Positions 1 to 64,000 of a stretch of 64,000 nt of DNA are shown piece by piece. The notes beneath the pieces are model-generated. The model did no database searches, was not told where the DNA came from, and saw only the letters and a program-made list of their open reading frames with translations. Where the stretch lies: positions 2,790,001 to 2,854,000 of the forward strand of contig NZ_CP014209.1 of the NCBI RefSeq assembly GCF_001636295.1, given 5' to 3'. The DNA is from Isoptericola dokdonensis DS-3. Lineage in GTDB: Bacteria > Actinomycetota > Actinomycetes > Actinomycetales > Cellulomonadaceae. Both the position numbers and the translations under genes were made by a program. Each line of letters starts with the position of its first letter. Position 1 is the first letter of the stretch.

Positions 1-414
1 GTCGGCACCACCCTGGCCGACCTCCAGGTAGTTCTCCCGGAACAGGTCCACCGCCAGGCCCTCGGCATCGAAGTCGAACTCGTTGAGGAGCACCACGTCC
101 GGGTCCGCCCGCTGGATCACCTCGGCGACCGTGCGCGCCTGCACGTCGTCGGGCGTCGACAGGTCCGCGACCAGCTCGCCCTCGGTCGCCCGGTTCAGCG
201 ACAGGTTGTACGTCGCCACCCGCAGCGTGCGGTCCTTGCCCTGACCGTGGCCGTGGCCGGGCGAGCCGTGGCCCGGGTGGTGCCCGCCATGACCGTGCGA
301 GCCACGGTCCCGGGCGTCGTCGCGGCCGTGGGCGCTCGCGGCCGGCGGGACCAGCGTGCCGGACAGGGCCACGGCCAGCGCCGTGGCGGTGAGGAGGAGG
401 CGTCGTCGCGTCAT
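1..414 (-). CDS. Secreted endonuclease/exonuclease/phosphatase family protein (N-terminal part)
   Basis: The gene enters from the window edge on the minus strand, so only the first 138 codons are present. It opens with an ATG and an Arg-rich signal peptide (MTRRRLLLTATALAVALSG, cleavage near residue 28). A strongly His/Gly-rich linker follows at about residues 29-60. Then comes TLRVATYNLSLNR and, near residue 110, DVVLLNEFD. This pair (TYN with a later Asn-Glu-Phe/Asp) is the N-terminal signature of the metal-dependent EEP phosphodiesterase fold. The protein is probably exported. Substrate cannot be told because the catalytic C-terminal half is missing. The His-rich linker is unusual and could bind metal, which is inference. 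Confidence 0.8.
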   Translation of the reverse strand, partial: MTRRRLLLTATALAVALSGTLVPPAASAHGRDDARDRGSHGHGGHHPGHGSPGHGHGQGKDRTLRVATYNLSLNRATEGELVADLSTPDDVQARTVAEVIQRADPDVVLLNEFDFDAEGLAVDLFRENYLEVGQGGAD

Positions 415-572
415 GCGGTCACGCTAGGCGCCGGGCGTGACATCGGCATCAACGGGCGGTGAACTCCGTCGTCCGGCACGACGGGCGCCGGGATCCGACG
501 ACGAGGGGAGACGCACCTCGGGGACCGGGGACCGTCCGGTCCCGGTCCCCGAGGCGTTCGACGGTGCGACCG

Positions 573-1679
573 TCAGTGGTGCCGGTGGCCGCCCAGCGAG
601 TACCGCACGAGCTGGCCGTCCGGCGGTGCTCCCTCACCCGGCAGGACGTTCACCGTGGCGAGCAGGCCCTTGCCGTCGAGCTCCAGCGCGCCCGGCAGCG
701 GGACCGACACGAACGTCGAGTCGTGGTGCCGGCCCGTCTTCGAGATCTCGCCGCCGAAGAGCTGCGCGACGTAGATCGTCCCGGAGCGGTCGACCGCGAT
801 CCCGGTGGGGGAGAGCAGGTCGTCGACGACGGTGCGCGACCGGCCCGACCACGGCGAGACGACGACGACGGAGCCGCGGGCCCCGAGCGAGTCGTCCTCC
901 GGGCCGCCCGGCAGCAGGGAGACGTAGAGCAGGCCGGACGGCCCCACCTCGACGTCGGTGGGCACCGGCTCGAACCAGTACTTGTATCCGGCGGCGCAGG
1001 CCGGCAGCCCCAGGCCCGCGAGGGCCTCGGCGGTGACCTTGACGGGCTGCGCGGGCAGGACCGCGACCGTGCGGACCTTGCCGCGGCGGTCGACGGACAG
1101 GATGGTGTTGCCCGCCGCGTCGGCGACGTACGTGGTGCTGCGGTGCGTGGCGGTCGCGTAGGGGTGGGACTCCACGATGCCGGTGTACTTCGCCGGGAAG
1201 TCCTCCGGGAACTGCGCGGCGCAGGAGCGCGGCAGGGTGCGGAAGCCGTAGAGCGCCTTCGCGTCGGGGTTCTTCGTCGCCTCGTAGGCGCCGAGGTCCG
1301 CGACCGTGCGGGCCGTGCCCAGCGGGGCGCCCCTGCGATCGACGCGGATCTTCTTGAGGACGGTCGCCGGGCCGGTCTCGGCGAACGTGACGACGCCGTC
1401 GTCGTAGCTGAGGGCGCCGACCTCCTCCCCGCCGGCCGAGGTGTGGACGACGCCGACCGTGCCGTCCCTGGCGACGGAGCTGAGCATCCCGCCGAAGTTC
1501 TGGCTGACGAACGTGGTGCCCTTCGGGCCCACGGCGAGGCTGAGCGGGGTGAGCAGGCCGGCCGCGATCGTCTCCGACGACGGCGGGCGGGGGTCTCTCG
1601 ACCCGTGGGCCGTCGCGGGGGTGACGGCGAGGACGAGCGCGGCGGTCGTGGCCGCGAGGACGGACAGGGGACGTCTCAT
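573..1679 (-). CDS. ScyD/ScyE family secreted beta-propeller protein
   Basis: The 368-residue protein starts at an ATG giving a clean signal peptide (MRRPLSVLAATTAALVLAV, cleavage after ATAHG). The longer reading from further upstream has no signal and is rejected. The body shows NHL/SMP-30-like propeller blades: LSLAVGPKGTTFVSQNFGG, then TGIAVDRSGTIYVAQLFGG near the C-terminus. The pattern VEVGPSGLLYVSLLPGGPEDD is typical of the ScyD/ScyE family, named from cyanobacterial scytonemin clusters. In actinomycetes these are extracellular proteins of unknown activity. There is no scytonemin cluster here, so the name denotes family only. It is transcribed in the same direction as the EEP protein about 160 bp away. 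Confidence 0.85.
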   Translation of the reverse strand: MRRPLSVLAATTAALVLAVTPATAHGSRDPRPPSSETIAAGLLTPLSLAVGPKGTTFVSQNFGGMLSSVARDGTVGVVHTSAGGEEVGALSYDDGVVTFAETGPATVLKKIRVDRRGAPLGTARTVADLGAYEATKNPDAKALYGFRTLPRSCAAQFPEDFPAKYTGIVESHPYATATHRSTTYVADAAGNTILSVDRRGKVRTVAVLPAQPVKVTAEALAGLGLPACAAGYKYWFEPVPTDVEVGPSGLLYVSLLPGGPEDDSLGARGSVVVVSPWSGRSRTVVDDLLSPTGIAVDRSGTIYVAQLFGGEISKTGRHHDSTFVSVPLPGALELDGKGLLATVNVLPGEGAPPDGQLVRYSLGGHRHH

Positions 1680-1926
1680 GGGGTGCACTCCTGGGTGCGC
1701 AGGACAAAGGGGGAAGCTTCGCGGCCGAAGGCGGCGCGGTGGCGCTCGACGCTGACGCGGGTGCGCGGGACGGCCAGGGGCCGGGGCGGGTGCGCGTCCA
1801 CCTCGACGCGCCACTCCTGTCGAGTGTCGGCCCGCCCCCGGTGATACACCAGCGCATTCCCGGGTGATTCCCGGGGCACCTGTCGGTGCCCCGGGGCACG
1901 ATGGCAGGACCGACCTGGAGGACGAC

Positions 1927-2817
1927 ATGAGCGCACCGAGCGGCATCCCGGCACGGACCTATCCGCAGGGCGTGCCCTGCTGGATCGACCTGGAGGTGGA
2001 CGACGTCGACGCCGCCCTCGCGTTCTACGGCGCGCTGTGCGGGTGGCGGTTCACCGAGAAGCTGCCGCCGGGGGCGCCCGGACGGTACGCCGTCGCGTCG
2101 TGGGACGGCACCGACGCGACCGCGATCGCCGCGATCGCCTCGCCGTCGGCGTCCGGTGCGTCCCGTTCCACGTGGAACACGTACCTCGCGGTCGACGACG
2201 CGGCCGCGTCGGCGGCCCGGGTCCTCGGGCTGGGCGGGACCCTCGACAGCGTCGTCGAGGTGGTCGGCCCTCCGGAGGCGCCCGCAGGCCACCTGGTCCG
2301 GTTCCGCGACCCGCAGGGCGTGCCGTCCCGGCTGTGGCAGGCGGGCACCCGGCTCGGCGCGCAGCGCGTCAACGAGCCCGGCACCTGGAACTTCAGCAAC
2401 CTGCTCACCGACGACCAGGACGCGGCGCTGGCCTTCTACGGGCCGCTGCTGGGCTGGACGGTCGGCGAGCTCGGGTACGGGATGGTGCGCGTCGAGGGGT
2501 ACGGCGCCCACCTCGCGGCGACCGTCGACCCGGGCATCCTCGACCGGCAGGAGCACGTGCCGGCCGGCTTCGCGGACGTCGTCGCGGGGATCGGGCCGGC
2601 CGAGGGGGCGCCCCGCTGGGCCCTGGTGCTCGCCGTCGCCGACCGGGACGCCGCCGCGGCGACCGCCGTCGACGCCGGAGCCACCCTGCTCGCCACCGAC
2701 GACACCGAGTGGACCCGGGAGGCCACGATCCGGGACCCGTGCGGCGCCGAGCTGGTGCTGTCCCAGTTCGACCCGCCCGAGGAATACCTCGCCGCGGAGG
2801 CGGCCGCGGAGGGCTGA
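1927..2817 (+). CDS. Tandem-domain VOC (glyoxalase/bleomycin resistance-like) protein
   Basis: The 296-residue protein starts at an ATG with GGAGG 6 nt upstream; a longer reading without a ribosome site is rejected. It contains two VOC modules, about residues 15-140 and 150-280. Both repeat the beta-alpha-beta signature: WIDLEVDDVDAALAFYGAL in the first and LLTDDQDAALAFYGPLLGW in the second. Each ends in a strand of the type VRFRDPQG or IRDPCGAELVLSQFD. Such paired modules make the metal-centre fold of glyoxalase I, extradiol dioxygenases and bleomycin-binding proteins. The actual substrate cannot be assigned. The final Asp-Pro strand aligns with the PF00903 family. It is convergent with the downstream methyltransferase. 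Confidence 0.85.
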   Translation: MSAPSGIPARTYPQGVPCWIDLEVDDVDAALAFYGALCGWRFTEKLPPGAPGRYAVASWDGTDATAIAAIASPSASGASRSTWNTYLAVDDAAASAARVLGLGGTLDSVVEVVGPPEAPAGHLVRFRDPQGVPSRLWQAGTRLGAQRVNEPGTWNFSNLLTDDQDAALAFYGPLLGWTVGELGYGMVRVEGYGAHLAATVDPGILDRQEHVPAGFADVVAGIGPAEGAPRWALVLAVADRDAAAATAVDAGATLLATDDTEWTREATIRDPCGAELVLSQFDPPEEYLAAEAAAEG

Positions 2818-2866
2818 CGGCCGGCGCCGAAGATGGGCCCGGGCGGCCGGTGCCGCGCGCGTGCCG

Positions 2867-3655
2867 TCAGGCGCGGCGCGCCTGCACGAACACCACCTCG
2901 TCGCCGAGCAGCGGCATCCGCCCGACGGCGCGGGCGTCCGTCAGGCCCGCACCGGCCAGCAGCCGCTCGATCCCGCCGTCCGCGTTGTCGGCGTCGTGGG
3001 TGCGGCTGCCCGGGCCGTGCCCCGGCTGACGTCCGCCCGGGCGGTGCCGGTGCGCGCCGTCGTCGTGCGCGTGGGGTCCGCCGGGCTCCGCGTGCGAGGA
3101 GCGGGCGTCCGGCCCGTCGTGCGCGGCGTCGCCGTGCCCGTGGTGGTGGGCCGACCCGTGGTCGCCCGCGAAGTCGGCGATCGTCACGGTTCCGCCGGGG
3201 CCCAGCACGCGGGCGATCTCGCCCGCGAGCAGCACCTTCTCCGCGAGCGGCACGTGGTGCAGCGCCAAGGACGACACGACGTGGTCCTGGCTCCCGTCCG
3301 CCACGGGCAGCCGGTGGGCGAACCCGCGCACCAGCGTCACCTCCGCCGGGCGGCGCCGGAGCTTGCCCGCGGCGCGGCGCAGCGAGTCGCCGTCCGGGTC
3401 CAGGCCGGTCACGACGGCGTCGGGCGCCGTGCGCAGGATCTCGCGCGTCAGGTTCCCGGTGCCGCAGCCGACGTCGAGCACGTGCTCACCGGGCCGGACC
3501 CCGGCCACCACTGCCGTGCGGCGGTACAGGCGACCGAGCCCCCGGAAGCGAGCCACGACGTCGTACCAGGGCATCAGCCACCCCCGGGACATGCCCGGCA
3601 GGAACGGGTGGTCCGACTCGTCCGGGCGGACGTCGTCGAGCAGGGTCACGGGCAC
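2867..3655 (-). CDS. Class I SAM-dependent methyltransferase with His-rich insertion
   Basis: A GTG at 3655 is chosen because GGAGG (complement of 3662-3666) lies 6 nt upstream; this gives 262 residues. A second GTG two codons later is possible. The SAM-binding motif I, VLDVGCGTGNLT, lies near residue 65. Motif II DAVVTGLDPDGDSL and the post-motif ALHHVPLAEK follow, as in ubiE/methyltransferase-11 enzymes. Between TIADFAGDHG and the last helix/strand pair there is an extra segment of about 65 residues crowded with His, Asp and Gly (for example AHHHGHGDAAHD). This is absent from ordinary family members. It may be a metal-binding loop or low-complexity drift. Substrate unknown. It diverges from the MetE-like gene. 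Confidence 0.85.
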   Translation of the reverse strand: MPVTLLDDVRPDESDHPFLPGMSRGWLMPWYDVVARFRGLGRLYRRTAVVAGVRPGEHVLDVGCGTGNLTREILRTAPDAVVTGLDPDGDSLRRAAGKLRRRPAEVTLVRGFAHRLPVADGSQDHVVSSLALHHVPLAEKVLLAGEIARVLGPGGTVTIADFAGDHGSAHHHGHGDAAHDGPDARSSHAEPGGPHAHDDGAHRHRPGGRQPGHGPGSRTHDADNADGGIERLLAGAGLTDARAVGRMPLLGDEVVFVQARRA

Positions 3656-3782
3656 GAGCAGCCTCCACAGGGACGAAGTCCTCCCATGGTGCCCCCACCG
3701 TCCGCCATCGTGACAACGGGCTTGCCGGACCGGCAAACGTGCGACCATCGGGACGATCCACCCCAGGACGAGAGGTAGCACC

Positions 3783-4991
3783 GTGCTGCGCAGCACCGAC
3801 CGCATCGAGACCACCCACGCCGGCTCCCTGCCGCGCACCCCCGAGCTGATCGCCGCCAACGCGGCCCGCGACGCCGGGGACGCCGACGGCGCCTTCGACT
3901 CCCTGCTGCGCGACGCCGTCGCCGGTGTCGTGCGCCGCCAGCAGGAGGCCGGCATCACCGTCGTCGGTGACGGCGAGTACGGCAAGTCCATGTCGTCCCC
4001 CGTCGACTACGGCGCCTGGTGGTCCTACTCGTTCCAGCGCACCGGCGGGCTCGAGCTCGACACCGACGCGAGCTGGGTGCTCGCCGACGTGCGGTCCGCG
4101 CCCGGGGACGTGCGCCTCACCGGGTTCGGCAACCGTCGTGACCAGGCCCGTTTCCGCGAGGCGTACACCGACCCGACGTCCGGCATCTTCGGCGGTGCCG
4201 GCCCCGGCGCGTTCCCGAAGGTCACCGGCCCGCTCACCTACACCGGCCAGGCCGCCGTCGCCGCGGACGCCGCGAACCTGCGCGCCGCCGCCGACGCCGC
4301 CGGCGTGACCGACGCGTTCGTCACCGCCATCGCGCCCGGGTCGGCCACCCGCATCCACAACGAGCACTACGCCACCCACGAGGAGTACGCGTACGCGTGG
4401 GCCGACGTGCTGCGCGAGGAGTACCTCGCCATCGTCGACGCCGGGCTCGTCGTGCAGATCGACGACCCGGGCCTCGCCGAGTCCTGGGACCAGATCACCC
4501 CCGAGCCGACCGTCGAGGACTACCTCGCGTTCTCCCGCATCCACGTCGAGGCGCTCAACCACGCGCTGCGCGGCATCCCCGAGGACAAGGTCCGCTACCA
4601 CCTGTGCTGGGGCTCCTGGCACGGCCCGCACTCCACCGACCTGCCGATGCGAGACATCGTCGGACTCATGCTCCAGATCGACGCCGGCGCCTACTCGTTC
4701 GAGGCGGCCAACGTGCGCCACGAGCACGAGTACCGCGTGTGGGACGACGTGCGGCTCCCCGAGGGCAAGGTCCTGCTGCCGGGCGTCGTGTCGCACGCGA
4801 CCAACGTGCTGGAGCACCCCGAGCTCGTCGCCGACCGCATCGAACGGTTCGCCACCCGCGTCGGTCGCGAGAACGTGCTGGCCTCCACCGACTGCGGCCT
4901 CGGCGGGCGCGTCCACCCGCAGATCGCGTGGGCGAAGCTCGAGTCCCTCGCCGAGGGTGCGCGGATCGCGTCGGAGCGACTCTGGCGCTGA
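3783..4991 (+). CDS. Cobalamin-independent methionine synthase-like (MetE C-terminal/catalytic domain) protein
   Basis: The 402-residue protein starts at a GTG with GAGAGGTAG just upstream. Its first strand, RIETTHAGSLPRTPEL, is typical of stand-alone MetE catalytic-domain proteins. The zinc-site pieces are visible: YHLCWGSWHG (His and Cys) around residue 275, the FEAANVRHEHE strand, and STDCGLGGR near residue 373 supplying the second Cys. Full-length MetE is about 750 residues with an extra N-terminal half, so this is the short archaeal/actinobacterial class. These proteins transfer methyl groups to thiols; some act with methylcobalamin or in degrading methylated compounds. The methyl donor here is not predictable. 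Downstream is a strong hairpin. Confidence 0.85.
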   Translation: MLRSTDRIETTHAGSLPRTPELIAANAARDAGDADGAFDSLLRDAVAGVVRRQQEAGITVVGDGEYGKSMSSPVDYGAWWSYSFQRTGGLELDTDASWVLADVRSAPGDVRLTGFGNRRDQARFREAYTDPTSGIFGGAGPGAFPKVTGPLTYTGQAAVAADAANLRAAADAAGVTDAFVTAIAPGSATRIHNEHYATHEEYAYAWADVLREEYLAIVDAGLVVQIDDPGLAESWDQITPEPTVEDYLAFSRIHVEALNHALRGIPEDKVRYHLCWGSWHGPHSTDLPMRDIVGLMLQIDAGAYSFEAANVRHEHEYRVWDDVRLPEGKVLLPGVVSHATNVLEHPELVADRIERFATRVGRENVLASTDCGLGGRVHPQIAWAKLESLAEGARIASERLWR

Positions 4992-5019
4992 CCGGCCTCC
5001 CGGTTCCCGGGGCGCGCGA

Positions 5020-5070
5020 GCGTCTCTGAACGCCCTCCTTCACGGCTGTTTCGGGGACGTTCAGAGACGC
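5020..5070 (+). terminator. Perfect 13-bp stem inverted repeat downstream of the MetE-like gene
   Basis: GCGTCTCTGAACG (5020-5032) pairs perfectly with CGTTCAGAGACGC (5058-5070) around a 25-nt loop. It lies 29 bp after the stop codon with no T-run. It could be a Rho-assisted terminator, or one of the long intergenic palindromes also seen near 35.2 and 37.7 kb. Confidence 0.55.
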
Positions 5071-5113
5071 CCGAGGTTCGCTCCGGGCCGCCGCAGGTGG
5101 ACGGAACGGCCCT

Positions 5114-5129
5114 GATAGCATCTGCTATC
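5114..5129. promoter_or_regulatory. Inverted-repeat operator candidate before the toxin-antitoxin pair
   Basis: GATAGCA-TC-TGCTATC is a perfect 7-bp inverted repeat ending directly at the GGAGG ribosome site (5130-5134) of the antitoxin gene. Its position and AT content, unusual in this genome, suggest a binding site at which the HTH-bearing antitoxin represses its own operon. That role is inference. Confidence 0.6.
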
Positions 5130-5139
5130 GGAGGTGGCC

Positions 5140-5679
5140 ATGCCCCAGACCCACGGCGACGACTCGGCAGTCGAGCGTGCCTTTGCCGAGTACCTGAACG
5201 CGCTCGGAACGTCGGCCGATGCCCTGCGTGCGGAGGCGAGCCGAACGCTGGAACGAGGTGCGAGGCAGGCTCGCGAGCTCGGGTGGAGTCAGCGTCGGAT
5301 CGCCCGGGCGCTCGGCCGTAGCCAGCCCGAGGTCAAGAGGTTGCTCGACCGTGGGCCCGAGGCTCCGGAGCCCTCTGAGCCGGAGGTCCGCGCGACGCTG
5401 ATGGACCAGGTGCTTCGCCGACGACGGGACGAGATCGTCCAGGCCGCGGCCCGGCGCGGCGTACATCACCTGCGGTTGTTCGGATCGGTCGCCTCCGGGA
5501 CGGACCACGACACCTCCGACGTGGATCTCCTCGTCGATGTCGACGAGGGGGTCGGCCTCTTCACACTCGGTGCGCTGGAGGCCGAGCTGTCGGCGATCCT
5601 TGGTCGGCCGGTCGACGTCGTCCCTGCTCGTTCGCTCCGGCCGGCAGTCCGCGCACAGGTGCAGGCGATCCCCTTGTGA
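5140..5679 (+). CDS. mntA: HTH-MNT nucleotidyltransferase antitoxin (MntA-like) of a type VII toxin-antitoxin pair
   Basis: The 179-residue protein starts at an ATG 5 nt after GGAGG; a GTG two codons earlier lies inside the ribosome site. Residues 46-70 form a helix-turn-helix (ELGWSQRRIARALGRSQPEV). Residues 108-175 form a minimal nucleotidyltransferase: G115-S116, ten residues, then D127-V-D129, the canonical GSX10DXD site, with D159 as a probable third Asp. In known HepT/MntA systems MntA silences HepT by attaching AMP to the Tyr of its HEPN motif. Ordinary MntA lacks an HTH, so this fusion could also act as the operon repressor through the inverted repeat just upstream. It overlaps the toxin gene by 4 bp (GTGA), so the two are translationally coupled. 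Confidence 0.85.
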   Translation: MPQTHGDDSAVERAFAEYLNALGTSADALRAEASRTLERGARQARELGWSQRRIARALGRSQPEVKRLLDRGPEAPEPSEPEVRATLMDQVLRRRRDEIVQAAARRGVHHLRLFGSVASGTDHDTSDVDLLVDVDEGVGLFTLGALEAELSAILGRPVDVVPARSLRPAVRAQVQAIPL

Positions 5680-6002
5680 AGCGGTCCGATGGCGACCATG
5701 CGGGTGAGGCGTTGGAGCACCTGGAGATTCTTCGGGCCCACGTCGAGGCCGGTTCCTGGGAGGACCAGGTGACGGTCGACGCGGTATGCCTCCGCCTCGC
5801 TGCAGCGATCGACGCCTCGTCCCGGCTCAGCGAGGCCGCCCGCGCCGAAGCATTCGGAACCCTGTGGCCGGCGGTTCGAGCGACACGGAACCGGATCGTC
5901 CACGGCTACGTCACCGTCGATGCCGAGATCGTCCGAGCGACGGTCGAGCACGATCTGGACGGGTTCGCGGCAGCACTCCGGCGCATCGGCCGTGACACGT
6001 GA
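5676..6002 (+). CDS. hepT: HepT-like HEPN toxin (DUF86 family)
   Basis: The 108-residue, all-helical protein starts at a GTG overlapping the antitoxin stop. It carries the HEPN RNase motif RX4HXY as R71-NRIV-H76-G-Y78, near the expected C-terminal third. In characterised pairs this motif cleaves RNA, and its Tyr is AMPylated by the partner nucleotidyltransferase. The gene order here is antitoxin then toxin with a 4-bp overlap. All motif residues are present, so the toxin is predicted to be intact. Whether this pair protects against phage or stabilises the locus cannot be read from sequence. A leaderless-type promoter for the next gene begins directly after its stop. Confidence 0.85.
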   Translation: MKRSDGDHAGEALEHLEILRAHVEAGSWEDQVTVDAVCLRLAAAIDASSRLSEAARAEAFGTLWPAVRATRNRIVHGYVTVDAEIVRATVEHDLDGFAAALRRIGRDT

Positions 6003-6009
6003 GCTTCCG

Positions 6010-6015
6010 TACGAT
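6010..6015 (+). promoter_or_regulatory. Leaderless-type -10 element of the M20 amidohydrolase gene
   Basis: TACGAT (TANNNT) ends 6 nt before the ATG at 6022. The predicted transcription start therefore coincides with the start codon, and no Shine-Dalgarno is present. Confidence 0.5.
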
Positions 6016-6021
6016 GGCGTG

Positions 6022-7371
6022 ATGCCTGTGGATGGAGCCCGCCCGCCCAGCACCGCCTATCTCGACCACCTCGCCGCCGAGACCGAGCTGCGCCGCCGGG
6101 CCGCCGAGCCCGGCCCCGGGGAACCCGACGGCGGGACGCCCGGCGGGGCTCCCGCCGTGCTCGCCGGGGTGGTCGACGCCGCGGCGTCGGCGCTGGAACC
6201 GGAGCTCGCCACCGTCGTCCGCACCCTGCACGCCCACCCGGAGACGGCGTTCGAGGAGCACGACAGCGCGCGGCTGCTCGTCGACCTGCTCGGCCGGCAC
6301 GGCATCGCGGCCGAGACGGGGACCGGCGGGGTCGCGACGGCGTTCCGCGCGACGCTCGGACCGGGCGGTGGCCCGACGATCGCGATCTGCGCCGAGTACG
6401 ACGCCCTGCCGGAGATCGGCCACGCGTGCGGCCACAACGTCATCGCGGCGGCGGGCGTCGGCGCGTTCCTCGCGCTCAAGGACGTCCTGCAGGCCACGGA
6501 CGCCCCCGCCGGCCGGGTCGTGCTGCTCGGCACCCCGGCCGAGGAGGGCCACACCGGCAAGGAGGTCCTCGCCCGCGCCGGGGCGTTCGACGACGTCGAC
6601 GCGGCGATCATGGTGCACCCGTACGGCGCGGACGTCGCCGACCAGGTGTGGCTCGGCCGCCGGCTGCTCACCTGGACGTTCACCGGCCGCAGCGCGCACG
6701 CCTCCGCGCAGCCCTTCATGGGCCGCAACGCGCTCGACGCCGCGAACCTCGCGTACGCGGGCGTCGGGCTGCTGCGCCAGCAGCTGCCGCCGTCGGACCG
6801 GGTGCACGCCATCATCACCGACGGCGGCACCCGCCCCAGCGTCATCACCGAGCGGGCCGTCGTGCGGCTGTACGCCCGCTCGAAGTACCCGGACACGCTG
6901 CGTGACCTGTCGCGACGCCTCGACGACGTCGCCCGCGGGGCCGCGCTCATGACCGGCACCGACGTGAAGATCGGCTGGGACGACGGCGCCCACCCGTCGC
7001 TCCCGGTGCGCACCAACGCTGCGCTCACCGCCCGCTGGGTGGCCGCGCAGCAGCGGCGCGGCCGCGACGTGCTGCCCGCCGGCGTGGTGTCCGAGACCCT
7101 GGCGGCCTCCACCGACTTCGGCAACATCAGCTTCCGGGTGCCGGGCATCCACCCGCTCATCAAGGTCGCCGACCCGGCCGTCGCGCTGCACACCAAAGAC
7201 TTCGCCGCCGCCGCCGGCTCCGCCCGCGCGGTGGCCGCCGCCGTCGACGGCGCCGCCGGGCTGGCACTCACCGCGCTCGACTACCTGTGCGACGACGGCC
7301 TCCGCGCCGCCGTCGACGACGAGTTCTCCGCCGCCGGCGGGTCGATCGACGTGCCCTCCTACTTCGACTGA
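6022..7371 (+). CDS. M20 family amidohydrolase / p-aminobenzoyl-glutamate hydrolase-like peptidase
   Basis: The 449-residue protein starts at ATG 6022, placed 6 nt after a TACGAT -10 element; upstream codons lack family similarity. Metal and catalytic motifs of the M20D family are clear: ICAEYDALPEIGHACGHN near residue 130, then GTPAEEGHTGKEV near residue 172. A lid/dimerisation domain follows (GRSAHASAQPFMGRNALDA). The last metal-site His is in HPLIKVADPAVALHTKDFA. Family members remove acyl or p-aminobenzoyl groups from amino acids or dipeptides in the cytoplasm. The long N-terminal extension of about 45 Gly/Pro/Glu-rich residues is unremarkable. Substrate not assignable. It stands alone, followed by a YjbR-like gene in the same direction. 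Confidence 0.88.
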   Translation: MPVDGARPPSTAYLDHLAAETELRRRAAEPGPGEPDGGTPGGAPAVLAGVVDAAASALEPELATVVRTLHAHPETAFEEHDSARLLVDLLGRHGIAAETGTGGVATAFRATLGPGGGPTIAICAEYDALPEIGHACGHNVIAAAGVGAFLALKDVLQATDAPAGRVVLLGTPAEEGHTGKEVLARAGAFDDVDAAIMVHPYGADVADQVWLGRRLLTWTFTGRSAHASAQPFMGRNALDAANLAYAGVGLLRQQLPPSDRVHAIITDGGTRPSVITERAVVRLYARSKYPDTLRDLSRRLDDVARGAALMTGTDVKIGWDDGAHPSLPVRTNAALTARWVAAQQRRGRDVLPAGVVSETLAASTDFGNISFRVPGIHPLIKVADPAVALHTKDFAAAAGSARAVAAAVDGAAGLALTALDYLCDDGLRAAVDDEFSAAGGSIDVPSYFD

Positions 7372-7407
7372 CCGGCGCACAGGCCGCGTCCGTGCGAGCG
7401 TGGACGC

Positions 7408-7896
7408 ATGACCTCCGAGAAACAGCTCCGCCAGGCCGCCCTCGCGCTGCCCGACGTCGTCGAGTCCGAGGGTGCCTTCCGGGTGCACGACGTCGTGTTC
7501 GTCTCGGCCGTACCGGGCATCGGGATCCAGCTCGCGCTCGACGCGGCGGACGCCGAAGCCCTGCTCGGACAGATCGGCGGCGCCGAGGAGTCGCCCGGCG
7601 GCGTCGCGGTGGGCCTCGACGACCTCGATGGGCAGCAGCTCAACCACTGGGTGCGGCGCGCCTGGCTCGCGTGCGCTCCGCACGAGCTCGTCGAGACGGT
7701 GGTGGCGGCGGACTCCGCCGCGCCCGGGTCGGTCGGCGACCTGCCGGCCACCATCGGGCGGCCCGCGACCCGGGCGCTCGCGGGCGCCGGGATCACGACG
7801 CTCGCGGCGGTCGCCGAACGCTCCGACGGGGACCTGCTGGCGTTGCACGGCGTCGGGCCGCGTGCCGTGCGCCTGCTGCGCGAGGCGATCGGCTGA
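7408..7896 (+). CDS. YjbR/MmcQ-like protein with C-terminal helix-hairpin-helix
   Basis: This 162-residue protein joins two parts. Residues 1-90 resemble the MmcQ/YjbR fold: an N-terminal helix (QLRQAALALPDVVES), a central beta hairpin and the conserved HWVRRAWLACAPHELVETV segment. Residues 108-162 form a helix-hairpin-helix (ATRALAGAGITTLAAVAER, then LLALHGVGPRAVRLLREAI) like the DNA-binding tail of RpoA or PolX proteins. The YjbR fold is shared with DNA-binding double-wing domains, so a nucleic-acid role is plausible. No catalytic residue is apparent. It sits close downstream of the amidohydrolase and is convergent with the small monooxygenase. Confidence 0.7.
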   Translation: MTSEKQLRQAALALPDVVESEGAFRVHDVVFVSAVPGIGIQLALDAADAEALLGQIGGAEESPGGVAVGLDDLDGQQLNHWVRRAWLACAPHELVETVVAADSAAPGSVGDLPATIGRPATRALAGAGITTLAAVAERSDGDLLALHGVGPRAVRLLREAIG

Positions 7897-7899
7897 GGC

Positions 7900-8202
7900 T
7901 CAGCCCCGCAGCGGTGAGCCCGCGACGGTGAAGTCGAACCCGCCGAACTCCCCGGACAGCAGCGGGCGGGCAGCGGCGATGGACTCCTGGACCGCCGGCA
8001 GCTCCAAGGAGTCGCGGTGCGCCGCCGCGGACGTCCACAGCTCGGCGACGAACACGGTGTCCGGGTGGTCGTCGTGGGTGCCGACCTCGTAGAGCAGGCA
8101 GCCCGCGGCCGCGAGCTCGGGGCTGCGCCGCGTGAGGTGCGCGACGAGCTCGTCCCGCCGCCCGGGGGCCGTACCGAGGGTGCCGACGTTGGCGTAGGTC
8201 AT
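7900..8202 (-). CDS. Antibiotic biosynthesis monooxygenase (ABM) domain protein
   Basis: A 100-residue single-domain protein from ATG 8202, preceded by TACGGT 7 nt upstream (leaderless-type). The ABM/dimeric alpha-beta barrel pattern is seen: an opening strand with GTLGTAPGRRDELVAHLTRR, the mid strand GCLLYEVGTHDDHPDTVFV, then ELWTSAAAHRDSLELPAVQ. Such proteins dimerise and include quinol monooxygenases (YgiN) and heme-degrading enzymes, many without known substrate. The ending AARPLLSGEFGGFDF fits the last strand. Its stop is 3 bp from the stop of the convergent YjbR-like gene. Confidence 0.85.
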   Translation of the reverse strand: MTYANVGTLGTAPGRRDELVAHLTRRSPELAAAGCLLYEVGTHDDHPDTVFVAELWTSAAAHRDSLELPAVQESIAAARPLLSGEFGGFDFTVAGSPLRG

Positions 8203-8266
8203 GCGCACGACCGTAGCCCCGCCGTCCGACACCGCGCCCGACCAGGTGCGTGCCGCCACGGCCGAG

Positions 8267-8296
8267 TTGCCAGGTCACCGACCCGTCGGGTAGACA
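8267..8296 (+). promoter_or_regulatory. Sigma-70-type promoter for the Cys-cluster/NERD-helicase operon
   Basis: TTGCCA (8267-8272) and TAGACA (8291-8296) are separated by 18 bp, a good housekeeping-type promoter. It implies a leader of about 180 nt before the ATG at 8484. That leader contains a stem-loop (GACCGGCA 8315-8322 with TGCCGGTC 8337-8344). The region between the divergent genes at 8203 and 8484 holds nothing else recognisable. Confidence 0.55.
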
Positions 8297-8483
8297 TCTG
8301 CCCAGGTCACGAGCGACCGGCAACACGCCCTCCGCGTGCCGGTCCGGCAACCGCGCCCCTCGCGCACGGTGCCCCAGGAGGAAGACCCGCCCCGCGCCGA
8401 CAGGCGCAGGGAAGAGCGAGGTCGACGTCACCTCGGAGCGCTCCGGCGCACCGACGTCGTCGGCCCCTGACCCGGGAGCCCGC

Positions 8484-9098
8484 ATGTCCTTCACGTTCCG
8501 CACCCCGCACGGCACCGTCCACGAGGTCGACGCCGACGACCCGTGCCGCACCGCCCTCAGCTCGGTCGGCGAGCTCGTCTGCCCCGTCCACACCGGGGTC
8601 CAGCGGCCGCGGTCCCGGCGCTCCTGCACGGCGGCAGTCCGGGCGCACCGGCTCTGCCAGGTCTGCCTTCGTGCCACCGTGCCCCTGCGGAACTTCAAGG
8701 ACGCGCAGCGGCACGTCTGCGACGACTGCCTGCGTCTCGATCGGGAGGTCGCCGCCGCGCGCGGTGGGAGCCCGCTGGTCACGACGATCCAGGGCGAGAG
8801 CCTGACGCGCCGCACCACCGCCCACGCCACGCTCGCGTTCGGGGACCTATGGGTAGGCGCGGTGGCGGGCGGACTGCCGGTGTTCGTCCTCGACGACCAC
8901 GCGCCGTACTGGGGTGCCGTGCCCTCGCGCGGTGGTGTCGTCACCGTGGCCCGTACGGCGGCCGTCCGCTTCGCCTGGTTCGACGACTGGCGTCGTCGCC
9001 CGTGGGACGGGGCCGAGCAGCGCCGTCGGCACCTCGCCTGGGCGAGGGCCGTGCACCCGACCAGCAGTCTCGCGCAGCACCCGGGTGAAATCCGGTGA
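8484..9098 (+). CDS. Cys-cluster protein of unknown function, coupled to NERD-helicase
   Basis: I do not recognise this 204-residue protein. Start ATG 8484 has GGGAG upstream; a longer reading from 8250 runs through the promoter and leader and is rejected. Residues 33-83 hold a Cys/His cluster: CPVHTG, SCTAA, LCQVCLRA and HVCDDCLRLD. This suggests one or two structural zinc sites. The C-terminal half is Trp-rich (FGDLWVGAVAGG, RFAWFDDWRRRPWDG) with no known motif. The next gene, a NERD-domain helicase, follows either directly or with a 4-bp overlap depending on its start. The two probably form an operon and work together. It shares the Cys-pair style, but not clear similarity, with the protein at 12887-13426. 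Confidence 0.7.
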   Translation: MSFTFRTPHGTVHEVDADDPCRTALSSVGELVCPVHTGVQRPRSRRSCTAAVRAHRLCQVCLRATVPLRNFKDAQRHVCDDCLRLDREVAAARGGSPLVTTIQGESLTRRTTAHATLAFGDLWVGAVAGGLPVFVLDDHAPYWGAVPSRGGVVTVARTAAVRFAWFDDWRRRPWDGAEQRRRHLAWARAVHPTSSLAQHPGEIR

Positions 9099-9160
9099 CG
9101 GCGGCGACCGTTCCCTGGCGCACGCGTGACGCGGACAAGGGAATCCGGTACGAAGTGGGC

Positions 9161-10831
9161 ATGGTGCGCCTCCTCCCGCCCGACCCCCGGTTCCCCGACG
9201 ACGGCGGCGCCGAGCGCGCCGTGTGGGAGGCGCTCGCGGACGCGCTGCCGGACGGCGCCGCCCTGTTCCACGGCGTCCACCTGCAGGAGGGCGCACAGGA
9301 GTACGAGATCGACGTGCTCGTCGCCTGGCCCGGGGTCGGGATCGCCGCGATCGAAGTCAAGGGCGGGTACGTCGACCGGGTCGACGGCGCCTGGTACCAG
9401 GGCAGCGGGGACGCGCGGCACCGCATCGACCCCGTCGCGCAGGTGCAGGGCGCCCGCCACGCCCTGCAGGCGCTGCTGCGCGAGCGCGGCGACCTGGCGG
9501 CGTCGTCCCGCACCGCGCACCTCGTCGCGTTCCCGCACCGGTACGTGCCGGGCGACTGGCAGACGCTCGACCTGCCCCGCGACATGCTGGTCGACCGGGG
9601 CGACCTCGAGTCACCCGGTCAGGTCGCGGCGCGCGTCAAGCACGCGATCGAACGGCACGGGCAGGGGCACTTCCCGCTCGACGACCTCGGCGTCGACGAG
9701 CTCGCCACGTCCCTCGCCGGCGGTTTCCCCGGCCACGCCGAGCACCTCACCCGTGCGCTCGAGCACGAGACCTGGCTCGAGCAGATGACCCGCGACCAGT
9801 CCCGCGTCCTCGACCTGTTCGCCCAGGTGCGGCGCCTGCGCGTCGTCGGCGGCGCCGGGTCCGGCAAGACGTACCTCGCGCTGGAGCAGGCCCGACGCCG
9901 CACCCGCGCCGGGGAGCGGGTCGCCCTGCTCTGCTACTCCCGCGGCCTCGGCCGCTACCTCGAACGGATCACCGCCACCTGGCCAGCGCGGGAACGACCC
10001 GCCTACGTCGGGCTCTTCCACGACCTGCCCCGCAGCTGGGGCGCCACCGGCGGCCGCGACGACGACCCTGACTACTGGGAGCGCGACCTGCCGCTCGAGC
10101 TCGGCCGCCTCGCCGGCGAGCGCGGGCCGGACGACCTGTTCGACGCCGTCGTCGTCGACGAGGCGCAGGACTTCGGCGACCTGTGGTGGCCGTCGCTGCT
10201 GCGCTGCCTGCGCGACCCCGACCACGGCGGCCTCACCGTCTTCCTCGACGACGCGCAGCGCGTCTTCCCCCGCGACGGGCAGGCACCCCTCGACCTCGTG
10301 CCCGTCACCCTCGACGAGAACCTGCGCTCCACCAAGCAGATCGCCCACGTGTTCGGCGCGCTCTCACCCGACCGCGTGCGACCGCGCGGCCTCGACGGCG
10401 CCCCCGTGCGGATCGTCGACGTCCCCGCCGACCGTGCCCTCGATGCGGCCGACGACGCCGTCGAGGCGCTCCTCGACGAAGGCTGGGAACCCGGCCAGGT
10501 CGCGCTCCTCGCCACCGGCCGGCGGCACCCCGAGCAGATCAACGTCGTCGGCACGTCCGGCCACGCCGCCTACTGGGACGACTTCTTCGCCGGGACCGAC
10601 GTGTTCTACGGGCACGTCCTCGGGTTCAAGGGCCTCGAACGGCAGGTCGTCGTGCTCGCCGTCAACGGCGTCCGCGACGCCGCCCGGGCGCGAGAGATGC
10701 TCTACACCGGGCTCTCCCGCGCGCGGACGCTGCTCGTCGTCGTCGGCGACCGGTCGTGGATCGAGGACGTCGGCGGGGAGGGTGTGCGCAAGCGGCTCGC
10801 CAAGGCCGAGGTGTGGGACGGCACGGCGTGA
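9161..10831 (+). CDS. NERD nuclease-domain / UvrD-like (SF1) helicase fusion
   Basis: From ATG 9161 the protein is 556 residues. An in-frame GTG at 9095, overlapping the previous stop by 4 bp, would add 22 residues. I prefer 9161 because the NERD fold opens there (RLLPPDPRFPDDGGAERAVW) and TACGAA lies 6 nt upstream. The NERD nuclease site is intact: EYEIDVLV (E49, D51), then AAIEVKGGY (E65-x-K67). The helicase has Walker A GGAGSGKT at 230-237 and Walker B VVVDEAQDF at 333-336. Later come motif III/IV-like LDENLRSTKQIAHVF and motif V/VI-like GFKGLERQVVVLAV and YTGLSRARTLLVVVG. It probably cleaves or unwinds DNA or RNA. Such fusions often sit near defence genes. Confidence 0.85.
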   Translation: MVRLLPPDPRFPDDGGAERAVWEALADALPDGAALFHGVHLQEGAQEYEIDVLVAWPGVGIAAIEVKGGYVDRVDGAWYQGSGDARHRIDPVAQVQGARHALQALLRERGDLAASSRTAHLVAFPHRYVPGDWQTLDLPRDMLVDRGDLESPGQVAARVKHAIERHGQGHFPLDDLGVDELATSLAGGFPGHAEHLTRALEHETWLEQMTRDQSRVLDLFAQVRRLRVVGGAGSGKTYLALEQARRRTRAGERVALLCYSRGLGRYLERITATWPARERPAYVGLFHDLPRSWGATGGRDDDPDYWERDLPLELGRLAGERGPDDLFDAVVVDEAQDFGDLWWPSLLRCLRDPDHGGLTVFLDDAQRVFPRDGQAPLDLVPVTLDENLRSTKQIAHVFGALSPDRVRPRGLDGAPVRIVDVPADRALDAADDAVEALLDEGWEPGQVALLATGRRHPEQINVVGTSGHAAYWDDFFAGTDVFYGHVLGFKGLERQVVVLAVNGVRDAARAREMLYTGLSRARTLLVVVGDRSWIEDVGGEGVRKRLAKAEVWDGTA

Positions 10832-10852
10832 GCGCGGCCGGGTGCGCGGAGC

Positions 10853-11527
10853 TCAGGTCGTCTCGAAGTCGGCGGTCACGACCGCGGTGACCTCGACCTC
10901 CTCGACGCGCAACCGCAGGTCTCCGGTGCTGCCCGACGTCGTCACGCCGTTGCGGGCGCCCACCCCGGACTGCTGCTTCGCGCCGTACGGGCCGGCCGGT
11001 CGCAACCCCTCCTCGTAGAGGTGCACGAGGGTCACGTGGTTCTGCCCGAGAGCGGAGGCGTAGGCCTCCGCGCGCAGGCGGGCGTCGACGGCGGCGTCCC
11101 GGCGGGTCTCCGAGGTCAGGGCGTCACGGGTCTTCTCGGTCAGCGCCCAGGAGACGTGCGCGACCTCCGCGCCCTGGAGGGCGTTCGCCCGCGCGGCGAA
11201 CGCCGTCATCCGCGCGAAGTCTCGGAACTTCACCTGGACACCCGCTCCCGCGACGTGGCGCTGCTGGAGGACCTTGTCGGCGTGCGCGCTCGGCTTGACC
11301 CACTCCTTCTCGACCCACGTCACCACCGGCTCGGCGCCCCACCAGGTGGCCGCACCGGCATCGGCCTCAGCGCGGGCCAGCGTGCTGACCTCGCGCAGCA
11401 CTGCAGCCGCGTCCTGGGCGGTCCGATCGACCGGCGTCGGATGCTCGAAGCGGATCCGCACGCGGACGGTCGCGCGCTCGGCGGCCAGGTGTCGGACGGC
11501 CCTGCCCTCCACGGTGATGACGGCCAT
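10853..11527 (-). CDS. SIMPL (DUF541/OMP26-like) domain protein
   Basis: The 224-residue protein starts at ATG 11527 with AAGGGGCAGG ahead. Residues 1-215 match the SIMPL pattern: an N-terminal strand (MAVITVEGRAVRHLAAERATV), paired helices, KFRDFARMTAFAARANALQGAEV, then WALTEKTRDALTSETRRDAAVDAR and LRLRVEEVEVTAVVTADFE at the end. No signal peptide is visible, unlike secreted bacterial SIMPL proteins, so this one appears cytoplasmic. Family members include periplasmic oxidative-stress proteins (YggE) but no enzymatic activity is established. It is transcribed opposite to both neighbours. Its role in this stretch is unknown. Confidence 0.8.
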   Translation of the reverse strand: MAVITVEGRAVRHLAAERATVRVRIRFEHPTPVDRTAQDAAAVLREVSTLARAEADAGAATWWGAEPVVTWVEKEWVKPSAHADKVLQQRHVAGAGVQVKFRDFARMTAFAARANALQGAEVAHVSWALTEKTRDALTSETRRDAAVDARLRAEAYASALGQNHVTLVHLYEEGLRPAGPYGAKQQSGVGARNGVTTSGSTGDLRLRVEEVEVTAVVTADFETT

Positions 11528-11634
11528 GCCTGCCCCTTCGGCTCGGTCGGGCTGTCCTCGGCGCTGCCCGGTCCGGGCCACCGTAGTGCCTGGCAGTGAC
11601 CGACGCTGGTGGCGGGTGAATCCGTGTCCTCCTA

Positions 11635-11664
11635 TTGCCTATGTGCAGTTAGTGCACATAGGCT
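11635..11664 (+). promoter_or_regulatory. Promoter with embedded 25-bp palindromic operator
   Basis: CCTATGTGCA-GTTAG-TGCACATAGG (11638-11662) is a perfect 10-bp inverted repeat. It lies between TTGCCT (-35, 11635-11640) and TAGGCT (-10, 11659-11664; 18-bp spacer), overlapping both. The -10 ends 6 nt before ATG 11671, so the mRNA is predicted to be leaderless. A repressor bound here would block RNA polymerase; the small HTH protein encoded directly downstream is the obvious candidate. That assignment is inference. Confidence 0.7.
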
Positions 11665-11670
11665 GGCCGC

Positions 11671-12057
11671 ATGACGACCCGACGGCAGTCCGACCGCCCC
11701 CGCCTCGACGCCGCCCGCGCGGCGCTCGACGAGGCGTCCACGGCCGAGCCGGGACGTGCCGTCGAACCGCTCGCCCGGGCGCGGGCGCTGCTCGACGGTG
11801 CGCTCGACGAGGCCATGGCCGAAGCCGTCCTCGACGGCGCCTCCCTGCGCGCCGTCGCCGAGCTCGCGGGCGTCGCACCCAACACCGTGCCGCCGCGACT
11901 CGGGCGCACCACCATCCTCGGCGGCTACGCGTCGCCCCAGGGCCGCGTCACCGCCGACGGCGTCTCCCGCGCCCGCTACGACCGCGAACGCGGCACCCCG
12001 CCCCCCGCCGACCCGCCCGTCGTCGAACCGCTGCGGTTCCGCCGCCGCAACAGCTGA
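11671..12057 (+). CDS. Small HTH protein, putative regulator of the VWA operon
   Basis: A 128-residue protein with no clear family match. Residues 44-75 form a helix-turn-helix-like stretch (EAVLDGASLRAVAELAGVAP, then NTVPPRLGR) resembling the tail HTH of small DNA-binding proteins. The N-terminal helices (residues 8-45) may dimerise. The C-terminus is basic and Pro-rich. It is the first gene behind a strong palindromic operator and a leaderless promoter, and is followed after 28 bp by the VWA gene in the same direction. Autoregulation is therefore plausible. The ProPro where the recognition helix would begin is odd and weakens the HTH call. Confidence 0.6.
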   Translation: MTTRRQSDRPRLDAARAALDEASTAEPGRAVEPLARARALLDGALDEAMAEAVLDGASLRAVAELAGVAPNTVPPRLGRTTILGGYASPQGRVTADGVSRARYDRERGTPPPADPPVVEPLRFRRRNS

Positions 12058-12085
12058 CACTCGCCGCACCACGAAGGGAACCGCC

Positions 12086-12829
12086 ATGCCCGACGCCGCC
12101 CTCACCCACCTGGTCATGCTGCTCGACCGCTCCGGCTCCATGCAGTCCATCAAGGCCGCCACGCAGGAAGGGTTCGACGCCTTCCTCGCCGAGCAGCGCG
12201 GCACGCCCGGCCGCTGCCGCGTCACCCTCGCCCAGTTCGACCACGAGTACCAGGAGGTCTATGCCGACCGGGACGTCGCCGACGTCCCGCCGCTCGACCT
12301 CCAGCCCCGCGGACGCACCGCGCTGCTCGACTCCATCGGCCGCGTCGTCCACACCACTGCCGAACGCCTCGCCCGGCTGCCCGAGGCCGAACGTCCCGCC
12401 AACGTCGTCGTCGGCATCATGACCGACGGCCACGAGAACGCCTCCCGCGAGTACACGCACGCCGCCGTCAAGGCGCTCGTCACCGAGCGCGAGGAGATCG
12501 ACGGCTGGACCTTCCTCTACCTCGGCGCCAACCAGGACGCCATCGAGGTCGGCGCCTCCGTCGGCATCCCCCGAGGCCGGTCCATGACCTACACGACCGG
12601 CAACGTCGCCGCCGCGTACGCCGCCACCTCCCGTGCCATGAGCGACGTCCGCACCGCCGTCGCCGCCGGCGCCGCACCTGCCGCCGCCCGCGACCAGCAC
12701 GCCGTCTACTCCGACGCCGAGCGTGCCGCTGCTGCCGGGCCCGACGTCCCCGCGCCGCGCGCCGGCGGTGGACGCGGATGGTCCGCACGGCCGGACGTCG
12801 TGCGGCCCCGGAGCGGAACCCAGCGCTGA
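12086..12829 (+). CDS. von Willebrand factor A (VWA) domain protein
   Basis: The 247-residue protein starts at ATG 12086 with GAAGGGA upstream. The MIDAS motif is D14-R-S16-G-S18 (LLDRSGSM), followed by the Thr in PRGRTALLDSIG and the Asp in VVVGIMTDGHENAS. The metal site is thus complete. The fold runs to about residue 185 with WTFLYLGANQDAIEVGASVG. The tail is Ala/Arg-rich and probably disordered. There is no signal peptide or membrane segment, so it is cytoplasmic. Cytoplasmic VWA proteins usually act as adaptors, often with AAA ATPases or in conflict systems such as TerY-type modules. No such ATPase adjoins here. It is probably co-transcribed with the HTH gene before it and the Cys-cluster gene after it. 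Confidence 0.85.
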   Translation: MPDAALTHLVMLLDRSGSMQSIKAATQEGFDAFLAEQRGTPGRCRVTLAQFDHEYQEVYADRDVADVPPLDLQPRGRTALLDSIGRVVHTTAERLARLPEAERPANVVVGIMTDGHENASREYTHAAVKALVTEREEIDGWTFLYLGANQDAIEVGASVGIPRGRSMTYTTGNVAAAYAATSRAMSDVRTAVAAGAAPAAARDQHAVYSDAERAAAAGPDVPAPRAGGGRGWSARPDVVRPRSGTQR

Positions 12830-12886
12830 CCACTGCCTCCCACGGCGGGGCGCCGTGCGCCCGACATGACACTCACCTGGAGAAAC

Positions 12887-13426
12887 ATGACCGACGACGT
12901 CTACCGCTACCAGACCTTCTACCGGACCAAGGCCCGCGGCCGGCTCCATGTCATGGGCTGCAGCCACCTCCCGTCGGCAGACCCCTCGGACTTCGTCCTC
13001 GCCGACGCCGCCGACCTCGCCGACCTCGCTGTGTGCACCGAGTGCGACAAGGAGATCCGAGGCATCGGCCGCATCCCCTACGAGTCCCTCGACGCCGCGT
13101 TCGAGGACGTGAAGCTCCCCGTCGAGAACCGCCCCCGCATGCGCGAGATCGCCGCAGAGCTCGACTACACCCGCATCTGGGCACCGCAGGGGCGCTCCTA
13201 CGTCGCCGTCGGTCACCTCGACGGGCGAGCCGCCGCGGCGTACTTCACCCATGGCCACGTCGACGTCCGCGTCGACGACGCCACCTACCGTCGTGAGGAG
13301 ATGCCCAACTTCACGAGGACCTCAGGGCGTGGCGGACGGGTGGCCGCCACGGAACGGCCCGCCGCCGTCTGCCCGACCTGCGCCGTGCAGCTGCCGGCGA
13401 CCGGACTCTGCGACGACTGCGACTGA
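12887..13426 (+). CDS. Cys-cluster (zinc-ribbon-like) protein of unknown function
   Basis: From ATG 12887, 6 nt after CTGGAGA, the protein has 179 residues; a start 7 codons earlier lacks a ribosome site. Residues 20-50 hold MGCSHLP and CTECDKEIRGIG. The C-terminus ends in CPTCAVQLPATGLCDDCD. The Cys pairs at both ends look like metal-binding ribbons. The middle (DYTRIWAPQGRSYVAVGHLD, then AAYFTHGHVDVRVDD) has no recognisable catalytic motif. It is the third gene of the HTH-VWA set and may be secreted or cytoplasmic; no signal is visible. I cannot assign a function. Confidence 0.65.
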   Translation: MTDDVYRYQTFYRTKARGRLHVMGCSHLPSADPSDFVLADAADLADLAVCTECDKEIRGIGRIPYESLDAAFEDVKLPVENRPRMREIAAELDYTRIWAPQGRSYVAVGHLDGRAAAAYFTHGHVDVRVDDATYRREEMPNFTRTSGRGGRVAATERPAAVCPTCAVQLPATGLCDDCD

Positions 13427-13616
13427 CCGGGTGCCGCGTCCACCCGGCGCACGGCAGCCTTGAAAAGTTTGGCGACCGAGACGCCCCACACAGTCGAACA
13501 GACTGAGGATTGTCCGCCTGAGGTCGTAGCATTTCGTCCGTTACGCGGTACCGACGAGCTTCCGCTCCTGGACACGCTCCCCGCCGCACGAATCTTCGTG
13601 CTGCCCAGGAGCGTTC

Positions 13617-15494
13617 GTGTCCGGACCTGTCAGGTACTCCGCTCGTGCTCTCGCCGAGCTGGCGACGTCGGACGTCTCGTTGGTGGAGAAGCACCTCGAG
13701 GAGTTCTTCGTGAGCCAAGGCTTGGGTGTCCCCGGCCCGAGCGAGCGGCGCTCCTGGACACGCTCCTTGCCCGTGATCGCACGGGACCTGACCGACGCCG
13801 GACTCGGCGCCGTCGAGGTCCTTCTCGAGTACCGCCTGCCCTACACGTCGCGGCGGGCGGACGTCGTGCTCGCGGGAATACATCCGCAGAGAGGCGGAGA
13901 CTCGTTCGTCGTGGTCGAGCTCAAGCAGTGGTCGCGCGCCCGACGTCATGACGAGTCGGAGAGTCTGGTCCACGTCGATGGGTCCCCCCGGCGGGATCAC
14001 CTGCACCCGAGCGTGCAGGTGGCGGGGTACGTCGACTTCATCCGGGAATTCACCGCCACGCTGCACGACGCCCACGAGACGATCCGCGGCGTCGCCTACC
14101 TGCACAACGCGCACCATGCCGACGTCGCCGACCTCATCGACGCCGAAGTTGTGACGACGGCACCGCTCTTCACGGCGAGCTCGCGAGGTCGCTGGATCGA
14201 GTACCTCCAGGCCAATCTTGCCGCCTCGAGCGGGGCGGCGTCGGCCGACCGCCTGCTGCGTTCGGCGGTGCGGCCCTCCAAGCAGCTCCTCGCGGTGGCC
14301 GCCGACGAGGTGCGCCGCCGCGAGCAGTTCGTGCTCCTCGACGACCAGCGGGTCGCGTTCGAGCTCGTGCAAGGGGCCGTGCGCAGGGCGTACAAGGACA
14401 ACACCAAGACCGCCGTGGTGGTCTCCGGCGGTCCGGGCTCGGGGAAGAGCGTCATCGCGCTCTCGTTGCTCGGTGAGCTGGCCCGGGAAGGCCGCACGGT
14501 GCTGCACGCCACCGGATCCCAGAGCTTCACGCGCACGCTGCGCAAGGTTGCCGGGAAGGGATCCTCGGCGACGCAGAAGCTGTTCATGTACTTCAACAGC
14601 TTCATGTCCGCGGAGAAGAACGAGCTCGACGTGCTCGTCCTGGACGAGGCTCACCGGATCCGTGAGAAGTCCGTGAACCGATACACGCCCCAGGCGATCC
14701 GGGAGCGGGCGCGCCCGCAGATCGACGAGCTGCTGGACGCGGCACGGGTTCCCGTCTTCCTCCTCGACGAGCACCAGGTGGTGAGGCCGGGGGAGAGCGG
14801 AACCGTCGAGACGATCACCGCCGCTGCCGAAGCGCAGGGCATCCGGGTCGAGCACGTGAGTCTGCACGACCAGTTCCGAGCCGGCGGGAGCGAGGCATAC
14901 ATCGAGTGGGTGCTGCGCCTGCTCGGCCTGGTCGAGGGCGGACCCATCCCCTGGCAGGGCGACGACCGTTTCGCGCTACGGACCGCCGCGTCGCCACGGG
15001 AGCTGGAGGTCGCACTCGAGGCATACCTCGGCAAGGGCTTCGGCGCCCGGATGACGGCCGGCTACGCCTGGCGATGGAGCGACCCGATGGCGGACGACAC
15101 GCTGGTCCGGGACGTCGTCGTCGGCGACTGGTCCCGCCCGTGGAACGTGAAGGGCGAACGAGCGGTCGGGGACGCTCCGCCCTCCTACCTCTGGGCGACG
15201 AACCCCGGCGGGTTCGGCCAGGTCGGCTGCGTCTACACCGCGCAGGGATTCGAGTACGACTGGAACGGCGTCATCCTCGGCCCGGACCTCGTCTGGCGCA
15301 CCGATCGGTGGGTCGCCCGTCGCGACGAGAACAAGGACCCGGCCTTCCGCTCCCGCAAGGAAGTCAGCGACGAGCAGTTCGACGCACTGGTCCGGAACGT
15401 CTACAAGGTCCTGCTCACGCGGGGGATGACAGGCACCATCGTCCACTCCGTCGACCCCGAGACCCAGGGACTGCTCGAGGGTCTCGTTCGCTGA
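13617..15494 (+). CDS. PD-(D/E)xK-like nuclease fused to DUF2075 (schlafen-type) helicase
   Basis: The 625-residue protein starts at a GTG with AGGAG 5 nt upstream. The N-terminal third shows a nuclease-like pattern: VLLEYRLPYTSRRADVVLAG (E71, D82), then FVVVELKQW (E101-x-K103). The DUF2075 motor follows: Walker A GGPGSGKS at 271-278, HATGSQSFTRTLRK, Walker B LVLDEAHRI at 342-348, and HDQFRAGGSEAYIEWV. The C-terminal motif VGCVYTAQGFEYDWNGVILG, and the ending KVLLTRGMTGTIVHS, are both diagnostic of the family. DUF2075 proteins occur in anti-phage loci and as lone genes. It is convergent with the unrecognised 668-residue protein. The upstream 190 bp (13427-13616) contain no gene. Confidence 0.85.
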   Translation: MSGPVRYSARALAELATSDVSLVEKHLEEFFVSQGLGVPGPSERRSWTRSLPVIARDLTDAGLGAVEVLLEYRLPYTSRRADVVLAGIHPQRGGDSFVVVELKQWSRARRHDESESLVHVDGSPRRDHLHPSVQVAGYVDFIREFTATLHDAHETIRGVAYLHNAHHADVADLIDAEVVTTAPLFTASSRGRWIEYLQANLAASSGAASADRLLRSAVRPSKQLLAVAADEVRRREQFVLLDDQRVAFELVQGAVRRAYKDNTKTAVVVSGGPGSGKSVIALSLLGELAREGRTVLHATGSQSFTRTLRKVAGKGSSATQKLFMYFNSFMSAEKNELDVLVLDEAHRIREKSVNRYTPQAIRERARPQIDELLDAARVPVFLLDEHQVVRPGESGTVETITAAAEAQGIRVEHVSLHDQFRAGGSEAYIEWVLRLLGLVEGGPIPWQGDDRFALRTAASPRELEVALEAYLGKGFGARMTAGYAWRWSDPMADDTLVRDVVVGDWSRPWNVKGERAVGDAPPSYLWATNPGGFGQVGCVYTAQGFEYDWNGVILGPDLVWRTDRWVARRDENKDPAFRSRKEVSDEQFDALVRNVYKVLLTRGMTGTIVHSVDPETQGLLEGLVR

Positions 15495-15561
15495 CCTGTC
15501 GTGCGGTTCCGCAGCGATCGGTGGCGAGCCGCGTAGGGCGTACAGGTCCGGTCGGACGTGG

Positions 15562-17568
15562 TCACGGCTCGACGTCGTCGTGCAGCACCACCCGCGACAG
15601 TTCGTAGCCCCCGTCTGGCAGCCGCCAGAAGTGCAGCCGCCGCGCGGAGGGCGTGTTGATCTGGAGGGACACACGGAAGCAGGTGGCGCCGTCGGCGTCG
15701 CGCGTGACCGGTTGCGAGTCACCGCCCTCGTCGGTGCGGAGCCGGTGGAGCTGGAGGCCGTTGATGTCGGCGGCGCGGCCGGTGACGACGTGCACGACGG
15801 TCTCGACGATCTTGCGGCGGCTGATGCCGCCGAGGGTGAGGGAGTCGAGGAACCGGGGGCCGAGGGAGTAGTCGCGCAGCGGCAGCGAGGCCTTCTGGGC
15901 CGCGGGGACGCCGCGCACCCAGGCGGTGCGGACCTCGTGCCGGAACTGGTCGGCGGGGTCGGTGAACCAGGGACCGTCGTCGTCCGACGTCGGGGTGCGG
16001 CTCTCTGCCTGTTGGCGCCGGAGGTCGGCCTGGCGGTACTTGCGCTTCTGCTCGCCGAGGCTGCGTTCGAGCCGGGTGATCCGTGCTTCGAGCTCGTGGA
16101 CCTCGAGAAGGAGCTGTTCGTTCTCGCTTCTGAGCTGCTGGGCGAGGCGTCCTGAGGTGGTGGCGTCCCGCTCGGCGGTCTCGGCGCGCGTGACGGCGGC
16201 GGCGAGGGCGAGCTGCGCGTCCTGCAGCGCCTTGCCCTTGGGTGCGGGTCCCGCGGGGGTGGCAGGCGGTGCCGGTGTCGGCGCGGGAGGGGGCTGCGGG
16301 GGGCGATGGGTCGGGCCGTGGGACAGGAGCGCCGGTGTGGGTCGCACGGGCGCCGCCTCTGCGGGTACCGCCGCCTCCACGGGTTCCGTCAGGTCCGCCG
16401 GTCCCGTCGTCTCCGCCGGCACGTACGCCGTCGCCGAGGCGGGTTCAGCAGCGGGAGACGGCGACAGCGGAGGTGTCGGTCGCGGTGTCGGTTCCGGCGC
16501 GACGGGTTCGGGCGCACGGCGCCCTGTCGCGACGGGTGGGAGCAGCCACGGCGGCCCGCCGGGCAGCAGGGCGAGGGCCGGGACGGGGACGTCCTCGGTC
16601 TCGTCGACGTCGTCGAGACGGACGGTCAGCCCGGCGGGGCCGACGACGGTGCGGGCGAGCACGACCTCGCCGGGTTCGAAGAGGTCGTCGAGGTGGTCGA
16701 GCTCGTTGGTCGTGACGTGCGCGCGCGGCACCCGGGAGGCGTGCCGCGGTGCCAGCTCGACGGTGACGGCGTCCGCCGACGCCTCGCGTACCCGCACGAG
16801 CACGACGTCGCCGTCGCGGTAGGCGGTGCGCGCCAGGTGCTCGGACGCCGCGTCGTCGGGCAGGTGGGCGCCGACGTCGAGCAGCCGTGACGTGGGGTCG
16901 AGCACGCCGTGCACCCGCAGGCCCGGGGCGAGCACCTGCGCCAGCGGCACCCCGGCCCCGGTGAGCTCCTCCGCGACGGTGGCCTGGCCGCCGTCGTCGA
17001 GGTCGACGAGCGCACGCTGCCCGAGCACCCTGCGCACGATGCCTTCGACGACGGCCGCGGCGGGGGCGAGGTCGGGGGCGCCGATGAGCCCGGCCTGCAG
17101 CGCCGCCCCGAGGACGTCGTGCACGAGGTCCGCGCGGACGCGTGCGCCGTCGGCGTCGGAATAGGCGAAGCGCAGGCGCGACCGGCGTGGTTGGCCGACC
17201 CAGGCGTGGTCGACGGGGTACACGCGGGACGCGCCGCCGTACACCTGCGTCTGCGGGGGCATCGCGGCGGAGAACGCCCACGACGGGTCGCCGGTGCGGA
17301 CGAGCGCCACCTCGGCGAGGTCACCGACCTCGGACTTCAGCTCGCCGGTGTCGACGTAGGGGCCGTCCGCGTCGGCGGCGGTCGACACGACGGCGACGGG
17401 CCACCTGCGGCCCGGGGTGAGGAGCCGGACGGCGAGCTCGCGGGCGGCCTCGGGCGTGTCGACGGCCACGACGTCCGCGGGCGGGCGCGCGCGGGTCGGG
17501 ACGTCCTGCTCGCCGAGGGGCGGCGCGGCGGCGCGACGCTGCTCCCGGGCACGGTTGCGCTGGGGCAC
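15562..17568 (-). CDS. Large unrecognised protein: N-terminal globular, two S1/OB-like segments, Pro-rich linker, coiled coil, C-terminal globular domain
   Basis: The 668-residue protein starts at a GTG close behind AGGAGGT. I do not recognise the family. Residues 35-160 are a mixed alpha/beta domain (WPVAVVSTAADADGPYVDTG, QVYGGASRVYPVDHAW). Residues 195-340 hold two beta-rich stretches (GDVVLVRVREASADAVTVEL and GEVVLARTVVGPAGLTVRLD) that look like S1/OB barrels. Residues 350-450 are Pro/Ala-rich. Residues 450-520 form a coiled coil (RLAQQLRSENEQLLLEVHEL). The last 140 residues are a globular domain (RRKIVETVVHVVTGRAADIN, ending GGYELSRVVLHDDVEP). S1-like folds suggest RNA contact. It lies between the DUF2075 nuclease-helicase and Fic genes, so a conflict-system role is possible. 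This is inference. Confidence 0.75.
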   Translation of the reverse strand: MPQRNRAREQRRAAAPPLGEQDVPTRARPPADVVAVDTPEAARELAVRLLTPGRRWPVAVVSTAADADGPYVDTGELKSEVGDLAEVALVRTGDPSWAFSAAMPPQTQVYGGASRVYPVDHAWVGQPRRSRLRFAYSDADGARVRADLVHDVLGAALQAGLIGAPDLAPAAAVVEGIVRRVLGQRALVDLDDGGQATVAEELTGAGVPLAQVLAPGLRVHGVLDPTSRLLDVGAHLPDDAASEHLARTAYRDGDVVLVRVREASADAVTVELAPRHASRVPRAHVTTNELDHLDDLFEPGEVVLARTVVGPAGLTVRLDDVDETEDVPVPALALLPGGPPWLLPPVATGRRAPEPVAPEPTPRPTPPLSPSPAAEPASATAYVPAETTGPADLTEPVEAAVPAEAAPVRPTPALLSHGPTHRPPQPPPAPTPAPPATPAGPAPKGKALQDAQLALAAAVTRAETAERDATTSGRLAQQLRSENEQLLLEVHELEARITRLERSLGEQKRKYRQADLRRQQAESRTPTSDDDGPWFTDPADQFRHEVRTAWVRGVPAAQKASLPLRDYSLGPRFLDSLTLGGISRRKIVETVVHVVTGRAADINGLQLHRLRTDEGGDSQPVTRDADGATCFRVSLQINTPSARRLHFWRLPDGGYELSRVVLHDDVEP

Positions 17569-17681
17569 TCCACCTCCTGACCCTGTGGACCGAGGCTATC
17601 CGGGTCCTGCGACGACGAGTCCACGGGCGCGCGGAGGAGCCGCCGTCGACGCACCGGCGACGGCCGGCGCGGGAGCTGTTC

Positions 17682-18839
17682 CTAGGCGGCCGCCCGCCTC
17701 CGGACGTCGTCGATCAGCCACGGGTAGGGATCGGCGAGTGCTGGGCGGCCCGATCTGATGTCGTGGCCGATCGCCCGCAGCGGACCCGTGGCGGTGTAGT
17801 AGCGGCCGCGCGTCTGACCGTGCGCCTCGAGCAGTCCTGCCGCGACGAGGGCGCGCAGGTCACGACTGGCGGTCTGCTCCTCGATGCCGGCCTGCTTCAC
17901 GTACGTCGGGCGGGCGACGCGCAGCCCGCGGACGGCGTCGAAGAGCGCGTCCGCCGTGCGTTCCTGCACCCCGTGCCGGGCGATCAGCTCGTCGATCGCC
18001 TGCCAGGTCCGCACGGCCTCGTCGAAGCGTCGCTGCAGGGTCTGGGCCTGCATGTGATGTGCGCGGAGGTTGAACTTGATCCAGAGCCCGGCGTCGTGCT
18101 GCGGGTTCCACGCCCCTCGCCCGGTCGCCGCCAGGATGCGGTGGTAGTCCTCGGTGTTGCCACCCAGCCATTCCTCGATGCTGGAGAACGTCAGTTCGAG
18201 GACTCGGTCCTGGGCGAGGACGAAGGTCTGCAGGGCTCGTGCGATGCGACCGTTGCCGTCCTTGAACGGGTGGATCATCACGAGGTTGAGATGGGCCATC
18301 GCTGCGTCGACGAGCGGTTCCGTCCCTCCGGTCGTCAGGGTGTCGACCAGCGCTTCGACGAGCCCGGGGACCATCTCGGACGGCGGCCCCTCGTAGACCG
18401 TGGCGTCCCGGGTCTCGTCGCGGACGTAGATCGGGCCGGGACGGAACCGTCCCGGCTCGACCGACAGGTCGTGCTCGAGCAGCATGAAGTGCATCGACCG
18501 CAGGGTCTGGGAGTCGATGCCGAAGCCGACTTCCGGAGCCATGCGCAAGATGTACGTCATCATCCGGCGATACCCGAGGATCTCTGACCAGGTGCGTTGG
18601 TCGGCGGTCAGGGGCGGCTCGTCGTCGACGGCGGCGAGCGCGTCCTGATCGGAGACGGTGTAGCCCTCGATCGTGTTGGAGCCCTGGATGGCTCGAGCCT
18701 GGGTCGTACGGCGCATCCCACTGGTCCACCGTCGGGGGGTGCGCAGCATCGTCGCCAGGGAGTCACGGAGGCCGCGGATCTCGTTGATGACTCCGGCATC
18801 CTCGTGGTCCGTCTCGGGTGTCCGGTAGATGGCGGTCAC
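17682..18839 (-). CDS. Class II Fic family adenylyltransferase
   Basis: The 385-residue protein starts at a GTG with GGAGG 5 nt upstream. The active-site motif is HPFKDGNGRIAR (H190-R201), matching HPFx(D/E)GNGRxxR fully. An N-terminal inhibitory helix is visible as SNTIEG (S54, E58), which marks a self-inhibited class II enzyme. The flap region is PIYVRDETRDATVYEGPP. The last 100 residues form a winged-helix domain (VARPTYVKQAGIEEQTASRD, then LRALVAAGLLEAHGQTRGR), as in many Fic/DUF4172 proteins. It probably attaches AMP to a protein target; some act as toxins or in transcriptional self-control. An inverted repeat sits upstream of its ribosome site. Confidence 0.9.
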   Translation of the reverse strand: MTAIYRTPETDHEDAGVINEIRGLRDSLATMLRTPRRWTSGMRRTTQARAIQGSNTIEGYTVSDQDALAAVDDEPPLTADQRTWSEILGYRRMMTYILRMAPEVGFGIDSQTLRSMHFMLLEHDLSVEPGRFRPGPIYVRDETRDATVYEGPPSEMVPGLVEALVDTLTTGGTEPLVDAAMAHLNLVMIHPFKDGNGRIARALQTFVLAQDRVLELTFSSIEEWLGGNTEDYHRILAATGRGAWNPQHDAGLWIKFNLRAHHMQAQTLQRRFDEAVRTWQAIDELIARHGVQERTADALFDAVRGLRVARPTYVKQAGIEEQTASRDLRALVAAGLLEAHGQTRGRYYTATGPLRAIGHDIRSGRPALADPYPWLIDDVRRRAAA

Positions 18840-18858
18840 GGGGGCCTCCGACGATCGA

Positions 18859-18871
18859 ATGATTCAATCAT
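18859..18871. promoter_or_regulatory. Inverted repeat upstream of the Fic gene
   Basis: ATGATT-C-AATCAT is a perfect 6-bp inverted repeat in an AT-rich patch 20 bp before the Fic start. It is a candidate operator, perhaps for the protein's own winged-helix domain (inference). Confidence 0.45.
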
Positions 18872-18915
18872 CATGTCACTCGGTCGAGAAGTAACGCAAT
18901 GATGAAGTCAAAGCG

Positions 18916-19320
18916 TCACGCGACGTCGCCGTCGACGTAGAACCACCGCCCGCCCTCGCGGACGAACCGGCTGACCTCGCGCAGCTGCCCGCGCTGCCCG
19001 TCCTGGCGGTACGTCGCGACGAACTCGACGGTGCCGGCGTCGTCGAACGGCCCGCCGCCGGTGGCGGAGACGACGTCGAGCCGCAGCCAGCGCTGGTCGG
19101 GGTCGATCTCCAGGTCCGCGGGCCGGGTGGACGGGTGCCACGACGACAGCAGGTAGGCGGCGTCGCCGACGGCGAAGGCGGAGTACCGCGATCGCATGAG
19201 CGCCTCGGCGGTGGGTGCGGCGCGCTCCCTGCGGTGCAGCGGGCCGCAGCACTCGCCGTAGGGGAGGCCGGTCAGGCAGGGGCAGCGTGCGTCGTCGTCC
19301 ACGCCCTCATGATCGGCCAT
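18916..19320 (-). CDS. YchJ family SEC-C metal-binding protein
   Basis: The 134-residue protein starts at ATG 19320; an upstream in-frame ATG lacks family similarity. It opens with the SEC-C/YchJ zinc cluster CPCLTGLPYGECCGPLH (residues 13-29), followed by the conserved TAEALMRSRYSAFAVGD. The NTF2-like part then shows YLLSSWHPSTRP, GTVEFVATYRQDGQ and LREVSRFVREGGRWFYVDGD. This is the standard UPF0225 architecture and length. The molecular role is unknown; SEC-C domains bind zinc and nucleic acid or protein partners. It is divergent from the permease gene, sharing a 129-bp intergenic region containing a TAGCGT -10-like element. Confidence 0.9.
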   Translation of the reverse strand: MADHEGVDDDARCPCLTGLPYGECCGPLHRRERAAPTAEALMRSRYSAFAVGDAAYLLSSWHPSTRPADLEIDPDQRWLRLDVVSATGGGPFDDAGTVEFVATYRQDGQRGQLREVSRFVREGGRWFYVDGDVA

Positions 19321-19449
19321 CGGGTGCCCCGCCGTCGGGCCGCGATCCGTCACCCACTGGTTACACGGGGTCATCGGGCCCGAAACGACCGGTGTTTAGC
19401 GTCGACTTAACGCCGACGTCGGCGCACGACCCATCCGAGGAGCTCAGTG

Positions 19450-20964
19450 ATGACGGACGCACCTGCCACGACGGCGCCCCCCGCGCCACCGGCCAAGCAC
19501 CCGGTGGACGAGGTCCCGCGCCTCGCCCGGCTGTTCCCGCTCGGCCTGCAGCACGTGCTCGCGATGTACGCGGGCGCGGTCGCGGTGCCCCTCATCGTGG
19601 GTGGCGCGCTGGGCTACAGCCCGGAGGACATCGCGTTCCTCATCAGCGCCGACCTGTTCGTGGCGGGCATCGCGTCGATCGTGCAGTCGGTGGGCTTCTG
19701 GCGGTTCGGCGTACGCCTGCCGATCATGCAGGGCGTCACGTTCGCGGCGGTCGGGCCGATGATCAGCATCGGCACGACCTACGACATCACGGCGGTGTTC
19801 GGCGCGACGATCGCGACGGGCCTGTTCATGATCCTCGTCGCACCGTTCTTCTCGACGCTGCTGCGGTTCTTCCCGCCGATCGTCACGGGCACGGTCATCC
19901 TCATCATCGGCGTGTCCCTCATGGACGTCGCCGCGGGCTGGATCACGAGCCAGGGGGAGTCCGCGGCGCCGTCCGACATCGGGCTGGCGTTCGGCACCCT
20001 GCTGTTCATCGTGCTGATCGAGCGGTTCGCCCCTGCGGCGATCGCGCGCTGCTCCGTCCTCATCGGGCTCGCGCTCGGCACGCTGGCGGCGCTGCCGATG
20101 GGCAAGGTCGACTGGTCGGGCGTGGGGGAGGCGGGCTGGTTCGCCCTGGTCACGCCGCTGCACTTCGGCCTCCCGACGTTCCCCGTCGCGGCGGTGCTGT
20201 CCATGCTGGTGGTGGGCCTGGTCATCATGGTCGAGACGACGGGCGACATGATCGCCGTCGGCGAGATCGTCGACCGTCCGGTGAGCAAGAAGCGCCTCGC
20301 GGACGGCCTGCGCGCCGACGGCCTGTCCACCATGCTCGGCGGGTTCTTCAACACCTTCCCGTACACGGCGTTCGCGCAGAACGTCGGCCTGGTCAGCCTC
20401 ACGGGCGTCGCGTCGCGGTTCGTCGCGACGATGGCCGGTGCCATCCTCGTCGTCCTCGGCCTCGTGCCGAAGGTGAGCGCCGTCGTCGAGGGCGTCCCCA
20501 GCGCGGTGCTCGGCGGCGCGGGCATCGCCCTGTTCGGCATGGTCGCGGCGTCCGGCATCCGCTCGCTCACCAAGGTGACGTTCACCAGCAAGAACATCCT
20601 CGTCGTCGCCGTCTCCCTGGGCGTCGCGATGCTCCCGACGGTCAAGCCGGAGATCTACGCCGAGTTCCCGACGTGGTTCCAGCTGATCTTCGACTCCGGT
20701 ATCAGCGCCGGTGCGATCACCGCGATCGCGCTCAACCTGCTCCTCAACGGTGACCAGCTCAAGGGTGGCGTGCAGGACACGCAGGACGTCGCCCCGCACG
20801 ACGCGCTCCGTGCCGTCCAGCCCGCCGTCCTGCACTTCGACGCCGCGACCGGCAAGGAGGAGAAGGTCGAGGCGCCGGTGACCGCGACGACGACGGGCTC
20901 CGACCCCGTCGTGGACGGCACCGAGCCCGACCCTGCCGACGACGAGGCCGGTCGCCGTGTCTGA
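19450..20964 (+). CDS. NCS2 family nucleobase (xanthine/urate-type) permease
   Basis: From ATG 19450 the protein has 504 residues; a GTG one codon earlier is also possible. AGGAG lies 8 nt before the ATG. The N-terminal QH motif (GLQHVLAMYAGAVAVPLIVG) and the NAT signature QNVGLVSLTGV, matching QNxGxxxxT(R/K/G), are both present. About 12-14 hydrophobic segments are evident, including LIIGVSLMDVAAGW and VVGLVIMVETTGDMIAVGE. The E in MVETTGD is the conserved substrate-contact Glu. It imports a purine base with protons or sodium across the membrane, most likely xanthine or urate. The last 65 residues are an acidic cytoplasmic tail. No purine catabolism gene adjoins. It ends at the first 20-bp repeat array. 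Confidence 0.88.
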   Translation: MTDAPATTAPPAPPAKHPVDEVPRLARLFPLGLQHVLAMYAGAVAVPLIVGGALGYSPEDIAFLISADLFVAGIASIVQSVGFWRFGVRLPIMQGVTFAAVGPMISIGTTYDITAVFGATIATGLFMILVAPFFSTLLRFFPPIVTGTVILIIGVSLMDVAAGWITSQGESAAPSDIGLAFGTLLFIVLIERFAPAAIARCSVLIGLALGTLAALPMGKVDWSGVGEAGWFALVTPLHFGLPTFPVAAVLSMLVVGLVIMVETTGDMIAVGEIVDRPVSKKRLADGLRADGLSTMLGGFFNTFPYTAFAQNVGLVSLTGVASRFVATMAGAILVVLGLVPKVSAVVEGVPSAVLGGAGIALFGMVAASGIRSLTKVTFTSKNILVVAVSLGVAMLPTVKPEIYAEFPTWFQLIFDSGISAGAITAIALNLLLNGDQLKGGVQDTQDVAPHDALRAVQPAVLHFDAATGKEEKVEAPVTATTTGSDPVVDGTEPDPADDEAGRRV

Positions 20965-21004
20965 CGGCCCGGTCCCGTCGTCGGCGACCTGGTGCGCGGG
21001 TCCG

Positions 21005-21154
21005 CGAGTCGGCGCGCCGTGCCGCGAGTCAGCGTTGCCGGGCACGAGTCAGCGTGACTGGGTGCGAGTCAGCGCACCGTGCCCCGAGTCAGCACTGTTG
21101 GCCGCGAGTCAGCGCTCCTCTGCGCGAGTCGGCGTGCGACGGCGCGAGCAGGCG
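21005..21154 (+). repeat. 20-bp-period array, forward arm (core CGAGTCAGCG)
   Basis: The core CGAGTCAGCG or a close variant begins at 21005, 21025, 21045, 21065, 21085, 21105 and 21125, with a degraded copy at 21145: exactly every 20 bp. About 10-12 bases per unit are conserved and the rest vary. It fills the convergent space between the permease and MFS genes, and is mirrored by an inverted array starting at 21255. Not described in any family I know. Confidence 0.85.
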
Positions 21155-21175
21155 CAGGACCCGCTCGGTCGGTGC

Positions 21176-21239
21176 GATCAGGCTCTGATCGGTGAACTGC
21201 CTGGTCAGGCGGCTGTCCCGACGCGGACCCGGGTCCGCG
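21176..21239. repeat. Three consecutive hairpin palindromes between the two array arms
   Basis: GATCAG-GCT-CTGATC (21176-21190), GCCTG-GT-CAGGC (21199-21210) and CGCGGACCCGGGTCCGCG (21222-21239, perfect 18-bp palindrome) lie in the middle of the array. They probably give bidirectional termination for the converging permease and MFS transcripts (inference). Confidence 0.55.
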
Positions 21240-21254
21240 GCTCGGGCAGCTTCA

Positions 21255-21334
21255 CGCTGACCGGCGGCTGGTCGTGCTGACTCGTCACAGGGTGCGCTGA
21301 CTCGCGCCGACGTGCGCTGTCTCGCGCCCGGAGG
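21255..21334 (-). repeat. 20-bp-period array, inverted arm (core CGCTGACTCG)
   Basis: CGCTGA-type cores begin at 21255 (variant CGCTGACCGG), 21275, 21295 and 21315, again exactly 20 bp apart. They are the reverse complement of the units at 21005-21154, so the two arms could form a very long imperfect hairpin. The array ends 20 bp before the MFS stop codon. Confidence 0.8.
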
Positions 21335-21353
21335 TCTCGCCGTCGGACGCGGG

Positions 21354-22571
21354 TCAGGCCTCGCGGGCGACGACGTCGGCGGCCTGCTCGACGACGCTGA
21401 CGAGCGGCGGGTTGAGGCGCTCCTCGAGCAGCAGGACGACGAGCGCGAGCAGCACGAGACCGGCGCCGACGAGCGGGACGACCCGCACCCCGACGACGGC
21501 GACGAGCAGCGCGCCGAGCGCGGACCCGCCGGCGATGCCGAGGTTGAAGGTGGACGACGCGACAGCCTGGGCCATGGTGGTGCCGCGGGGGGCGACGAGC
21601 ATGACGCGGTGGGACAGCGCGGGCGGGACGGTGGAGAACGAGAGCCCGCACACGACGAGGAACGTGACCGCAAGGATCTTGTTCTCGCCGAACGCCCACA
21701 GCCCGAGGACGCCGACGGCGTAGATGCCGATCCCGGCGAGGAGCGACGCCGCGGGGCGGCGGTCGAGGTAGCGGCCGACGACGATCGCGCCGACGACGCC
21801 GGCGGCGCCCTGGAGCAGCAGCAGGCCGGGGATGTCGGACTGGGTGAACCCGGTGACGTCCTGGAGGTACTGGGTGCCGAACGTGATGACGCCGAACGCG
21901 CCCGTGACGACGAGCACCGTGGTGACGAGCTGGAACCCGAACCGTCGGCCGCTCGGGTGGGGTGCCTGGGCGGCGCCGCCCGCGCGGGGCGCGACGGTGG
22001 GGAACAGGACCAGCACGATCACCATGACGACGGCGGAGAGCGCGGCGACGGCGCCGAAGGTGACGCGCCAGGTCGTGAGCTCGCCGAGCCAGGTGCCGAT
22101 CGGGACGCCGAGGAGCGGGGCGAGGGAGTTGCCGATGGCGAGGCGGGACATCGCACGCCCGCGCACCAGCGGCGGGAACAGCCCGAGGGTGGCGGGCACG
22201 ACCGCGACCCAGAACAGCGCCTGGGCGAGCCCGGTGACGAGCCGAGCCGCCATGAGCTGCTCGTAGGACGGCGTCAGCGCCGCCCACAGGGTGGCCAGGG
22301 AGGCGACGCCGCAGCAGGCGGCGAGCACCCAGCGGCGCGGGATGCGGCTGGTGGCCCAGGCGAGCGGCACGGACGACACGAGGACGACGAGCGCGTACGC
22401 GGTGACGAGCAGGCCGATCTCGGAGGTGCTGCGGCCGAGGTCGGGGGCCATGAGGGTGAGCAGCCCGGACGGCAAGGACTCGACCGTGACGAAGAGGAAC
22501 GTCGAGGTGGCCATCGCGGCGAGGATGATCGTGGCGCGACGGGTGTCGACGGCGGGCTGCTGGGTGGACAT
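21354..22571 (-). CDS. MFS transporter (DHA1 drug/arabinose-efflux type)
   Basis: The 405-residue protein starts at ATG 22571, preceded by TAGAAT 7 nt upstream (leaderless-type). A 66-codon upstream extension runs through the repeat array and is rejected. Twelve membrane spans are evident. The loop 2-3 motif appears as AWATSRIPRRWVL. Transmembrane segment 5 carries the antiporter-like AIGNSLAPLLGVPIGTWLGE. DHA1 members export drugs, sugars or nucleosides using protons. No closer substrate can be given. The gene is enclosed by 20-bp-period repeat arrays on both sides and is divergent from a LacI regulator, which might control it. Confidence 0.88.
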   Translation of the reverse strand: MSTQQPAVDTRRATIILAAMATSTFLFVTVESLPSGLLTLMAPDLGRSTSEIGLLVTAYALVVLVSSVPLAWATSRIPRRWVLAACCGVASLATLWAALTPSYEQLMAARLVTGLAQALFWVAVVPATLGLFPPLVRGRAMSRLAIGNSLAPLLGVPIGTWLGELTTWRVTFGAVAALSAVVMVIVLVLFPTVAPRAGGAAQAPHPSGRRFGFQLVTTVLVVTGAFGVITFGTQYLQDVTGFTQSDIPGLLLLQGAAGVVGAIVVGRYLDRRPAASLLAGIGIYAVGVLGLWAFGENKILAVTFLVVCGLSFSTVPPALSHRVMLVAPRGTTMAQAVASSTFNLGIAGGSALGALLVAVVGVRVVPLVGAGLVLLALVVLLLEERLNPPLVSVVEQAADVVAREA

Positions 22572-22618
22572 CGAATCGATTCTACGGTTGCGCGGTCGCC
22601 GGACCGAGCCGAATTCTG

Positions 22619-22750
22619 CGCTGACCGGAGTGATCTTGCGCTGACTCGCGCCGTCGTGCGCTGACTCGCGCCCGCCCGCGCTGACTCGCGCCGTCGTGCG
22701 CTGACTGGCGCCCGCCCACGCTGACTGGCGCCCGCGTGCGCTGACTCGGG
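22619..22750 (+). repeat. 20-bp-period array between MFS and LacI genes (core CGCTGACTCGCG)
   Basis: CGCTGAC begins at 22619, 22639, 22659, 22679, 22699, 22719 and 22739, seven units exactly 20 bp apart. The best-conserved block is TGCGCTGACTCGCGCC; some units read CTGGCG. The orientation equals the inverted arm at 21255. It lies in the divergent promoter space, ending 23 bp before the LacI operator. Confidence 0.88.
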
Positions 22751-22772
22751 GTCTTGCCGCCGGTCGCACGGC

Positions 22773-22802
22773 TGTGAGCGTTCACAGTGAGCGCGCTAGA
22801 CT
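22773..22802 (+). promoter_or_regulatory. LacI-type operator and -10 element
   Basis: TGTGA-GCGT-TCACA (22773-22786) is a palindromic LacI/GalR-type operator, with GTGAGCG repeated at 22787. TAGACT (22797-22802) is a -10 element 8 nt before ATG 22811. Binding there would make the lacI-family gene self-repressing and could also affect the divergent MFS gene (inference). Confidence 0.6.
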
Positions 22803-22810
22803 CGGCCCCC

Positions 22811-23920
22811 ATGAGCGGCACCACGAACGGCGACGTCGACGTCGCGTCCCCGGACGGCACCGGTCGGACGTCGGCGCAACCCTCCGCCGTGCCGGCGCGC
22901 GGCGGCCGCGGCAGCCGCAAGCCCGTCAAGCGGCCGACGATCCGCGACGTCGCGGCGGTGTCCGGCGTCTCGCGCGGCACCGTGTCGCGGGTGATCAACG
23001 GCGGCCACTGGGTGTCGCCCGAGGCGCGCGCCGCCGTCGAGGACGCGATCCGCAAGACCGGCTACCGCGCGAACGAGCACGCGCGCTCGCTCGTCACGGG
23101 CCGCTCCAACTCGGTGGCGTTCCTGCTCACCGAGCCGCAGCACCTGCTGTTCGAGGACCCGAACTTCCCGCGCCTGCTGCGCGGTGCCACGGAGGCCGCC
23201 GCGCTGCGCGAGATGCCGATGGTGCTGCTCGTCGCCGGCACCGCGGAGGAGCGCCGCCGCGTCGCGGGCTACGTCGAGGCCGGCCACGTCGACGGCGTGC
23301 TGCTCATCAGCTCCCACGAGGGCAACCCGATGATCGGCGAGCTGCTGCGGCTCGGCGTGCCGACCGTCGCGTGCGGCGTCCCGCTCGGCTACGAGGACAA
23401 GGTGGCGTACGTCGCGGCCGACGACCTCTCCGGCGGCCGCACCATGACCCAGCACCTGCTCGACCGTGGCCACCGCCGGGTCGCGACCATCACGGGCCCG
23501 ATGGACACCCCGGGCGGCGTGCTGCGCCTCCAGGGGTACCGCGAGGCCCTCGGCGACGCGTTCGACCCGGCCCTCGTGGTGCACGGCGACTACTCGCGCG
23601 AGTCCGGCCGCCTCGGCATGGCACGCCTGCTCGCCGAGCAGCCGGACGTCGACGCCGTGTTCGTCCACAGCGACCTCATGGCGGCGGGTGCGCTGGTCGC
23701 GGCGCAGGCGGCGGGGCGGCGGGTGCCGGACGACGTCGCGGTCGCCGGGTTCGACGACAACGGGGTGGCGGAGCAGCTCCATCCGGCGCTGACGACGATG
23801 CGTCAGCCGTACGAGCGGATCAGTGCGGAGATGGTGCGGCTGCTGGTCGACGTCGTCGACGGCGCCGAGCCGGCGGCCGTCACGCTGCCGACGTCGCTCG
23901 TCGTGCGGGACTCCGCCTGA
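22811..23920 (+). CDS. LacI family transcriptional regulator
   Basis: The 369-residue protein starts at ATG 22811 behind a TAGACT -10; an upstream GTG overlaps the operator. After a basic 40-residue extension comes the LacI HTH and hinge (PTIRDVAAVSGVSRGTVSRV, then SPEARAAVEDAIRKTGYRAN). A periplasmic-binding-type effector domain follows to the end, with GHVDGVLLISSHE, DDLSGGRTMTQHLLDRGHRR and VAVAGFDDNGVAEQLHPALT. The ligand is probably a sugar or nucleoside but cannot be named. A palindromic site just upstream suggests autoregulation. The likely target besides itself is the divergent MFS exporter. Confidence 0.9.
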   Translation: MSGTTNGDVDVASPDGTGRTSAQPSAVPARGGRGSRKPVKRPTIRDVAAVSGVSRGTVSRVINGGHWVSPEARAAVEDAIRKTGYRANEHARSLVTGRSNSVAFLLTEPQHLLFEDPNFPRLLRGATEAAALREMPMVLLVAGTAEERRRVAGYVEAGHVDGVLLISSHEGNPMIGELLRLGVPTVACGVPLGYEDKVAYVAADDLSGGRTMTQHLLDRGHRRVATITGPMDTPGGVLRLQGYREALGDAFDPALVVHGDYSRESGRLGMARLLAEQPDVDAVFVHSDLMAAGALVAAQAAGRRVPDDVAVAGFDDNGVAEQLHPALTTMRQPYERISAEMVRLLVDVVDGAEPAAVTLPTSLVVRDSA

Positions 23921-23933
23921 GCGTCGACCCAGG

Positions 23934-24500
23934 TCAGGGGCGCTGCCACTCGCGGGCGAGCATCCCGTAGACGAGGGTGTCGGTCCACTCGCCCTTCGAC
24001 CACCAGTCGGCGCGCAGGTGCCCCTCACGCTTGAGCCCGACGCGCTCGCACAGCAGCGCGGACCGCTCGTTGCGGGCGTCGAGCTGCGCGACGACGCGGT
24101 GCATCCGGTAGTGGTCGAACGCGATGCCCAGCAGGGAGCGCAGCGCCTCGGTCGCGAACCCGCGGCCGGTGTAGGCGGGGTTGAACGCCCAGCCGACCTC
24201 GCCGCGGGACACCGTGTCACCCGTCGTCCACAGGGAGACGTCGCCGACGACGGTCCCCTCGTGCTCGACGACGAGCGCCAGCGCGGAGCCGGGCTCGTCG
24301 ACGCCGGTGCGCGCCATGCGGCGGGCGAGCTGCGTCTCGGCGTCCTCGGAGGTCCACGGCTCCTCCAGCAGGAACCGCGCGACCTCGGGGTCGGCGTAGT
24401 AGGCCAGGAGCGCGTCGAGGTCGCCCGGCGCGTACGTGCGCAGCACGAGCCGGCTCGTCCTGACGGGCAGGGGAGCGCGGAGCGGGGTCACCTCGGTCAC
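23934..24500 (-). CDS. GNAT acetyltransferase (RimJ/RimL type)
   Basis: The start is a GTG at 24500, 8 nt behind TAGGGT; this gives 188 residues and drops an unrelated upstream extension. The opening RTSRLVLRTYAPGDLDALLA is typical of the RimJ-like GNAT group. The acetyl-CoA P-loop is NPAYTGRGFATEALRSLLGI (R-G-F-A-T-E), followed by HRVVAQLDARNERSALLCERVG and LKREGHLRADWWSKGEWTD. These enzymes acetylate protein N-termini or small amines. The substrate is unknown. It is convergent with the LacI gene and divergent from the double-GNAT gene. Confidence 0.9.
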   Translation of the reverse strand: MTEVTPLRAPLPVRTSRLVLRTYAPGDLDALLAYYADPEVARFLLEEPWTSEDAETQLARRMARTGVDEPGSALALVVEHEGTVVGDVSLWTTGDTVSRGEVGWAFNPAYTGRGFATEALRSLLGIAFDHYRMHRVVAQLDARNERSALLCERVGLKREGHLRADWWSKGEWTDTLVYGMLAREWQRP

Positions 24501-24601
24501 GGGAAGGCACCCTAACCCGAGACCGCCCCACTGGTGGGGACGACGGCGTGTGACGGTGGAAACAGGTGGCGCCCGCCGTCGGTGCGTGCGCACCCTGGAG
24601 C

Positions 24602-25720
24602 ATGACCTGGATGCTGACGGAGGCACCGCACGCCACGTCGCCCGACGACCCGGCGGCGTGGGCGTACCGGGGCTGCGCGGACGTGGAGCGGCAGGTGGCG
24701 CTCGCCGACCTGGGCAACGCGGACGGCGTGCCGTCGGCCCTGGACGTCGTCGTGACGATGAACGAGGCGGGCTACCACCGACGGCGGCGTGTCGTCGCGG
24801 TCGAGGACTCCGGTGACGGACGGCACGTCGTCGGGCTGGGGTTCTTCATCGCGGACCTGCGCGACAACCCGGACAGCGCGGACGTGCGGGTCGCGGTGCT
24901 CCCGGAGCACCGCCGTCGTGGCATCGGGTCGGCGCTGCTGCACCGGATGGTCGAGATCGCGCGTTCCGAGGGCCGGTCGGTGCTCCAGGCGGAGGTGGAC
25001 GTCGCCGACGAGCCGGACGCCGGCGGGCCGGGCGTGCTCACCGCGCCGACGGGCAACGGGCGGGTCCGCGCCGACGCGCCGGGCGTCGCCTTCGCGCGGG
25101 CCGCGGGGTTCGACCTCGCCCTGATGGCGCGCCGGTCGTGCCTGACGCTGCCGCTCGACGACGCCCTGCTCGACCGGTGGGAGGCCGACGCCCGCGCGGC
25201 GGCGGGCCGGGAGTACCGGCTGCACACCTGGCGCGACGACCTCCCCCAGCGCTGGCACCAGGCGTACGCGGACCTGGAGCACCAGCTCACGGTGGACGAG
25301 CCGAACCCCGGCCTCGACCTGGAGCCGGAGCAGTGGGACGCCGACCGGGTCCGCGCGATCCTGGACCGGCTCGCCCGGCAGCGCAAGGGGTTCGTCGTGA
25401 CGGGCGTCGAGCACGTGCCGTCGGGGCGGCTGGTGGCGATGACGGTGCTGGAGCACGGTCTCGACACCCCCGAGTTCTCGGAGCAGGAGACGACCGTCGT
25501 CATGCCCGAGCACCGCGGCCACCGGCTGGGCCTGCTCGTCAAGGCGGTGAACCTGCGCGCCCACCTGGCCGCCTGGCCGTCCGTGCGGCGCGTGTGGACG
25601 TGGAACAACGAGGACAACCCGCACATGCTCGCGATCAACGTCGCGATGGGGTTCCGGCCGGCTGGAGGTGCCGCGCTGTTCCAGGCGCGGGCCGACGGCG
25701 TCCGGTCGCCGCGCGCGTAG
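24602..25720 (+). CDS. Tandem GNAT acetyltransferase protein
   Basis: The 372-residue protein starts at ATG 24602. It carries two GNAT folds. The first (about 25-180) has VAVLPEHRRRGIGSALLHRM as its CoA loop. The second (about 200-365) has VVMPEHRGHRLGLLVKAVNL, ending in NNEDNPHMLAINVAMGF, the usual last strand/helix. The same layout is known in mycothiol synthase (MshD). The characteristic MshD residues cannot be confirmed here, so I leave the substrate open. The following gene starts 9 bp after its stop, with its own leaderless-type promoter overlapping the stop codon. Confidence 0.85.
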   Translation: MTWMLTEAPHATSPDDPAAWAYRGCADVERQVALADLGNADGVPSALDVVVTMNEAGYHRRRRVVAVEDSGDGRHVVGLGFFIADLRDNPDSADVRVAVLPEHRRRGIGSALLHRMVEIARSEGRSVLQAEVDVADEPDAGGPGVLTAPTGNGRVRADAPGVAFARAAGFDLALMARRSCLTLPLDDALLDRWEADARAAAGREYRLHTWRDDLPQRWHQAYADLEHQLTVDEPNPGLDLEPEQWDADRVRAILDRLARQRKGFVVTGVEHVPSGRLVAMTVLEHGLDTPEFSEQETTVVMPEHRGHRLGLLVKAVNLRAHLAAWPSVRRVWTWNNEDNPHMLAINVAMGFRPAGGAALFQARADGVRSPRA

Positions 25721-25723
25721 CGT
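25718..25723 (+). promoter_or_regulatory. Leaderless-type -10 element of the DUF255 gene
   Basis: TAGCGT overlaps the preceding stop codon (TAG) and ends 6 nt before ATG 25730, with no Shine-Dalgarno. It fits the TANNNT-N6-ATG arrangement seen at several genes here. Confidence 0.5.
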
Positions 25724-25729
25724 GGCCCC

Positions 25730-27808
25730 ATGGCCGACCGTCTGCGCAGCGCGACCTCGCCGTACCTGCTCCAGCACGCGGACAACCCGGTGGACTGGTG
25801 GGAGTGGGGCGACGACGCGTTCGCGGAGGCGCGGCGTCGCGACGTGCCGGTGCTGCTGTCGGTCGGGTACGCCGCGTGCCACTGGTGCCACGTCATGGCG
25901 CACGAGTCGTTCGAGGACGCCGACGTCGCCGCCGTGATCAACGAGTCGTTCGTGCCGATCAAGGTCGACCGGGAGGAACGCCCCGACGTCGACGCCGTCT
26001 ACATGACCGCGACGACGGCGATGACGGGGCAGGGCGGCTGGCCGATGACGGCGTTCCTCACGCCGGACGGCGACGCCTTCCACTGCGGCACGTACTTCCC
26101 GCGCGAGCAGTTCGTCGGCGTGCTCGGAGCGGTCCGGGACGCCTGGGCGGACGCGCGGGACGCCGTCGTGCAGCGTGCCGCCGCCGTGACGGACGCCGTC
26201 ACGGAGGCCACGGGGCCGCTGCCGGGTGCGCCGCTGGACGACGTCACGCTCGCCGAGGCCGTCGCCGTCCTGCGCCGGGACGCCGACGTCGTGCGGGGCG
26301 GGTTCGGCGGCGCTCCGAAGTTCCCGCCGTCCATGACCCTCGAGCACCTGCTGCGCCACCACGCCCGCACCGGGGACGCCAACGCTCTCGCGATGGTGGA
26401 GCGCACGGGCGAGGCGATGGCGCGCGGCGGCCTGTACGACCAGCTCGGGGGCGGATTCGCGCGCTATGCCGTCGACGCCGCCTGGGTGGTGCCGCACTTC
26501 GAGAAGATGCTCTACGACAACGCCCAGCTGCTGCGCGTCCACGCGCACTGGTGGCGGGCGACGGGCTCGCCGCTCGCCGCGCGGGTGGTGCGCGAGACCG
26601 CCGAGTTCCTGCTGCGCGACCTGCGCACCGCCGACGGCGGGTTCGCGTCCGCGCTCGACGCCGACACGCCCGTCGACGACGGCTCGGGGGGACGCCACGG
26701 CGTCGAGGGGCTGACGTACGTGTGGACCCCGGCGCAGCTGCGCGAGGTGCTCGGCGACGACGACGGCGCGACCGCCGCCACCGTGCTGGGCGTCACCGAC
26801 GAGGGCACGTTCGAGCATGGCACGTCGACCCTGCAGCTCCGGCACGACCCCGACCCCACCTGGTGGGCGCGCGTGCGCCCCGCACTGCTCGACGCCCGGG
26901 CCGCCCGCCCGCAGCCTGCTCGCGACGACAAGGTCGTCACCGCGTGGAACGGGCTCGCCGTCGCGGCCCTCGCCGACGCCGGGGCGCTGTTCGGCCGCGA
27001 CGACTGGGTGGACGCCGCCCGGGAGTGCGCGGACCTGCTGCTGCGGCGGCACGTCGTGGACGGACGGTTGCGGCGCGCCTCCCGGGACGGGGTCGTGGGT
27101 GCCGCACCGGGCGTCGCGGCCGACCACGGCGACCTCGCCGAGGGACTGCTCGCCCTGCACCAGGCCACCGGCGAGGCGCGCTGGCTCGCCGCCGCCGGGG
27201 ACCTGCTCGACACGGCGCTGGCACGGTTCGCCGCGCCGGGCAGCGGCTTCGGCCCCGACGCACCGCACGGCCCCGACGGTGCGGGCGCCCCCGCCGCTGG
27301 CAGCGGCGGTCCGGCCGACCTCGGGTTCTTCGACGTCGCGGACGACGCCGAGCGGCTCGTCGTGCGACCCCGGGACCCCAGCGACGGACCGGAGCCGTCC
27401 GGCCAGTCGGCGCTCGCCGGGGCCCTGACGACGTACGCCGCCCTGACCGGGTCGTCGCGGCACCGTGCGGCGGCGGAGGCGGCGGTGCGGGCGTCGGGCA
27501 CCCTGGCTCGCCGCGCACCCCGGTTCGCCGGGTGGACGCTCGCCACCGCCGAGGCGCTCGCCGCCGGACCGCTGCAGGTCGCCGTCGTCGGCACCGGTCC
27601 CGCGGCCGCCGAGCTGCTCGCGACCGCGCGGTGCGCGCACGTCGCCGGCGCCGTCGTCGTGCCCGGCGCACCGGACGCCGACGGCGTCCCGCTCCTGGCC
27701 GACCGGCCCCTGGTGGGCGGCTCCCCGGCGGCGTACGTGTGCCGCGGCTTCGTCTGCGACCGTCCCGTCACGACGCCCGAGGATCTCGCCGCCGCGCTCG
27801 TGCGGTGA
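25730..27808 (+). CDS. Thioredoxin-domain DUF255 protein (YyaL / SSP411 family)
   Basis: The 692-residue protein has the full family length. The N-terminal thioredoxin-like domain shows [18 protein letters not shown], then [18 protein letters not shown] with the CxWC redox-type pair at about residues 47-50. [15 protein letters not shown] and HCGTYFP follow. The rest (about 180-680) is an alpha/alpha toroid resembling N-acylglucosamine epimerases: [41 protein letters not shown]. The family is widespread but its reaction is not established; a sugar- or redox-related role has been suggested. All conserved blocks are present, so the gene is intact. Confidence 0.9.
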
Positions 27809-27833
27809 GGACCGCGAGCCCGGCCTGCCCGCC

Positions 27834-30104
27834 TCAGGTCAGCCGGTCGGCCGCCTCCAACAGCGGCAAGAGGGTGTCCCGCAGTGCCGTGTTCATCTCG
27901 GTGGACGACGTCAGGTCGAGCCCGTCGAGCGCGCGCTCGACGTCCGCCCGGGCCCGACGGCCGTCGCCGGCCGCCAGGTAGGCCGTCGCCCGGACCCGCA
28001 GGGAGAGCCGGACGAGATTGACCGCCCCCACCTCCTCGGCGATGGCGAGGGCGCGGTCGACCTCCTCGATCGCCTCGACGGGCCGCTCGAGACCGGCGAG
28101 CGCCAGGGCCATGAAGTAGTGCAGCGTGCCGACGACGTACGTCATGGCGTGCGTCGTGAACGGCGCCTCCGCCTGCACGCGGTCGTACGCGGCGCGGTGC
28201 TCGTCGAGCGCGAGCTGATGGTCACCGCTCGCGTGGGCGTGGTTCCCGAGCGCTGCTGCGGCACTGGCCGTTCCCACGGCGTCACCCGCAAGACCGAAGT
28301 GCAGCAGCGCGGCGTGACTGGCCGCCGGGCCGCCGTCGAGGCCGTTCTGCTGCAACATCCAGCCGAGGTAGTAGTTCGTCCAGCCGAGCTGCTGATGGTC
28401 GCCGGACCTCTCGGCGACCTCGACCGCGAGCCGGGCGAGGCGGAGTCCCTCGACGCGGTCCCGCGACTCGACGGCCGTGGCCCACACGAGGTAGCCCAGG
28501 TGCATCGCCTCCAGGCGGTCGTCCTGCAGGGCGCGCGACGACTCCACGGCGAGACCGAAGAGCTCCACCCAGTGACCCCAGTCCGCCCACAGCTCCGAGA
28601 ACCAGTGCAGAGCGTCGGCCGCGTCGACGACCAGGGCGTGCTCACCCGCTCGGGCCGCGGCCTGCATCGCCGGCCACCAGTGCTGCTCCTCGAGCCGGAT
28701 CCACGCGTCGGCCGCCGCTGCGTCCGGGAACGTCACACCGGTCGCAGCGGCGTCCGTCGCCGAGCGGTCCGATTCGAACCAGGCACCAGCACGCTCCAGG
28801 CTCGCGAGCAGCCAGTGCCGCAGCCGGGCACGGCGTGCCTGCGTCTCCGCGACGGACTCGGCATCGGCCCGTCGTCCGCCGGCGAACAGGTGCACGAGGT
28901 CGTGCAGGTGATACCGGTTGCCGCCACGCGCCTCGATCAGACCGAGGTCGGTGAGCTCGTCCAGCCAACCCTCGACGTCGACGACGCTCACGGGAGACGC
29001 GAGGGTGGCGGCGGCGATCCGGGCGTCGAACGTCCCGGCATCGATCACGGAGATCGAGCGGAACAGCGCTGAGACGGACGGCGCCAGGTCCTCGTAGGAC
29101 AGGGTGAAGGCCGCCTCGACGGCGAGGTCACCGGCCACCAGCATCCGCAGGCGGTTCTCGGCCGACCGGATGCGGGCCGAGAAGTCGCCCGCCCGGACGG
29201 CGGGCGTGGCGGCGATCCGGTTCCCGGCGATCCGCATCGCGAGCGGGACGTTGCCGGCGAGCTCGGCGAGGTCGCGCAGGTCACCGGCGTCCCGTTGGTC
29301 CGCGGGGATGATGCTGGCCAGCATCTCGACGCTCTCCTCGGGTCGCAGCGGGCCGAGCGTGATCCGCCGCACCCCCTCCAGACCGGCCAGGGCGCGTCGC
29401 GAGGTGACCACCACCGCGCTCTGCGGGTCCAGCGTGAGGACGGGGCGGACCTGGGCCTCGGCGTCGGCATTGTCGAGCAGCACCGTCACCGGCGTCTCCG
29501 CTGTCACCGCGCGCCAGCGGCGCACCGCGTCGTCGAGGGTCCGGGGTGCCGCGTCGCCGGCGCCGGGGACCTGGCGCAGCAGACCGCTGACGACCTGGAG
29601 CGGCGTCAGCGGGGCCGGGCTCAGGCCGTCGAGGTCGAGGAACAGGATCGGGCGCGAGCTCTCGAGGCGGTGGATCGCCTCGAGAGCGGTGGTGGTCTTG
29701 CCGATCCCGGCCAGACCGGAGATCACGACCGGAGCCGTGCGTCCCGCCGGGGCACCGCCGAGGAACGACACGATCTCGGCGATCTCACGCTCTCGACCGC
29801 TGAAGTCCCCGACCCGGTGCGGTGCGACAGCCGACGCCCGCGGCCCCTGCGCCGGGACGGCTCGTCGGGCGCGCACGTCGCGCAGCAGTGACTCACGCTC
29901 CGCAGGGTCGAGCCGAAGTCCCCGGGCGAGGGCGTCGACGGTCCGGCGGTGCGGCGCGACGCTGACGCCCCGCTCGACGTCGCCGATGGTCCGGACGCTC
30001 ACGCCCGAGCGTTCGGCGAGGGCTTCGAGCGTGAGGTCGGCCGACGTCCGGAGCCGGCGGAGCTGCTCACCGAACGTGAGGGGACGGTTCACCGGAGGTG
30101 ACAT
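27834..30104 (-). CDS. XRE-HTH / NB-ARC / TPR regulator (AfsR-like signalling ATPase)
   Basis: I take ATG 30104, which is preceded by AGAAAGGGA; a GTG 10 codons upstream is possible. The protein is 756 residues. Residues 9-65 are an XRE-type HTH (FGEQLRRLRTSADLTLEALA, then SGVSVRTIGDVERG). Residues 100-330 are a NB-ARC/STAND ATPase: P-loop GLAGIGKTT at 130-138, LLDNADAEAQV as Walker B and PLRPEESVEMLAS. The GxP motif reads AGNVPLAMRIAGNR. The last 350 residues are helical TPR-like repeats. Such proteins usually sense a ligand and activate nearby genes. It is divergent from the hydrolase-RidA-hydrolase cluster, its likely target (inference). Confidence 0.88.
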   Translation of the reverse strand: MSPPVNRPLTFGEQLRRLRTSADLTLEALAERSGVSVRTIGDVERGVSVAPHRRTVDALARGLRLDPAERESLLRDVRARRAVPAQGPRASAVAPHRVGDFSGREREIAEIVSFLGGAPAGRTAPVVISGLAGIGKTTTALEAIHRLESSRPILFLDLDGLSPAPLTPLQVVSGLLRQVPGAGDAAPRTLDDAVRRWRAVTAETPVTVLLDNADAEAQVRPVLTLDPQSAVVVTSRRALAGLEGVRRITLGPLRPEESVEMLASIIPADQRDAGDLRDLAELAGNVPLAMRIAGNRIAATPAVRAGDFSARIRSAENRLRMLVAGDLAVEAAFTLSYEDLAPSVSALFRSISVIDAGTFDARIAAATLASPVSVVDVEGWLDELTDLGLIEARGGNRYHLHDLVHLFAGGRRADAESVAETQARRARLRHWLLASLERAGAWFESDRSATDAAATGVTFPDAAAADAWIRLEEQHWWPAMQAAARAGEHALVVDAADALHWFSELWADWGHWVELFGLAVESSRALQDDRLEAMHLGYLVWATAVESRDRVEGLRLARLAVEVAERSGDHQQLGWTNYYLGWMLQQNGLDGGPAASHAALLHFGLAGDAVGTASAAAALGNHAHASGDHQLALDEHRAAYDRVQAEAPFTTHAMTYVVGTLHYFMALALAGLERPVEAIEEVDRALAIAEEVGAVNLVRLSLRVRATAYLAAGDGRRARADVERALDGLDLTSSTEMNTALRDTLLPLLEAADRLT

Positions 30105-30253
30105 TCCCTTTCTGCCTGCTTTCTGCCTGGTCACCCGGCCATGACCGGGGTGAGGTGGGGACAGGCGTTCGCCCGCGGTCTCGCTCGAGCGGGCGCAGCT
30201 CCCGCGTCCGGCCCTTCAGCCGGGACGACATCATCAGCAGCAGAGGATATTTC

Positions 30254-31075
30254 ATGCCCTACATCACGACGTCCGACGGCACCGAGATCTACTTCACGAC
30301 GCAGGGCTCGGGCCAGCCGGTCCTCTTCAGCCACGGGTGGCCGCTGAGCTCGGACGCCTGGCAGGTCGAGCTCAAGCTGCTCGCGGACGCGGGCTACCAG
30401 GCCATCGCCCACGACCGGCGCGGTCACGGCCGCTCCTCGAAGACGTCCACGGGCAACGACATGGACACCTACGCTCGCGACCTCGCGGAGCTCGTCGAGG
30501 CCCTGGACCTGCGCGACCTCGTCGTGATCGGTCATTCGACGGGCGGTGGCGAGGTGGTGCGCTACGCCGCGCAGCACGGCGCCGGGCGGGTCTCCCGCGT
30601 GGTCACGGTGGGAGCCGTGCCGCCCCTCATGGTCCGGACCGAGGACAACCCGGACGGGCTGCTGATCGAGGTGTTCGACGGCATCCGCGCCGGCGTCCTG
30701 AAGGACGCCTCGCAGTTCTACCAGGAGCTCACGGAGCCGTTCTTCGGAGCCAACCGGGAGGGCTCGAACGTGTCCCAGGGCGCGAAGGACGACTTCTGGC
30801 GGCAGGGCATGCTGGTCAACCTGGCCGCGGCGTACGACTGCGTGAAGGCCTTCTCCGAGACGGACTTCACCGAGGACCTCAAGGCTCTCGACGTGCCGAT
30901 CCTCATCGCGCACGGTGACGACGACCAGATCGTCCCGATCGGCGCCTCCGCGCTCCGCTCCGCCGAGCTCGTGAAGCACGGCACCCTGAAGATCTACCCG
31001 GGCGCGCCGCACGGCGTCTACGGTGACTTCCGGGCGGCGCTCGGCGCCGACATCCTCGAGTTCCTGGCCTCCTGA
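30254..31075 (+). CDS. Alpha/beta hydrolase, non-heme chloroperoxidase/arylesterase type
   Basis: The 273-residue protein starts at ATG 30254, 6 nt after AGAGGA. It matches the cofactor-free haloperoxidase/esterase family over its whole length. The oxyanion-loop HGWPLSSDAWQ, the strand AHDRRGHGRSSK, the nucleophile elbow GHSTGGGEVVRYAA (S95), the Asp in IAHGDDDQIVPI, and the His in YPGAPHG are all in place. The triad is intact. It hydrolyses esters or forms peracids in the cytoplasm. It overlaps the RidA gene by one base (TGATG), so the two are co-translated. It diverges from the NB-ARC regulator. Confidence 0.9.
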   Translation: MPYITTSDGTEIYFTTQGSGQPVLFSHGWPLSSDAWQVELKLLADAGYQAIAHDRRGHGRSSKTSTGNDMDTYARDLAELVEALDLRDLVVIGHSTGGGEVVRYAAQHGAGRVSRVVTVGAVPPLMVRTEDNPDGLLIEVFDGIRAGVLKDASQFYQELTEPFFGANREGSNVSQGAKDDFWRQGMLVNLAAAYDCVKAFSETDFTEDLKALDVPILIAHGDDDQIVPIGASALRSAELVKHGTLKIYPGAPHGVYGDFRAALGADILEFLAS

Positions 31076-31539
31076 TGGGGGACGTCGACGCCCGCCTCGC
31101 AGAGCTGGGCATCACGATCCCGCACCGGTCCCCGGCACCTGCCGGGGTCTACGTGCCCGCCGTCGTCACCGGGAACCTCGTCCTCACGGCCGGGCAGCTG
31201 CCGATCGTCGACGGCCGGCTCCCCGTCACGGGGAAGGTCGGCACCGACGTTCCTGCCGAGGTCGCCACCCGCTGCGCGCGCATCAGCGCCCTCAACGCCC
31301 TCTCGGCCGTCGCCGAGGTGCTGGGCAGCCTCGACCGGGTCACGCGCGTCGTGAAGGTCGTCGGGTTCGTGGCCTCCGACCCCGCCTTCACCGGGCAGCC
31401 CGCCGTCCTCGACGGGGCGTCCGAGCTGCTCGGAGCGGTCTTCGGCGACGCCGGCGTGCACGCGCGGAGCGCGGTCGGTGTCGCAGTCCTGCCCCTCGAC
31501 GCACCCGTCGAGGTCGAGCTCACCGTCGAGTTCGACTGA
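31075..31539 (+). CDS. RidA (YjgF/YER057c/UK114) family protein
   Basis: The 154-residue protein starts at an ATG sharing its first base with the preceding stop. The pattern fits RidA subfamily members of the longer type: AELGITIPHRSPAPAGVYVP, NLVLTAGQLPIVDGRLPVTG, then CARISALNALSAVAEVLGSL and RVVKVVGFVASDPAFTGQP. The end (HARSAVGVAVLPLDAPVEVE) carries the conserved Arg of the active-site pocket. RidA enzymes hydrolyse reactive enamine/imine intermediates. Coupled to an esterase here, it may clear a reactive by-product, which is inference. Confidence 0.9.
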   Translation: MGDVDARLAELGITIPHRSPAPAGVYVPAVVTGNLVLTAGQLPIVDGRLPVTGKVGTDVPAEVATRCARISALNALSAVAEVLGSLDRVTRVVKVVGFVASDPAFTGQPAVLDGASELLGAVFGDAGVHARSAVGVAVLPLDAPVEVELTVEFD

Positions 31540-31585
31540 CCCGCCGCCACGAGTTGATCTGATCCACCACGAAGGAGCATCACCC

Positions 31586-32305
31586 ATGTCTGCAGACATC
31601 ACCGTCGTCCTGGTCCACGGCGCGTTCGCCGAGTCCGCCAGCTGGTCCGGCGTGATCCACCGGCTCACCGATGCCGGGATCGCCGCCGTCGCCACGCCGA
31701 ACCCGCTGCGCAGCGTGAGCACCGACGCGCAGAACGTGCGGGCGGCCGTCGCCGGCATCGGAGCGCCCGTCCTCCTCGTCGGCCACTCCTACGGCGGCGC
31801 CGTCATCACCGAGGCGGCCGTGGACAACCCGAACGTCGTCGGCCTCGTCTACGTCGCCGCGTTCGCACCGGACCACGGCGAGAACGCCCTCGAGCTGACC
31901 GGGAGATTCCCCGGCAGCACCCTCGGGGAGACCGTGCGCGCGTACCCGCTGGCCGACGGCACGAACGACCTCGTCGTGGACCGGGACCTGTTCCCCGGCC
32001 AGTTCGCCGCCGACGTCAACGCCGCGGACGCGGCGATCCAGGCGCGCACGCAGCGCCCGATCCGGGACTACGCGCTCGGCGAGGCGCAGCCCGCGTCGAC
32101 CCCGGCGTGGAAGACGCTCCCGTCGTGGTTCGTCTTCGGCGACGCGGACAAGAACATCCCGGTCGAGGGGTTGCGGTTCATGGCCGAGCGGGCCGGTGCC
32201 GTCACGATCCAGGAGATCGCCGGTGCATCCCACTCGGTCATGGTGTCCCAGCCGGACGCGGTCGCCGACCTGATCGTCGAAGCGGTCGGCAAGCTGTCCG
32301 CGTAG
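31586..32305 (+). CDS. Alpha/beta hydrolase (EstC/salicylate esterase-like)
   Basis: The 239-residue protein starts at ATG 31586, 8 nt after GAAGGAG. It opens with the strand and oxyanion loop TVVLVHGAFAESASWSGVI. The nucleophile elbow is LLVGHSYGGAVI (S68). The acid lies in WFVFGDADKNIPVEGL and the His in IAGASHSVMVSQP. This layout is that of actinobacterial EstC-like hydrolases, which are often induced with a neighbouring chloroperoxidase-like gene. The substrate is not predictable. It follows RidA after 46 bp and probably belongs to the same transcript controlled by the divergent NB-ARC protein. Confidence 0.88.
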   Translation: MSADITVVLVHGAFAESASWSGVIHRLTDAGIAAVATPNPLRSVSTDAQNVRAAVAGIGAPVLLVGHSYGGAVITEAAVDNPNVVGLVYVAAFAPDHGENALELTGRFPGSTLGETVRAYPLADGTNDLVVDRDLFPGQFAADVNAADAAIQARTQRPIRDYALGEAQPASTPAWKTLPSWFVFGDADKNIPVEGLRFMAERAGAVTIQEIAGASHSVMVSQPDAVADLIVEAVGKLSA

Positions 32306-32413
32306 CCCGCCGGAGGGACCCCTCTGGGGGCGACGTCCGACGGCGGGAGCCGGAACTCACCACCGCCGTCGGACGTTGCCCAGGCGATCCCGACCCCGGA
32401 AGAAGGACCACCC

Positions 32414-32776
32414 ATGCCCGCGCCCGCCCATCCGAAGCCCGCCCTGTCCCGCTGGGGCCGCGCGTTCGCCGTCGTCGCCTGGATCGAGGCGTTCACGTGG
32501 GCGGGCCTGCTGGTGGGCATGTTCCTCAAGTACGTCACCGAGACCACGGAGGCCGGCGTGTGGCTGTTCGGGCGGCTGCACGGCGGGGCGTTCGTCGCCT
32601 ACGGCGTGGTCGCGCTGATCGTCGCGGTGCAGCACCGCTGGGGCTGGTGGCGCACGCTCGTGGCGCTCGCGGCCGCGGTCCCGCCGCTGGCGACCCTGCC
32701 GGCCGAGTGGTGGCTGCGCCGCACGGGCCACCTGAGCGACGCGCCGGCGCAGGAGCAGGCCCCCGCCGTCGTCTGA
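32414..32776 (+). CDS. DUF3817 integral membrane protein
   Basis: The 120-residue protein starts at ATG 32414 with GAAGAAGGA upstream. It has three membrane spans: about residues 17-39 (FAVVAWIEAFTWAGLLVGMF), 53-75 and 80-98. The glutamate in the first span and the signature RLHGGAFVAYGVVALIVAV identify DUF3817, a small actinobacterial family often found fused to or beside transporters. No function is known. It stands between the hydrolase cluster and the 5'-nucleotidase. Confidence 0.85.
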   Translation: MPAPAHPKPALSRWGRAFAVVAWIEAFTWAGLLVGMFLKYVTETTEAGVWLFGRLHGGAFVAYGVVALIVAVQHRWGWWRTLVALAAAVPPLATLPAEWWLRRTGHLSDAPAQEQAPAVV

Positions 32777-32885
32777 CGCGTCCGGGCCGCGCGGAGTTTT
32801 CCCGATCGTTACCCGTTCGGCTCCCCGTCGTCGGACCCGCTGGCTACTGTGACTCGGACCACCTCAACAGCGGGAGAAGTCACAC

Positions 32886-35162
32886 ATGCACACCATGCGC
32901 CAGCGCGTGGCCGGGGGCACGGTCCTCGGCCTCACGTTCGCGGGTGTCGCCGCCGTCGGAGTCCTGCCTGCGCAGGCCGCCGACCCGGTCGACATCCAGA
33001 TCCTCGCCACCAACGACTTCCACGGCCGGATCCAGGCCAACGGCTCCGAGGCGGGCGCCGCCGCCCTGTCGGGTGCCGTGAAGAGCCTGCGCGAGGCGAA
33101 CCCGAACACGGTGTTCGCCGCCGCCGGCGACCTCATCGGGGCCTCCACGTTCGAGTCGTTCATCCAGCAGGACAAGCCCACCATCGACGCCCTCAACGAG
33201 GCGGGCCTCGAGGTGTCGGCCGTGGGCAACCACGAGCTCGACCAGGGGTACCGCGACCTCGTGGACCGCGTCATGGCGCCGTTCGACGCCCAGACGAACC
33301 CGTACGGCGGCGCCGAGTGGGAGTACGTCGCCGCGAACCTCAAGATGCGCGAGACCGGCGAGGACGCCGTGCCCGCGTCGTGGCTGAAGGACTTCGGCGA
33401 CGTCGAGGTCGGCTTCGTCGGCGCCGTCACCGAGGAGCTGCCGTCGCTGGTGACCCCGGGCGGCATCGCCGAGCTCGAGGTGGCCGACATCGTCGACACC
33501 GCCGACGCCGAGGCGGAAGCCCTCAAGGCCGAGGGTGCCGACCTCGTCGTCCTGCTCGTGCACGACGGCGCCGAGACCACGACCTGCGCGGCGGTGCCGA
33601 CGGCGGACAACGCGTTCGCGCGGATCGTCAACGACCTCAGCCCCGAGGTGGACGCGATCGTCTCCGGCCACACGCACCTCGCCTACGACTGCGCGTTCCC
33701 CGTCGAGGAGTGGGCCGGCCGCGCCGTCACCGAGCGGCCCGTCGTGTCGGCCGGTCAGTACGGCTACAACCTCAACCAGCTCGTCTACTCGGTCGACCCG
33801 GAGACGGGCGACGTCGTGGGGTTGACGACGGCGGTCCTGCCGATCGCCGGCAGCTACCCGGCCGACCCGGCCGTCACGACCATCGTGGACGACGCCGTCG
33901 CGGAGGCCGCCGTGCTCGGCGCCGAGCCGCTCGGCCAGATCGAGGGCGCCTTCAACCGCGCCAAGCTGGCCTCGGGCAGCGAGAACCGTGGTGGCGAGTC
34001 CACCCTGGGCAACCTCGTCGCCGAGGTGCAGCGCTGGGCGACCTCCGGCGAGGAGTCGGGCGCCGCGCAGATCGCGTTCATGAACCCGGGCGGCCTGCGC
34101 GCCGACATGACCGGCACGGGCACCGGCTCGCCGCGCACCCTGACCTACCAGCAGGCGGCCGTCGTCCAGCCGTTCGCCAACACGCTGGTCAACATGCAGC
34201 TCACCGGCGCGCAGATCGAGGCCGTCCTGGAGGAGCAGTGGCAGCCCGCCGGCGCCTCGCGGCCGTTCCTGCGGCTCGGTGTGTCCGAGGGCTTCGAGTA
34301 CACCTACGACCCGGCCGGCGCCGCGGGCGACCGCATCACGTCGATGTCGCTGGACGGCGAGCCGATCGTCGCCGACGCCACCTACTCGGTGACCGTCAAC
34401 TCGTTCCTGTCCACCGGCGGCGACAACTTCTTCACGCTGGCCGAGGGCACCGGCAAGCGCGACACGGGCAAGATCGACCTCGCCGCCATGGTCGACTACC
34501 TGGCCGAGGTCGCCGCGGACGAGCCGCTGGCCGTCGACTACGCGCAGCGCGCCGTCGGCGTGTCCTTCCCGGCCGACGCCCCCGCGGCGTACGAGCCCGG
34601 CGACACCGTCGCGTTCGAGGTCTCCTCGTGGTCGATGTCCACCGCCGACGACGTCAAGGACGCCGCGCTCACCGTGTCCCTCGACGGTGCCGAGCTCGGC
34701 TCGTTCCCCGTGACGACGACGCCCGGCACGACGGTCGACGACCAGGTCGGCACCGCGTCGGTGTCCGTCATCCTGCCGACCGACGTCGCCGCCGGTCCGG
34801 TGACCCTCACCCTCGCGGGCGAGGCGACCGGCACCGAGGTCGATGTGCCCGTCGAGGTGTCGGCCCCGTCCGCGCCCGCGTTCGAGCGCGGCACCGTCTA
34901 CACCGAGGGCGACCAGGTGACGTACGACGGCCGCCTGTTCGAGGCCATGTGGTGGACCACCGAGGTGCCCGGGAAGTCCGTGTGGGGCTCGTGGCAGGAG
35001 ATCGCCACGACCGCCGACGGCACCGCCGTGTGGACCGCCTCGCGGGTGTTCGTCGCGGGTGACGTCGTCGAGCACGAGGGCGTGACGTACACGGCCCAGT
35101 GGTGGACGCGGAACCAGGAGCCCGGCTCCTCCCCGTGGGGTCCGTGGCAGGCGGGCTCCTGA
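32886..35162 (+). CDS. Secreted 5'-nucleotidase/metallophosphatase with C-terminal chitin-binding-type modules
   Basis: The 758-residue protein starts at ATG 32886 after GGGAGAAG, with a signal peptide (cleavage after LPAQA). The metallophosphatase core shows ILATNDFHGRI (metal Asp and His near 40-43), VFAAAGDLIGAS, SAVGNHELDQG and IVSGHTHLAYDC. The nucleotidase C-domain (about 340-550) has FMNPGGLRAD and the substrate-stacking loops. A beta-sandwich linker follows (about 555-660). The end holds two aromatic modules with WWTTEVPGKSVWGSWQEI and WWTRNQEPGSSPWGPW, like CBM5/12 domains. It hydrolyses extracellular nucleotides and may bind polysaccharide. No LPXTG anchor is seen. Confidence 0.92.
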   Translation: MHTMRQRVAGGTVLGLTFAGVAAVGVLPAQAADPVDIQILATNDFHGRIQANGSEAGAAALSGAVKSLREANPNTVFAAAGDLIGASTFESFIQQDKPTIDALNEAGLEVSAVGNHELDQGYRDLVDRVMAPFDAQTNPYGGAEWEYVAANLKMRETGEDAVPASWLKDFGDVEVGFVGAVTEELPSLVTPGGIAELEVADIVDTADAEAEALKAEGADLVVLLVHDGAETTTCAAVPTADNAFARIVNDLSPEVDAIVSGHTHLAYDCAFPVEEWAGRAVTERPVVSAGQYGYNLNQLVYSVDPETGDVVGLTTAVLPIAGSYPADPAVTTIVDDAVAEAAVLGAEPLGQIEGAFNRAKLASGSENRGGESTLGNLVAEVQRWATSGEESGAAQIAFMNPGGLRADMTGTGTGSPRTLTYQQAAVVQPFANTLVNMQLTGAQIEAVLEEQWQPAGASRPFLRLGVSEGFEYTYDPAGAAGDRITSMSLDGEPIVADATYSVTVNSFLSTGGDNFFTLAEGTGKRDTGKIDLAAMVDYLAEVAADEPLAVDYAQRAVGVSFPADAPAAYEPGDTVAFEVSSWSMSTADDVKDAALTVSLDGAELGSFPVTTTPGTTVDDQVGTASVSVILPTDVAAGPVTLTLAGEATGTEVDVPVEVSAPSAPAFERGTVYTEGDQVTYDGRLFEAMWWTTEVPGKSVWGSWQEIATTADGTAVWTASRVFVAGDVVEHEGVTYTAQWWTRNQEPGSSPWGPWQAGS

Positions 35163-35194
35163 TCTGACGGCCTGACCCTGGCGGCCCGTTCCGG

Positions 35195-35258
35195 CAACGA
35201 GCGTGCAGGGTTGGTACCCCAAACCATCGTTTGAGGTGCCAACCCTGCACGCTCGTTG
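35195..35258 (+). terminator. 64-bp near-perfect hairpin downstream of the 5'-nucleotidase gene
   Basis: The 24-nt arm starting CAACGAGCGTGCAGGG (35195-35218) pairs with 35235-35258 with one G-U pair. An inner AAAC-CATC-GTTT hairpin extends it. It is 32 bp after the stop codon and has no T-run. The 312-bp gap up to the next gene contains nothing else definite except AT-rich sequence near 35350-35385 that probably holds the promoter. Confidence 0.65.
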
Positions 35259-35474
35259 CGTCTCGGACGGCTGCAGAGAGCTGCGGGGGCTGCTTCAGCC
35301 GGGGCCGGCGCAGGCGCCGTGACCAGGTCGTGACCTGTTGAGGCGGCCTCAGCTATTCACTATTGAGGCTGCATCAGTAATACTCCCTGTGACCCGACGA
35401 CGACGACGGGCCACGGCCACGTGCCGTGCCGGACCGTTCCGCGTCACCGGCGACGCGGGTGGGAGTGACGCTCC

Positions 35475-37607
35475 ATGACCTCGAGAACCACGGCGCGCGG
35501 ATCGCGCGGACCGACCATCACCACGGCCTTCGCCGTCGCGGCGCTCGCGCTCGCGGCCCTCATCGCGCTCGTCGTGCTCGTCCTGCTCAACAGCAGCGTG
35601 GCCGACGGCGCCACCCGGCTCGACGCCGGGGCGGGGGAGGTGCAGGACGGCGCCACCCGGCTCGCCGACGGCAGCGTCCAGCTCTCCGACGGAGCCACCA
35701 CCCTCGCCGACGGCGCGACCGCGCTCACCGCGGGCACCACCCGCCTGCTGGAGGGCACGGGCGAACTCACCGACGGCACCACCCGCCTCGCGGACGGCAC
35801 CGGGGAGCTCCGGGACGGGCTCGTCGACAAGCTGCAGCCCGGCTCGGTCGAGGCCTTCGCCGGCATCCAGAAGCTGCACGACGGCACCGTGCTCCTCCAC
35901 GACGGCGGCGTCGAGCTGAGCACGGGTGCGTCGCAGGTCGCCGCCGGCGCCGGCACCGCCGCCGCGGGCGCGACCGAGCTCGCCGGCGGGCTCCCCGTCC
36001 TCGTCGACGGCGCGGGACGCGTCGCCGACGGCGCCGTGAAGGCGTCCGACGGCGCGTCGGAGCTGTCCGGCAAGCTGCCCGACCTCGTCGACGGCGCCAC
36101 CCAGGTCCACGACGGCACCCAGCAGGCCGCGGCAGGGGCGGGTGCGCTCGCCGTCGGCTCGCAGGCCGTCGCGACGGGTGCCGGCGACCTGTCCACCGGT
36201 GTCGGGAAGCTGTCGGCGGGGATCGACCGGCTGGTCGCCTCCGGCGGCGAGCTCGCCACGGGCACCCAGCAGGTGGCCGACGGCGCCGGCACGCTCGCGC
36301 AGGGCACGACGCAGCTGGCGGGTTCCGCGCGGGCGCTCGACGGCGGCGCGACCCAGGTGCGCGACGGCGCGGCCGGTGTGCGGGACGGCGCGTCGGCCCT
36401 GGCGGACGGCGTCGGCCAGGCGGCGGGTGCCAGCCGGTCCCTCGCTGACGGCCTCGCCTCCGTCGACGACGGCGCCGAGCAGGTCGCCGCGGGCACGTCC
36501 GGGCTCGCGGACGCGCTCGACGCCCTGGCGGAGTCCACCGACGACCCGGACCTCGCAGCGACGCTGACGGGTCTCGCCGCCCAGGCTCAGGGCGTCTCCG
36601 CCGGGGCCGCCGAGGTCGCGCGCGGTACCGGGTCCGCACGTCAGGGCGCGCAGCAGCTCGCCGGCGGTTTCGAGGGGGACAAGGGGCTCGTCGCCGGGTC
36701 GAAGGCCCTCCGGGCCGGTGCGGGGCAGGTCGCGGACGGCGCCCAGGGCGTCGCCGCCGGCACGGGGAAGCTCGTCACCGCGGCCGGCACCCTCGATGCG
36801 GGCGCCCAGCAGGTCAGCGGTGGCGCGACGGCGGTGCGTGACGGCGTCGGCGCGCTCCTCGCGGGCGGCTCCGACCTGCAGGCGGGTGCGTGGACGGCCC
36901 GCGACGGGGCGAGCGCCCTCGCGCAGGGGACGTCCGACCTCGACGCCGGTGCGTCGGAGCTGGCGGGCAAGCTGCCCGCGCTGGTGGACGGCGCGGACCA
37001 GGTGGCTGCGGGGACGGTGCGTGCGGCGGACGGTGCGTCGGAGCTGGCGGGCAAGCTGCCCGCGCTGGTGGACGGGGCCGACCAGGTCGCGGCGGGAACG
37101 GTGCGTGCCGCGGGCGGGGCGGATCAGCTCGCCGCCGGGCTGCCCACCCTCTCCGACGGCGCGTCCGACCTGTCCGCCGGGGCGGACCGCCTCGCGGGCA
37201 AGCTCGGCGAGGCGGAGTCCGGCGCCGGCGAGCTGGAGGCGGGTCTGGACCGGTTGGCCGTCGGCGCGGACGACGCGGCGGTCGGCATCCGGAAGATCCA
37301 CCTCGGGGCGCAGGACCTCGACGCGGGTGCCGGGACGCTGGCCGAAGGCGCCGGCGACCTGGCGGACGGCGCGTCGCGCCTGTCCAGCGGCGCCGGGGAG
37401 CTCGCGGACGGCACCACCGTGCTGTCCGAGGGTGCCACCGAGCTGGCCGACGGCACCACGCAGCTCGCGGACGGCACCGGCACGATGCGGACCGAGGTGG
37501 CGAACAGCCCCGCGGGCCCGGCGTCGCTGGCCGGCAGCGTGCTGCTGATCCTCGGCCTGCTCGGCGCCGTCGCGGCGATCACCCTGCTGGTGCGGCGCGT
37601 GCGCTGA
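35475..37607 (+). CDS. Membrane-tethered DGA/LADG-repeat protein (YhgE/Pip-like stalk)
   Basis: The 710-residue protein starts at ATG 35475, 10 nt after GGGAG. Residues 15-42 are a membrane span (AALALAALIALVVLVLLNSS). About 630 residues then consist of degenerate seven- to eleven-residue repeats such as LADGATALTAGT and GASELAGKLP. The C-terminus is a second span (SLAGSVLLILGLLGAVAAIT) with a basic tail. The repeat style equals the extracellular helical stalk of YhgE/Pip and MmpL-associated proteins, but the ABC-2-type membrane core is absent. An 84-bp in-frame duplication occurs at 36950-37117. It may span the wall as a long helical rod. Function unknown. It is bounded by long DNA palindromes. 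Confidence 0.75.
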   Translation: MTSRTTARGSRGPTITTAFAVAALALAALIALVVLVLLNSSVADGATRLDAGAGEVQDGATRLADGSVQLSDGATTLADGATALTAGTTRLLEGTGELTDGTTRLADGTGELRDGLVDKLQPGSVEAFAGIQKLHDGTVLLHDGGVELSTGASQVAAGAGTAAAGATELAGGLPVLVDGAGRVADGAVKASDGASELSGKLPDLVDGATQVHDGTQQAAAGAGALAVGSQAVATGAGDLSTGVGKLSAGIDRLVASGGELATGTQQVADGAGTLAQGTTQLAGSARALDGGATQVRDGAAGVRDGASALADGVGQAAGASRSLADGLASVDDGAEQVAAGTSGLADALDALAESTDDPDLAATLTGLAAQAQGVSAGAAEVARGTGSARQGAQQLAGGFEGDKGLVAGSKALRAGAGQVADGAQGVAAGTGKLVTAAGTLDAGAQQVSGGATAVRDGVGALLAGGSDLQAGAWTARDGASALAQGTSDLDAGASELAGKLPALVDGADQVAAGTVRAADGASELAGKLPALVDGADQVAAGTVRAAGGADQLAAGLPTLSDGASDLSAGADRLAGKLGEAESGAGELEAGLDRLAVGADDAAVGIRKIHLGAQDLDAGAGTLAEGAGDLADGASRLSSGAGELADGTTVLSEGATELADGTTQLADGTGTMRTEVANSPAGPASLAGSVLLILGLLGAVAAITLLVRRVR

Positions 37608-37631
37608 GGTCCAACCGGCCTCGCCCTGACC

Positions 37632-37668
37632 GACCGGCCCCGACGCTCACCCGGTGTCGGGGCCGGTC
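37632..37668 (+). terminator. 13-bp stem hairpin after the repeat protein gene
   Basis: GACCGGCCCCGAC (37632-37644) pairs perfectly with GTCGGGGCCGGTC (37656-37668) around an 11-nt loop, 25 bp after the stop codon. It is a probable intrinsic-like terminator. Confidence 0.7.
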
Positions 37669-37681
37669 CGTCGTCGTCCCT

Positions 37682-37750
37682 CGAGGTAGTACCCCCGGCC
37701 GTGAGGTAGTACCCCCGGGGTACGACCTCACGGCCGGGGGTACTACCTCG
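37682..37750. repeat. 69-bp perfect-arm palindrome built of 20-bp-spaced GAGGTAGTACCCCCGG units
   Basis: Both 26-nt arms (37682-37707 and 37725-37750) are perfect complements, and the loop contains GTACCCC/GGGGTAC. Within the left arm GAGGTAGTACCCCCGG starts at 37683 and 37703, and ACCTC starts at 37725 and 37745 on the right: the same 20-bp spacing as in the CTGACTCG arrays. It lies between convergent genes. A single AGGTAGTACCC copy also occurs near 63436. Confidence 0.75.
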
Positions 37751-37755
37751 AAATG

Positions 37756-38814
37756 TCAGTCCCAGCCGCAGGCGTCGTGGATGGCGTCGTAGACGGCGGC
37801 GCGCCCGGCGTCCGTCATCGGCAGGTAGACCACGGGCTGCTCCGCGCCGTCGACGGTCGCGACGACGGGCAGGAACGTGCCGCGCTTGTCCTCGCCCACG
37901 GCGTGCGGGTCGCAGCGGGCGGGCAGCGCGTCAAGGACGACGACGCCGTCCGCCGGCACGACGGCGTCACCGGACCAGGTGGTGGCGCCGCCCGCTGGGG
38001 TGAGCAGGGTGGTGCCGGTGACGTGCACCACCTGCACGTCGGGGCCGCCCACGACCGGGGTCACGACGACCGTCACCCGCAGCCCGGCCGCCCGGCCGCC
38101 GCCACGACCCTCGACCTCGGCGGCCTCGACGCCTCCGACCTCCAGCCGGGCGCCGGTCGCCACCAGCCGCTCCGCGCACACCTCCGCGTGCACGGCGGCG
38201 AGCCGTCCCAGCGGGTCCGTCACCGGCACCTCGACCTCGATGCCCGACGCGGCGGCGGACGCCGCCGCGGTCCCGAGACCGGCTTCCCCGAGACCGGCTT
38301 CCCCGAGACCGGCCTCGTCGACGTCGGTGCGGCCCGTCTCTTCGCCGGGCGCGAGGGCGACGCGGACGACGGCGCGCAGGTCGCCGTCGTCGGGAGGCGT
38401 CGCGCAGTCGACGGTCCCGAGGCGGAGCCGGACGTCGCGGCCGGCTCCCGCGGGCAGCGGCCGGTCGGTGCCGCCGTCGGGCGTGGTGGGGTCGAAGCCG
38501 GGCGCGGTGACGGTGCCGCCGAGCAGCACGAGGTCGCGGCCGGAGTCATTGACGACCCGCAGGGAGGCGGTGCGGTCGGCGTACTGCGTGCGGTCCTGGC
38601 GGAGCTCGGCGTGCAGCGCGGCGGCGACGTCGGCGGGGAGTGTCGGCGTCGGGTCCGTCGTCGCCGAGCAGCCGGCGAGCGCGACGCCTGCCACGCCCAC
38701 CGCGACGGCGGCGCGCAGCAGCCGGGCCGCCGTCGGACGGCGCACCGGCGGGCACGACGCGGCAGCCTGCGCCCATGGGGTGGTGCCGCGACGGCGACGG
38801 TCCGCGCGGCGCAC
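37756..38814 (-). CDS. Putative lipoprotein of unknown function
   Basis: The 352-residue protein has a long basic N-terminus and then a lipoprotein signal ending VAGVALAGC (lipobox LAGC, Cys near residue 49). The mature part looks like two beta-sandwich-type domains (LRVVNDSGRDLVLLGGTV; VTVVVTPVVGGPDVQVVHVT) ending in CGWD. Three Cys in the mature part (DCATPP, EVCAERL, ARCDPHAVG) may form disulfides. No family is recognised. A 15-bp tandem repeat at 38274-38313 encodes GLGEA units. Its start lies 1 bp after the AsnC gene stop on the same strand, so the two form an operon. Confidence 0.65.
   Translation of the reverse strand: MRRADRRRRGTTPWAQAAASCPPVRRPTAARLLRAAVAVGVAGVALAGCSATTDPTPTLPADVAAALHAELRQDRTQYADRTASLRVVNDSGRDLVLLGGTVTAPGFDPTTPDGGTDRPLPAGAGRDVRLRLGTVDCATPPDDGDLRAVVRVALAPGEETGRTDVDEAGLGEAGLGEAGLGTAAASAAASGIEVEVPVTDPLGRLAAVHAEVCAERLVATGARLEVGGVEAAEVEGRGGGRAAGLRVTVVVTPVVGGPDVQVVHVTGTTLLTPAGGATTWSGDAVVPADGVVVLDALPARCDPHAVGEDKRGTFLPVVATVDGAEQPVVYLPMTDAGRAAVYDAIHDACGWD
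38274..38313. repeat. 15-bp tandem repeat inside the lipoprotein gene
   Basis: CGAGACCGGCTTCCC starts at 38274 and 38289, with a partial third copy at 38304. It encodes an in-frame Gly-Leu-Gly-Glu-Ala repeat that could vary in copy number without breaking the frame. Confidence 0.8.
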
Positions 38815-38815
38815 G

Positions 38816-39283
38816 TCAGTCCTCGGCGGGCGCGGGGCCGGTCCCGGCGCGCACGGGCCGGTCGATGACGCGGGACATGACGATCGCGGTGCGGGTCTTG
38901 TCGACGCGGGCGGAGACGCGGAACGTCTCGACGATGCGTTCCACGTCGGCCATGGAGTCGGCCATGATCTGCACGAGCGCGTCGGCCTCGCCGGTGATGG
39001 TGTCGACGCGCACGACCTCGGGGATGGGGCCGAAGTCGCGTTCGAGCGCGGCGGGGGAGATGTTGCCGCGGCAGAAGATCTCGACGTACGCGACGATCTT
39101 CCACCCGAGCTGCTCGGGGGAGACCTGGACGGTGAACCCGGAGATCTCGCCGCGGGCCACCATGCGGTCGACGCGGCGCTTCACCGCGGGGGCGGACAGC
39201 CCGACGGCGTCACCGATGTCCGCGTAGGAGGCGCGACCGTCGCGCAGCAGGTGGGCGACGATGCGTCGGTTGGTCTCGTCCAC
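38816..39283 (-). CDS. Lrp/AsnC family transcriptional regulator
   Basis: The 155-residue protein starts at a GTG with GAGGGAG upstream. The N-terminal HTH is complete (TNRRIVAHLLRDGRASYADI, GLSAPAVKRRVDRM), followed by the RAM ligand-binding domain (AYVEIFCRGNISPAALERDF; VDTITGEADALVQIMADSMA). It probably forms octamers and responds to an amino acid. It diverges from the ddaH-ocd operon across 116 bp. By analogy with other amino-acid catabolic operons it likely senses arginine, ornithine or a methylarginine and controls that operon. This is inference. The lipoprotein gene follows in the same transcript. Confidence 0.92.
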   Translation of the reverse strand: MDETNRRIVAHLLRDGRASYADIGDAVGLSAPAVKRRVDRMVARGEISGFTVQVSPEQLGWKIVAYVEIFCRGNISPAALERDFGPIPEVVRVDTITGEADALVQIMADSMADVERIVETFRVSARVDKTRTAIVMSRVIDRPVRAGTGPAPAED

Positions 39284-39399
39284 GTTCTCCCTCTCGGCGG
39301 CGATTCGTTGCGCAGGAGATCAAGAATCCTGTGTATCGGCAGCTCGACGCGCACGATCCAGCACCTTCCGGGCAACGGTACCCCTCCTAGCCTCGCGCT

Positions 39400-40326
39400 A
39401 TGACGCTGCTCACACCACCGCTCCCCGCCGCGGCCACGGCACCCGCCGTCGCTCCGCGATCCGTCGAGCGCACCGCGACCCCGCGCCGCTACCTCATGTG
39501 CCCCCCGGTCCACTTCGACGTCGTCTACGCGATCAACCCGTGGATGGACGTCAGCGTCCCGGTGGACGCAGGCCTCGCCGTCGTCCAGTGGCAGGCGCTC
39601 AAGGCGGCCTACGAGGCGCGCGGGCACACCGTGGACGTCATCCGCCCGGAGCCCGGCCTGCCCGACATGGTCTACGCGGCCAACGGCGGGATCGTCGTCG
39701 GCGGGCAGGCGCTCGCCGCCCGGTTCACGTTCCCCGAGCGGCAGCCCGAGGGCGCCGCCTACGAGGCGTGGCTGCGCACGTCCGGCGCGCAGCACGGCGT
39801 GGTCAGCCTCGGCCAGGCCGTCGAGCGCAACGAGGGGGAGGGGGACCTGCTGTGGGACGGCGAGGTCCTGCTCGCCGGCACCGGATTCCGCACCACGCGC
39901 GAGGCGCACGCCGAGGTCGCCGCGCGGCTCGACGTCGACGTCGTCACGCTGGAGCTCGTCGACCCGCGGTTCTACCACCTGGACACGGCGCTCGCGGTGC
40001 TCACGACGGCGTCGGGCGACCGCCGCCCCGAGGTCGCCTACTTCCCCGGCGCGTTCACGAGCGAGTCCCTGGCCGTGCTGCGCGAGCGCTACCCGGACGC
40101 CATCGAGGCGACCGAGGACGACGCCGCCGTGCTGGGTCTCAACGCCGTCTCCGACGGCCGCCACGTCTTCCTCACGCAGCGCGCCACCGGCATGCACGCC
40201 GCCTTGCGCGAGCGCGGGTACGAGCCCGTCGGCATCGACCTGTCCGAGCTGTTCAAGGGCGGCGGGTCGGTCAAGTGCTGCACGCTGGAGCTGCGCCCCG
40301 CGCCCGGGACGGAGGTGGCCGCATGA
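39400..40326 (+). CDS. ddaH: Dimethylarginine dimethylaminohydrolase (DDAH)
   Basis: The 308-residue protein has the guanidino-modifying fold. The substrate loops MCPPVHFDVVYAINPWMD and the conserved PDMVYAANGG are present. The catalytic His is in DPRFYHLDTAL (H193) and the nucleophilic Cys is in GGSVKCCTLEL (C293). It hydrolyses methylated arginines to citrulline and methylamines, or a related guanidine. The start ATG is 6 nt after TAGCCT, a leaderless-type arrangement with no Shine-Dalgarno. It overlaps ocd by 4 bp (ATGA). Pairing with ornithine cyclodeaminase suggests use of arginine derivatives as a nitrogen or proline source. The N-terminal 28 residues are a variable Ala/Pro extension. 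Confidence 0.9.
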   Translation: MTLLTPPLPAAATAPAVAPRSVERTATPRRYLMCPPVHFDVVYAINPWMDVSVPVDAGLAVVQWQALKAAYEARGHTVDVIRPEPGLPDMVYAANGGIVVGGQALAARFTFPERQPEGAAYEAWLRTSGAQHGVVSLGQAVERNEGEGDLLWDGEVLLAGTGFRTTREAHAEVAARLDVDVVTLELVDPRFYHLDTALAVLTTASGDRRPEVAYFPGAFTSESLAVLRERYPDAIEATEDDAAVLGLNAVSDGRHVFLTQRATGMHAALRERGYEPVGIDLSELFKGGGSVKCCTLELRPAPGTEVAA

Positions 40327-41393
40327 CCTCCGTCGACCTCTTGGACGTCGCCGCGACCGCCCGCTGGATCGGCGCCCGCGGCGCCGAGCGCATCATCGGC
40401 GAGCTCGTCGACGCCCTCGCCACGGACTTCCGCCGCTGGCCCGACCTCGACAAGCGGGAACGCGTCGCGTCGCACTCGCGCGACGGCGTCATCGAGCTCA
40501 TGCCCGCCTCCGACGGCGTCACGTACGGCTTCAAGTACGTCAACGGCCACCCGAGCAACCCGGCCCGCGGCTTCCAGACGGTCACGGCGTTCGGCGTCCT
40601 CGCGGACGTCCACAACGGCTACCCGACGTTCCTCGCGGAGATGACGCTGCTCACCGCGCTGCGCACCGCGGCGACGTCGGGCCTCGCTGCGCGGGCGCTC
40701 GCCCGGCCCGACGCGCGGACGCTCGCCCTGATCGGCACCGGCTCGCAGGCCGAGTTCCAGGCCCTCGGGATGCGCGCCGCGCTCGGCGTCACCCACCTGC
40801 GGGCGTGGGACGTCGACCCGGCCGCCCGCGAGAAGCTCGTCCGCAACGCCCGGGCGCTCGGCTTCGACGTCCACGAGGCGACCAGCGCCGCCGACGCCGT
40901 CACCGGGGCCGACGTCGTCACCACCTGCACGGCGGACAAGCGCAACGCCACCGTGCTCACCGCCGACATGCTCGCCCTCGCCGCCCCCGGCGTGCACGTC
41001 AACGCCATCGGCGGGGACTGCCCCGGCAAGACGGAGCTCGACCCCGCCATCCTCACCGCGCCGGGCACCGCCGTCGTCGTCGAGTACACCCCGCAGACCC
41101 GCATCGAGGGGGAGATCCAGCAGCTCGACCCCGACTTCGGGGTCACCGAGCTGTGGGAGATCCTCGTCGGCGACGCCCCCGGGCGGACGTCGCCCACCCA
41201 GGTCACCGTGTTCGACTCCGTCGGGTTCGCCGTCGAGGACTGGTGCGCCCTGCGGTACGTGCACGACGCCGTCCGCGCCGACCCGTGGGCCCGGGACCTC
41301 CTGCAGCGCGTGGACCTCGTCGCCGAGCCCGCCGACCCCAAGGATCTGTGGTCCCTCGTCGCCGCACCTGCCCTGGCGCCCAGCCGCTCGTGA
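40323..41393 (+). CDS. ocd: Ornithine cyclodeaminase
   Basis: The 356-residue protein starts at an ATG overlapping the ddaH stop. It is of the mu-crystallin/OCD family: FKYVNGHPSNPARGFQTVTA, the NAD-binding loop LIGTGSQAEFQALGM (about 136-150), and HVNAIGGDCPGKTELDP, where the Asp of GGDCPGKTEL is the catalytic acid. The last conserved block is ELWEILVGDAPGR. The K in FKYVNG and the GDCPGKTELD string are features of true ornithine cyclodeaminases rather than alanine dehydrogenases. The reaction converts ornithine to proline and ammonia with NAD as a bound cofactor. It completes, with ddaH, a short arginine-derivative breakdown route. Confidence 0.92.
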   Translation: MTSVDLLDVAATARWIGARGAERIIGELVDALATDFRRWPDLDKRERVASHSRDGVIELMPASDGVTYGFKYVNGHPSNPARGFQTVTAFGVLADVHNGYPTFLAEMTLLTALRTAATSGLAARALARPDARTLALIGTGSQAEFQALGMRAALGVTHLRAWDVDPAAREKLVRNARALGFDVHEATSAADAVTGADVVTTCTADKRNATVLTADMLALAAPGVHVNAIGGDCPGKTELDPAILTAPGTAVVVEYTPQTRIEGEIQQLDPDFGVTELWEILVGDAPGRTSPTQVTVFDSVGFAVEDWCALRYVHDAVRADPWARDLLQRVDLVAEPADPKDLWSLVAAPALAPSRS

Positions 41394-41513
41394 CCGGCAC
41401 GACAGCCCAGGCGGATCGGCGCACGCGGACGTAGCGTGGGCATGCCGATCACGGCACACCGGCGGACGACGGCGTCCTGGACGGCGGGCAGGCGCCCGCA
41501 GGATCGAGGGACG

Positions 41514-42350
41514 ATGTCGACGTCAGCAACGGGCTCTTCGGTCGGGTGGCGCGTGCGGCCGTCGGTGCCGGTCGCGGCGGTCGTGTTCGCCGTGTACTGC
41601 GTGATCGTCATCAGCCTGATGCAGACCTCGGGCATCGGGTACGAACACTTCTTCGACACCGCCGCGGACACCGTGCGCGCCGCGGTCCTGCCGCTCGCGG
41701 CGGGCGCGGTGTGGCTCGTCGCGTTCCTGGTGTGGGCACGCTGGGACCACGTCTTTCGCGACGCGCGACGCCTGCCGCTGCGCTGGGGTTACTGGGTCCT
41801 GCCGGTCCTCATGGTCCTCGTCGCGCTCCTGCACCTCGTGGGCGTCGACTGGGGGGCCTTCGCCCCGGAGCACCTGCTGGCCGTGCTGACGGCGAGCGTC
41901 CTCGTGGGGTTCACGGAGGAGACGCTGTTCCGGGGGATCGTGCTGCGATCGTTGCGGCAGGGGGACCGGTCGGAGGGAACGGCCGCCCTGTGGACGACGC
42001 TCTGGTTCGGAGCCTTCCACGTCACCAACCTCCTCCTCGGCGAGCCCGGCGCCGTCCTGCAGGTCGTCTTCGCCGCGCTCGGGGGCGTCGCGTTCTACCT
42101 GCTCCGGCGGGGGACCGGGGTTCTGATCGCGGCGATGGCGCTGCACGGGCTCTGGGACTTCTCGACGTTCCTGTCCGGGGTCCACGCCGTCGACGGCGTC
42201 GCCACCGACGCGGCGAGCTTCCTCACGTCCTTCGTCTATGTCGCCGCGCTCGTGACGCTCGTGGTGCTCGTGGTCCGGGAGCGGCGACGGCCGGCGGCGG
42301 AGGCGATCACGGCGCCGCACGACGCGAGCACCGCGCCGGCCCCGCGCTGA
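41514..42350 (+). CDS. CPBP family intramembrane glutamic endopeptidase (Abi/Rce1-like)
   Basis: The 278-residue protein starts at ATG 41514, 3 nt after GAGGG; a longer start overlaps a TAGCGT -10 element at 41432 and is rejected. About seven membrane spans are present. The three CPBP motifs are complete: EETLFRGIVLRSL (Glu-Glu and Arg), FGAFHVTNLLLG (His) and HGLWDFSTFL (His and Asp). Members process prenylated proteins or bacteriocins, confer self-immunity or have unknown roles. No bacteriocin gene is nearby. Confidence 0.9.
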   Translation: MSTSATGSSVGWRVRPSVPVAAVVFAVYCVIVISLMQTSGIGYEHFFDTAADTVRAAVLPLAAGAVWLVAFLVWARWDHVFRDARRLPLRWGYWVLPVLMVLVALLHLVGVDWGAFAPEHLLAVLTASVLVGFTEETLFRGIVLRSLRQGDRSEGTAALWTTLWFGAFHVTNLLLGEPGAVLQVVFAALGGVAFYLLRRGTGVLIAAMALHGLWDFSTFLSGVHAVDGVATDAASFLTSFVYVAALVTLVVLVVRERRRPAAEAITAPHDASTAPAPR

Positions 42351-42416
42351 GCTACCGCCGCCACGGGCGGTCGCCACCGGTCCCAGGTGATTTGTGCAGG
42401 CACTACGCTTCGCGCC

Positions 42417-45400
42417 ATGCCCGACGCCGTCGTTCCCCGCCGCCGCTGGTCCGTCGCCGTCGTGGTGGCGGTGCTGCTGGCGCTGGGCGCGCTGACGGCG
42501 TTCGCGCTCGGTGACGCGCTCGCGGTGCAGGCCACGCCCGCGCAGGCGGCGCCCGAGAGCCCGGTGGCCGCACCGGCGTCGGCACCGGTCGACCCGCCCG
42601 CGGTGAGCACCGTCGTCGTGCCGGACGACACGAAGCAGCTCGCGCTCGCGGGCCAGGCCCTGGTGGACGCGCTGGCTGCCCGGGGCGTGACGGCGGACCT
42701 CCGGGTGGGCGACGACGGGCCGCGCGGCGCGGTGGTCGCGACGACGTCCGCGGACCTGGGCTCGGAGAACCCCGAGGCCTACCGCGTCACCGCGCGGGCC
42801 GGGGGCTGGCGGGTGGACGCGGCGACGGCGGACGGCGCCGCGCGCGGCCTCTACGACGTCGCGGACCGGGTCCGCACGGGGCGGGCCGTGACCGACGCCG
42901 ACGGCGAGGTGGTCGAGCCGCGCTTGAGGATGCGGCTGGTCGACAAGGGCGCGGTGGGCATCGAGCCGGACGCGGACGCCTGGGTGAGCGGGGACCCGTA
43001 CTCGCACAACGGCGGGTCGTTCGCCGACGCGATCCTGTCCGGCGAGCCGTACGTCGACGTCGAGGCGCTGACCCGGGACGCCGCGGACTTCGACGCCTAC
43101 GTCGCCCGCCGCCTCGCGCAGGGGTACACGGGCGTCGTCATCCCCGGGTTCCTGGAGTACGTGACGTTCTCCGGCGTCGGCGACGGCGCCGAGGTGTACG
43201 CGGCCGGGGACGAGCACGTGGCGCGCGCCGAGGCGATGCGGTCCTGGTTCGGCACGATGTGGGACTCGGCGGACGCCGCCGGGATGGACGTCTACCTCCA
43301 GACCGACATGCTCATGCTGTCCACGCCCTTGCAGGCCTACCTCGACGAGCGCGGGCTCACCCCCGACGACCCGGAGCTGTGGGATGTGTACGCGGCCGGG
43401 CTGGACGAGGTGTTCGCCGCGATGCCGGCCGTGGACGGACTGATGGTCCGCATCGGCGAGGCGGGCCGCATCTACGACCTGCCCGGCTGGGACTACTGGT
43501 CGGAGCTGGCCGTCACCGACGAGGTCGCGGTGCGCGAGATGCTGACGGCGTTCACGCGGGTCGCGGAGGCGCACGGCAAGGACGTGATCTTCCGGTCGTG
43601 GACGGTGGGGGTCGGCGCGGTGGGCGACCTGCACACCAACCCCGACTCGTACGAGGCGGTGCTGACGGGGATCGACTCGCCGTCGCTCGTGGTGTCGACC
43701 AAGCACGTCGCCGGGGACTTCTACTCGTGGCTGCCGCTCAACCCGACCCTCGAGGTGGGGGACCAGCGGCGCATCGTCGAGATGCAGTCGCGGCGCGAGT
43801 TCGAGGGCTTCGGGGCGCTGCCGAACGACCTCGGGTCCGCCTACCAGCAGGCGCTCGCGCACTACCTGGAGGCGAACCCGCAGGTCGAGGGTGTGTGGGG
43901 CTGGTCGCAGGACGGCGGCCCGTGGAAGGCGGGGCCGATGAGCCTGGACGGGAAGTCCGGGTTCTGGCAGCTCTACGACCTCAACACGTACGCCGCGGCA
44001 CGTCTGGCCCTCGACCCGGGCGCGGACCCGGCCGAGATCACGGCGTCGTGGGCGCGGGCCACGTTCTCCGACGACCCGGCCACGGTCGCGGCGATCGGCG
44101 AGGCGATGGCGCTGTCGCGCGACGCCGTCCGGCACGGCCTGTACCTGGGGGCGTTCGCGGAGAACCAGGTCAAGGCGCTGGGGCTGGAGCCGCCGCCCAT
44201 GATGTGGATCTTCGAGTGGGACATCGTCTCCGGCGACGCCGCCGCGCTCGACTCGATCTCGTCGATCGTCGGCACGGACGCCGCCTCCGTGGACGCCTCC
44301 GTCGCGGAGGGCCGGGAGGCGGTGACGACGGCGCAGCGGATGCGTGACCTCGTCGCCGGCACCGACGAAGGCACCTGGCGCGACCCCGCGCTGCGGGAGC
44401 AGTTCGTCGCGGCGCTCGACTACGAGGTCGACCTGTTCACGGTGCTCGGTGACTACCGCGAGGTCGTGCTCCAGCACGGCCGGTGGCTCGACACGGGCGA
44501 CGGTGCTGCGCGCGACGCGTGGGCCGCCGCGCTGGCCCGGTTCGAGTCGTCGCGCGCCCACCACGTCGACACGTACGGCGACGACCTCGACCTCCCGGCG
44601 TACACCTTCACCGCGGCGGACCTCGGCGTGCAGCGGGCCGAGCGGGACCTGACGGTCGCGTGGGTCGCCCGTGTCCTGGGCGTCCTGCTGGTGGTCGCCC
44701 TCGCGCTGGGTAAGACACGCGGGCAGCGGTTGCTGGTGCGGGGCCGACGGTCCGTCCACAGCCCTGTGGACACGTCACCCGACGGTCACCCTGCGGACGG
44801 CCGCCCGGCCCGTCCAGGCTTGGCCATCGCACGGCCCGACGGCGGCACACCGGCCGGATCGGCCGGCCTGCGGGCGCTCTGGCTGGGCGCCACGCGGCCG
44901 TGGCGGGTCGTCGAGCTGGCCCGCGGTGCCGGCCGTCTCGACAAGCTCGTCGTGTGCGCGGTACCGGTGCTCGCCGTCGTCCTCAGCCGTGTCGCGTACA
45001 CGTGGGCGCTGTCGTGGGTGCACCTCGCGCTGGTGCTCGGCGCGTGGGCGCTGTTCGTGCTCGTCCTGCGTGCCGTCGCCGGCCGGGATGCGGCGTTCAC
45101 GCTCGCCGGCGCCGTGGGCGGGGCCGCCGTGCTGCGCACCGTGCTGCTGCTCGTCGCGCTGGCCCCCACCGGGCCGGGCGGCTACTGGTACGGCCTGTGG
45201 ACGGGCCCCGCGGCCCGCAGCGTCTACGTGACGTTCGCCGTCGCCGGGTTCGCGTGGGTGCTCGCCGCGGCCTGGTGGGCGCTGCGCTCCCTCGGTGCCA
45301 CCCGCACCGGCGCCACCGGCCGGCTGCTGCTCGCCGTCGCCGCGCCGCTCGTCGTCGGAGGTGCCGTCGTCGCCGCCGTCGGGCTGGAGACCACGCTCAC

Positions 45401-45593
45401 GGCCTGGAACGACCAGATGATGATCCTGCCGTGGGGGCTGTCCCGGATCCTCGGTCTCACGGTGCACCTCGGCATCCCGACCGCCCTGCCCGTGGCCGTC
45501 GGCGTCGCCGGAGGCGTGCTCGTGGTCGCTGGTGCGCTGCTCGCATGGGTCGGTCGACGCCGACCCGGCCGCCTGCTCTCCCACCAGGCGTGA
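42417..45593 (+). CDS. Glycosidase-like (GH67/GH20-type) extracellular domain fused to multi-span membrane domain
   Basis: From ATG 42417 the protein has 1058 residues. TACGCT lies 7 nt upstream (leaderless-type). It begins with a membrane anchor or signal (residues 11-33). Residues 55-155 resemble the N-terminal beta/alpha domain of GH67/GH20 enzymes (TVVVPDDTKQLALAGQALVD). A TIM-barrel-like region follows (about 165-560): RLRMRLVDKGAVGIEPDADA, GYTGVVIPGFLEY, VYLQTDMLMLS and a conserved acidic VRIGEAG. Residues 600-715 are helical. A span at about 725-745, a 70-residue linker, and about six more spans (850-1050) make the C-terminus. Such a fusion is unusual. Substrate unknown, perhaps a glucuronosylated glycan. 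Confidence 0.75.
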   Translation: MPDAVVPRRRWSVAVVVAVLLALGALTAFALGDALAVQATPAQAAPESPVAAPASAPVDPPAVSTVVVPDDTKQLALAGQALVDALAARGVTADLRVGDDGPRGAVVATTSADLGSENPEAYRVTARAGGWRVDAATADGAARGLYDVADRVRTGRAVTDADGEVVEPRLRMRLVDKGAVGIEPDADAWVSGDPYSHNGGSFADAILSGEPYVDVEALTRDAADFDAYVARRLAQGYTGVVIPGFLEYVTFSGVGDGAEVYAAGDEHVARAEAMRSWFGTMWDSADAAGMDVYLQTDMLMLSTPLQAYLDERGLTPDDPELWDVYAAGLDEVFAAMPAVDGLMVRIGEAGRIYDLPGWDYWSELAVTDEVAVREMLTAFTRVAEAHGKDVIFRSWTVGVGAVGDLHTNPDSYEAVLTGIDSPSLVVSTKHVAGDFYSWLPLNPTLEVGDQRRIVEMQSRREFEGFGALPNDLGSAYQQALAHYLEANPQVEGVWGWSQDGGPWKAGPMSLDGKSGFWQLYDLNTYAAARLALDPGADPAEITASWARATFSDDPATVAAIGEAMALSRDAVRHGLYLGAFAENQVKALGLEPPPMMWIFEWDIVSGDAAALDSISSIVGTDAASVDASVAEGREAVTTAQRMRDLVAGTDEGTWRDPALREQFVAALDYEVDLFTVLGDYREVVLQHGRWLDTGDGAARDAWAAALARFESSRAHHVDTYGDDLDLPAYTFTAADLGVQRAERDLTVAWVARVLGVLLVVALALGKTRGQRLLVRGRRSVHSPVDTSPDGHPADGRPARPGLAIARPDGGTPAGSAGLRALWLGATRPWRVVELARGAGRLDKLVVCAVPVLAVVLSRVAYTWALSWVHLALVLGAWALFVLVLRAVAGRDAAFTLAGAVGGAAVLRTVLLLVALAPTGPGGYWYGLWTGPAARSVYVTFAVAGFAWVLAAAWWALRSLGATRTGATGRLLLAVAAPLVVGGAVVAAVGLETTLTAWNDQMMILPWGLSRILGLTVHLGIPTALPVAVGVAGGVLVVAGALLAWVGRRRPGRLLSHQA

Positions 45594-45662
45594 AGCGATT
45601 TCCACCGGCCTCCGTGAACCTGCCACACTTCCCCTGGATCGGACCGATCAGCAGGGGGACGC

Positions 45663-47102
45663 ATGACCACCGGTGAGGACGCGGCGCCGACCGGCAGCGC
45701 CGCCGTCGACGCGGCCATCGCGCGACTGCGTGCCGTCGCGGCCGAGTCGGGCACGGCCGGCCCGGGCGAGGCGGGCAGCGCCGACGCCGACGTGCTGCGC
45801 ACCGCGCTCGCCACCCTCCCGTACCAGGAGCAGCGACTGCTGTGGGACAGCCACGTCCTCGGCCGCACCCTCGACGGCATCGCCGGGGCGCTCGGGCTGC
45901 ACGTGCGGGCCGCACGCCGCCGCCTGCAGCGCGCCGAGGAACAGCTCGCCCGGGCGCTGTCCGCCGCGCACGCCCGCGGCGTGCCCGCCCGGCTCTGCGC
46001 CGAGACCCGCGGCGACCTGCACGCCTACGTGACCCACCACCTCGGCGGTGGCCGGCGCCAGGCCCTCGAGGACCACCTGTTCGGCTGTCCGGGATGCATG
46101 CGCGCCTTCATCGACGTGCGGGAGGCGTCGTGGGCGCTGCGCGACGCCGCGCCCGTGCTGCTCGCCCCGCTCGCCGCGAGCGGCGTCACCGTGCCCGTCG
46201 TCGTCGGAGCGCTCGGAGCGAGCACCTCGACCGGCGTCGCGGGCTGGTTCGCCGCGCTCGGGGCCGCGCTCGTCGGTGGGTGGGAGTGGGTCGTGCGGGG
46301 TGTGAAGCACCTCGTCGGCCGCCCGGTGGGACTCGCCGCCGGGACGGCCGGGGCGCTCGTGGCCGTCGCCGCCGTGGCGATGTCCCTCGCGCCCGGCGCC
46401 GAACCGGCGCCCGTGTCCGCCGTGGCGACCCCCTCGTCGTCGGCCCCCGCCGGCGAGGAACCCGTCGCGAGCACCGAGCCGTCCGTCGCGCCGACGCCGT
46501 CGGCGACGCCCTCGGCCACGGCCTCCCCGTCGCCCGGCCCCACGCCCACCTCGGAGACGACGCCGACCCCGGACGCCGCCGTCCCGCCGGTACCGGTCGA
46601 GGACGACGACACCCCGGCGGACACCCGTGAGCCCGCCCCCGCGCCCGCGCCCGATGCCGACGACGAGGCGGCCGGGCCCGCGGACGCCGTCGACCCGCCG
46701 CGCACCGGGGGCAGCACCAGCGCACCCCGCCCCAGCACCACCCCCACGCCGGACGGCACCGAGCCCACGACCCGGCCGACGCCGGCGCCCGCACCCTCCG
46801 CCGCGCCGACCGCCACGCCCGACCCCGTCGAGCCGGAGCCCGCACCCGAGCCGACCGAGCCCGTCAGCGTCAGCCTCACCCTGGGCGTCGGCGGCTTCGG
46901 CTGGTTCCAGGTGGTTCCGACCGGCGGCGCGGAGATCGTCGACGTCGTCGGCGGCCACCGCACCGAGGTCACGCAGGACTCGCGCGGTCGCTGGTGGGTG
47001 CGCGCCGTCGGCGCTCGTGAGCGCGAGGTGACCGTCGTCGTCAGCGGCCCCGCCGGCTCCGAACCCGGCGCGCGGTTGTCCTGGTACGGCCTGGAGCACT
47101 GA
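45663..47102 (+). CDS. Sigma region 4 / zinc anti-sigma / transmembrane / Pro-Thr-rich surface fusion
   Basis: The 479-residue protein starts at ATG 45663, 3 nt after CAGCAGGGGGA. Residues 43-104 are a sigma-70 region 4 HTH (LRTALATLPYQEQRLLWDSH; TLDGIAGALGLHVRAARRRL), but no region 2 is present. Residues 116-150 form an anti-sigma zinc finger with H138-LFG-C142-PG-C145 (HxxxCxxC). Membrane segments follow at about 175-205 and 222-244. Then 150 residues of Pro/Thr/Ala linker lead to a small beta domain (VSLTLGVGGFGWFQVVPTGG). It cannot be a normal sigma factor. It may be a membrane DNA-binding sensor or a remodelled anti-sigma factor. Its stop lies in a 20-bp-period array. Confidence 0.8.
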   Translation: MTTGEDAAPTGSAAVDAAIARLRAVAAESGTAGPGEAGSADADVLRTALATLPYQEQRLLWDSHVLGRTLDGIAGALGLHVRAARRRLQRAEEQLARALSAAHARGVPARLCAETRGDLHAYVTHHLGGGRRQALEDHLFGCPGCMRAFIDVREASWALRDAAPVLLAPLAASGVTVPVVVGALGASTSTGVAGWFAALGAALVGGWEWVVRGVKHLVGRPVGLAAGTAGALVAVAAVAMSLAPGAEPAPVSAVATPSSSAPAGEEPVASTEPSVAPTPSATPSATASPSPGPTPTSETTPTPDAAVPPVPVEDDDTPADTREPAPAPAPDADDEAAGPADAVDPPRTGGSTSAPRPSTTPTPDGTEPTTRPTPAPAPSAAPTATPDPVEPEPAPEPTEPVSVSLTLGVGGFGWFQVVPTGGAEIVDVVGGHRTEVTQDSRGRWWVRAVGAREREVTVVVSGPAGSEPGARLSWYGLEH

Positions 47103-47148
47103 CTCGCGAGAGCTTGCGCTGACTCGCGCCGATCTGCGCTGACTCGCG
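47099..47148 (+). repeat. Third 20-bp-period array (core CTGACTCGCG)
   Basis: CTGACTCGCG begins at 47099, 47119 and 47139, exactly 20 bp apart. The first unit includes the stop codon of the sigma/anti-sigma fusion gene and the last reaches the rlmC stop. The array thus fills the whole 46-bp gap of a convergent gene pair. Confidence 0.85.
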
Positions 47149-48393
47149 TCAGGCGGCGCGTTCCAGCAGCACGAGGACCTCGTAGTGGTCGGTGTGCGGG
47201 AACATGTCGAGCAGGCGGGCCCGGGTGGGGCGCAGCGAGGGCATGTCGGCGAGGTCGCGGGCCAGCGTGGCGGCGTTGCACGACGAGTACAGGACGTGCC
47301 GCACGCCGGAGGCCTCCAGGCGCCCGGCGAGATCGGTGCCGATGCCGCGTCGCGGCGGGTTGACGATCACCATGTCCGGGTCGGCGTCCGTGCCGAGCGC
47401 GAACGTGGCGGCGTCCCCCGCGGCGAACTCCACGTCGGCGGTGGCGGCCCGCCACCAGGCGGCGTCGTGGCCGCCGACGACGGCGTCCGGCGGCAGGGTG
47501 GCGAGCTCGCGCGCCGTCGTGGTCGCCGAGGCGACGGCCTCCGCGGAGATCTCGATGCCCGTGACCGCGCGGCCGGGGGCAGCGCAGTGCAGGGCGAACC
47601 CGCCGACGCCGCAGTACAGGTCCCACAGGGCCGCGGGGGAGACCTCGTCCACCCAGGCGCGCGCCTGCCGGTACAGGGCGGTCGCCACCTCGGTGTTCGT
47701 CTGGAAGAAGCTCTGCGGGCGCAGGTGCAGGGTGATGCCGTCGAGCTCCATCCCCAGGGTCTGCCGCTCGGTGAGGACGATCTCCTCGGCGCCCTCCAGC
47801 ACCGCGGCGTGCGCAGGCTGCACGTTGACGCTGAGCACCGCCAGCGCGGGCAGGGCGCCCGCGAGCCACGGCAGGTGCTTGCGGAGCCGTGCGACCGGCT
47901 CGGTCGAGCGCAGCACGAGGCGCACCATGAGCTCCCCGGCGGGGGAGAGGGTGACGATGACGTGCTTGAGCTCGCCCCGCTGCGCAGCGTCCTTCGGCGT
48001 CACCTTGCGACGGCGACCCCCCGGGCCGAACGTCGGCGTCAGGTCGTACGGGGTGAGGCGGGCACGCCGGATCAGCTCCGCCAGCGGCTCGAACGCCGCC
48101 TGCAGCTCGGCCGGGTACAGCGGGCAGTCCGTGAGGTCGACGCCCTGCCCCTCGTACTCCCCGGGCGGCCCGAGGATCCCCAGCACGGGCGCGGCCGCCG
48201 TGCCGGTGACGACCATCTTCGCCTTGTTGCGGAACCCCGCCTCGTCGCCGACGACCGGGGCCAGCCACACGTCGTCCGGCAACGCCAGCAACCCGCGGAC
48301 GTGCGCCTCCTTGCCGCGCACCTGCTGCGGGTGCGTCAGGTCCAGGAGGGTGCACGACCGGCACCGGCCGGCGTCGTAGTGGTGGCACTGCAC
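47149..48393 (-). CDS. rlmC: 23S rRNA (uracil-C5)-methyltransferase RlmC
   Basis: The 414-residue protein starts at a GTG. The N-terminal Cys cluster (C3, C11, C14 in QCHHYDAGRCRSC) and a further Cys in LTDCPLYPAE make a 4Fe-4S site as in RlmC/RlmD. The SAM motif is LWDLYCGVGGFALHCAA. The catalytic Cys is in RHVLYSSCNAATLARDL, with the preceding VIVNPPRRGIG. The end MFPHTDHYEVLVLLER is conserved in the TrmA/RlmC/RlmD group. The Q-S-F-F-Q-T-N string (RPQSFFQTNTEVA) is also typical. It methylates a uridine in 23S rRNA; RlmC is preferred over RlmD because there is no N-terminal TRAM domain. Confidence 0.9.
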   Translation of the reverse strand: MQCHHYDAGRCRSCTLLDLTHPQQVRGKEAHVRGLLALPDDVWLAPVVGDEAGFRNKAKMVVTGTAAAPVLGILGPPGEYEGQGVDLTDCPLYPAELQAAFEPLAELIRRARLTPYDLTPTFGPGGRRRKVTPKDAAQRGELKHVIVTLSPAGELMVRLVLRSTEPVARLRKHLPWLAGALPALAVLSVNVQPAHAAVLEGAEEIVLTERQTLGMELDGITLHLRPQSFFQTNTEVATALYRQARAWVDEVSPAALWDLYCGVGGFALHCAAPGRAVTGIEISAEAVASATTTARELATLPPDAVVGGHDAAWWRAATADVEFAAGDAATFALGTDADPDMVIVNPPRRGIGTDLAGRLEASGVRHVLYSSCNAATLARDLADMPSLRPTRARLLDMFPHTDHYEVLVLLERAA

Positions 48394-48951
48394 GGGTCCA
48401 TTGTCTCCCTGCGACGGACCTGGCCAGCAATGCCCGAGACCTCAGCGTGAGCACCCCGCCCCGTCGTCCCCGATCGGTTCGGGAAAGAGCCGTCAAACCG
48501 AAAGGCGTCCCTTCCCCCCGAGAGTTGCATGACGATGCCAGTCGACGTGGTGTCCCGGACAGGAGTTCTCGCGCCACGTGGACCGGAAGGAAGCCTCATG
48601 GTCGAAGCAACCAAGATTTGCGGTTGACCTGCATTTTCACCATTGACCGCGGGCAGTACGTACAGGTCTACTTGGCCCCACGACCACTGACAGATTGAGC
48701 CGTGGCTCTGGCGTGCACGTACCAGCGCGCCCGACCTGGAGTGCAGTAGTTGACGTGGGTCATGCGTCGCGCACTTTTCGACTTGGAAGGATGGTGGGGG
48801 ATCGGATCGCGCTGGAGGGGTTGAGCGACGCCTTGCAGTTCCTGCCATTGAGATCGGCATCAAGCGATGTGCGGAGAGTTTCAGTAGTGACGAGTGTGGA
48901 TCGGTGAAGATTCGTAGAACTGATGTCGCCGACTACTAGGGGGGAGGTCCC
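48394..48951. other. 558-bp lower-GC gap with no confident gene
   Basis: Base composition and codon-like patterns differ from the flanks, with more A/T-rich triplets. Short frames occur on the plus strand (48447-48698 ending DRGQYVQVYLAP, then 48695-48907 in another frame), as if one gene had been shifted. I see no clear start, family match or promoter. It may be the remains of a transferred gene. Confidence 0.45.
48695..48907 (+). pseudogene. Possible remnant reading frame in the low-GC islet
   Basis: A 70-residue open frame without a good start (TTG or internal only). Its end has a protein-like look (ALEGLSDALQFLPLRSASSD). It begins 4 bp before the end of an adjoining frame at 48447-48698, which would fit a frameshifted older gene. 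No family is recognised. Low confidence that it is expressed. Confidence 0.25.
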
Positions 48952-49299
48952 ATGGATCTATGGGATCTGGTTCGTGGCGCGGGCATAGCAATGCTCATGG
49001 CCATGCTGGTGCGACTGTTCCTTATTCTTGGGCTAGCCAGGGTTCGCCTCACTGACCTATTCGGGTACGTGGGTGGCTTTTGTGGCCTGCTGACGGTCGT
49101 CTTCTACATTCTCGATGAGTTCGGCGAGGGAGCCTGGGTGGTGCTCGTTGCTGGTGTCATTGGTGGGGCCGCTTGGACTGTTCGTTCGATCAGAGCACGA
49201 GCTCGCGATCCGGAGCACGTTCTCGTTGGTGTCTTCTACTTCGGAAAGGTTCCGCCTGCGACAGAGAACTGGATAAGCCTCAAAGGCCTCAAGAAGTAG
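48952..49299 (+). CDS. Small integral membrane protein in low-GC islet
   Basis: The 115-residue protein starts at ATG 48952, 4 nt after a strong GGGGGGAGG. Membrane spans are at about residues 10-30 (IAMLMAMLVRLFLILGLARV), 37-55 and 60-77. The C-terminal 40 residues are basic and probably cytoplasmic. No family is recognised. Codon use is unlike the neighbours: ATA, CTT, ATT and CTA appear, which are rare elsewhere in the window. This suggests recent acquisition. It stands alone, with 187 bp without a gene after it. Confidence 0.65.
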   Translation: MDLWDLVRGAGIAMLMAMLVRLFLILGLARVRLTDLFGYVGGFCGLLTVVFYILDEFGEGAWVVLVAGVIGGAAWTVRSIRARARDPEHVLVGVFYFGKVPPATENWISLKGLKK

Positions 49300-49486
49300 T
49301 TTCCGGCGGGCGCGCAATCCCGTGGGCGTGGGCCCCGTTGAGGAATGTGAGGCCCTGCGGACGATGATGTGGACTGCTGAGGAGCCTTACTCACGACCCG
49401 CAGGTCTTCGTATCCTTGCCGCGAGGCTCTGGACTGGAGGCATATCTGCTGGCGGGAGTGGCTCGGCTTGCCAGTCGCGAAAGTCC

Positions 49487-49969
49487 TCAGCCCACGAAGA
49501 CGCAGAACGGGTGGCCCGCCGGGTCGGCGTAGACGTAGAGGGGTTCGTCGGGGTCGTCGGGGTCGTCGGTGCGATCGAGCAGGAGCGTCGCGCCGAGGGC
49601 GAGGGCACGCTCGTGCTGGCGGGCGAGCTCGGTGGCGTCGGGCACGGTGGTGTCGAGGTGGAGCTGCTGCGGCACGCCGTCGTCGGGCCAGGTGGACGCC
49701 GGCAGGGTGTCGACCTGCTGGAACGCCAGCCCGACGCCGGGGCCTCGCAGCACGAGCCAGTCGGCACCCCGCGGGTCCGGCGCACCGGTCGCGGGCGGCT
49801 CGTCGCCCGGGCGGTAGGTGAGGCCGAACAGCTCGCGGTAGAACTCTGCGAGGCCGCGGGCGTCGGTCGTGTCGAGCACGACCTGCCGGATGCGGGGGTA
49901 CGTCGGCCCGGCGTCTTCGGCCGGCTCGTACCGGTCTGCGGACAGGGTGCCGTCGTCCGCCGTCGTCAC
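49487..49969 (-). CDS. VOC family (glyoxalase-like) protein
   Basis: The 160-residue protein starts at a GTG whose GTGA overlaps the stop of the DinB-like gene upstream. A single VOC unit of the Glyoxalase_6 type is present: RQVVLDTTDARGLAEFYREL at about 28-47, WLVLRGPGVGLAFQQVDTL, QQLHLDTTVPDATELARQHE, and the closing strand VYADPAGHPFCVFVG. It probably acts as a dimer. The substrate is unknown. Translational coupling to the DinB-like gene suggests shared function, perhaps in thiol- or toxin-related detoxification; that is inference. Confidence 0.88.
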   Translation of the reverse strand: MTTADDGTLSADRYEPAEDAGPTYPRIRQVVLDTTDARGLAEFYRELFGLTYRPGDEPPATGAPDPRGADWLVLRGPGVGLAFQQVDTLPASTWPDDGVPQQLHLDTTVPDATELARQHERALALGATLLLDRTDDPDDPDEPLYVYADPAGHPFCVFVG

Positions 49970-50559
49970 GGCCCCTCCGGGAACGACTCCGCGATGGCAC
50001 GCACCTTGGCGACGTAGGCGTGCTGGTCGATGTCGGGGATGTTCGTGGCCCGGGGGATGAGCCCGACGGCGCCGTCGATCTGCTCGCGCAGGATGTCGGC
50101 GTGCCCGGCGTGCCGGGACAGGTCCTCGATGACGTGCACGAGGATCCGCTGGAGCGTGATGTCGCCGCGCTCACCCCACCAGGGCACCTGGCCCGGGGCA
50201 TCGAGAGGCAGCTCGCTGATGATCGCGTCGGCCCACTCGCCGACCCGGCGGTACAGGTCGAGGATGCCCTCGGCGGTCTCGTAGGCGGTGAGGTAGAAGT
50301 CGGCGTTCGGGTCCTCGTCGAACTCCTGGATCCAGGCGACCTCGTCCGGGGTGGGCCACTCGCGGCCGAACGTCTCGCCGAAGTAGCCGATCTCGATGCT
50401 CGCCGCGTGCTTCACCAGGCCGATGAGGTTGGTGCCGGTGCCGGTGCGCGGCATCCGCAGCTCACGTTCGGACAGTCCCTCGCACTTCCACAGCAGCGCC
50501 GTGCGGACGTCCCGCAGGTAGTGCAGCAGCATCTGCTTCGGGTCGGGCAGCGTGTTCAC
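49966..50559 (-). CDS. DinB family (DUF664, mycothiol transferase-like) protein
   Basis: The start is a GTG at 50559, 6 nt after GAGGAG, giving 197 residues; the 22-codon upstream extension is rejected. It is a four-helix bundle of the DinB type: MLLHYLRDVRTALLWKCEGL, SERELRMPRTGTGTNLIGLV, and the metal His residues in VKHAASIEIGYFGE and ILVHVIEDLSRHAGHADILR. The H-x3-H pattern at the end is the third metal ligand site. Actinobacterial DUF664 proteins include mycothiol-dependent transferases. It is transcribed first in a two-gene unit with the VOC protein. Confidence 0.88.
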   Translation of the reverse strand: MNTLPDPKQMLLHYLRDVRTALLWKCEGLSERELRMPRTGTGTNLIGLVKHAASIEIGYFGETFGREWPTPDEVAWIQEFDEDPNADFYLTAYETAEGILDLYRRVGEWADAIISELPLDAPGQVPWWGERGDITLQRILVHVIEDLSRHAGHADILREQIDGAVGLIPRATNIPDIDQHAYVAKVRAIAESFPEGP

Positions 50560-50634
50560 TCGGATCTCCTCGCGTCGGTGCACCCCTGCTCGGTCGACGC
50601 TAGGCCCCGGCACCCACGCCCGCACTCGAATAAG

Positions 50635-50725
50635 CCGCGGGGCACCAGGCCCCGCCGAGCCACCCGAAGGTGGTCTCGACGCGGACCCGGTGCCCCGCGG
50701 TCAGGATCGACCGGTCAACGACCGG
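50635..50725 (-). terminator. Hairpins between the DinB gene and the S8 peptidase gene
   Basis: CCGCGGGGCACC (50635-50646) pairs perfectly with GGTGCCCCGCGG (50689-50700) over a 42-nt loop. CCGGTC-AAC-GACCGG (50711-50725) is a compact hairpin 24 bp after the S8 peptidase stop. The small hairpin is the likelier terminator for the peptidase gene. Confidence 0.55.
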
Positions 50726-50749
50726 CCGGACGCGCGACCCTCGAGGGGA

Positions 50750-53700
50750 TCAGCTCGTCAGGGTGAAGCGGACGGTCGTGACGTTGCCCGCCACGTCGTG
50801 CACCTTGAGGGTGTTGTTGCCCGCCTTGGCGCCGAACACGCCCGGGCGGACGTAGTTCAGGTCCGACCAGACGTTGTCCGTCAGGTCCTTCTCCACGCCG
50901 TTGAGGACGACCATGTCGACCTTCCCCGCGTCGTAGAGCTTGTAGGACACCTTCGAGTAGGTGCCGTCCGAGCCCACGGTGAACTCGGCACCGTCCTTGA
51001 CGGTGACCGTCGGCTTGACGTCGTCGCGCTCCGACTTCGTCACGGTGACCGGCGTCTCGAGGATCGTCGTCCCCGGGACCTCGTCCGCCACGATCTCGGT
51101 GCGGACGACGCCGTCGCCGGCCTTCTTCTTGGCGTCGAGCGTGACCTCGTAGGTGAGCGAACCACCCGGCGTCGGGTCGGTCGAGGTGACGACCTTGTCG
51201 GTGCCGTCGGGCAGCTCGGCGACCATGTCACCCTGCCCGATGTGGTTCTCCGCGCCCACGAGGAACGTCAGGTCTGCCGGGAGGGCGTCCATCGGCTCGG
51301 CGTAGGTGAACGAGACGTCCTGCTGCGACCCGAGGCCGATCCAGGCCTGGAAGGTCCGCGCGTCGGTGGTGCCCCACACGTTGACGTCCCACTGGACGAC
51401 GAGCCACTGGTTGACGCCGTCGTTGAGGGACCCGATGCGGATCCCCTCCGCACCCTCGCCGTTGAGGTCCGTCCAGAACGGTGCGAGCACGGAGTTCGGT
51501 CGAGCTGACGACGGCCCGTCCGGCAGCTCGCAGCACTTGCTGTCCTCCGAGGTGCCGCCTCCGGCAACCACGTAGCCGTTGGTGCTGATGCTGAGCGACG
51601 TGTAGGTGCGACCGTTGTAGGTGTACGCCGGGACGGTGTAGGTGATGAAGTCCTCGTCACCGACCGTCACGGGCGTGATGCCGAAGCCCGCCAGGTCGAG
51701 GTAGCCCGCCGGCGAGCCCTGCGGCACGTCGTCCACGGACGGCACGCCGGGCTCGGCACCGGTGAGGGTGGCCGTCTCGGCCGTGAGGCCCTTGAGCGCG
51801 CCGGTGCCCTGGGTGGTGGCGTTGACGGTCTGCTCGTTGAAGGACTCGTTGGTCGCCGTCACGGTGCAGGTGACCGACTCGTCGGTCGTGATCGACGTGG
51901 CGTCGCACGACTGCGACGCGACGACGTTGCCCTGCGTGGGCACGAACGCGACGGGGATGTGCCCGTCACCGTGGTTCGTGCGGAACGTGATCGCGCCGAA
52001 CTTCTGCGCACCGCTCGCCGACGTGTCGGTGATGGTGACGTCGAACGACGCGGTCCCGCCGGGGCGGATGGTGGCCTGCTGGGGCGTGACCTTGATGGTC
52101 GAACCCTCCGGGGCGTCCACCTTGGGCCGGACCACCAGGGTCTTGCCGGAGGTGTTCTCCAGGGTGCGGGTGGTGCTGAGGCGACCCGGCATGGTCGGGG
52201 CGTTGATCGACGGGATGTTGAGGTCGATCGCGTGCACCGGGTCGGTGGTCAGCGCGTTGTAGTTCGCGGTCGTCTCGCTGATCGTGAACGGCGCCTCGAG
52301 CGCCTCGCCGACGTCGACGCGACCGGCGCCCATGTCGAACGGGTCGGCGGGCGTCGTCAGGTCCTCCTTGAGGACCTCGGTGAGCGACTGGGTCATGATG
52401 GCCGACTTGATCTGGCCCGGGGTCCAGTCGGGGTAGGAGGCCTTGAGGAGCAGGCCGACGCCCGCGATGTGCGGAGCCGACATCGAGGTGCCGGAGATCG
52501 CCTGGTAGTACTTCCCGGCGGGCCCGGCGTCCGTGGACTCCGGCGTCGGGGTCATCGCGGCGAGGATGGACACGCCGGGCGCGGTGACGTCCGGCTTGAT
52601 GAACGGACCGGCGGGACCGCGCGAGGAGAACGCGGCCATGACGTCGCCCTGGCCCTCGCCCTTCGAGCCGGCCGGGAAGGAGCCCGTGATGCCGGTGTGC
52701 GAGTCCAGGTACGCCTTGAGCTCGGTGCCGTCCGCGACGTGCACGGCCGGGAGGTAGTGGTTGTCGGTCGCGACGTCGGCGAGGGCCGGGTTGTAGAGCA
52801 CCATGCCGGCCGCGTCACCGGCGAGGACGTTGTAGCCCTTCGCCACGCGGGCGTTCTCGCCGCGCTCGCAGACCACGATCTGGCCGTCGAACAGGCCGTC
52901 CGGCGCCGGCTCGAGGCACAGCGGGTCGGAGTAGGGGGCCTCGGCGGCGTGCACGACGGGCAGCGGCTCGGTGATGCCCGCGGTGAGGGACGCGCCCTCG
53001 ACCACGAACGAGGAGCCGTCGTCGGCGTTCAGCGTGAGGGTGCTGGTGAACGCACGGTCCTGGGTGGACGCGGCGACGGTGGTCACCCACGGGCTGACGT
53101 GGTTCGACGTCCCGGCGCCCGGGCCGTCGTTGCCGGCCGACGCGGCGACGAACACGCCCGCGTCGACGGCGTTGAGGAACGCCAGCTCGATCGGGTCGGT
53201 GACGTTGCTGCCGCCGGAGATCGAGTAGTTGAGCGCGTCGACGTCGTCGAGGATCGACTGCTGCACGGCGGCGACCAGGTCGGACGTGTAGCCGCCGCCC
53301 GGGCCGAGCGCCTTGTACTCGACGATCTTCACGCCCGGGGCGACGCCCTGGATGCGCGCGATGTCGGCGTCGATCTGCGGCTCCTCGACGATGTTGCCCG
53401 CCGTGGTGCCGGAGGTGTGCGAGCCGTGGCCCTCCGCGTCACGCGCGGTGCCCTGGTGCAGGTAGGCCGGGTTGTTCGCGTCGTAGAACTCGGTGAACGA
53501 GTACCCGCCGACGAGCTTGTCGTTGCACTCGAACGGGTCGACGGCCTCGGTGAGGGGGTTGTCGCCGTAGTCGCACCTCAGCGCGGGGCCGTCGTAGGGG
53601 GACAGGTTGCCCAGGTCCTCGAACGACTCGTGCTCGGGCCACAGGCCGGTGTCGATGTTGCCGAGCACCAGGCCGTCACCGGCCTCGGCGGTGGTGCCGA

Positions 53701-54313
53701 GGAGGTCGTAGGCGGCGCCCGCGTTGATGAACTCGGTGGAGGAGTCCGTCAGCGGCTGCTCGAGGGTGTTCTCCTGCACGGCGACGACGCCGGGCACCTC
53801 GAGGAGGGCGGGGATCTCGTCGCCCGGCACCATGGCGGCGACGCCGCCGTACACGGTGTCGAACTCCTGGACGATCTCCGTGCCCGGCACGGCGTCGGTG
53901 ACCTCGGCGGAGATCTCCGCCGTCTGGTCGGCGACGTAGCCGCGGTACTTCCGCTCGGCGGCGCTGGAGCCGGCGAGCGACTTCCCGGTGACGGCGGGGC
54001 TGGTCGCGTCGTACTGCGGCAGCGAGCCGTCGTAGGAGGCCACGGCGTCGAGGTCGTACTTGACCATGACGGGGACCTTCTTGGACGACGTCAGCTTCAG
54101 CAGCGCGGGGTCGGTCTCGACGAGCGAGCTGGACGGCGCCTTCGGGCCGTTCGTCTCGTGCGACGTGACGACGGGCTGCTCGGCGGCGAGCTCCAGGTCG
54201 TCGGGGTCCACGGTGGCGCTCGCACTGGTGGCGGCGAGCGAGGTGATCACCAGCGCGGCGCCCGAGGTGGTGGCGGCGAGCCGGATGAGGGACGGGTGTC
54301 TCCGTAAGCGCAC
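50750..54313 (-). CDS. Secreted S8 (subtilisin-like) serine peptidase with PA domain
   Basis: The 1187-residue protein starts at a GTG after AAGGGAG. A signal peptide ends near residue 33 (ATSASA). Residues 75-185 are an I9-type propeptide. The catalytic triad is intact: D221 (LGNIDTGLWPEH), H296 (GHGSHTSG) and S610 (ISGTSMSAPHIAG). A PA domain is inserted at about 440-550 (CERGENARVAKGYNVLAGDA). Fn3-like and beta-sandwich domains follow the catalytic unit, then a domain with ISTNGYVVAGGG and FWTDLNGEGAEGI. The C-terminal module ends GNNTLKVHDVAGNVTTVRFT. It is a large extracellular protease, probably cell-wall associated or released. No sortase motif is visible. Confidence 0.93.
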   Translation of the reverse strand: MRLRRHPSLIRLAATTSGAALVITSLAATSASATVDPDDLELAAEQPVVTSHETNGPKAPSSSLVETDPALLKLTSSKKVPVMVKYDLDAVASYDGSLPQYDATSPAVTGKSLAGSSAAERKYRGYVADQTAEISAEVTDAVPGTEIVQEFDTVYGGVAAMVPGDEIPALLEVPGVVAVQENTLEQPLTDSSTEFINAGAAYDLLGTTAEAGDGLVLGNIDTGLWPEHESFEDLGNLSPYDGPALRCDYGDNPLTEAVDPFECNDKLVGGYSFTEFYDANNPAYLHQGTARDAEGHGSHTSGTTAGNIVEEPQIDADIARIQGVAPGVKIVEYKALGPGGGYTSDLVAAVQQSILDDVDALNYSISGGSNVTDPIELAFLNAVDAGVFVAASAGNDGPGAGTSNHVSPWVTTVAASTQDRAFTSTLTLNADDGSSFVVEGASLTAGITEPLPVVHAAEAPYSDPLCLEPAPDGLFDGQIVVCERGENARVAKGYNVLAGDAAGMVLYNPALADVATDNHYLPAVHVADGTELKAYLDSHTGITGSFPAGSKGEGQGDVMAAFSSRGPAGPFIKPDVTAPGVSILAAMTPTPESTDAGPAGKYYQAISGTSMSAPHIAGVGLLLKASYPDWTPGQIKSAIMTQSLTEVLKEDLTTPADPFDMGAGRVDVGEALEAPFTISETTANYNALTTDPVHAIDLNIPSINAPTMPGRLSTTRTLENTSGKTLVVRPKVDAPEGSTIKVTPQQATIRPGGTASFDVTITDTSASGAQKFGAITFRTNHGDGHIPVAFVPTQGNVVASQSCDATSITTDESVTCTVTATNESFNEQTVNATTQGTGALKGLTAETATLTGAEPGVPSVDDVPQGSPAGYLDLAGFGITPVTVGDEDFITYTVPAYTYNGRTYTSLSISTNGYVVAGGGTSEDSKCCELPDGPSSARPNSVLAPFWTDLNGEGAEGIRIGSLNDGVNQWLVVQWDVNVWGTTDARTFQAWIGLGSQQDVSFTYAEPMDALPADLTFLVGAENHIGQGDMVAELPDGTDKVVTSTDPTPGGSLTYEVTLDAKKKAGDGVVRTEIVADEVPGTTILETPVTVTKSERDDVKPTVTVKDGAEFTVGSDGTYSKVSYKLYDAGKVDMVVLNGVEKDLTDNVWSDLNYVRPGVFGAKAGNNTLKVHDVAGNVTTVRFTLTS

Positions 54314-54478
54314 GGTGCGCTCCCTTCGTGTCGGTCAGGACGAGACCTCCGCCCCCGGCGTCACGGCGTTGTGACGGAGCCCGGCGTCGGACGTCTGAAG
54401 GAAACGTAAAGCATCTGTGATGCAGGCAACAGTCAGAGTTGTTTCACGGAGGTTTCCCGGGCGGGTGCCCGGGGGCGC

Positions 54479-55282
54479 TCAGCGCACCATGCTGTTGCCG
54501 TGCACGGCGGCGAGGCGCGCCTTGACGCTGAGGAGTGTCTCGATGATGAGGTCCTCGCGGCCGTCGCCCAGCCGGGCGATCGGCACGGCCACGCTCATCG
54601 CGTCGACGGAGTGCTGGGTGAACGGCAGCGCCACGCCGAAGCAGCGCACGCCGAGGCAGGACTCCTCGCTCTCGGTGGCGTAGCCCTGCTCGGCGGCGCG
54701 GTCGATGATGTCGAGCACGGCGTGCTTGTCGGTGGTGGTGCGGGGCGTGATCGCGGTGATCGACGTGGGCACGTGCTCGCCACGCTCCTCCGGCGGCATC
54801 TCGGCGATGAGCGCCCGGCCGAGCGAGGTGGCGTAGGCGGGCAGGCGGCGCCCGACGGCGGAGTGCATGCGCAGGGGGTGCACGGACTCGCGCTTGGCGG
54901 TGTAGATGACGTCGGAGCCGTCGAGGCGCCCGAGGTGGACGGTCTCGCCGGTCATCGCGGAGACCTCGTCGAGCACGGACGCGGCGCGGGCGAGCACGGG
55001 GTCGCCGTCGAGGTAGGCGGAGCTCACCACCAGCGAGTGGATGCCGAGCTGGAAGATGCTGCCGGTCGGGTCGGTCTGGAGCCAGCCTCGGTCGACCATC
55101 GTGCGCAGCAGCGCGTGCAGGCTGCTCTTGGGGATCCCGAGGCGCGTCGAGAGCTGGAGCTGGGTGCCGGGGCCGTGGGCCGCGATCTCGTCGAGGAGGT
55201 CCAGCGCGCGGGCGGCGGACTTCACGGGTCCGGCGCCGGCGACGCCGGTCGGCTCCCGGAGGAGCTCCTTCTGCAGCGGCAT
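54479..55282 (-). CDS. IclR family regulator of the hexuronate operon
   Basis: The 267-residue protein starts at ATG 55282, 6 nt after AGAGGAGA; a longer reading is rejected. The N-terminal winged helix (AARALDLLDEIAAHGPGTQL, GIPKSSLHALLRTMVDRGWL) and the IclR effector domain (MTGETVHLGRLDGSDVIYTA, ESCLGVRCFGVALPF) are complete. The domain with ExxxxC (EEESCLG) is usual for sugar-acid ligands. It diverges from kduI across 177 bp containing two similar candidate operators. It is probably a repressor released by a ketodeoxyuronate such as KDG, by analogy with KdgR. This is inference. Confidence 0.9.
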   Translation of the reverse strand: MPLQKELLREPTGVAGAGPVKSAARALDLLDEIAAHGPGTQLQLSTRLGIPKSSLHALLRTMVDRGWLQTDPTGSIFQLGIHSLVVSSAYLDGDPVLARAASVLDEVSAMTGETVHLGRLDGSDVIYTAKRESVHPLRMHSAVGRRLPAYATSLGRALIAEMPPEERGEHVPTSITAITPRTTTDKHAVLDIIDRAAEQGYATESEESCLGVRCFGVALPFTQHSVDAMSVAVPIARLGDGREDLIIETLLSVKARLAAVHGNSMVR

Positions 55283-55352
55283 GTTCGTTCTCCTCTGATC
55301 CTTCCCCGGGTCACCGGGCCCGGCCCGGAGGGTGAGATCCAGCCTAGCGCGA

Positions 55353-55368
55353 GTTCGCATACATGGAC
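55353..55368. promoter_or_regulatory. Candidate IclR operator 1
   Basis: GTTCGCATACATGGAC approximates GTTC-N8-GAAC and matches 12 of 16 positions of the site at 55419-55434. It lies near the IclR promoter (TAGGCT on the minus strand at about 55341), fitting autoregulation. Confidence 0.5.
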
Positions 55369-55381
55369 AGACTTCCACCCC

Positions 55382-55411
55382 TTGACTCGCGGACGGATCT
55401 GGCCCTATCGT
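55382..55411 (+). promoter_or_regulatory. Promoter of the kduI operon
   Basis: TTGACT (55382-55387) and TATCGT (55406-55411) are separated by 18 bp, the clearest sigma-70-type promoter in the window. Transcription should begin near 55418, inside the second operator candidate. Confidence 0.7.
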
Positions 55412-55418
55412 CGGGGCA

Positions 55419-55434
55419 GTTCACATAGACGAAC
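55419..55434. promoter_or_regulatory. Candidate IclR operator 2
   Basis: GTTC-ACATAGAC-GAAC is an inverted repeat at the predicted start of the kduI transcript. CAGTTCAC recurs at 55436. An IclR repressor here would block transcription of the uronate operon. Confidence 0.55.
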
Positions 55435-55459
55435 GCAGTTCACGAATCGAGGGTGCTTT

Positions 55460-56278
55460 GTGATTCAGGTTCGATACTCCAGCCCGCCGTCCAGCGCGGA
55501 GACCGCCACCACGGCCGACCTGCGGGACGCCTTCCTCGTCGACGACCTCTTCGTCGCCGGCGAGGTGCGCGGGACCTACACGCACGACGAGCGCATGGTG
55601 ATCGGCGGCGCCGTCCCCGGCACCGGCCAGCTCGACCTGCCCGCCTGGACCGACGTGCTCGGTGCCGACTCGCACCTCGCGCGGCGCGAGCTCGGCGTCA
55701 TCAACGTCGGCGCCGCCGGCCACGTCGTCGTCGACGGCGAGAAGTTCGAGCTCGACCATCTCGACGGGCTCTACGTCGGCCGGGGGAGCGAGGTGTCCTT
55801 CACCGGCGCCGACGCCGCCTTCTACTTCGTGTCCGCCCCGGCGCACGCGACGTACCCGACGCGGGCGCTCAGCCACGCCGAGGTGGAGCCCGTCGCGCTC
55901 GGCTCGGCGCAGGCCGCCAACGAGCGCAGCCTGTTCCGCTACGTCTGGGGCCAGGAGATCGAGACGTCCGTGCTCCAGTTCGGGGTCACCGTCATCGCCG
56001 ACGGCTCGGTGTGGAACACGTTCCCGCCGCACCTGCACGAGCGGCGCACCGAGGTGTACTGCTACGTCGACCTCGCCGAGGACGACCGCGTGTTCCACCT
56101 CATGGGCCGCCCCGGCGAGACGCGTCACCTCGTGCTGCGCAACCGCGAGGCCGTCATCTCTCCGCCGTGGTCCATCCACTCCGGCGCCGGCACCGGGTCG
56201 TACGCCTTCATCTGGGCGATGGCGGGGGAGAACAACACCTACACCGACCTCGTGCCCGTGGCGGTGGACGACCTGTGA
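55460..56278 (+). CDS. kduI: 5-dehydro-4-deoxy-D-glucuronate isomerase (KduI)
   Basis: The 272-residue protein starts at a GTG, 6 nt after GAGGG. The two-cupin KduI fold is complete: RGTYTHDERMVIGGAVPGT, LDGLYVGRGSEVSFTGADAA, and the zinc site H191-L-H193-ERRT-E198 with H240 in PPWSIHSGAGTGSY. It isomerises 5-keto-4-deoxyuronate, from pectin or glycosaminoglycan breakdown, to 2,5-diketo-3-deoxygluconate. The RELGVINVG block is diagnostic. The next gene, kduD, overlaps by 4 bp (GTGA). No polysaccharide lyase lies in the visible part. Confidence 0.93.
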   Translation: MIQVRYSSPPSSAETATTADLRDAFLVDDLFVAGEVRGTYTHDERMVIGGAVPGTGQLDLPAWTDVLGADSHLARRELGVINVGAAGHVVVDGEKFELDHLDGLYVGRGSEVSFTGADAAFYFVSAPAHATYPTRALSHAEVEPVALGSAQAANERSLFRYVWGQEIETSVLQFGVTVIADGSVWNTFPPHLHERRTEVYCYVDLAEDDRVFHLMGRPGETRHLVLRNREAVISPPWSIHSGAGTGSYAFIWAMAGENNTYTDLVPVAVDDL

Positions 56279-57033
56279 CCACCTCCCCGTTCGACCTGAC
56301 CGGCCGGTGCGCCGTCGTCACCGGGGCCGGTCGCGGCCTCGGCCAGGCGGTCGCCGTCGGGCTCGCCCGGGCGGGGGCGGACCTCGTCCTGCTCGGTCGT
56401 CCCGGCCGTCAGGAGGCCACCCGCGACCTGGTCGCCGCGCTCGGCGCGAAGGTCGACGTCGTCGACCTCGACGTGAGCGACCTCGACGCGGTCGCCGAGG
56501 TCGCCGCCGACCTCGACCGTTCCCACCAGGTCGACGTGCTGGTCAACAACGCCGGGATCATCGACCGCGCCGACTCCGTCGACGTCGGCCGCGACGACTG
56601 GCAGCGCGTGGTCGACGTCAACCTCACCGGGCTGTTCTTCCTCACCCAGCAGCTCGGTGCCCCGATGGTCGCGCGCGGCCACGGCAAGGTCGTCAGCATC
56701 GCCAGCCTGCTGTCCTTCCAGGGCGGCCTGCGGGTGGCGTCCTACGCGGCGAGCAAGCACGGCGTCGCCGGGCTCACCAAGGCGCTCGCCAACGAGTGGG
56801 GGCCGCGCGGCGTGCAGGTCAACGCCATCGCCCCCGGCTACATGGTCACCGACAACACCACGGCGCTCCGCGAGGACCCGGACCGCTCGCGGTCCATCCT
56901 CGAGCGCATCCCGGCCGGTCGGTGGGGCACCCCGGAGGACGTCGCCGGTGCGGCCGTCTTCCTCGCCTCGTCGGCCGCCGACTACGTCAACGGCCACGTC
57001 CTGGTCGTCGACGGCGGCTGGATGGCCCGCTGA
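56275..57033 (+). CDS. kduD: 2-dehydro-3-deoxy-D-gluconate 5-dehydrogenase (KduD), SDR family
   Basis: The 252-residue protein starts at a GTG overlapping the kduI stop. It is a classical short-chain dehydrogenase: TGAGRGLGQAV (Gly-rich loop near 17-24), LVNNAGI, catalytic Ser in SIASLLSFQGG, and Tyr/Lys in SYAASKHGVAG. The C-terminal GRWGTPEDVAGAAVFLAS is typical of KduD. It reduces the KduI product to 2-keto-3-deoxygluconate using NADH. The downstream 166 bp are C-rich. KDG kinase and aldolase genes are not in this window. Confidence 0.92.
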   Translation: MTTSPFDLTGRCAVVTGAGRGLGQAVAVGLARAGADLVLLGRPGRQEATRDLVAALGAKVDVVDLDVSDLDAVAEVAADLDRSHQVDVLVNNAGIIDRADSVDVGRDDWQRVVDVNLTGLFFLTQQLGAPMVARGHGKVVSIASLLSFQGGLRVASYAASKHGVAGLTKALANEWGPRGVQVNAIAPGYMVTDNTTALREDPDRSRSILERIPAGRWGTPEDVAGAAVFLASSAADYVNGHVLVVDGGWMAR

Positions 57034-57199
57034 CGGGCGTCCGGCACCGCTCCACCCGCACCACCCCAGCACCCCAGATCAGCCCCACCCCAGAGCAGCA
57101 CCGGCACCACACCCCAGACGACGAGCACCGCACCGCCGCGGTACCCGTCACGCAGTCTCCACCGCCGTACCCCGGCACCTGAAGAAATCGAGGAAGACA
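57034..57199 (+). promoter_or_regulatory. C-rich, G-poor intercistronic region (rut-like) between kduD and the binding protein gene
   Basis: The 166-bp space has a strong C-over-G bias on the coding strand, with repeated CACCCCAG/CACCC strings, and ends in GAGGAAG, the binding-protein ribosome site. C-rich, unstructured RNA of this type can load Rho. A role in setting operon stoichiometry is inference. Confidence 0.4.
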
Positions 57200-58285
57200 A
57201 TGAGGTTCACTTCTCGACCCGCCGCCGCCGTCATCGGCGTCACCCTCGCGGCCACCGCGCTCACCGGCTGCACGGAGGAGGCCGTCGGCACCAGCGGCCC
57301 CACCGAGGCGGCCGCCGCCTGCGACCCCGCCGACGTCAAGCTGGTCGGCCAGGTCCGCAACGAGTCCAACCCGTACGAGGCCGCCTGGCTCGACGGCGGC
57401 GACGCCTTCGCCGAGCAGGTCGGTCTCACCCAGGAGCGGCTCACCTACGACGGCGACTCGACCCGTCAGCAGGAGCAGATCAGCCAGCTCCTCGCCGGCG
57501 ACACCGACTGCCTCGTCATGAACGTCCTGCCCAACGGCGACTCCGACACCCCGCCCATCGTGGAGGGCGCCGAGGGCGCCGGCGCCTACCTCGTCACCCA
57601 GTGGAACAAGCCGGCCGACCTGAACGTCGCCGACTACCAGTACTGGCTGTCGCACATCACGTACGACGGCGTGGCGTCGGGCAAGCAGATCGGCGACGCG
57701 CTGGCCGAGGCCATCGGCGGCTCGGGCGGCATCATCGCCCTCCAGGGCATCCTCGACACCGGCGCCGCCAAGGACCGGTTCGCCGGCTTGGAGGAGTCGC
57801 TCGCCGCGAACACCGGCGTCGAGCTCCTCGACGACCAGACCGCCAACTTCTCCCGCGCCGAGGCGCTCGAGGTCACCAAGACGCTGCTCAGCAAGCACGG
57901 TGACGACGTCAAGGGCATCTGGGCGGCCAACGACGACATGGCGCTCGGCGCGCTCGAAGCGCTCCAGCAGGCGGGTCGCACCGACGTCGCCGTGGTCGGC
58001 ATCGACGCCGTGCCGGACGCGCTCACCGCGATCGAGGACGGCGCCATGACGGCCACCGTCTCCAGCGACGGCCCGTGGCAGGGCGGCATCGGTCTCGCCA
58101 TCGGCTACTGCGTCGCCACCGGCGAGCTCGCCGTGGAGGACATCGCCGCCGAGGACCGTGCCTGGTTCGCCGAGCAGTTCCTCATCACCGCCGACAACGT
58201 CGCGGACTTCACGTCGCCGGAGACCGACCCCGCCGACTTCGAGTGCGCGAACGTCTTCAACCGGTCGCAGGGCGCGATCTCGTGA
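57200..58285 (+). CDS. Sugar ABC transporter substrate-binding lipoprotein
   Basis: The 361-residue protein starts at ATG 57200, 6 nt after GAGGAAG. It has a lipoprotein signal (AATALTGC, lipid Cys near residue 24). The periplasmic-binding type I (ribose/RbsB-like) fold is seen in VGQVRNESNPYEAAWLDGGD, LLAGDTDCLVMNVLPNGDSD, IIALQGILDTGAAKDRFAGL, GIWAANDDMALGALEALQQ and VGIDAVPDALTAIEDG. It binds a monosaccharide or uronic acid outside the membrane and delivers it to the two permeases. It overlaps the first permease by 4 bp. The operon suggests a uronate or oligouronide ligand (inference). Confidence 0.92.
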   Translation: MRFTSRPAAAVIGVTLAATALTGCTEEAVGTSGPTEAAAACDPADVKLVGQVRNESNPYEAAWLDGGDAFAEQVGLTQERLTYDGDSTRQQEQISQLLAGDTDCLVMNVLPNGDSDTPPIVEGAEGAGAYLVTQWNKPADLNVADYQYWLSHITYDGVASGKQIGDALAEAIGGSGGIIALQGILDTGAAKDRFAGLEESLAANTGVELLDDQTANFSRAEALEVTKTLLSKHGDDVKGIWAANDDMALGALEALQQAGRTDVAVVGIDAVPDALTAIEDGAMTATVSSDGPWQGGIGLAIGYCVATGELAVEDIAAEDRAWFAEQFLITADNVADFTSPETDPADFECANVFNRSQGAIS

Positions 58286-59295
58286 CCATGGCACCCCCCG
58301 CCGACGCCGAGGTCGTGACCTCGCGACGCCCCCGCGCCCGGCGGGGGGTGTCGCTCCGTGACACCGGCCCGTCGATCGCCCTGGTCGTCGTGTTCGCCGT
58401 CTTCGCGGCGCTCAGCCCGGGCTTCCGGACGCTGTCCAACGTGCAGAACATCATGGACGCCGCCGCGGTGCTCGCGGTCGTGACGTGCGGCGTCACGTTC
58501 GTGCTCATGATGGGCTCCATCGACCTGTCCACCCCCGGGATCATGGGGGCCTCGGCGATCACGGTCGCCCTGCTGGTCGCCAACAACCGCAACGACAACG
58601 ACCTGGGGATGCTCGGCGTCGCCGTCGCCGTCCTGCTGGCCGCCGCGCTCGGCTGCCTCAGCGGCCTCGCGCTGGTCGCCCTCAAGGTCCCCTCCTTCAT
58701 GACCACGCTCGGCGTCTCCGCCGTGGGTCTCGGCGTGGCCACCCTGCTCTTCGCGGGGGTCCAGCCGAACATCACCGACGAGATGCTCGAGGGCTGGGCG
58801 GTCGAGCGGACGCTCGGGCTGTCCCACCTCACGTGGATCGCGGTGGCCTGCGTGCTCGTGGGCTGGTCGGTCCAGCGCTGGACCCGGCTCGGCCGGTACG
58901 CGTACGCGATCGGCGGCGCCGAGGAGGTCCTCGGGCTGTCCGGCGTGAAGGTCGCCCCGTTCAAGGTGGGGGTCTTCACCATGGCGGGCGCGTTCTACGG
59001 GCTCGCCGGGGTCATGGTGACCAGCCAGCTCGGCGCCGGCCTCGTCCAGGCGGGCAAGGGCTACGACTTCTCCGCCATCACGGCGGCGGTGGTCGGCGGC
59101 ACCCTGCTCTCCGGCGGTCGTGGCGGCGTCCTGCACTCCGCCGTCGGCGTCCTGCTCGTCACCGTGCTCACCAACGGCCTCGTGCAGGTCGGCGTGAGCC
59201 CGTACTGGCAGGGCGGCGTCCAGGGCCTCATCGTCGTCGCGGCCGTCGCGGCCGCGGTCATCCCCCAGCGTCGTAGGAACCAGGTGACGAAGTGA
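58282..59295 (+). CDS. Sugar ABC transporter permease 1 (RbsC-like)
   Basis: The 337-residue protein starts at a GTG overlapping the binding protein stop; ATG 58288 is an alternative. It has about 8-10 membrane spans and the BPD_transp_2 signature: SNVQNIMDAAAVLAVVTCGV, LMMGSIDLSTPGIMG, TTLGVSAVGLGVATLLFAGV, GGAEEVLGLSGVKVAPFKVG and the AAVVGGTLLSGGRGGVLHSA coupling region. It forms the membrane channel with the second permease. It overlaps the ATPase gene by 4 bp, so the genes are tightly coupled. Confidence 0.92.
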   Translation: MTMAPPADAEVVTSRRPRARRGVSLRDTGPSIALVVVFAVFAALSPGFRTLSNVQNIMDAAAVLAVVTCGVTFVLMMGSIDLSTPGIMGASAITVALLVANNRNDNDLGMLGVAVAVLLAAALGCLSGLALVALKVPSFMTTLGVSAVGLGVATLLFAGVQPNITDEMLEGWAVERTLGLSHLTWIAVACVLVGWSVQRWTRLGRYAYAIGGAEEVLGLSGVKVAPFKVGVFTMAGAFYGLAGVMVTSQLGAGLVQAGKGYDFSAITAAVVGGTLLSGGRGGVLHSAVGVLLVTVLTNGLVQVGVSPYWQGGVQGLIVVAAVAAAVIPQRRRNQVTK

Positions 59296-60854
59296 CCATG
59301 AACCTGCAGATCGAGCCCGACGCGCCCGCCCCGGCCACCGCCCCCGCCCTCGAGGTCCGCGGGCTCGTCAAGCACTTCCCGGGCGTCAAGGCGCTCGACG
59401 GCGTCGACCTGGTCGTGCACCAGCACGAGGTGCTGGGCCTCGCCGGGGAGAACGGTGCCGGCAAGTCCACCCTGCTCAAGGCCCTCGTGGGCCTGGTGCG
59501 GCCCGACGCCGGGGAGATCCTCGTGCGCGGGCAGCAGGTGAAGCTGCGCAGCATCATGGACGCCGCCGACCACGGCATCGGCATGGTGTTCCAGGAGCAG
59601 TCGCTCGTGCCGAACCTCACCGTCGCCGAGAACATCGTGCTCGGCAGCGAGGGCCCCGGCGTCCGCGGCGGCCTCTACCGCTGGGACACCCTGCGCGGGC
59701 TCGCCCAGGAGCAGCTCGACAAGATCGGGTCGCACATCGACCCGCTCGCCCGCACGGACACCCTGTCGTTCGCCGACCGGCAGATGGTCGAGATCGCCAA
59801 GGTGCTCCGCATCGAGCAGCGCTCCTCGCACCCGCCCGTCATCATCCTCGACGAGCCCACCTCGGTGCTCGAGCCGAAGGAGATCGACGCGCTGTTCACG
59901 CAGGTGCGCCGGCTGCGGGAGTTCGCGTCCGTCGTGTTCGTCTCGCACCGCCTCGACGAGGTGCTCGACGTCTGCGACCGCGTCGCCGTGCTCCGCGGCG
60001 GCCGGTCCGAGGGCGAGGTCGTCGCCCAGGGTGCCGAGCCCGAGGACCTGCACCGCATGATGATCGGCGCGACCAGCTCCGCCGACCACTACCACGACGC
60101 CGTCTGCGAGCGCACCGACGCGCCCCCCACCCCCCGCCTGGTGGTGCGCGGCCTGACGGGCGCGACGTTCCAGGACGTCGACCTGGACGTGCACGCGGGG
60201 GAGATCGTCGGCATCGTCGGCGTCCACGGCTCCGGCCGCGAGGACGTCTGCCGGGCGCTGTTCGGCGCCGAGGCCACCACCGCCGGCGAGGCCACCCTCG
60301 ACGGCGAGGCGCTCGACCTGTCCGGCACCCGCGCCGCGTGCGCCGCCGGCATCGGGTACGTGCCCGCGGAGCGCAAGACCGAGGGCATGGTCGGCCCGAT
60401 GTCGGTGGCCGACAACATGCTGCTCACCAAGCAGAGCGCGCGGTGCGCGGGCCCGCTCGTGCGGCCCCGCAAGCAGGCGCGGCTCGTGGACACGTGGATC
60501 GAGCGGCTGTCGATCCGCACCCCGCACCGCAGCACCCCCATCGGGCGGCTGTCGGGCGGCAACCAGCAGAAGGTGGTGCTGGCCCGCTGGCTGGTGGGCG
60601 GCGACGTCCGGCTCCTGCTGCTCGACCACCCGACCCGCGGCCTCGACGTCGGTGCCCGCTCGGAGGTGTACCGCCTCATGCGCGAGCTCGCCAACAGCGG
60701 CGTCGCCACCGTGCTGCTCGCCGACAGCCTCGAGGAGGCCATCGGCATGTCCGACCGGATCGTCGTCATGAGCGACGGCCGTGCGACCGCCGAGGTCGCC
60801 GCCCCCGCGGGCGGCAAGCCGACCCCGCTCGACCTCGTCAAGGAGATGGTCTGA
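59292..60854 (+). CDS. Sugar ABC transporter ATP-binding protein (double NBD, RbsA/MglA-like)
   Basis: The 520-residue protein starts at a GTG overlapping the permease stop. The first NBD has Walker A GENGAGKSTLL, a changed signature LSFADRQMVEIAK in place of LSVGQ-type, and Walker B ILDEPTSVL. The second NBD has a degenerate P-loop GVHGSGREDVC (usual for RbsA), signature LSGGNQQKVVLARW and Walker B LLLLDHPTRGLDVG, where His replaces the usual catalytic Glu. Asymmetric sites are normal in this family, but the DHP change is not. Import is likely driven by the first site. Confidence 0.92.
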   Translation: MTMNLQIEPDAPAPATAPALEVRGLVKHFPGVKALDGVDLVVHQHEVLGLAGENGAGKSTLLKALVGLVRPDAGEILVRGQQVKLRSIMDAADHGIGMVFQEQSLVPNLTVAENIVLGSEGPGVRGGLYRWDTLRGLAQEQLDKIGSHIDPLARTDTLSFADRQMVEIAKVLRIEQRSSHPPVIILDEPTSVLEPKEIDALFTQVRRLREFASVVFVSHRLDEVLDVCDRVAVLRGGRSEGEVVAQGAEPEDLHRMMIGATSSADHYHDAVCERTDAPPTPRLVVRGLTGATFQDVDLDVHAGEIVGIVGVHGSGREDVCRALFGAEATTAGEATLDGEALDLSGTRAACAAGIGYVPAERKTEGMVGPMSVADNMLLTKQSARCAGPLVRPRKQARLVDTWIERLSIRTPHRSTPIGRLSGGNQQKVVLARWLVGGDVRLLLLDHPTRGLDVGARSEVYRLMRELANSGVATVLLADSLEEAIGMSDRIVVMSDGRATAEVAAPAGGKPTPLDLVKEMV

Positions 60855-60856
60855 CC

Positions 60857-61849
60857 GTGTCCACGTCCGTCCTCACCCCGGCGGCCGCACCGGCGACCGT
60901 CGTCGCTCGCCCCACCGTCGGCCAGCGCGTGACGTCGTTCATGCCGCTCATCGCGCTGGCCGCCCTGCTGGGGGCGCTGGCGATCGCGGACCCCGGGTTC
61001 CTCAGCCAGTCCAGCCTCACGGCGGTGGTGCGGACCGCGGCGCCGCTGGTCGTGCTCGCGGCCGGGGCCACGGTGGTGGTGCTGTGCGGCGGCATCGACC
61101 TGTCGATCGCCGCGCTCTGCTCCCTGGCGACCGTGTTCTTCGCGATGTGGCTGCCCGACCTCGGCGGGCTGACGATCGCCGCGGTCGTCGCCGCGACGGC
61201 CGTCATCGGGGCCGTGCAGGGCGTCGCCCACGTGCTCCTGCGCATCCCGTCGTTCATCGTCACGCTCGGCGGCATGAGCATCTTCGCGGCGATCGCGCTG
61301 GTGATCTCCGACGCCGGACCCATCCGGGTCGTCGACCGTGAGGCCACCGCGTGGCTCGACCTCTACCTCGCGGGCGTGGTGCCCATGGCGTTCGTCGTCG
61401 CGCTGGTCGTCGTGGCGCTCATCTCGGCCGCGCTCCGGTTCACCCCGCTCGACAGCTGGGTGCGGGCCATCGGCTACTCGGAGTCCGCGGCCCGGCTGGC
61501 CGGGTCGCCGGTCGACCGGGTCAAGATCGCCGCGTTCACCGTGTCCGGCGCCTGCGCCGGGCTCGCCGCGGTCATGCTCGTCTCCCGCAACTTCAGCGGC
61601 AGCCCCACCATGGCGGACAACCTGCTGCTGCCCGCCGTGGCGGCGATCGTCGTCGGCGGCACCGCCATCACCGGCGGGCACGGCTCGGTGTGGCGCAGCC
61701 TCGCCGGCGCGCTCGTCGTCACCCTGCTCCGCGTCGGCCTGCCCATCGTGGGTGTGCCGTCCGCCTACGAGCAGATCCTCTACGGCGCGATCATCGTCGC
61801 CGCCGTCGCCCTCACCCTCGACCGGTCCAAGGTGCAGATCATCAAGTAG
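60857..61849 (+). CDS. Sugar ABC transporter permease 2 (RbsC-like)
   Basis: The 330-residue protein starts at a GTG at 60857 with AGGAG 11 nt upstream in the previous gene. It has the same fold as permease 1: VVVLCGGIDLSIAALCSLA, PSFIVTLGGMSIFAAIALVI, GYSESAARLAGSPVDRVKIA, and AIVVGGTAITGGHGSVWRS. The two permeases differ enough to be a heterodimeric channel. It ends in a basic tail (LDRSKVQIIK). A short C-rich segment separates it from the aldehyde dehydrogenase gene. Confidence 0.92.
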   Translation: MSTSVLTPAAAPATVVARPTVGQRVTSFMPLIALAALLGALAIADPGFLSQSSLTAVVRTAAPLVVLAAGATVVVLCGGIDLSIAALCSLATVFFAMWLPDLGGLTIAAVVAATAVIGAVQGVAHVLLRIPSFIVTLGGMSIFAAIALVISDAGPIRVVDREATAWLDLYLAGVVPMAFVVALVVVALISAALRFTPLDSWVRAIGYSESAARLAGSPVDRVKIAAFTVSGACAGLAAVMLVSRNFSGSPTMADNLLLPAVAAIVVGGTAITGGHGSVWRSLAGALVVTLLRVGLPIVGVPSAYEQILYGAIIVAAVALTLDRSKVQIIK

Positions 61850-61905
61850 CCGACCACCCACCGAACCCTGAGACCCTGACACCCCAGAACCACGGAAGGC
61901 CCCTC

Positions 61906-63396
61906 ATGTCCGCGAGCGCACCCCTCCTGCCCGCCGTCTCCTCGTTCCTGTCCTCCCGCAAGCAGCTCCTCATCGACGGGGAGTGGGTCGACGCGAAGGA
62001 CGGCCAGACCTTCACCACGCTCAACCCTGCGACCGAGGACGTCCTCGTCGAGGTCGCCCAGGCGTCCGCCGTCGACGCCGACCGGGCCGTCGTCGCGGCC
62101 CGCACCGCCTTCGAGGACGGCTCGCCCTGGTCGCGCATGACGCCGCGCGAGCGCTCGCACCTGCTGTGGCGCATCGGCGACATGATCGAGGAGCGGGCCG
62201 AGGAGTTCGCGCAGCTCGAGTCGCTCGACAACGGCAAGAGCCTCGCGTCCGCCCGCGGCGACGTCGGTGTGGCCGCGGAGCTGTTCCGCTACTTCGCCGG
62301 CTGGGCCACCAAGATGGAGGGCACCTCCATCCCCATGTCGGTGCCCGGCAAGCAGTTCCACGCGTACACCCGCCGTGAGGCGATCGGCGTCGTGGCGGGC
62401 ATCGTGCCGTGGAACTTCCCGCTGACGATGGCCGCGTTCAAGATCGTCCCGGCGATCACCGCCGGGAACACGGTCGTCCTCAAGCCGGCCGAGCAGACCC
62501 CGCTGACGGCGCTGCGCCTCGGCGAGCTGCTGCTCGAGGCCGGCGTCCCCGCGGGCGTCGTCAACGTGCTGCCCGGGTTCGGCGACGCGGGCGCGGCGCT
62601 GGTCGACCACGCCGGCGTCGACAAGGTCGCCTTCACCGGCAGCACCGAGGTCGGCAAGAAGATCGCCGCGGGCGCGTCGCGGAACCTCAAGAAGGTGTCC
62701 CTGGAGCTCGGCGGCAAGGCGCCCAACATCGTCTTCGCCGACGCCGACCTCGACGCCGCGATCGCCGGTGCGGCGCTCGCGGGCTACTTCAACGAGGGCC
62801 AGTGCTGCGTCAACGGCTCGCGCCTGTACGTCCAGCGCAGCGTCTTCGACGAGGTCGTCGAGGGCGTCGCGGCGGCCGCGCGCGCGATCAAGGTCGGCGA
62901 CGCGTTCGACCCGGCCACGACGATGGGCCCGCTGGTCTCGGCGGAGCAGCACGAGAAGGTCATGGGCTACGTGCGCGGCGCGGTGTCCGACGGCGCCACC
63001 ATCGCGGCGGGCAGCCCCGACGCGGCCGCGGACCGCGGGTACTTCTTCGCGCCGACGCTCATCACCGGCGTCACCGAGCAGATGGCCGTCCAGACGGACG
63101 AGATCTTCGGCCCGGTCGTCACGGCGATCCCGTTCGACACGGAGGACGAGGTCGTGGCCGCCGCGAACAACACCGTCTACGGCCTGGCCGCGGGCGTGTG
63201 GTCGAAGGACCTCGGCACCGCGCACCGCGTCGGTGGCCGCCTGCGGGCCGGCACCGTCTGGCTCAACACCTGGCACGCCGACGACGTCACCCTCCCGCGG
63301 GGTGGCTACAAGCAGTCCGGCTGGGGCCGCGAGCTCGGCTCGTTCGGCCTCGACGACTACACGGAGCTCAAGACGGTGATCGCCGAGCTCCGGTGA
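61906..63396 (+). CDS. NAD(P)-dependent aldehyde dehydrogenase
   Basis: The 496-residue protein starts at ATG 61906 after GGAAGG. All ALDH motifs are present: GIVPWNFPLTMAAFKIVPAI, VVLKPAEQTPLTAL, AFTGSTEVGKKIA, catalytic Glu in LELGGKAPNIV and catalytic Cys in NEGQCCVNGSRLYV. EIFGPVVTAIPF and GGYKQSGWGRELG close the fold. It oxidises an aldehyde formed in the pathway or nearby, possibly a ketoglutarate semialdehyde- or aldonate-type intermediate. The substrate cannot be fixed by sequence. It is the last gene of the uronate operon and is followed by a hairpin. Confidence 0.92.
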   Translation: MSASAPLLPAVSSFLSSRKQLLIDGEWVDAKDGQTFTTLNPATEDVLVEVAQASAVDADRAVVAARTAFEDGSPWSRMTPRERSHLLWRIGDMIEERAEEFAQLESLDNGKSLASARGDVGVAAELFRYFAGWATKMEGTSIPMSVPGKQFHAYTRREAIGVVAGIVPWNFPLTMAAFKIVPAITAGNTVVLKPAEQTPLTALRLGELLLEAGVPAGVVNVLPGFGDAGAALVDHAGVDKVAFTGSTEVGKKIAAGASRNLKKVSLELGGKAPNIVFADADLDAAIAGAALAGYFNEGQCCVNGSRLYVQRSVFDEVVEGVAAAARAIKVGDAFDPATTMGPLVSAEQHEKVMGYVRGAVSDGATIAAGSPDAAADRGYFFAPTLITGVTEQMAVQTDEIFGPVVTAIPFDTEDEVVAAANNTVYGLAAGVWSKDLGTAHRVGGRLRAGTVWLNTWHADDVTLPRGGYKQSGWGRELGSFGLDDYTELKTVIAELR

Positions 63397-63459
63397 ACCT
63401 GCACGGCTCGCACCGACGCGGGCCCGCAGCGAGATAGGTAGTACCCGACACGGCCTGGA

Positions 63460-63487
63460 CGGCCGGTCCCCGACCCGGGACCGGCCG
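63460..63487 (+). terminator. Hairpin ending the kdu/ABC/aldehyde dehydrogenase operon
   Basis: CGGCCGGTCCC (63460-63470) pairs perfectly with GGGACCGGCCG (63477-63487) around a 6-nt loop, 64 bp after the stop. A single copy of the AGGTAGTACCC motif, also in the 37.7-kb palindrome, lies just before it near 63436. Confidence 0.65.
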
Positions 63488-63535
63488 CCCGGTCCGTCGT
63501 CATGCCCCAGTGACGTATGCGAAAGGGATTCGACG

Positions 63536-64000
63536 ATGAACCTGTTCCGCAGATCCGACCGGCAGCGCGGTGCGCGCCGCAGACTCCGGGCGCCGGCTCG
63601 CCTGGCGGCCATGGTGGCCGCCGTCGCGGTGCTGGCACCCCTCACCGGCGGTGTCGCCACCGCCGCCCCGGCCGCGGCCGCGCCCGGCTCCGTCGACGAC
63701 GGCGTGCTGCGCGTCCTGCTGTTCTACAAGGCGAACTTCCACGCGTCGCACGTGCAGGCCCGCCAGGCCGTGCGCGACCTCGCCACGGAGCTCGGCACCG
63801 AGCACGGCCAGCAGGTCGACATCCAGGAGACGGACGACCCGGCGGCCTTCACCACGGCGAACCTCGCGTCGAAGGACGCGGTGGTGTTCGCGCAGACCGG
63901 CGGCGTGCTGTTCAACGTGCAGCAGCGGGCCGCGCTGGAGGAGTACATCCGCGGCGGCGGCGGCTACATGGGCCTGCACTACGCCGGCTGGTCGGTCGGC
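63536..64000 (+). CDS. Secreted ThuA-domain protein (N-terminal part)
   Basis: The gene starts at ATG 63536, 9 nt after GAAAGGGA, and runs off the window, leaving 155 codons. A twin-Arg-like basic stretch and hydrophobic signal end near residue 48. The ThuA-like domain follows: GVLRVLLFYKANFHASHVQA, QETDDPAAFTTANLASKDAV, VVFAQTGGVLFNVQQRAALE, and EYIRGGGGYMGLHYAGW. ThuA domains resemble class I glutamine amidotransferases and occur in large sugar-related secreted proteins, often with PKD or PQQ-type glucose-dehydrogenase domains. The missing C-terminus will decide this. It may serve the same carbohydrate utilisation region. Confidence 0.85.
   Translation, partial: MNLFRRSDRQRGARRRLRAPARLAAMVAAVAVLAPLTGGVATAAPAAAAPGSVDDGVLRVLLFYKANFHASHVQARQAVRDLATELGTEHGQQVDIQETDDPAAFTTANLASKDAVVFAQTGGVLFNVQQRAALEEYIRGGGGYMGLHYAGWSVG

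Follow-up and report, generated by a model that had tools for sequence, protein, structure and literature searches.

What kind of element sets the same short word down at an exact 20-bp step, and then again in mirror image on the far side of a hairpin-forming centre, within a single gap between two genes? This question is raised by positions 20965-21353 of the window (the whole 64-kb stretch of DNA that was analysed), which separate a permease gene from a convergent MFS transporter gene. The genome of the window, G000, has a chromosome of 3.83 Mb, and its genes were predicted with a home-made codon-model finder. Arrays pointing left (R) read CGAGTCAGCG on the + strand, and arrays pointing right (F) read CGCTGACTCG. 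The focal locus and the other arrays of the window comprise the following features.

19447..20964, + strand: xanthine/uracil permease gene, flanking the focal gap on the left (Pfam PF00860, E 1e-97)
21005..21154, - strand: left arm, eight units (CGAGTCAGCG on the + strand) at a step of 20 bp, the final one degraded
21155..21254, no strand: centre between the focal arms, several stem-loops (DNA fold z -4.08)
21222..21239, no strand: 18-bp perfect palindrome within the focal centre, read in the sequence and present as a stem in the fold
21255..21324, + strand: right arm, four units (CGCTGACTCG on the + strand) at a step of 20 bp
21354..22571, - strand: MFS transporter gene, convergent right flank (Pfam PF07690, E 1e-47), boundaries from the home-made codon-model gene finder
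22619..22748, + strand: second window array, seven units, in the divergent gap between the MFS gene and a LacI-family regulator; the ortholog in the nearest species, G141, has six units
47097..47146, + strand: third window array, three units, in a convergent gap

The first-pass annotation of this DNA had described exact repeat arrays, with eight left units of which the last is degraded, and four reverse-complement units facing them. Both counts and the 20-bp spacing hold over 21005-21154 and 21255-21324; the words themselves are not all exact. In the left arm CGAGTCAGCG is exact at 21025, 21045, 21065 and 21105, carries one mismatch at 21005, 21085 and 21125, and is degraded at 21145, and in the right arm the unit at 21295 is exact, those at 21275 and 21315 have one mismatch and the one at 21255 is weaker. 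The claim of three perfect palindromes in the centre reduces to one true palindrome of 18 bp (21222-21239) and other short stem-loops. As DNA, the 100-nt centre folds with a z-score of -4.08, and 0 of 200 shuffles fold as well; no Rfam family matches the window between 20800 and 23000 up to E 1. Across the 64-kb window the 10-base core with one mismatch is found 24 times against 20.3 expected, which is no excess. In the third window array, the first unit contains a TGA that serves as stop codon for the + strand gene ending at 47102.

The arrays recur throughout the chromosome. An exact two-unit pattern at 20 bp is found 210 times in G000 (113 on the + strand and 97 on the - strand), compared with 0 for the reversed control, and merging of these positions gives at least 56 array clusters, or about one per 68 kb. 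The 40 array-centred stretches drawn from G000 loci up to 3.0 Mb, together with the window (430 kb in all), contain 90 arrays and 423 units, with 2-14 units per array. As had been described from the focal locus, the unit is conserved only in part and is composed of 13 kept bases (GCGCTGACTCGCG) and about 7 weakly constrained, variable ones, here called the spacer. In these 430 kb, which are centred on arrays apart from the window, 298 of 299 exact cores lie within arrays and one is solitary. The first-pass annotation had reserved the possibility of a local duplication for a motif confined to one locus or with a spacing not kept elsewhere; a genome-wide check excludes both, with 657 of 678 steps in G000 and G141 (the G141 positions being incomplete) at exactly 20 bp and 21 at other values. 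Array calling takes in steps of 18-22 bp only; with the count widened to 14-26 bp, the step is 20 in 281 of 294 cases in G000 and in 280 of 286 in G141. With 10.5 bp to a helical turn, the 20-bp step spans 1.9 turns and not exactly two.

The spacers are less orderly than the lattice. Some arrays are built of identical units, and tandem and 40/60-bp duplications are visible inside arrays. Spacer likeness within arrays is 0.54 between adjacent units, 0.61 between next-nearest units and 0.41 at random. Identical spacers are also found at different loci of one genome, with 117 pairs in G000 against a Markov-null mean of 37 and maximum of 82, and 64 in G141 against a mean of 25 and maximum of 49.

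Where arrays face each other, the geometry is quantised. In head-to-head junctions, in which F meets R, the distance between cores is 0 bp in 10 of 16 cases, 15-16 bp in five and overlapping in one; at 0 bp the cores touch and form a 20-bp palindrome. Protein contacts would be expected to produce such constant geometry, as would a palindrome that needs to be whole. Tail-to-tail (R-to-F) distances, in contrast, are spread broadly over 7-689 bp (28 cases, one of overlap); three of them equal 147 bp and contain a common hairpin repeat. Fourteen R-F centres were folded and are hairpin-sized, at 19-234 bp; with 40 mononucleotide shuffles each, 12 of the 14 give a z of -1.8 or lower and two a positive z.

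With respect to genes, 85 of the 90 arrays are assigned to gaps between predicted genes. The 56 gaps with arrays comprise 29 convergent, 21 tandem and six divergent ones, compared with 38, 189 and 61, respectively, among 288 gaps without arrays, in which a few gaps are counted twice where loci L061 and L062 share 2.2 kb without arrays. The convergent enrichment (29/56 against 38/288) has a Fisher p of 1.5e-9. A stop codon lies within 10 bp of 33 of the 76 stop-adjoining arrays. In convergent gaps the outward order, R then F, is observed 12 times and F then R three times, and in other gaps the figures are 4 and 6. The direction of an array in a tandem gap has no bias with respect to transcription (15 vs 14), and arrays as a whole have none with respect to replication (47 vs 43); this indifference to both points to a role for the DNA rather than the RNA. 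One array of nine units (L061:4049-4218) lies within the coding frame of a gene for a DNA/RNA endonuclease (PF01223), whose G134 ortholog is without it, as expected of a tolerated insertion. Two smaller observations concern coding sequence: the in-frame array of L061 translates to a peptide with a 20-residue period, and in ten arrays, namely the one at 47097-47102 in the window and nine others, the TGA of an end unit doubles as the stop codon predicted for the adjacent gene.

Comparison with G141 separates what persists at these loci from what is replaced. The permease ortholog of G141, 95% identical, adjoins an orthologous pair of arrays, R6 and F4. G141 arrays are found at 25 of the 27 G000 clusters that could be placed (2 clusters are without a counterpart and 32 of 59 are unplaceable), a figure biased upward since the stretches of both genomes were chosen around arrays; a fairer one is that 22 of 37 G141 stretches, one of which was chosen for the focal gene, align to the G000 set, itself array-centred and covering 11% of the genome. 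The arm pattern is the same in 21 of the 25 clusters with arrays in both species, and the other four differ by one arm. Among the 43 arrays with a counterpart locus, 29 have a same-direction array within 350 bp, eight an opposite one only and six none; the eight, all in two-direction clusters, are read as second arms beyond the 350-bp limit. For 38 orthologous array pairs, required to be same-direction and sharing the word between members, the best-offset identity of spacers is 0.481, compared with 0.487 for non-orthologous pairs, and unit counts correlate at 0.15. The nearest flanking alignments of orthologous arrays are 89.6% identical. Array-free gaps are 86% identical (35 gaps; 77% in the convergent subset, n=3) and array-bearing gaps 79% (eight gaps), with an unrelated-gap baseline of 71%; array-free gaps have 0.39 indels per substitution (213 to 540; 37 gaps), in contrast to the near-constant step of the arrays in these two species. 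With spacers that are unalike and with position and arm pattern retained, it is the place, direction and word of an array that persist, and the rest is replaced.

The gap downstream of icd extends this comparison to the genus. The icd gene was found in 16 of 18 genus genomes, and the downstream gap is readable in 15 (the G146 contig ends there). Units at 20 bp, in several dialects, occupy this gap in eight of the 15 (G000, G141, G134, G138, G150, G136, G137 and G145, the last with two units only), a count that becomes five of 12 without G000, G141 and G138, whose arrays were the reason for the choice of the gap. Apart from lag-20 marking, the icd gaps were read by eye. G142, G143 and G144 (L278, L276 and L277) have one long hairpin in the gap, its arms carrying units of CGAGATAGAGA type at intervals of about 22 bp. 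The G135 gap contains a degenerate row, and those of G139, G140 and G147 a hairpin only. The G143 and G144 hairpins differ at positions that, by eye, are compensated on the opposite arm. Of 18 array-centred loci from G138 and G134, four, one of them the icd gap, have a counterpart in G000 across the array, and all four counterparts have arrays in those gaps, built on a different word; one further locus aligned partly and 13 are without a counterpart in the G000 set. Two other G000 arrays near the compared loci are absent in G138. At G138 loci L228 and L230, a hairpin repeat with TGTGGGCATG... arms is observed at two positions that bear arrays in G000 but not in G138.

The word itself is narrowly distributed. 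In pairs, the exact G000 word is found in three of 221 family genomes (210 times in G000, 172 in G141 and once in G161), and among about 85,000 genomes, a collection that may omit the closest records of the window, in five single stretches from four organisms. Triple CTACCTCG with up to one mismatch is found in four of 396 order genomes, all of this genus, of which eight members were drawn. The looser four-unit pattern (4 x MCTCG) detects arrays in 13 of the 18 genus genomes and has no match in G135, G139, G142, G144 and G147, so that any function is dispensable or otherwise met in these five. In the family it matches 31 of 221 genomes, those 13 plus 18 from outside the genus that are each matched only a few times; in the latter, controls also match (G009 5 and 5; G010 4 and 6 without a pattern match), and some matches are by eye unrelated repeats. 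Both CTCG and the 20-bp step are built into the pattern. Controls match inside the genus as well (G141 2, G150 3, G135 1), and at up to 3 mismatches they match 59 and 65 times in G141, which is ascribed to its CTGAGTCG variant. In G146, up to 3 mismatches yield 18 and 24 matches, against 0 and 2 for the control, and the word is CCCTGACTCG.

The lineage-specific words consist of CTACCTCG after 3-4 dialect bases, or of CTGACTCG; that of G134 and G138 is TTGCCTACCTCG. Consensus units were tabulated from 13 genomes, 12 of the genus and G125 of another genus, with most loci outside G000 and G141 chosen by the 20-bp pattern, one G149 locus (L219) included in the G148 row, and G145, the thirteenth array-bearing genus member by the four-unit pattern, standing outside the table. 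The units read CT-AC-CTCG or CT-GA-CTCG, CT-NN-CTCG being common to 12 of the 13 and the fifth base varying in G150; the genomes differ in the 3-4 bases that precede it, and a step of 20 is the commonest in all 13. A period scan of eight congeners (800 kb, lags 10-60) also has 20 bp as the main non-triplet period, with nine arrays, five of them in G146 and G150 stretches picked for known arrays, compared with two at 10 bp and two at 40 bp; G009, of another genus, has other periods and none of 20. The arrays are real and occur in the majority of the species sampled from the genus; between species the word differs, but the period is constant and in several cases so is the place.

Among bacterial extragenic repeats, the best known are either palindromes associated with a Y1 transposase or products of local slippage. 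Similar to REP, BIME and REPIN elements, the arrays are extragenic (85 of 90 in gaps, dispersed and in high copy), clustered and near gene 3' ends, form lineage-specific families and have some palindromic junctions, and their left-pointing CGAGGTAG words include GTAG. The unit differs in being a directional direct repeat of 20 bp, mostly non-palindromic, on a strict lattice: in consensus units read by eye from 13 genomes, no stem is present in G134, G138, G136, G137 and G143, and a 4-bp stem is possible in G000 and G150. The Y1 (HUH) transposase, PF01797, is found in 0 of 18 genus genomes and in five of 14 control genomes, including E. coli. With this transposase absent and the units not each stem-loop palindromes, a REP/RAYT system was rejected. 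CRISPR repeats are 24-48 bp long (PMC3733652) and split by unique, regularly sized spacers. Judged by repeat dimensions, 13 conserved and about 7 variable bases do not make a CRISPR array, and on the features tested the first-pass annotation was right in setting both systems aside.

A viral link was also rejected: 0 viral stretches carry the G000 word, and two with triple CTACCTCG are plain 10-bp tandem repeats. Iterons are direct repeats of about 20 bp, lined with protein and found beside a rep gene where replication starts; the arrays resemble these and partition sites in unit length, but are spread along the chromosome in at least 56 clusters instead of marking a single origin, with dnaA at 2.665 Mb. 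Transposon ends with multiple transposase sites and foldback elements also have short-repeat arrays inverted around a centre; the 14 folded R-F centres, in contrast, are only hairpin-sized. A composite transposon was rejected after a scan of four of the seven genes enclosed by outward-pointing arms (with NUDIX, baeRF, GNAT and AbiEi domains) and of the array-bearing endonuclease, none of which is a transposase. On the features tested, the arrays are unlike REP/RAYT, CRISPR, iteron and VNTR systems. No published account of such arrays was found in the small part of the literature that was searched.

The preferred reading, put forward tentatively and at a little short of an even chance, is that the arrays are clustered directional sites for a co-evolving, sequence-specific DNA-binding protein of this genus, their content being continually renewed. 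One putative protein would occupy each 20-bp site and read about 13 bp directly; proteins would stand head-to-tail along an array and head-to-head, at fixed distances, where arrays face. The strict lattice, fixed head-to-head contacts, constant and dialect parts and indifference to the direction of transcription fit such a lined-up protein. Among the roles named in the first-pass annotation, a protein-bound or iteron-like site is the best supported. The location at gene ends, chiefly between convergent genes and often flanking a terminator-like hairpin, suggests a possible insulating role for bound arrays between adjacent transcription units. The lost memory of spacers indicates that units are renewed, with a dedicated enzyme as one candidate route and unequal exchange or inter-array conversion as others. 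Rapid gain, loss and exchange of units would let the whole genomic set follow a change of specificity, and each lineage would come to have its own word without a shift in period or place. More than 50 chromosomal stations carry this directional 20-bp lattice, and from one species to the next its word drifts but its spacing (and often its place, where compared) is retained. If a reader protein exists, its specificity would have evolved together with hundreds of sites, and the series of dialects would then be a natural experiment on a protein and all its sites changing together.

Plain selection on binding sites does not predict spacer turnover or the excess sharing of units, so that a copying process may be the primary fact. 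Selfish or mobile 20-bp units, spread by an enzyme other than a Y1/RAYT transposase, would accumulate where tolerated and expand by tandem duplication, with dialects as successive replacing families. Such spread, possible and on the doubtful side, would account for units shared between loci above the null maximum in both G000 and G141, for unrelated orthologous spacers and poorly correlated unit counts, for arrays present in one species and absent in another, for the array within the endonuclease gene and for the internal duplications; it sits less well with a single exact core outside arrays in 430 kb, with arm patterns kept in 21 of 25 orthologous clusters (the G141 stretches being array-chosen), with quantised head-to-head junctions, and with the lack of a Y1 transposase in all 18 genus genomes and of any transposase among the four scanned enclosed genes. 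It is unlikely, though not far-fetched, that copying and recognition are joined in a genus-wide writer-reader system, in which a dedicated activity would rewrite 20-bp units at fixed gene-end stations using the current word of the lineage and a matching protein would read them. This would explain the lasting stations and direction, the spacers without ancestral memory, the recurrence of distant units and the concerted change of word; a writer, if one exists, would make DNA repeats in a way not known before.

Bidirectional terminators acting at the RNA level, in which base-pairing of the transcribed arms on either side of the hairpin would terminate transcription or shield convergent 3' ends, are distinctly unlikely. 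The random direction in tandem gaps, the six divergent gaps with arrays, the many arrays without a partner arm, the often unequal arm lengths and the two centres of positive z all stand against them, despite the convergent enrichment, the proximity of 33 of 76 arrays to a stop codon, the stable folding of 12 of 14 centres (including the focal one) and the long icd hairpins of G142-G144, with arm differences compensated by eye. Likeness between the two arms of a locus is weak in G000, where the spacers common to both number four against a null mean of 1.2 and maximum of 5; in G141 they number seven (null 0.7, maximum 4), above the null. The convergent terminator, one of the earlier suggestions, is not supported as the sole role, since convergent gaps are enriched and not exclusive and array direction in tandem gaps ignores that of transcription. 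DNA uptake sequences of Neisseriaceae have dialects too, each a short word with a constant and a dialect part in many genomic copies, and are mostly single dispersed words. The arrays share the constant part, copy number and gene-end location, but their words stand in fixed-period rows, with 1 of 299 solitary and about one cluster per 68 kb, and recognition in natural transformation is very unlikely to be their basis. Ordinary local tandem duplication (VNTR), to which the identical units of some arrays might be credited, is scarcely tenable and is refuted as sole explanation by one word at 56 or more clusters at unrelated loci, by a core that is conserved while spacers diverge (0.54 between adjacent units vs 0.61 between next-nearest) and by the 20-bp main period of congeners (nine arrays, five in array-chosen stretches).

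Two further observations concern the chromosome at large. Clusters seem fewer near the terminus (around 0.75 Mb), with eight of 56 in the quarter farthest from dnaA among the clusters listed for G000 and four of 46 among the matches listed for G141. In addition, a second repeat family of ~100 bp, folding into a near-perfect long hairpin, lies between R and F arms at several loci. Its example at L030:4134-4230 has a fold z of -7.2 and a 34-base piece that is exact in L030, L034 and L045, and stable centres that resemble it, by eye or fold only, are observed in L044, L049, L054, L061 and L062.
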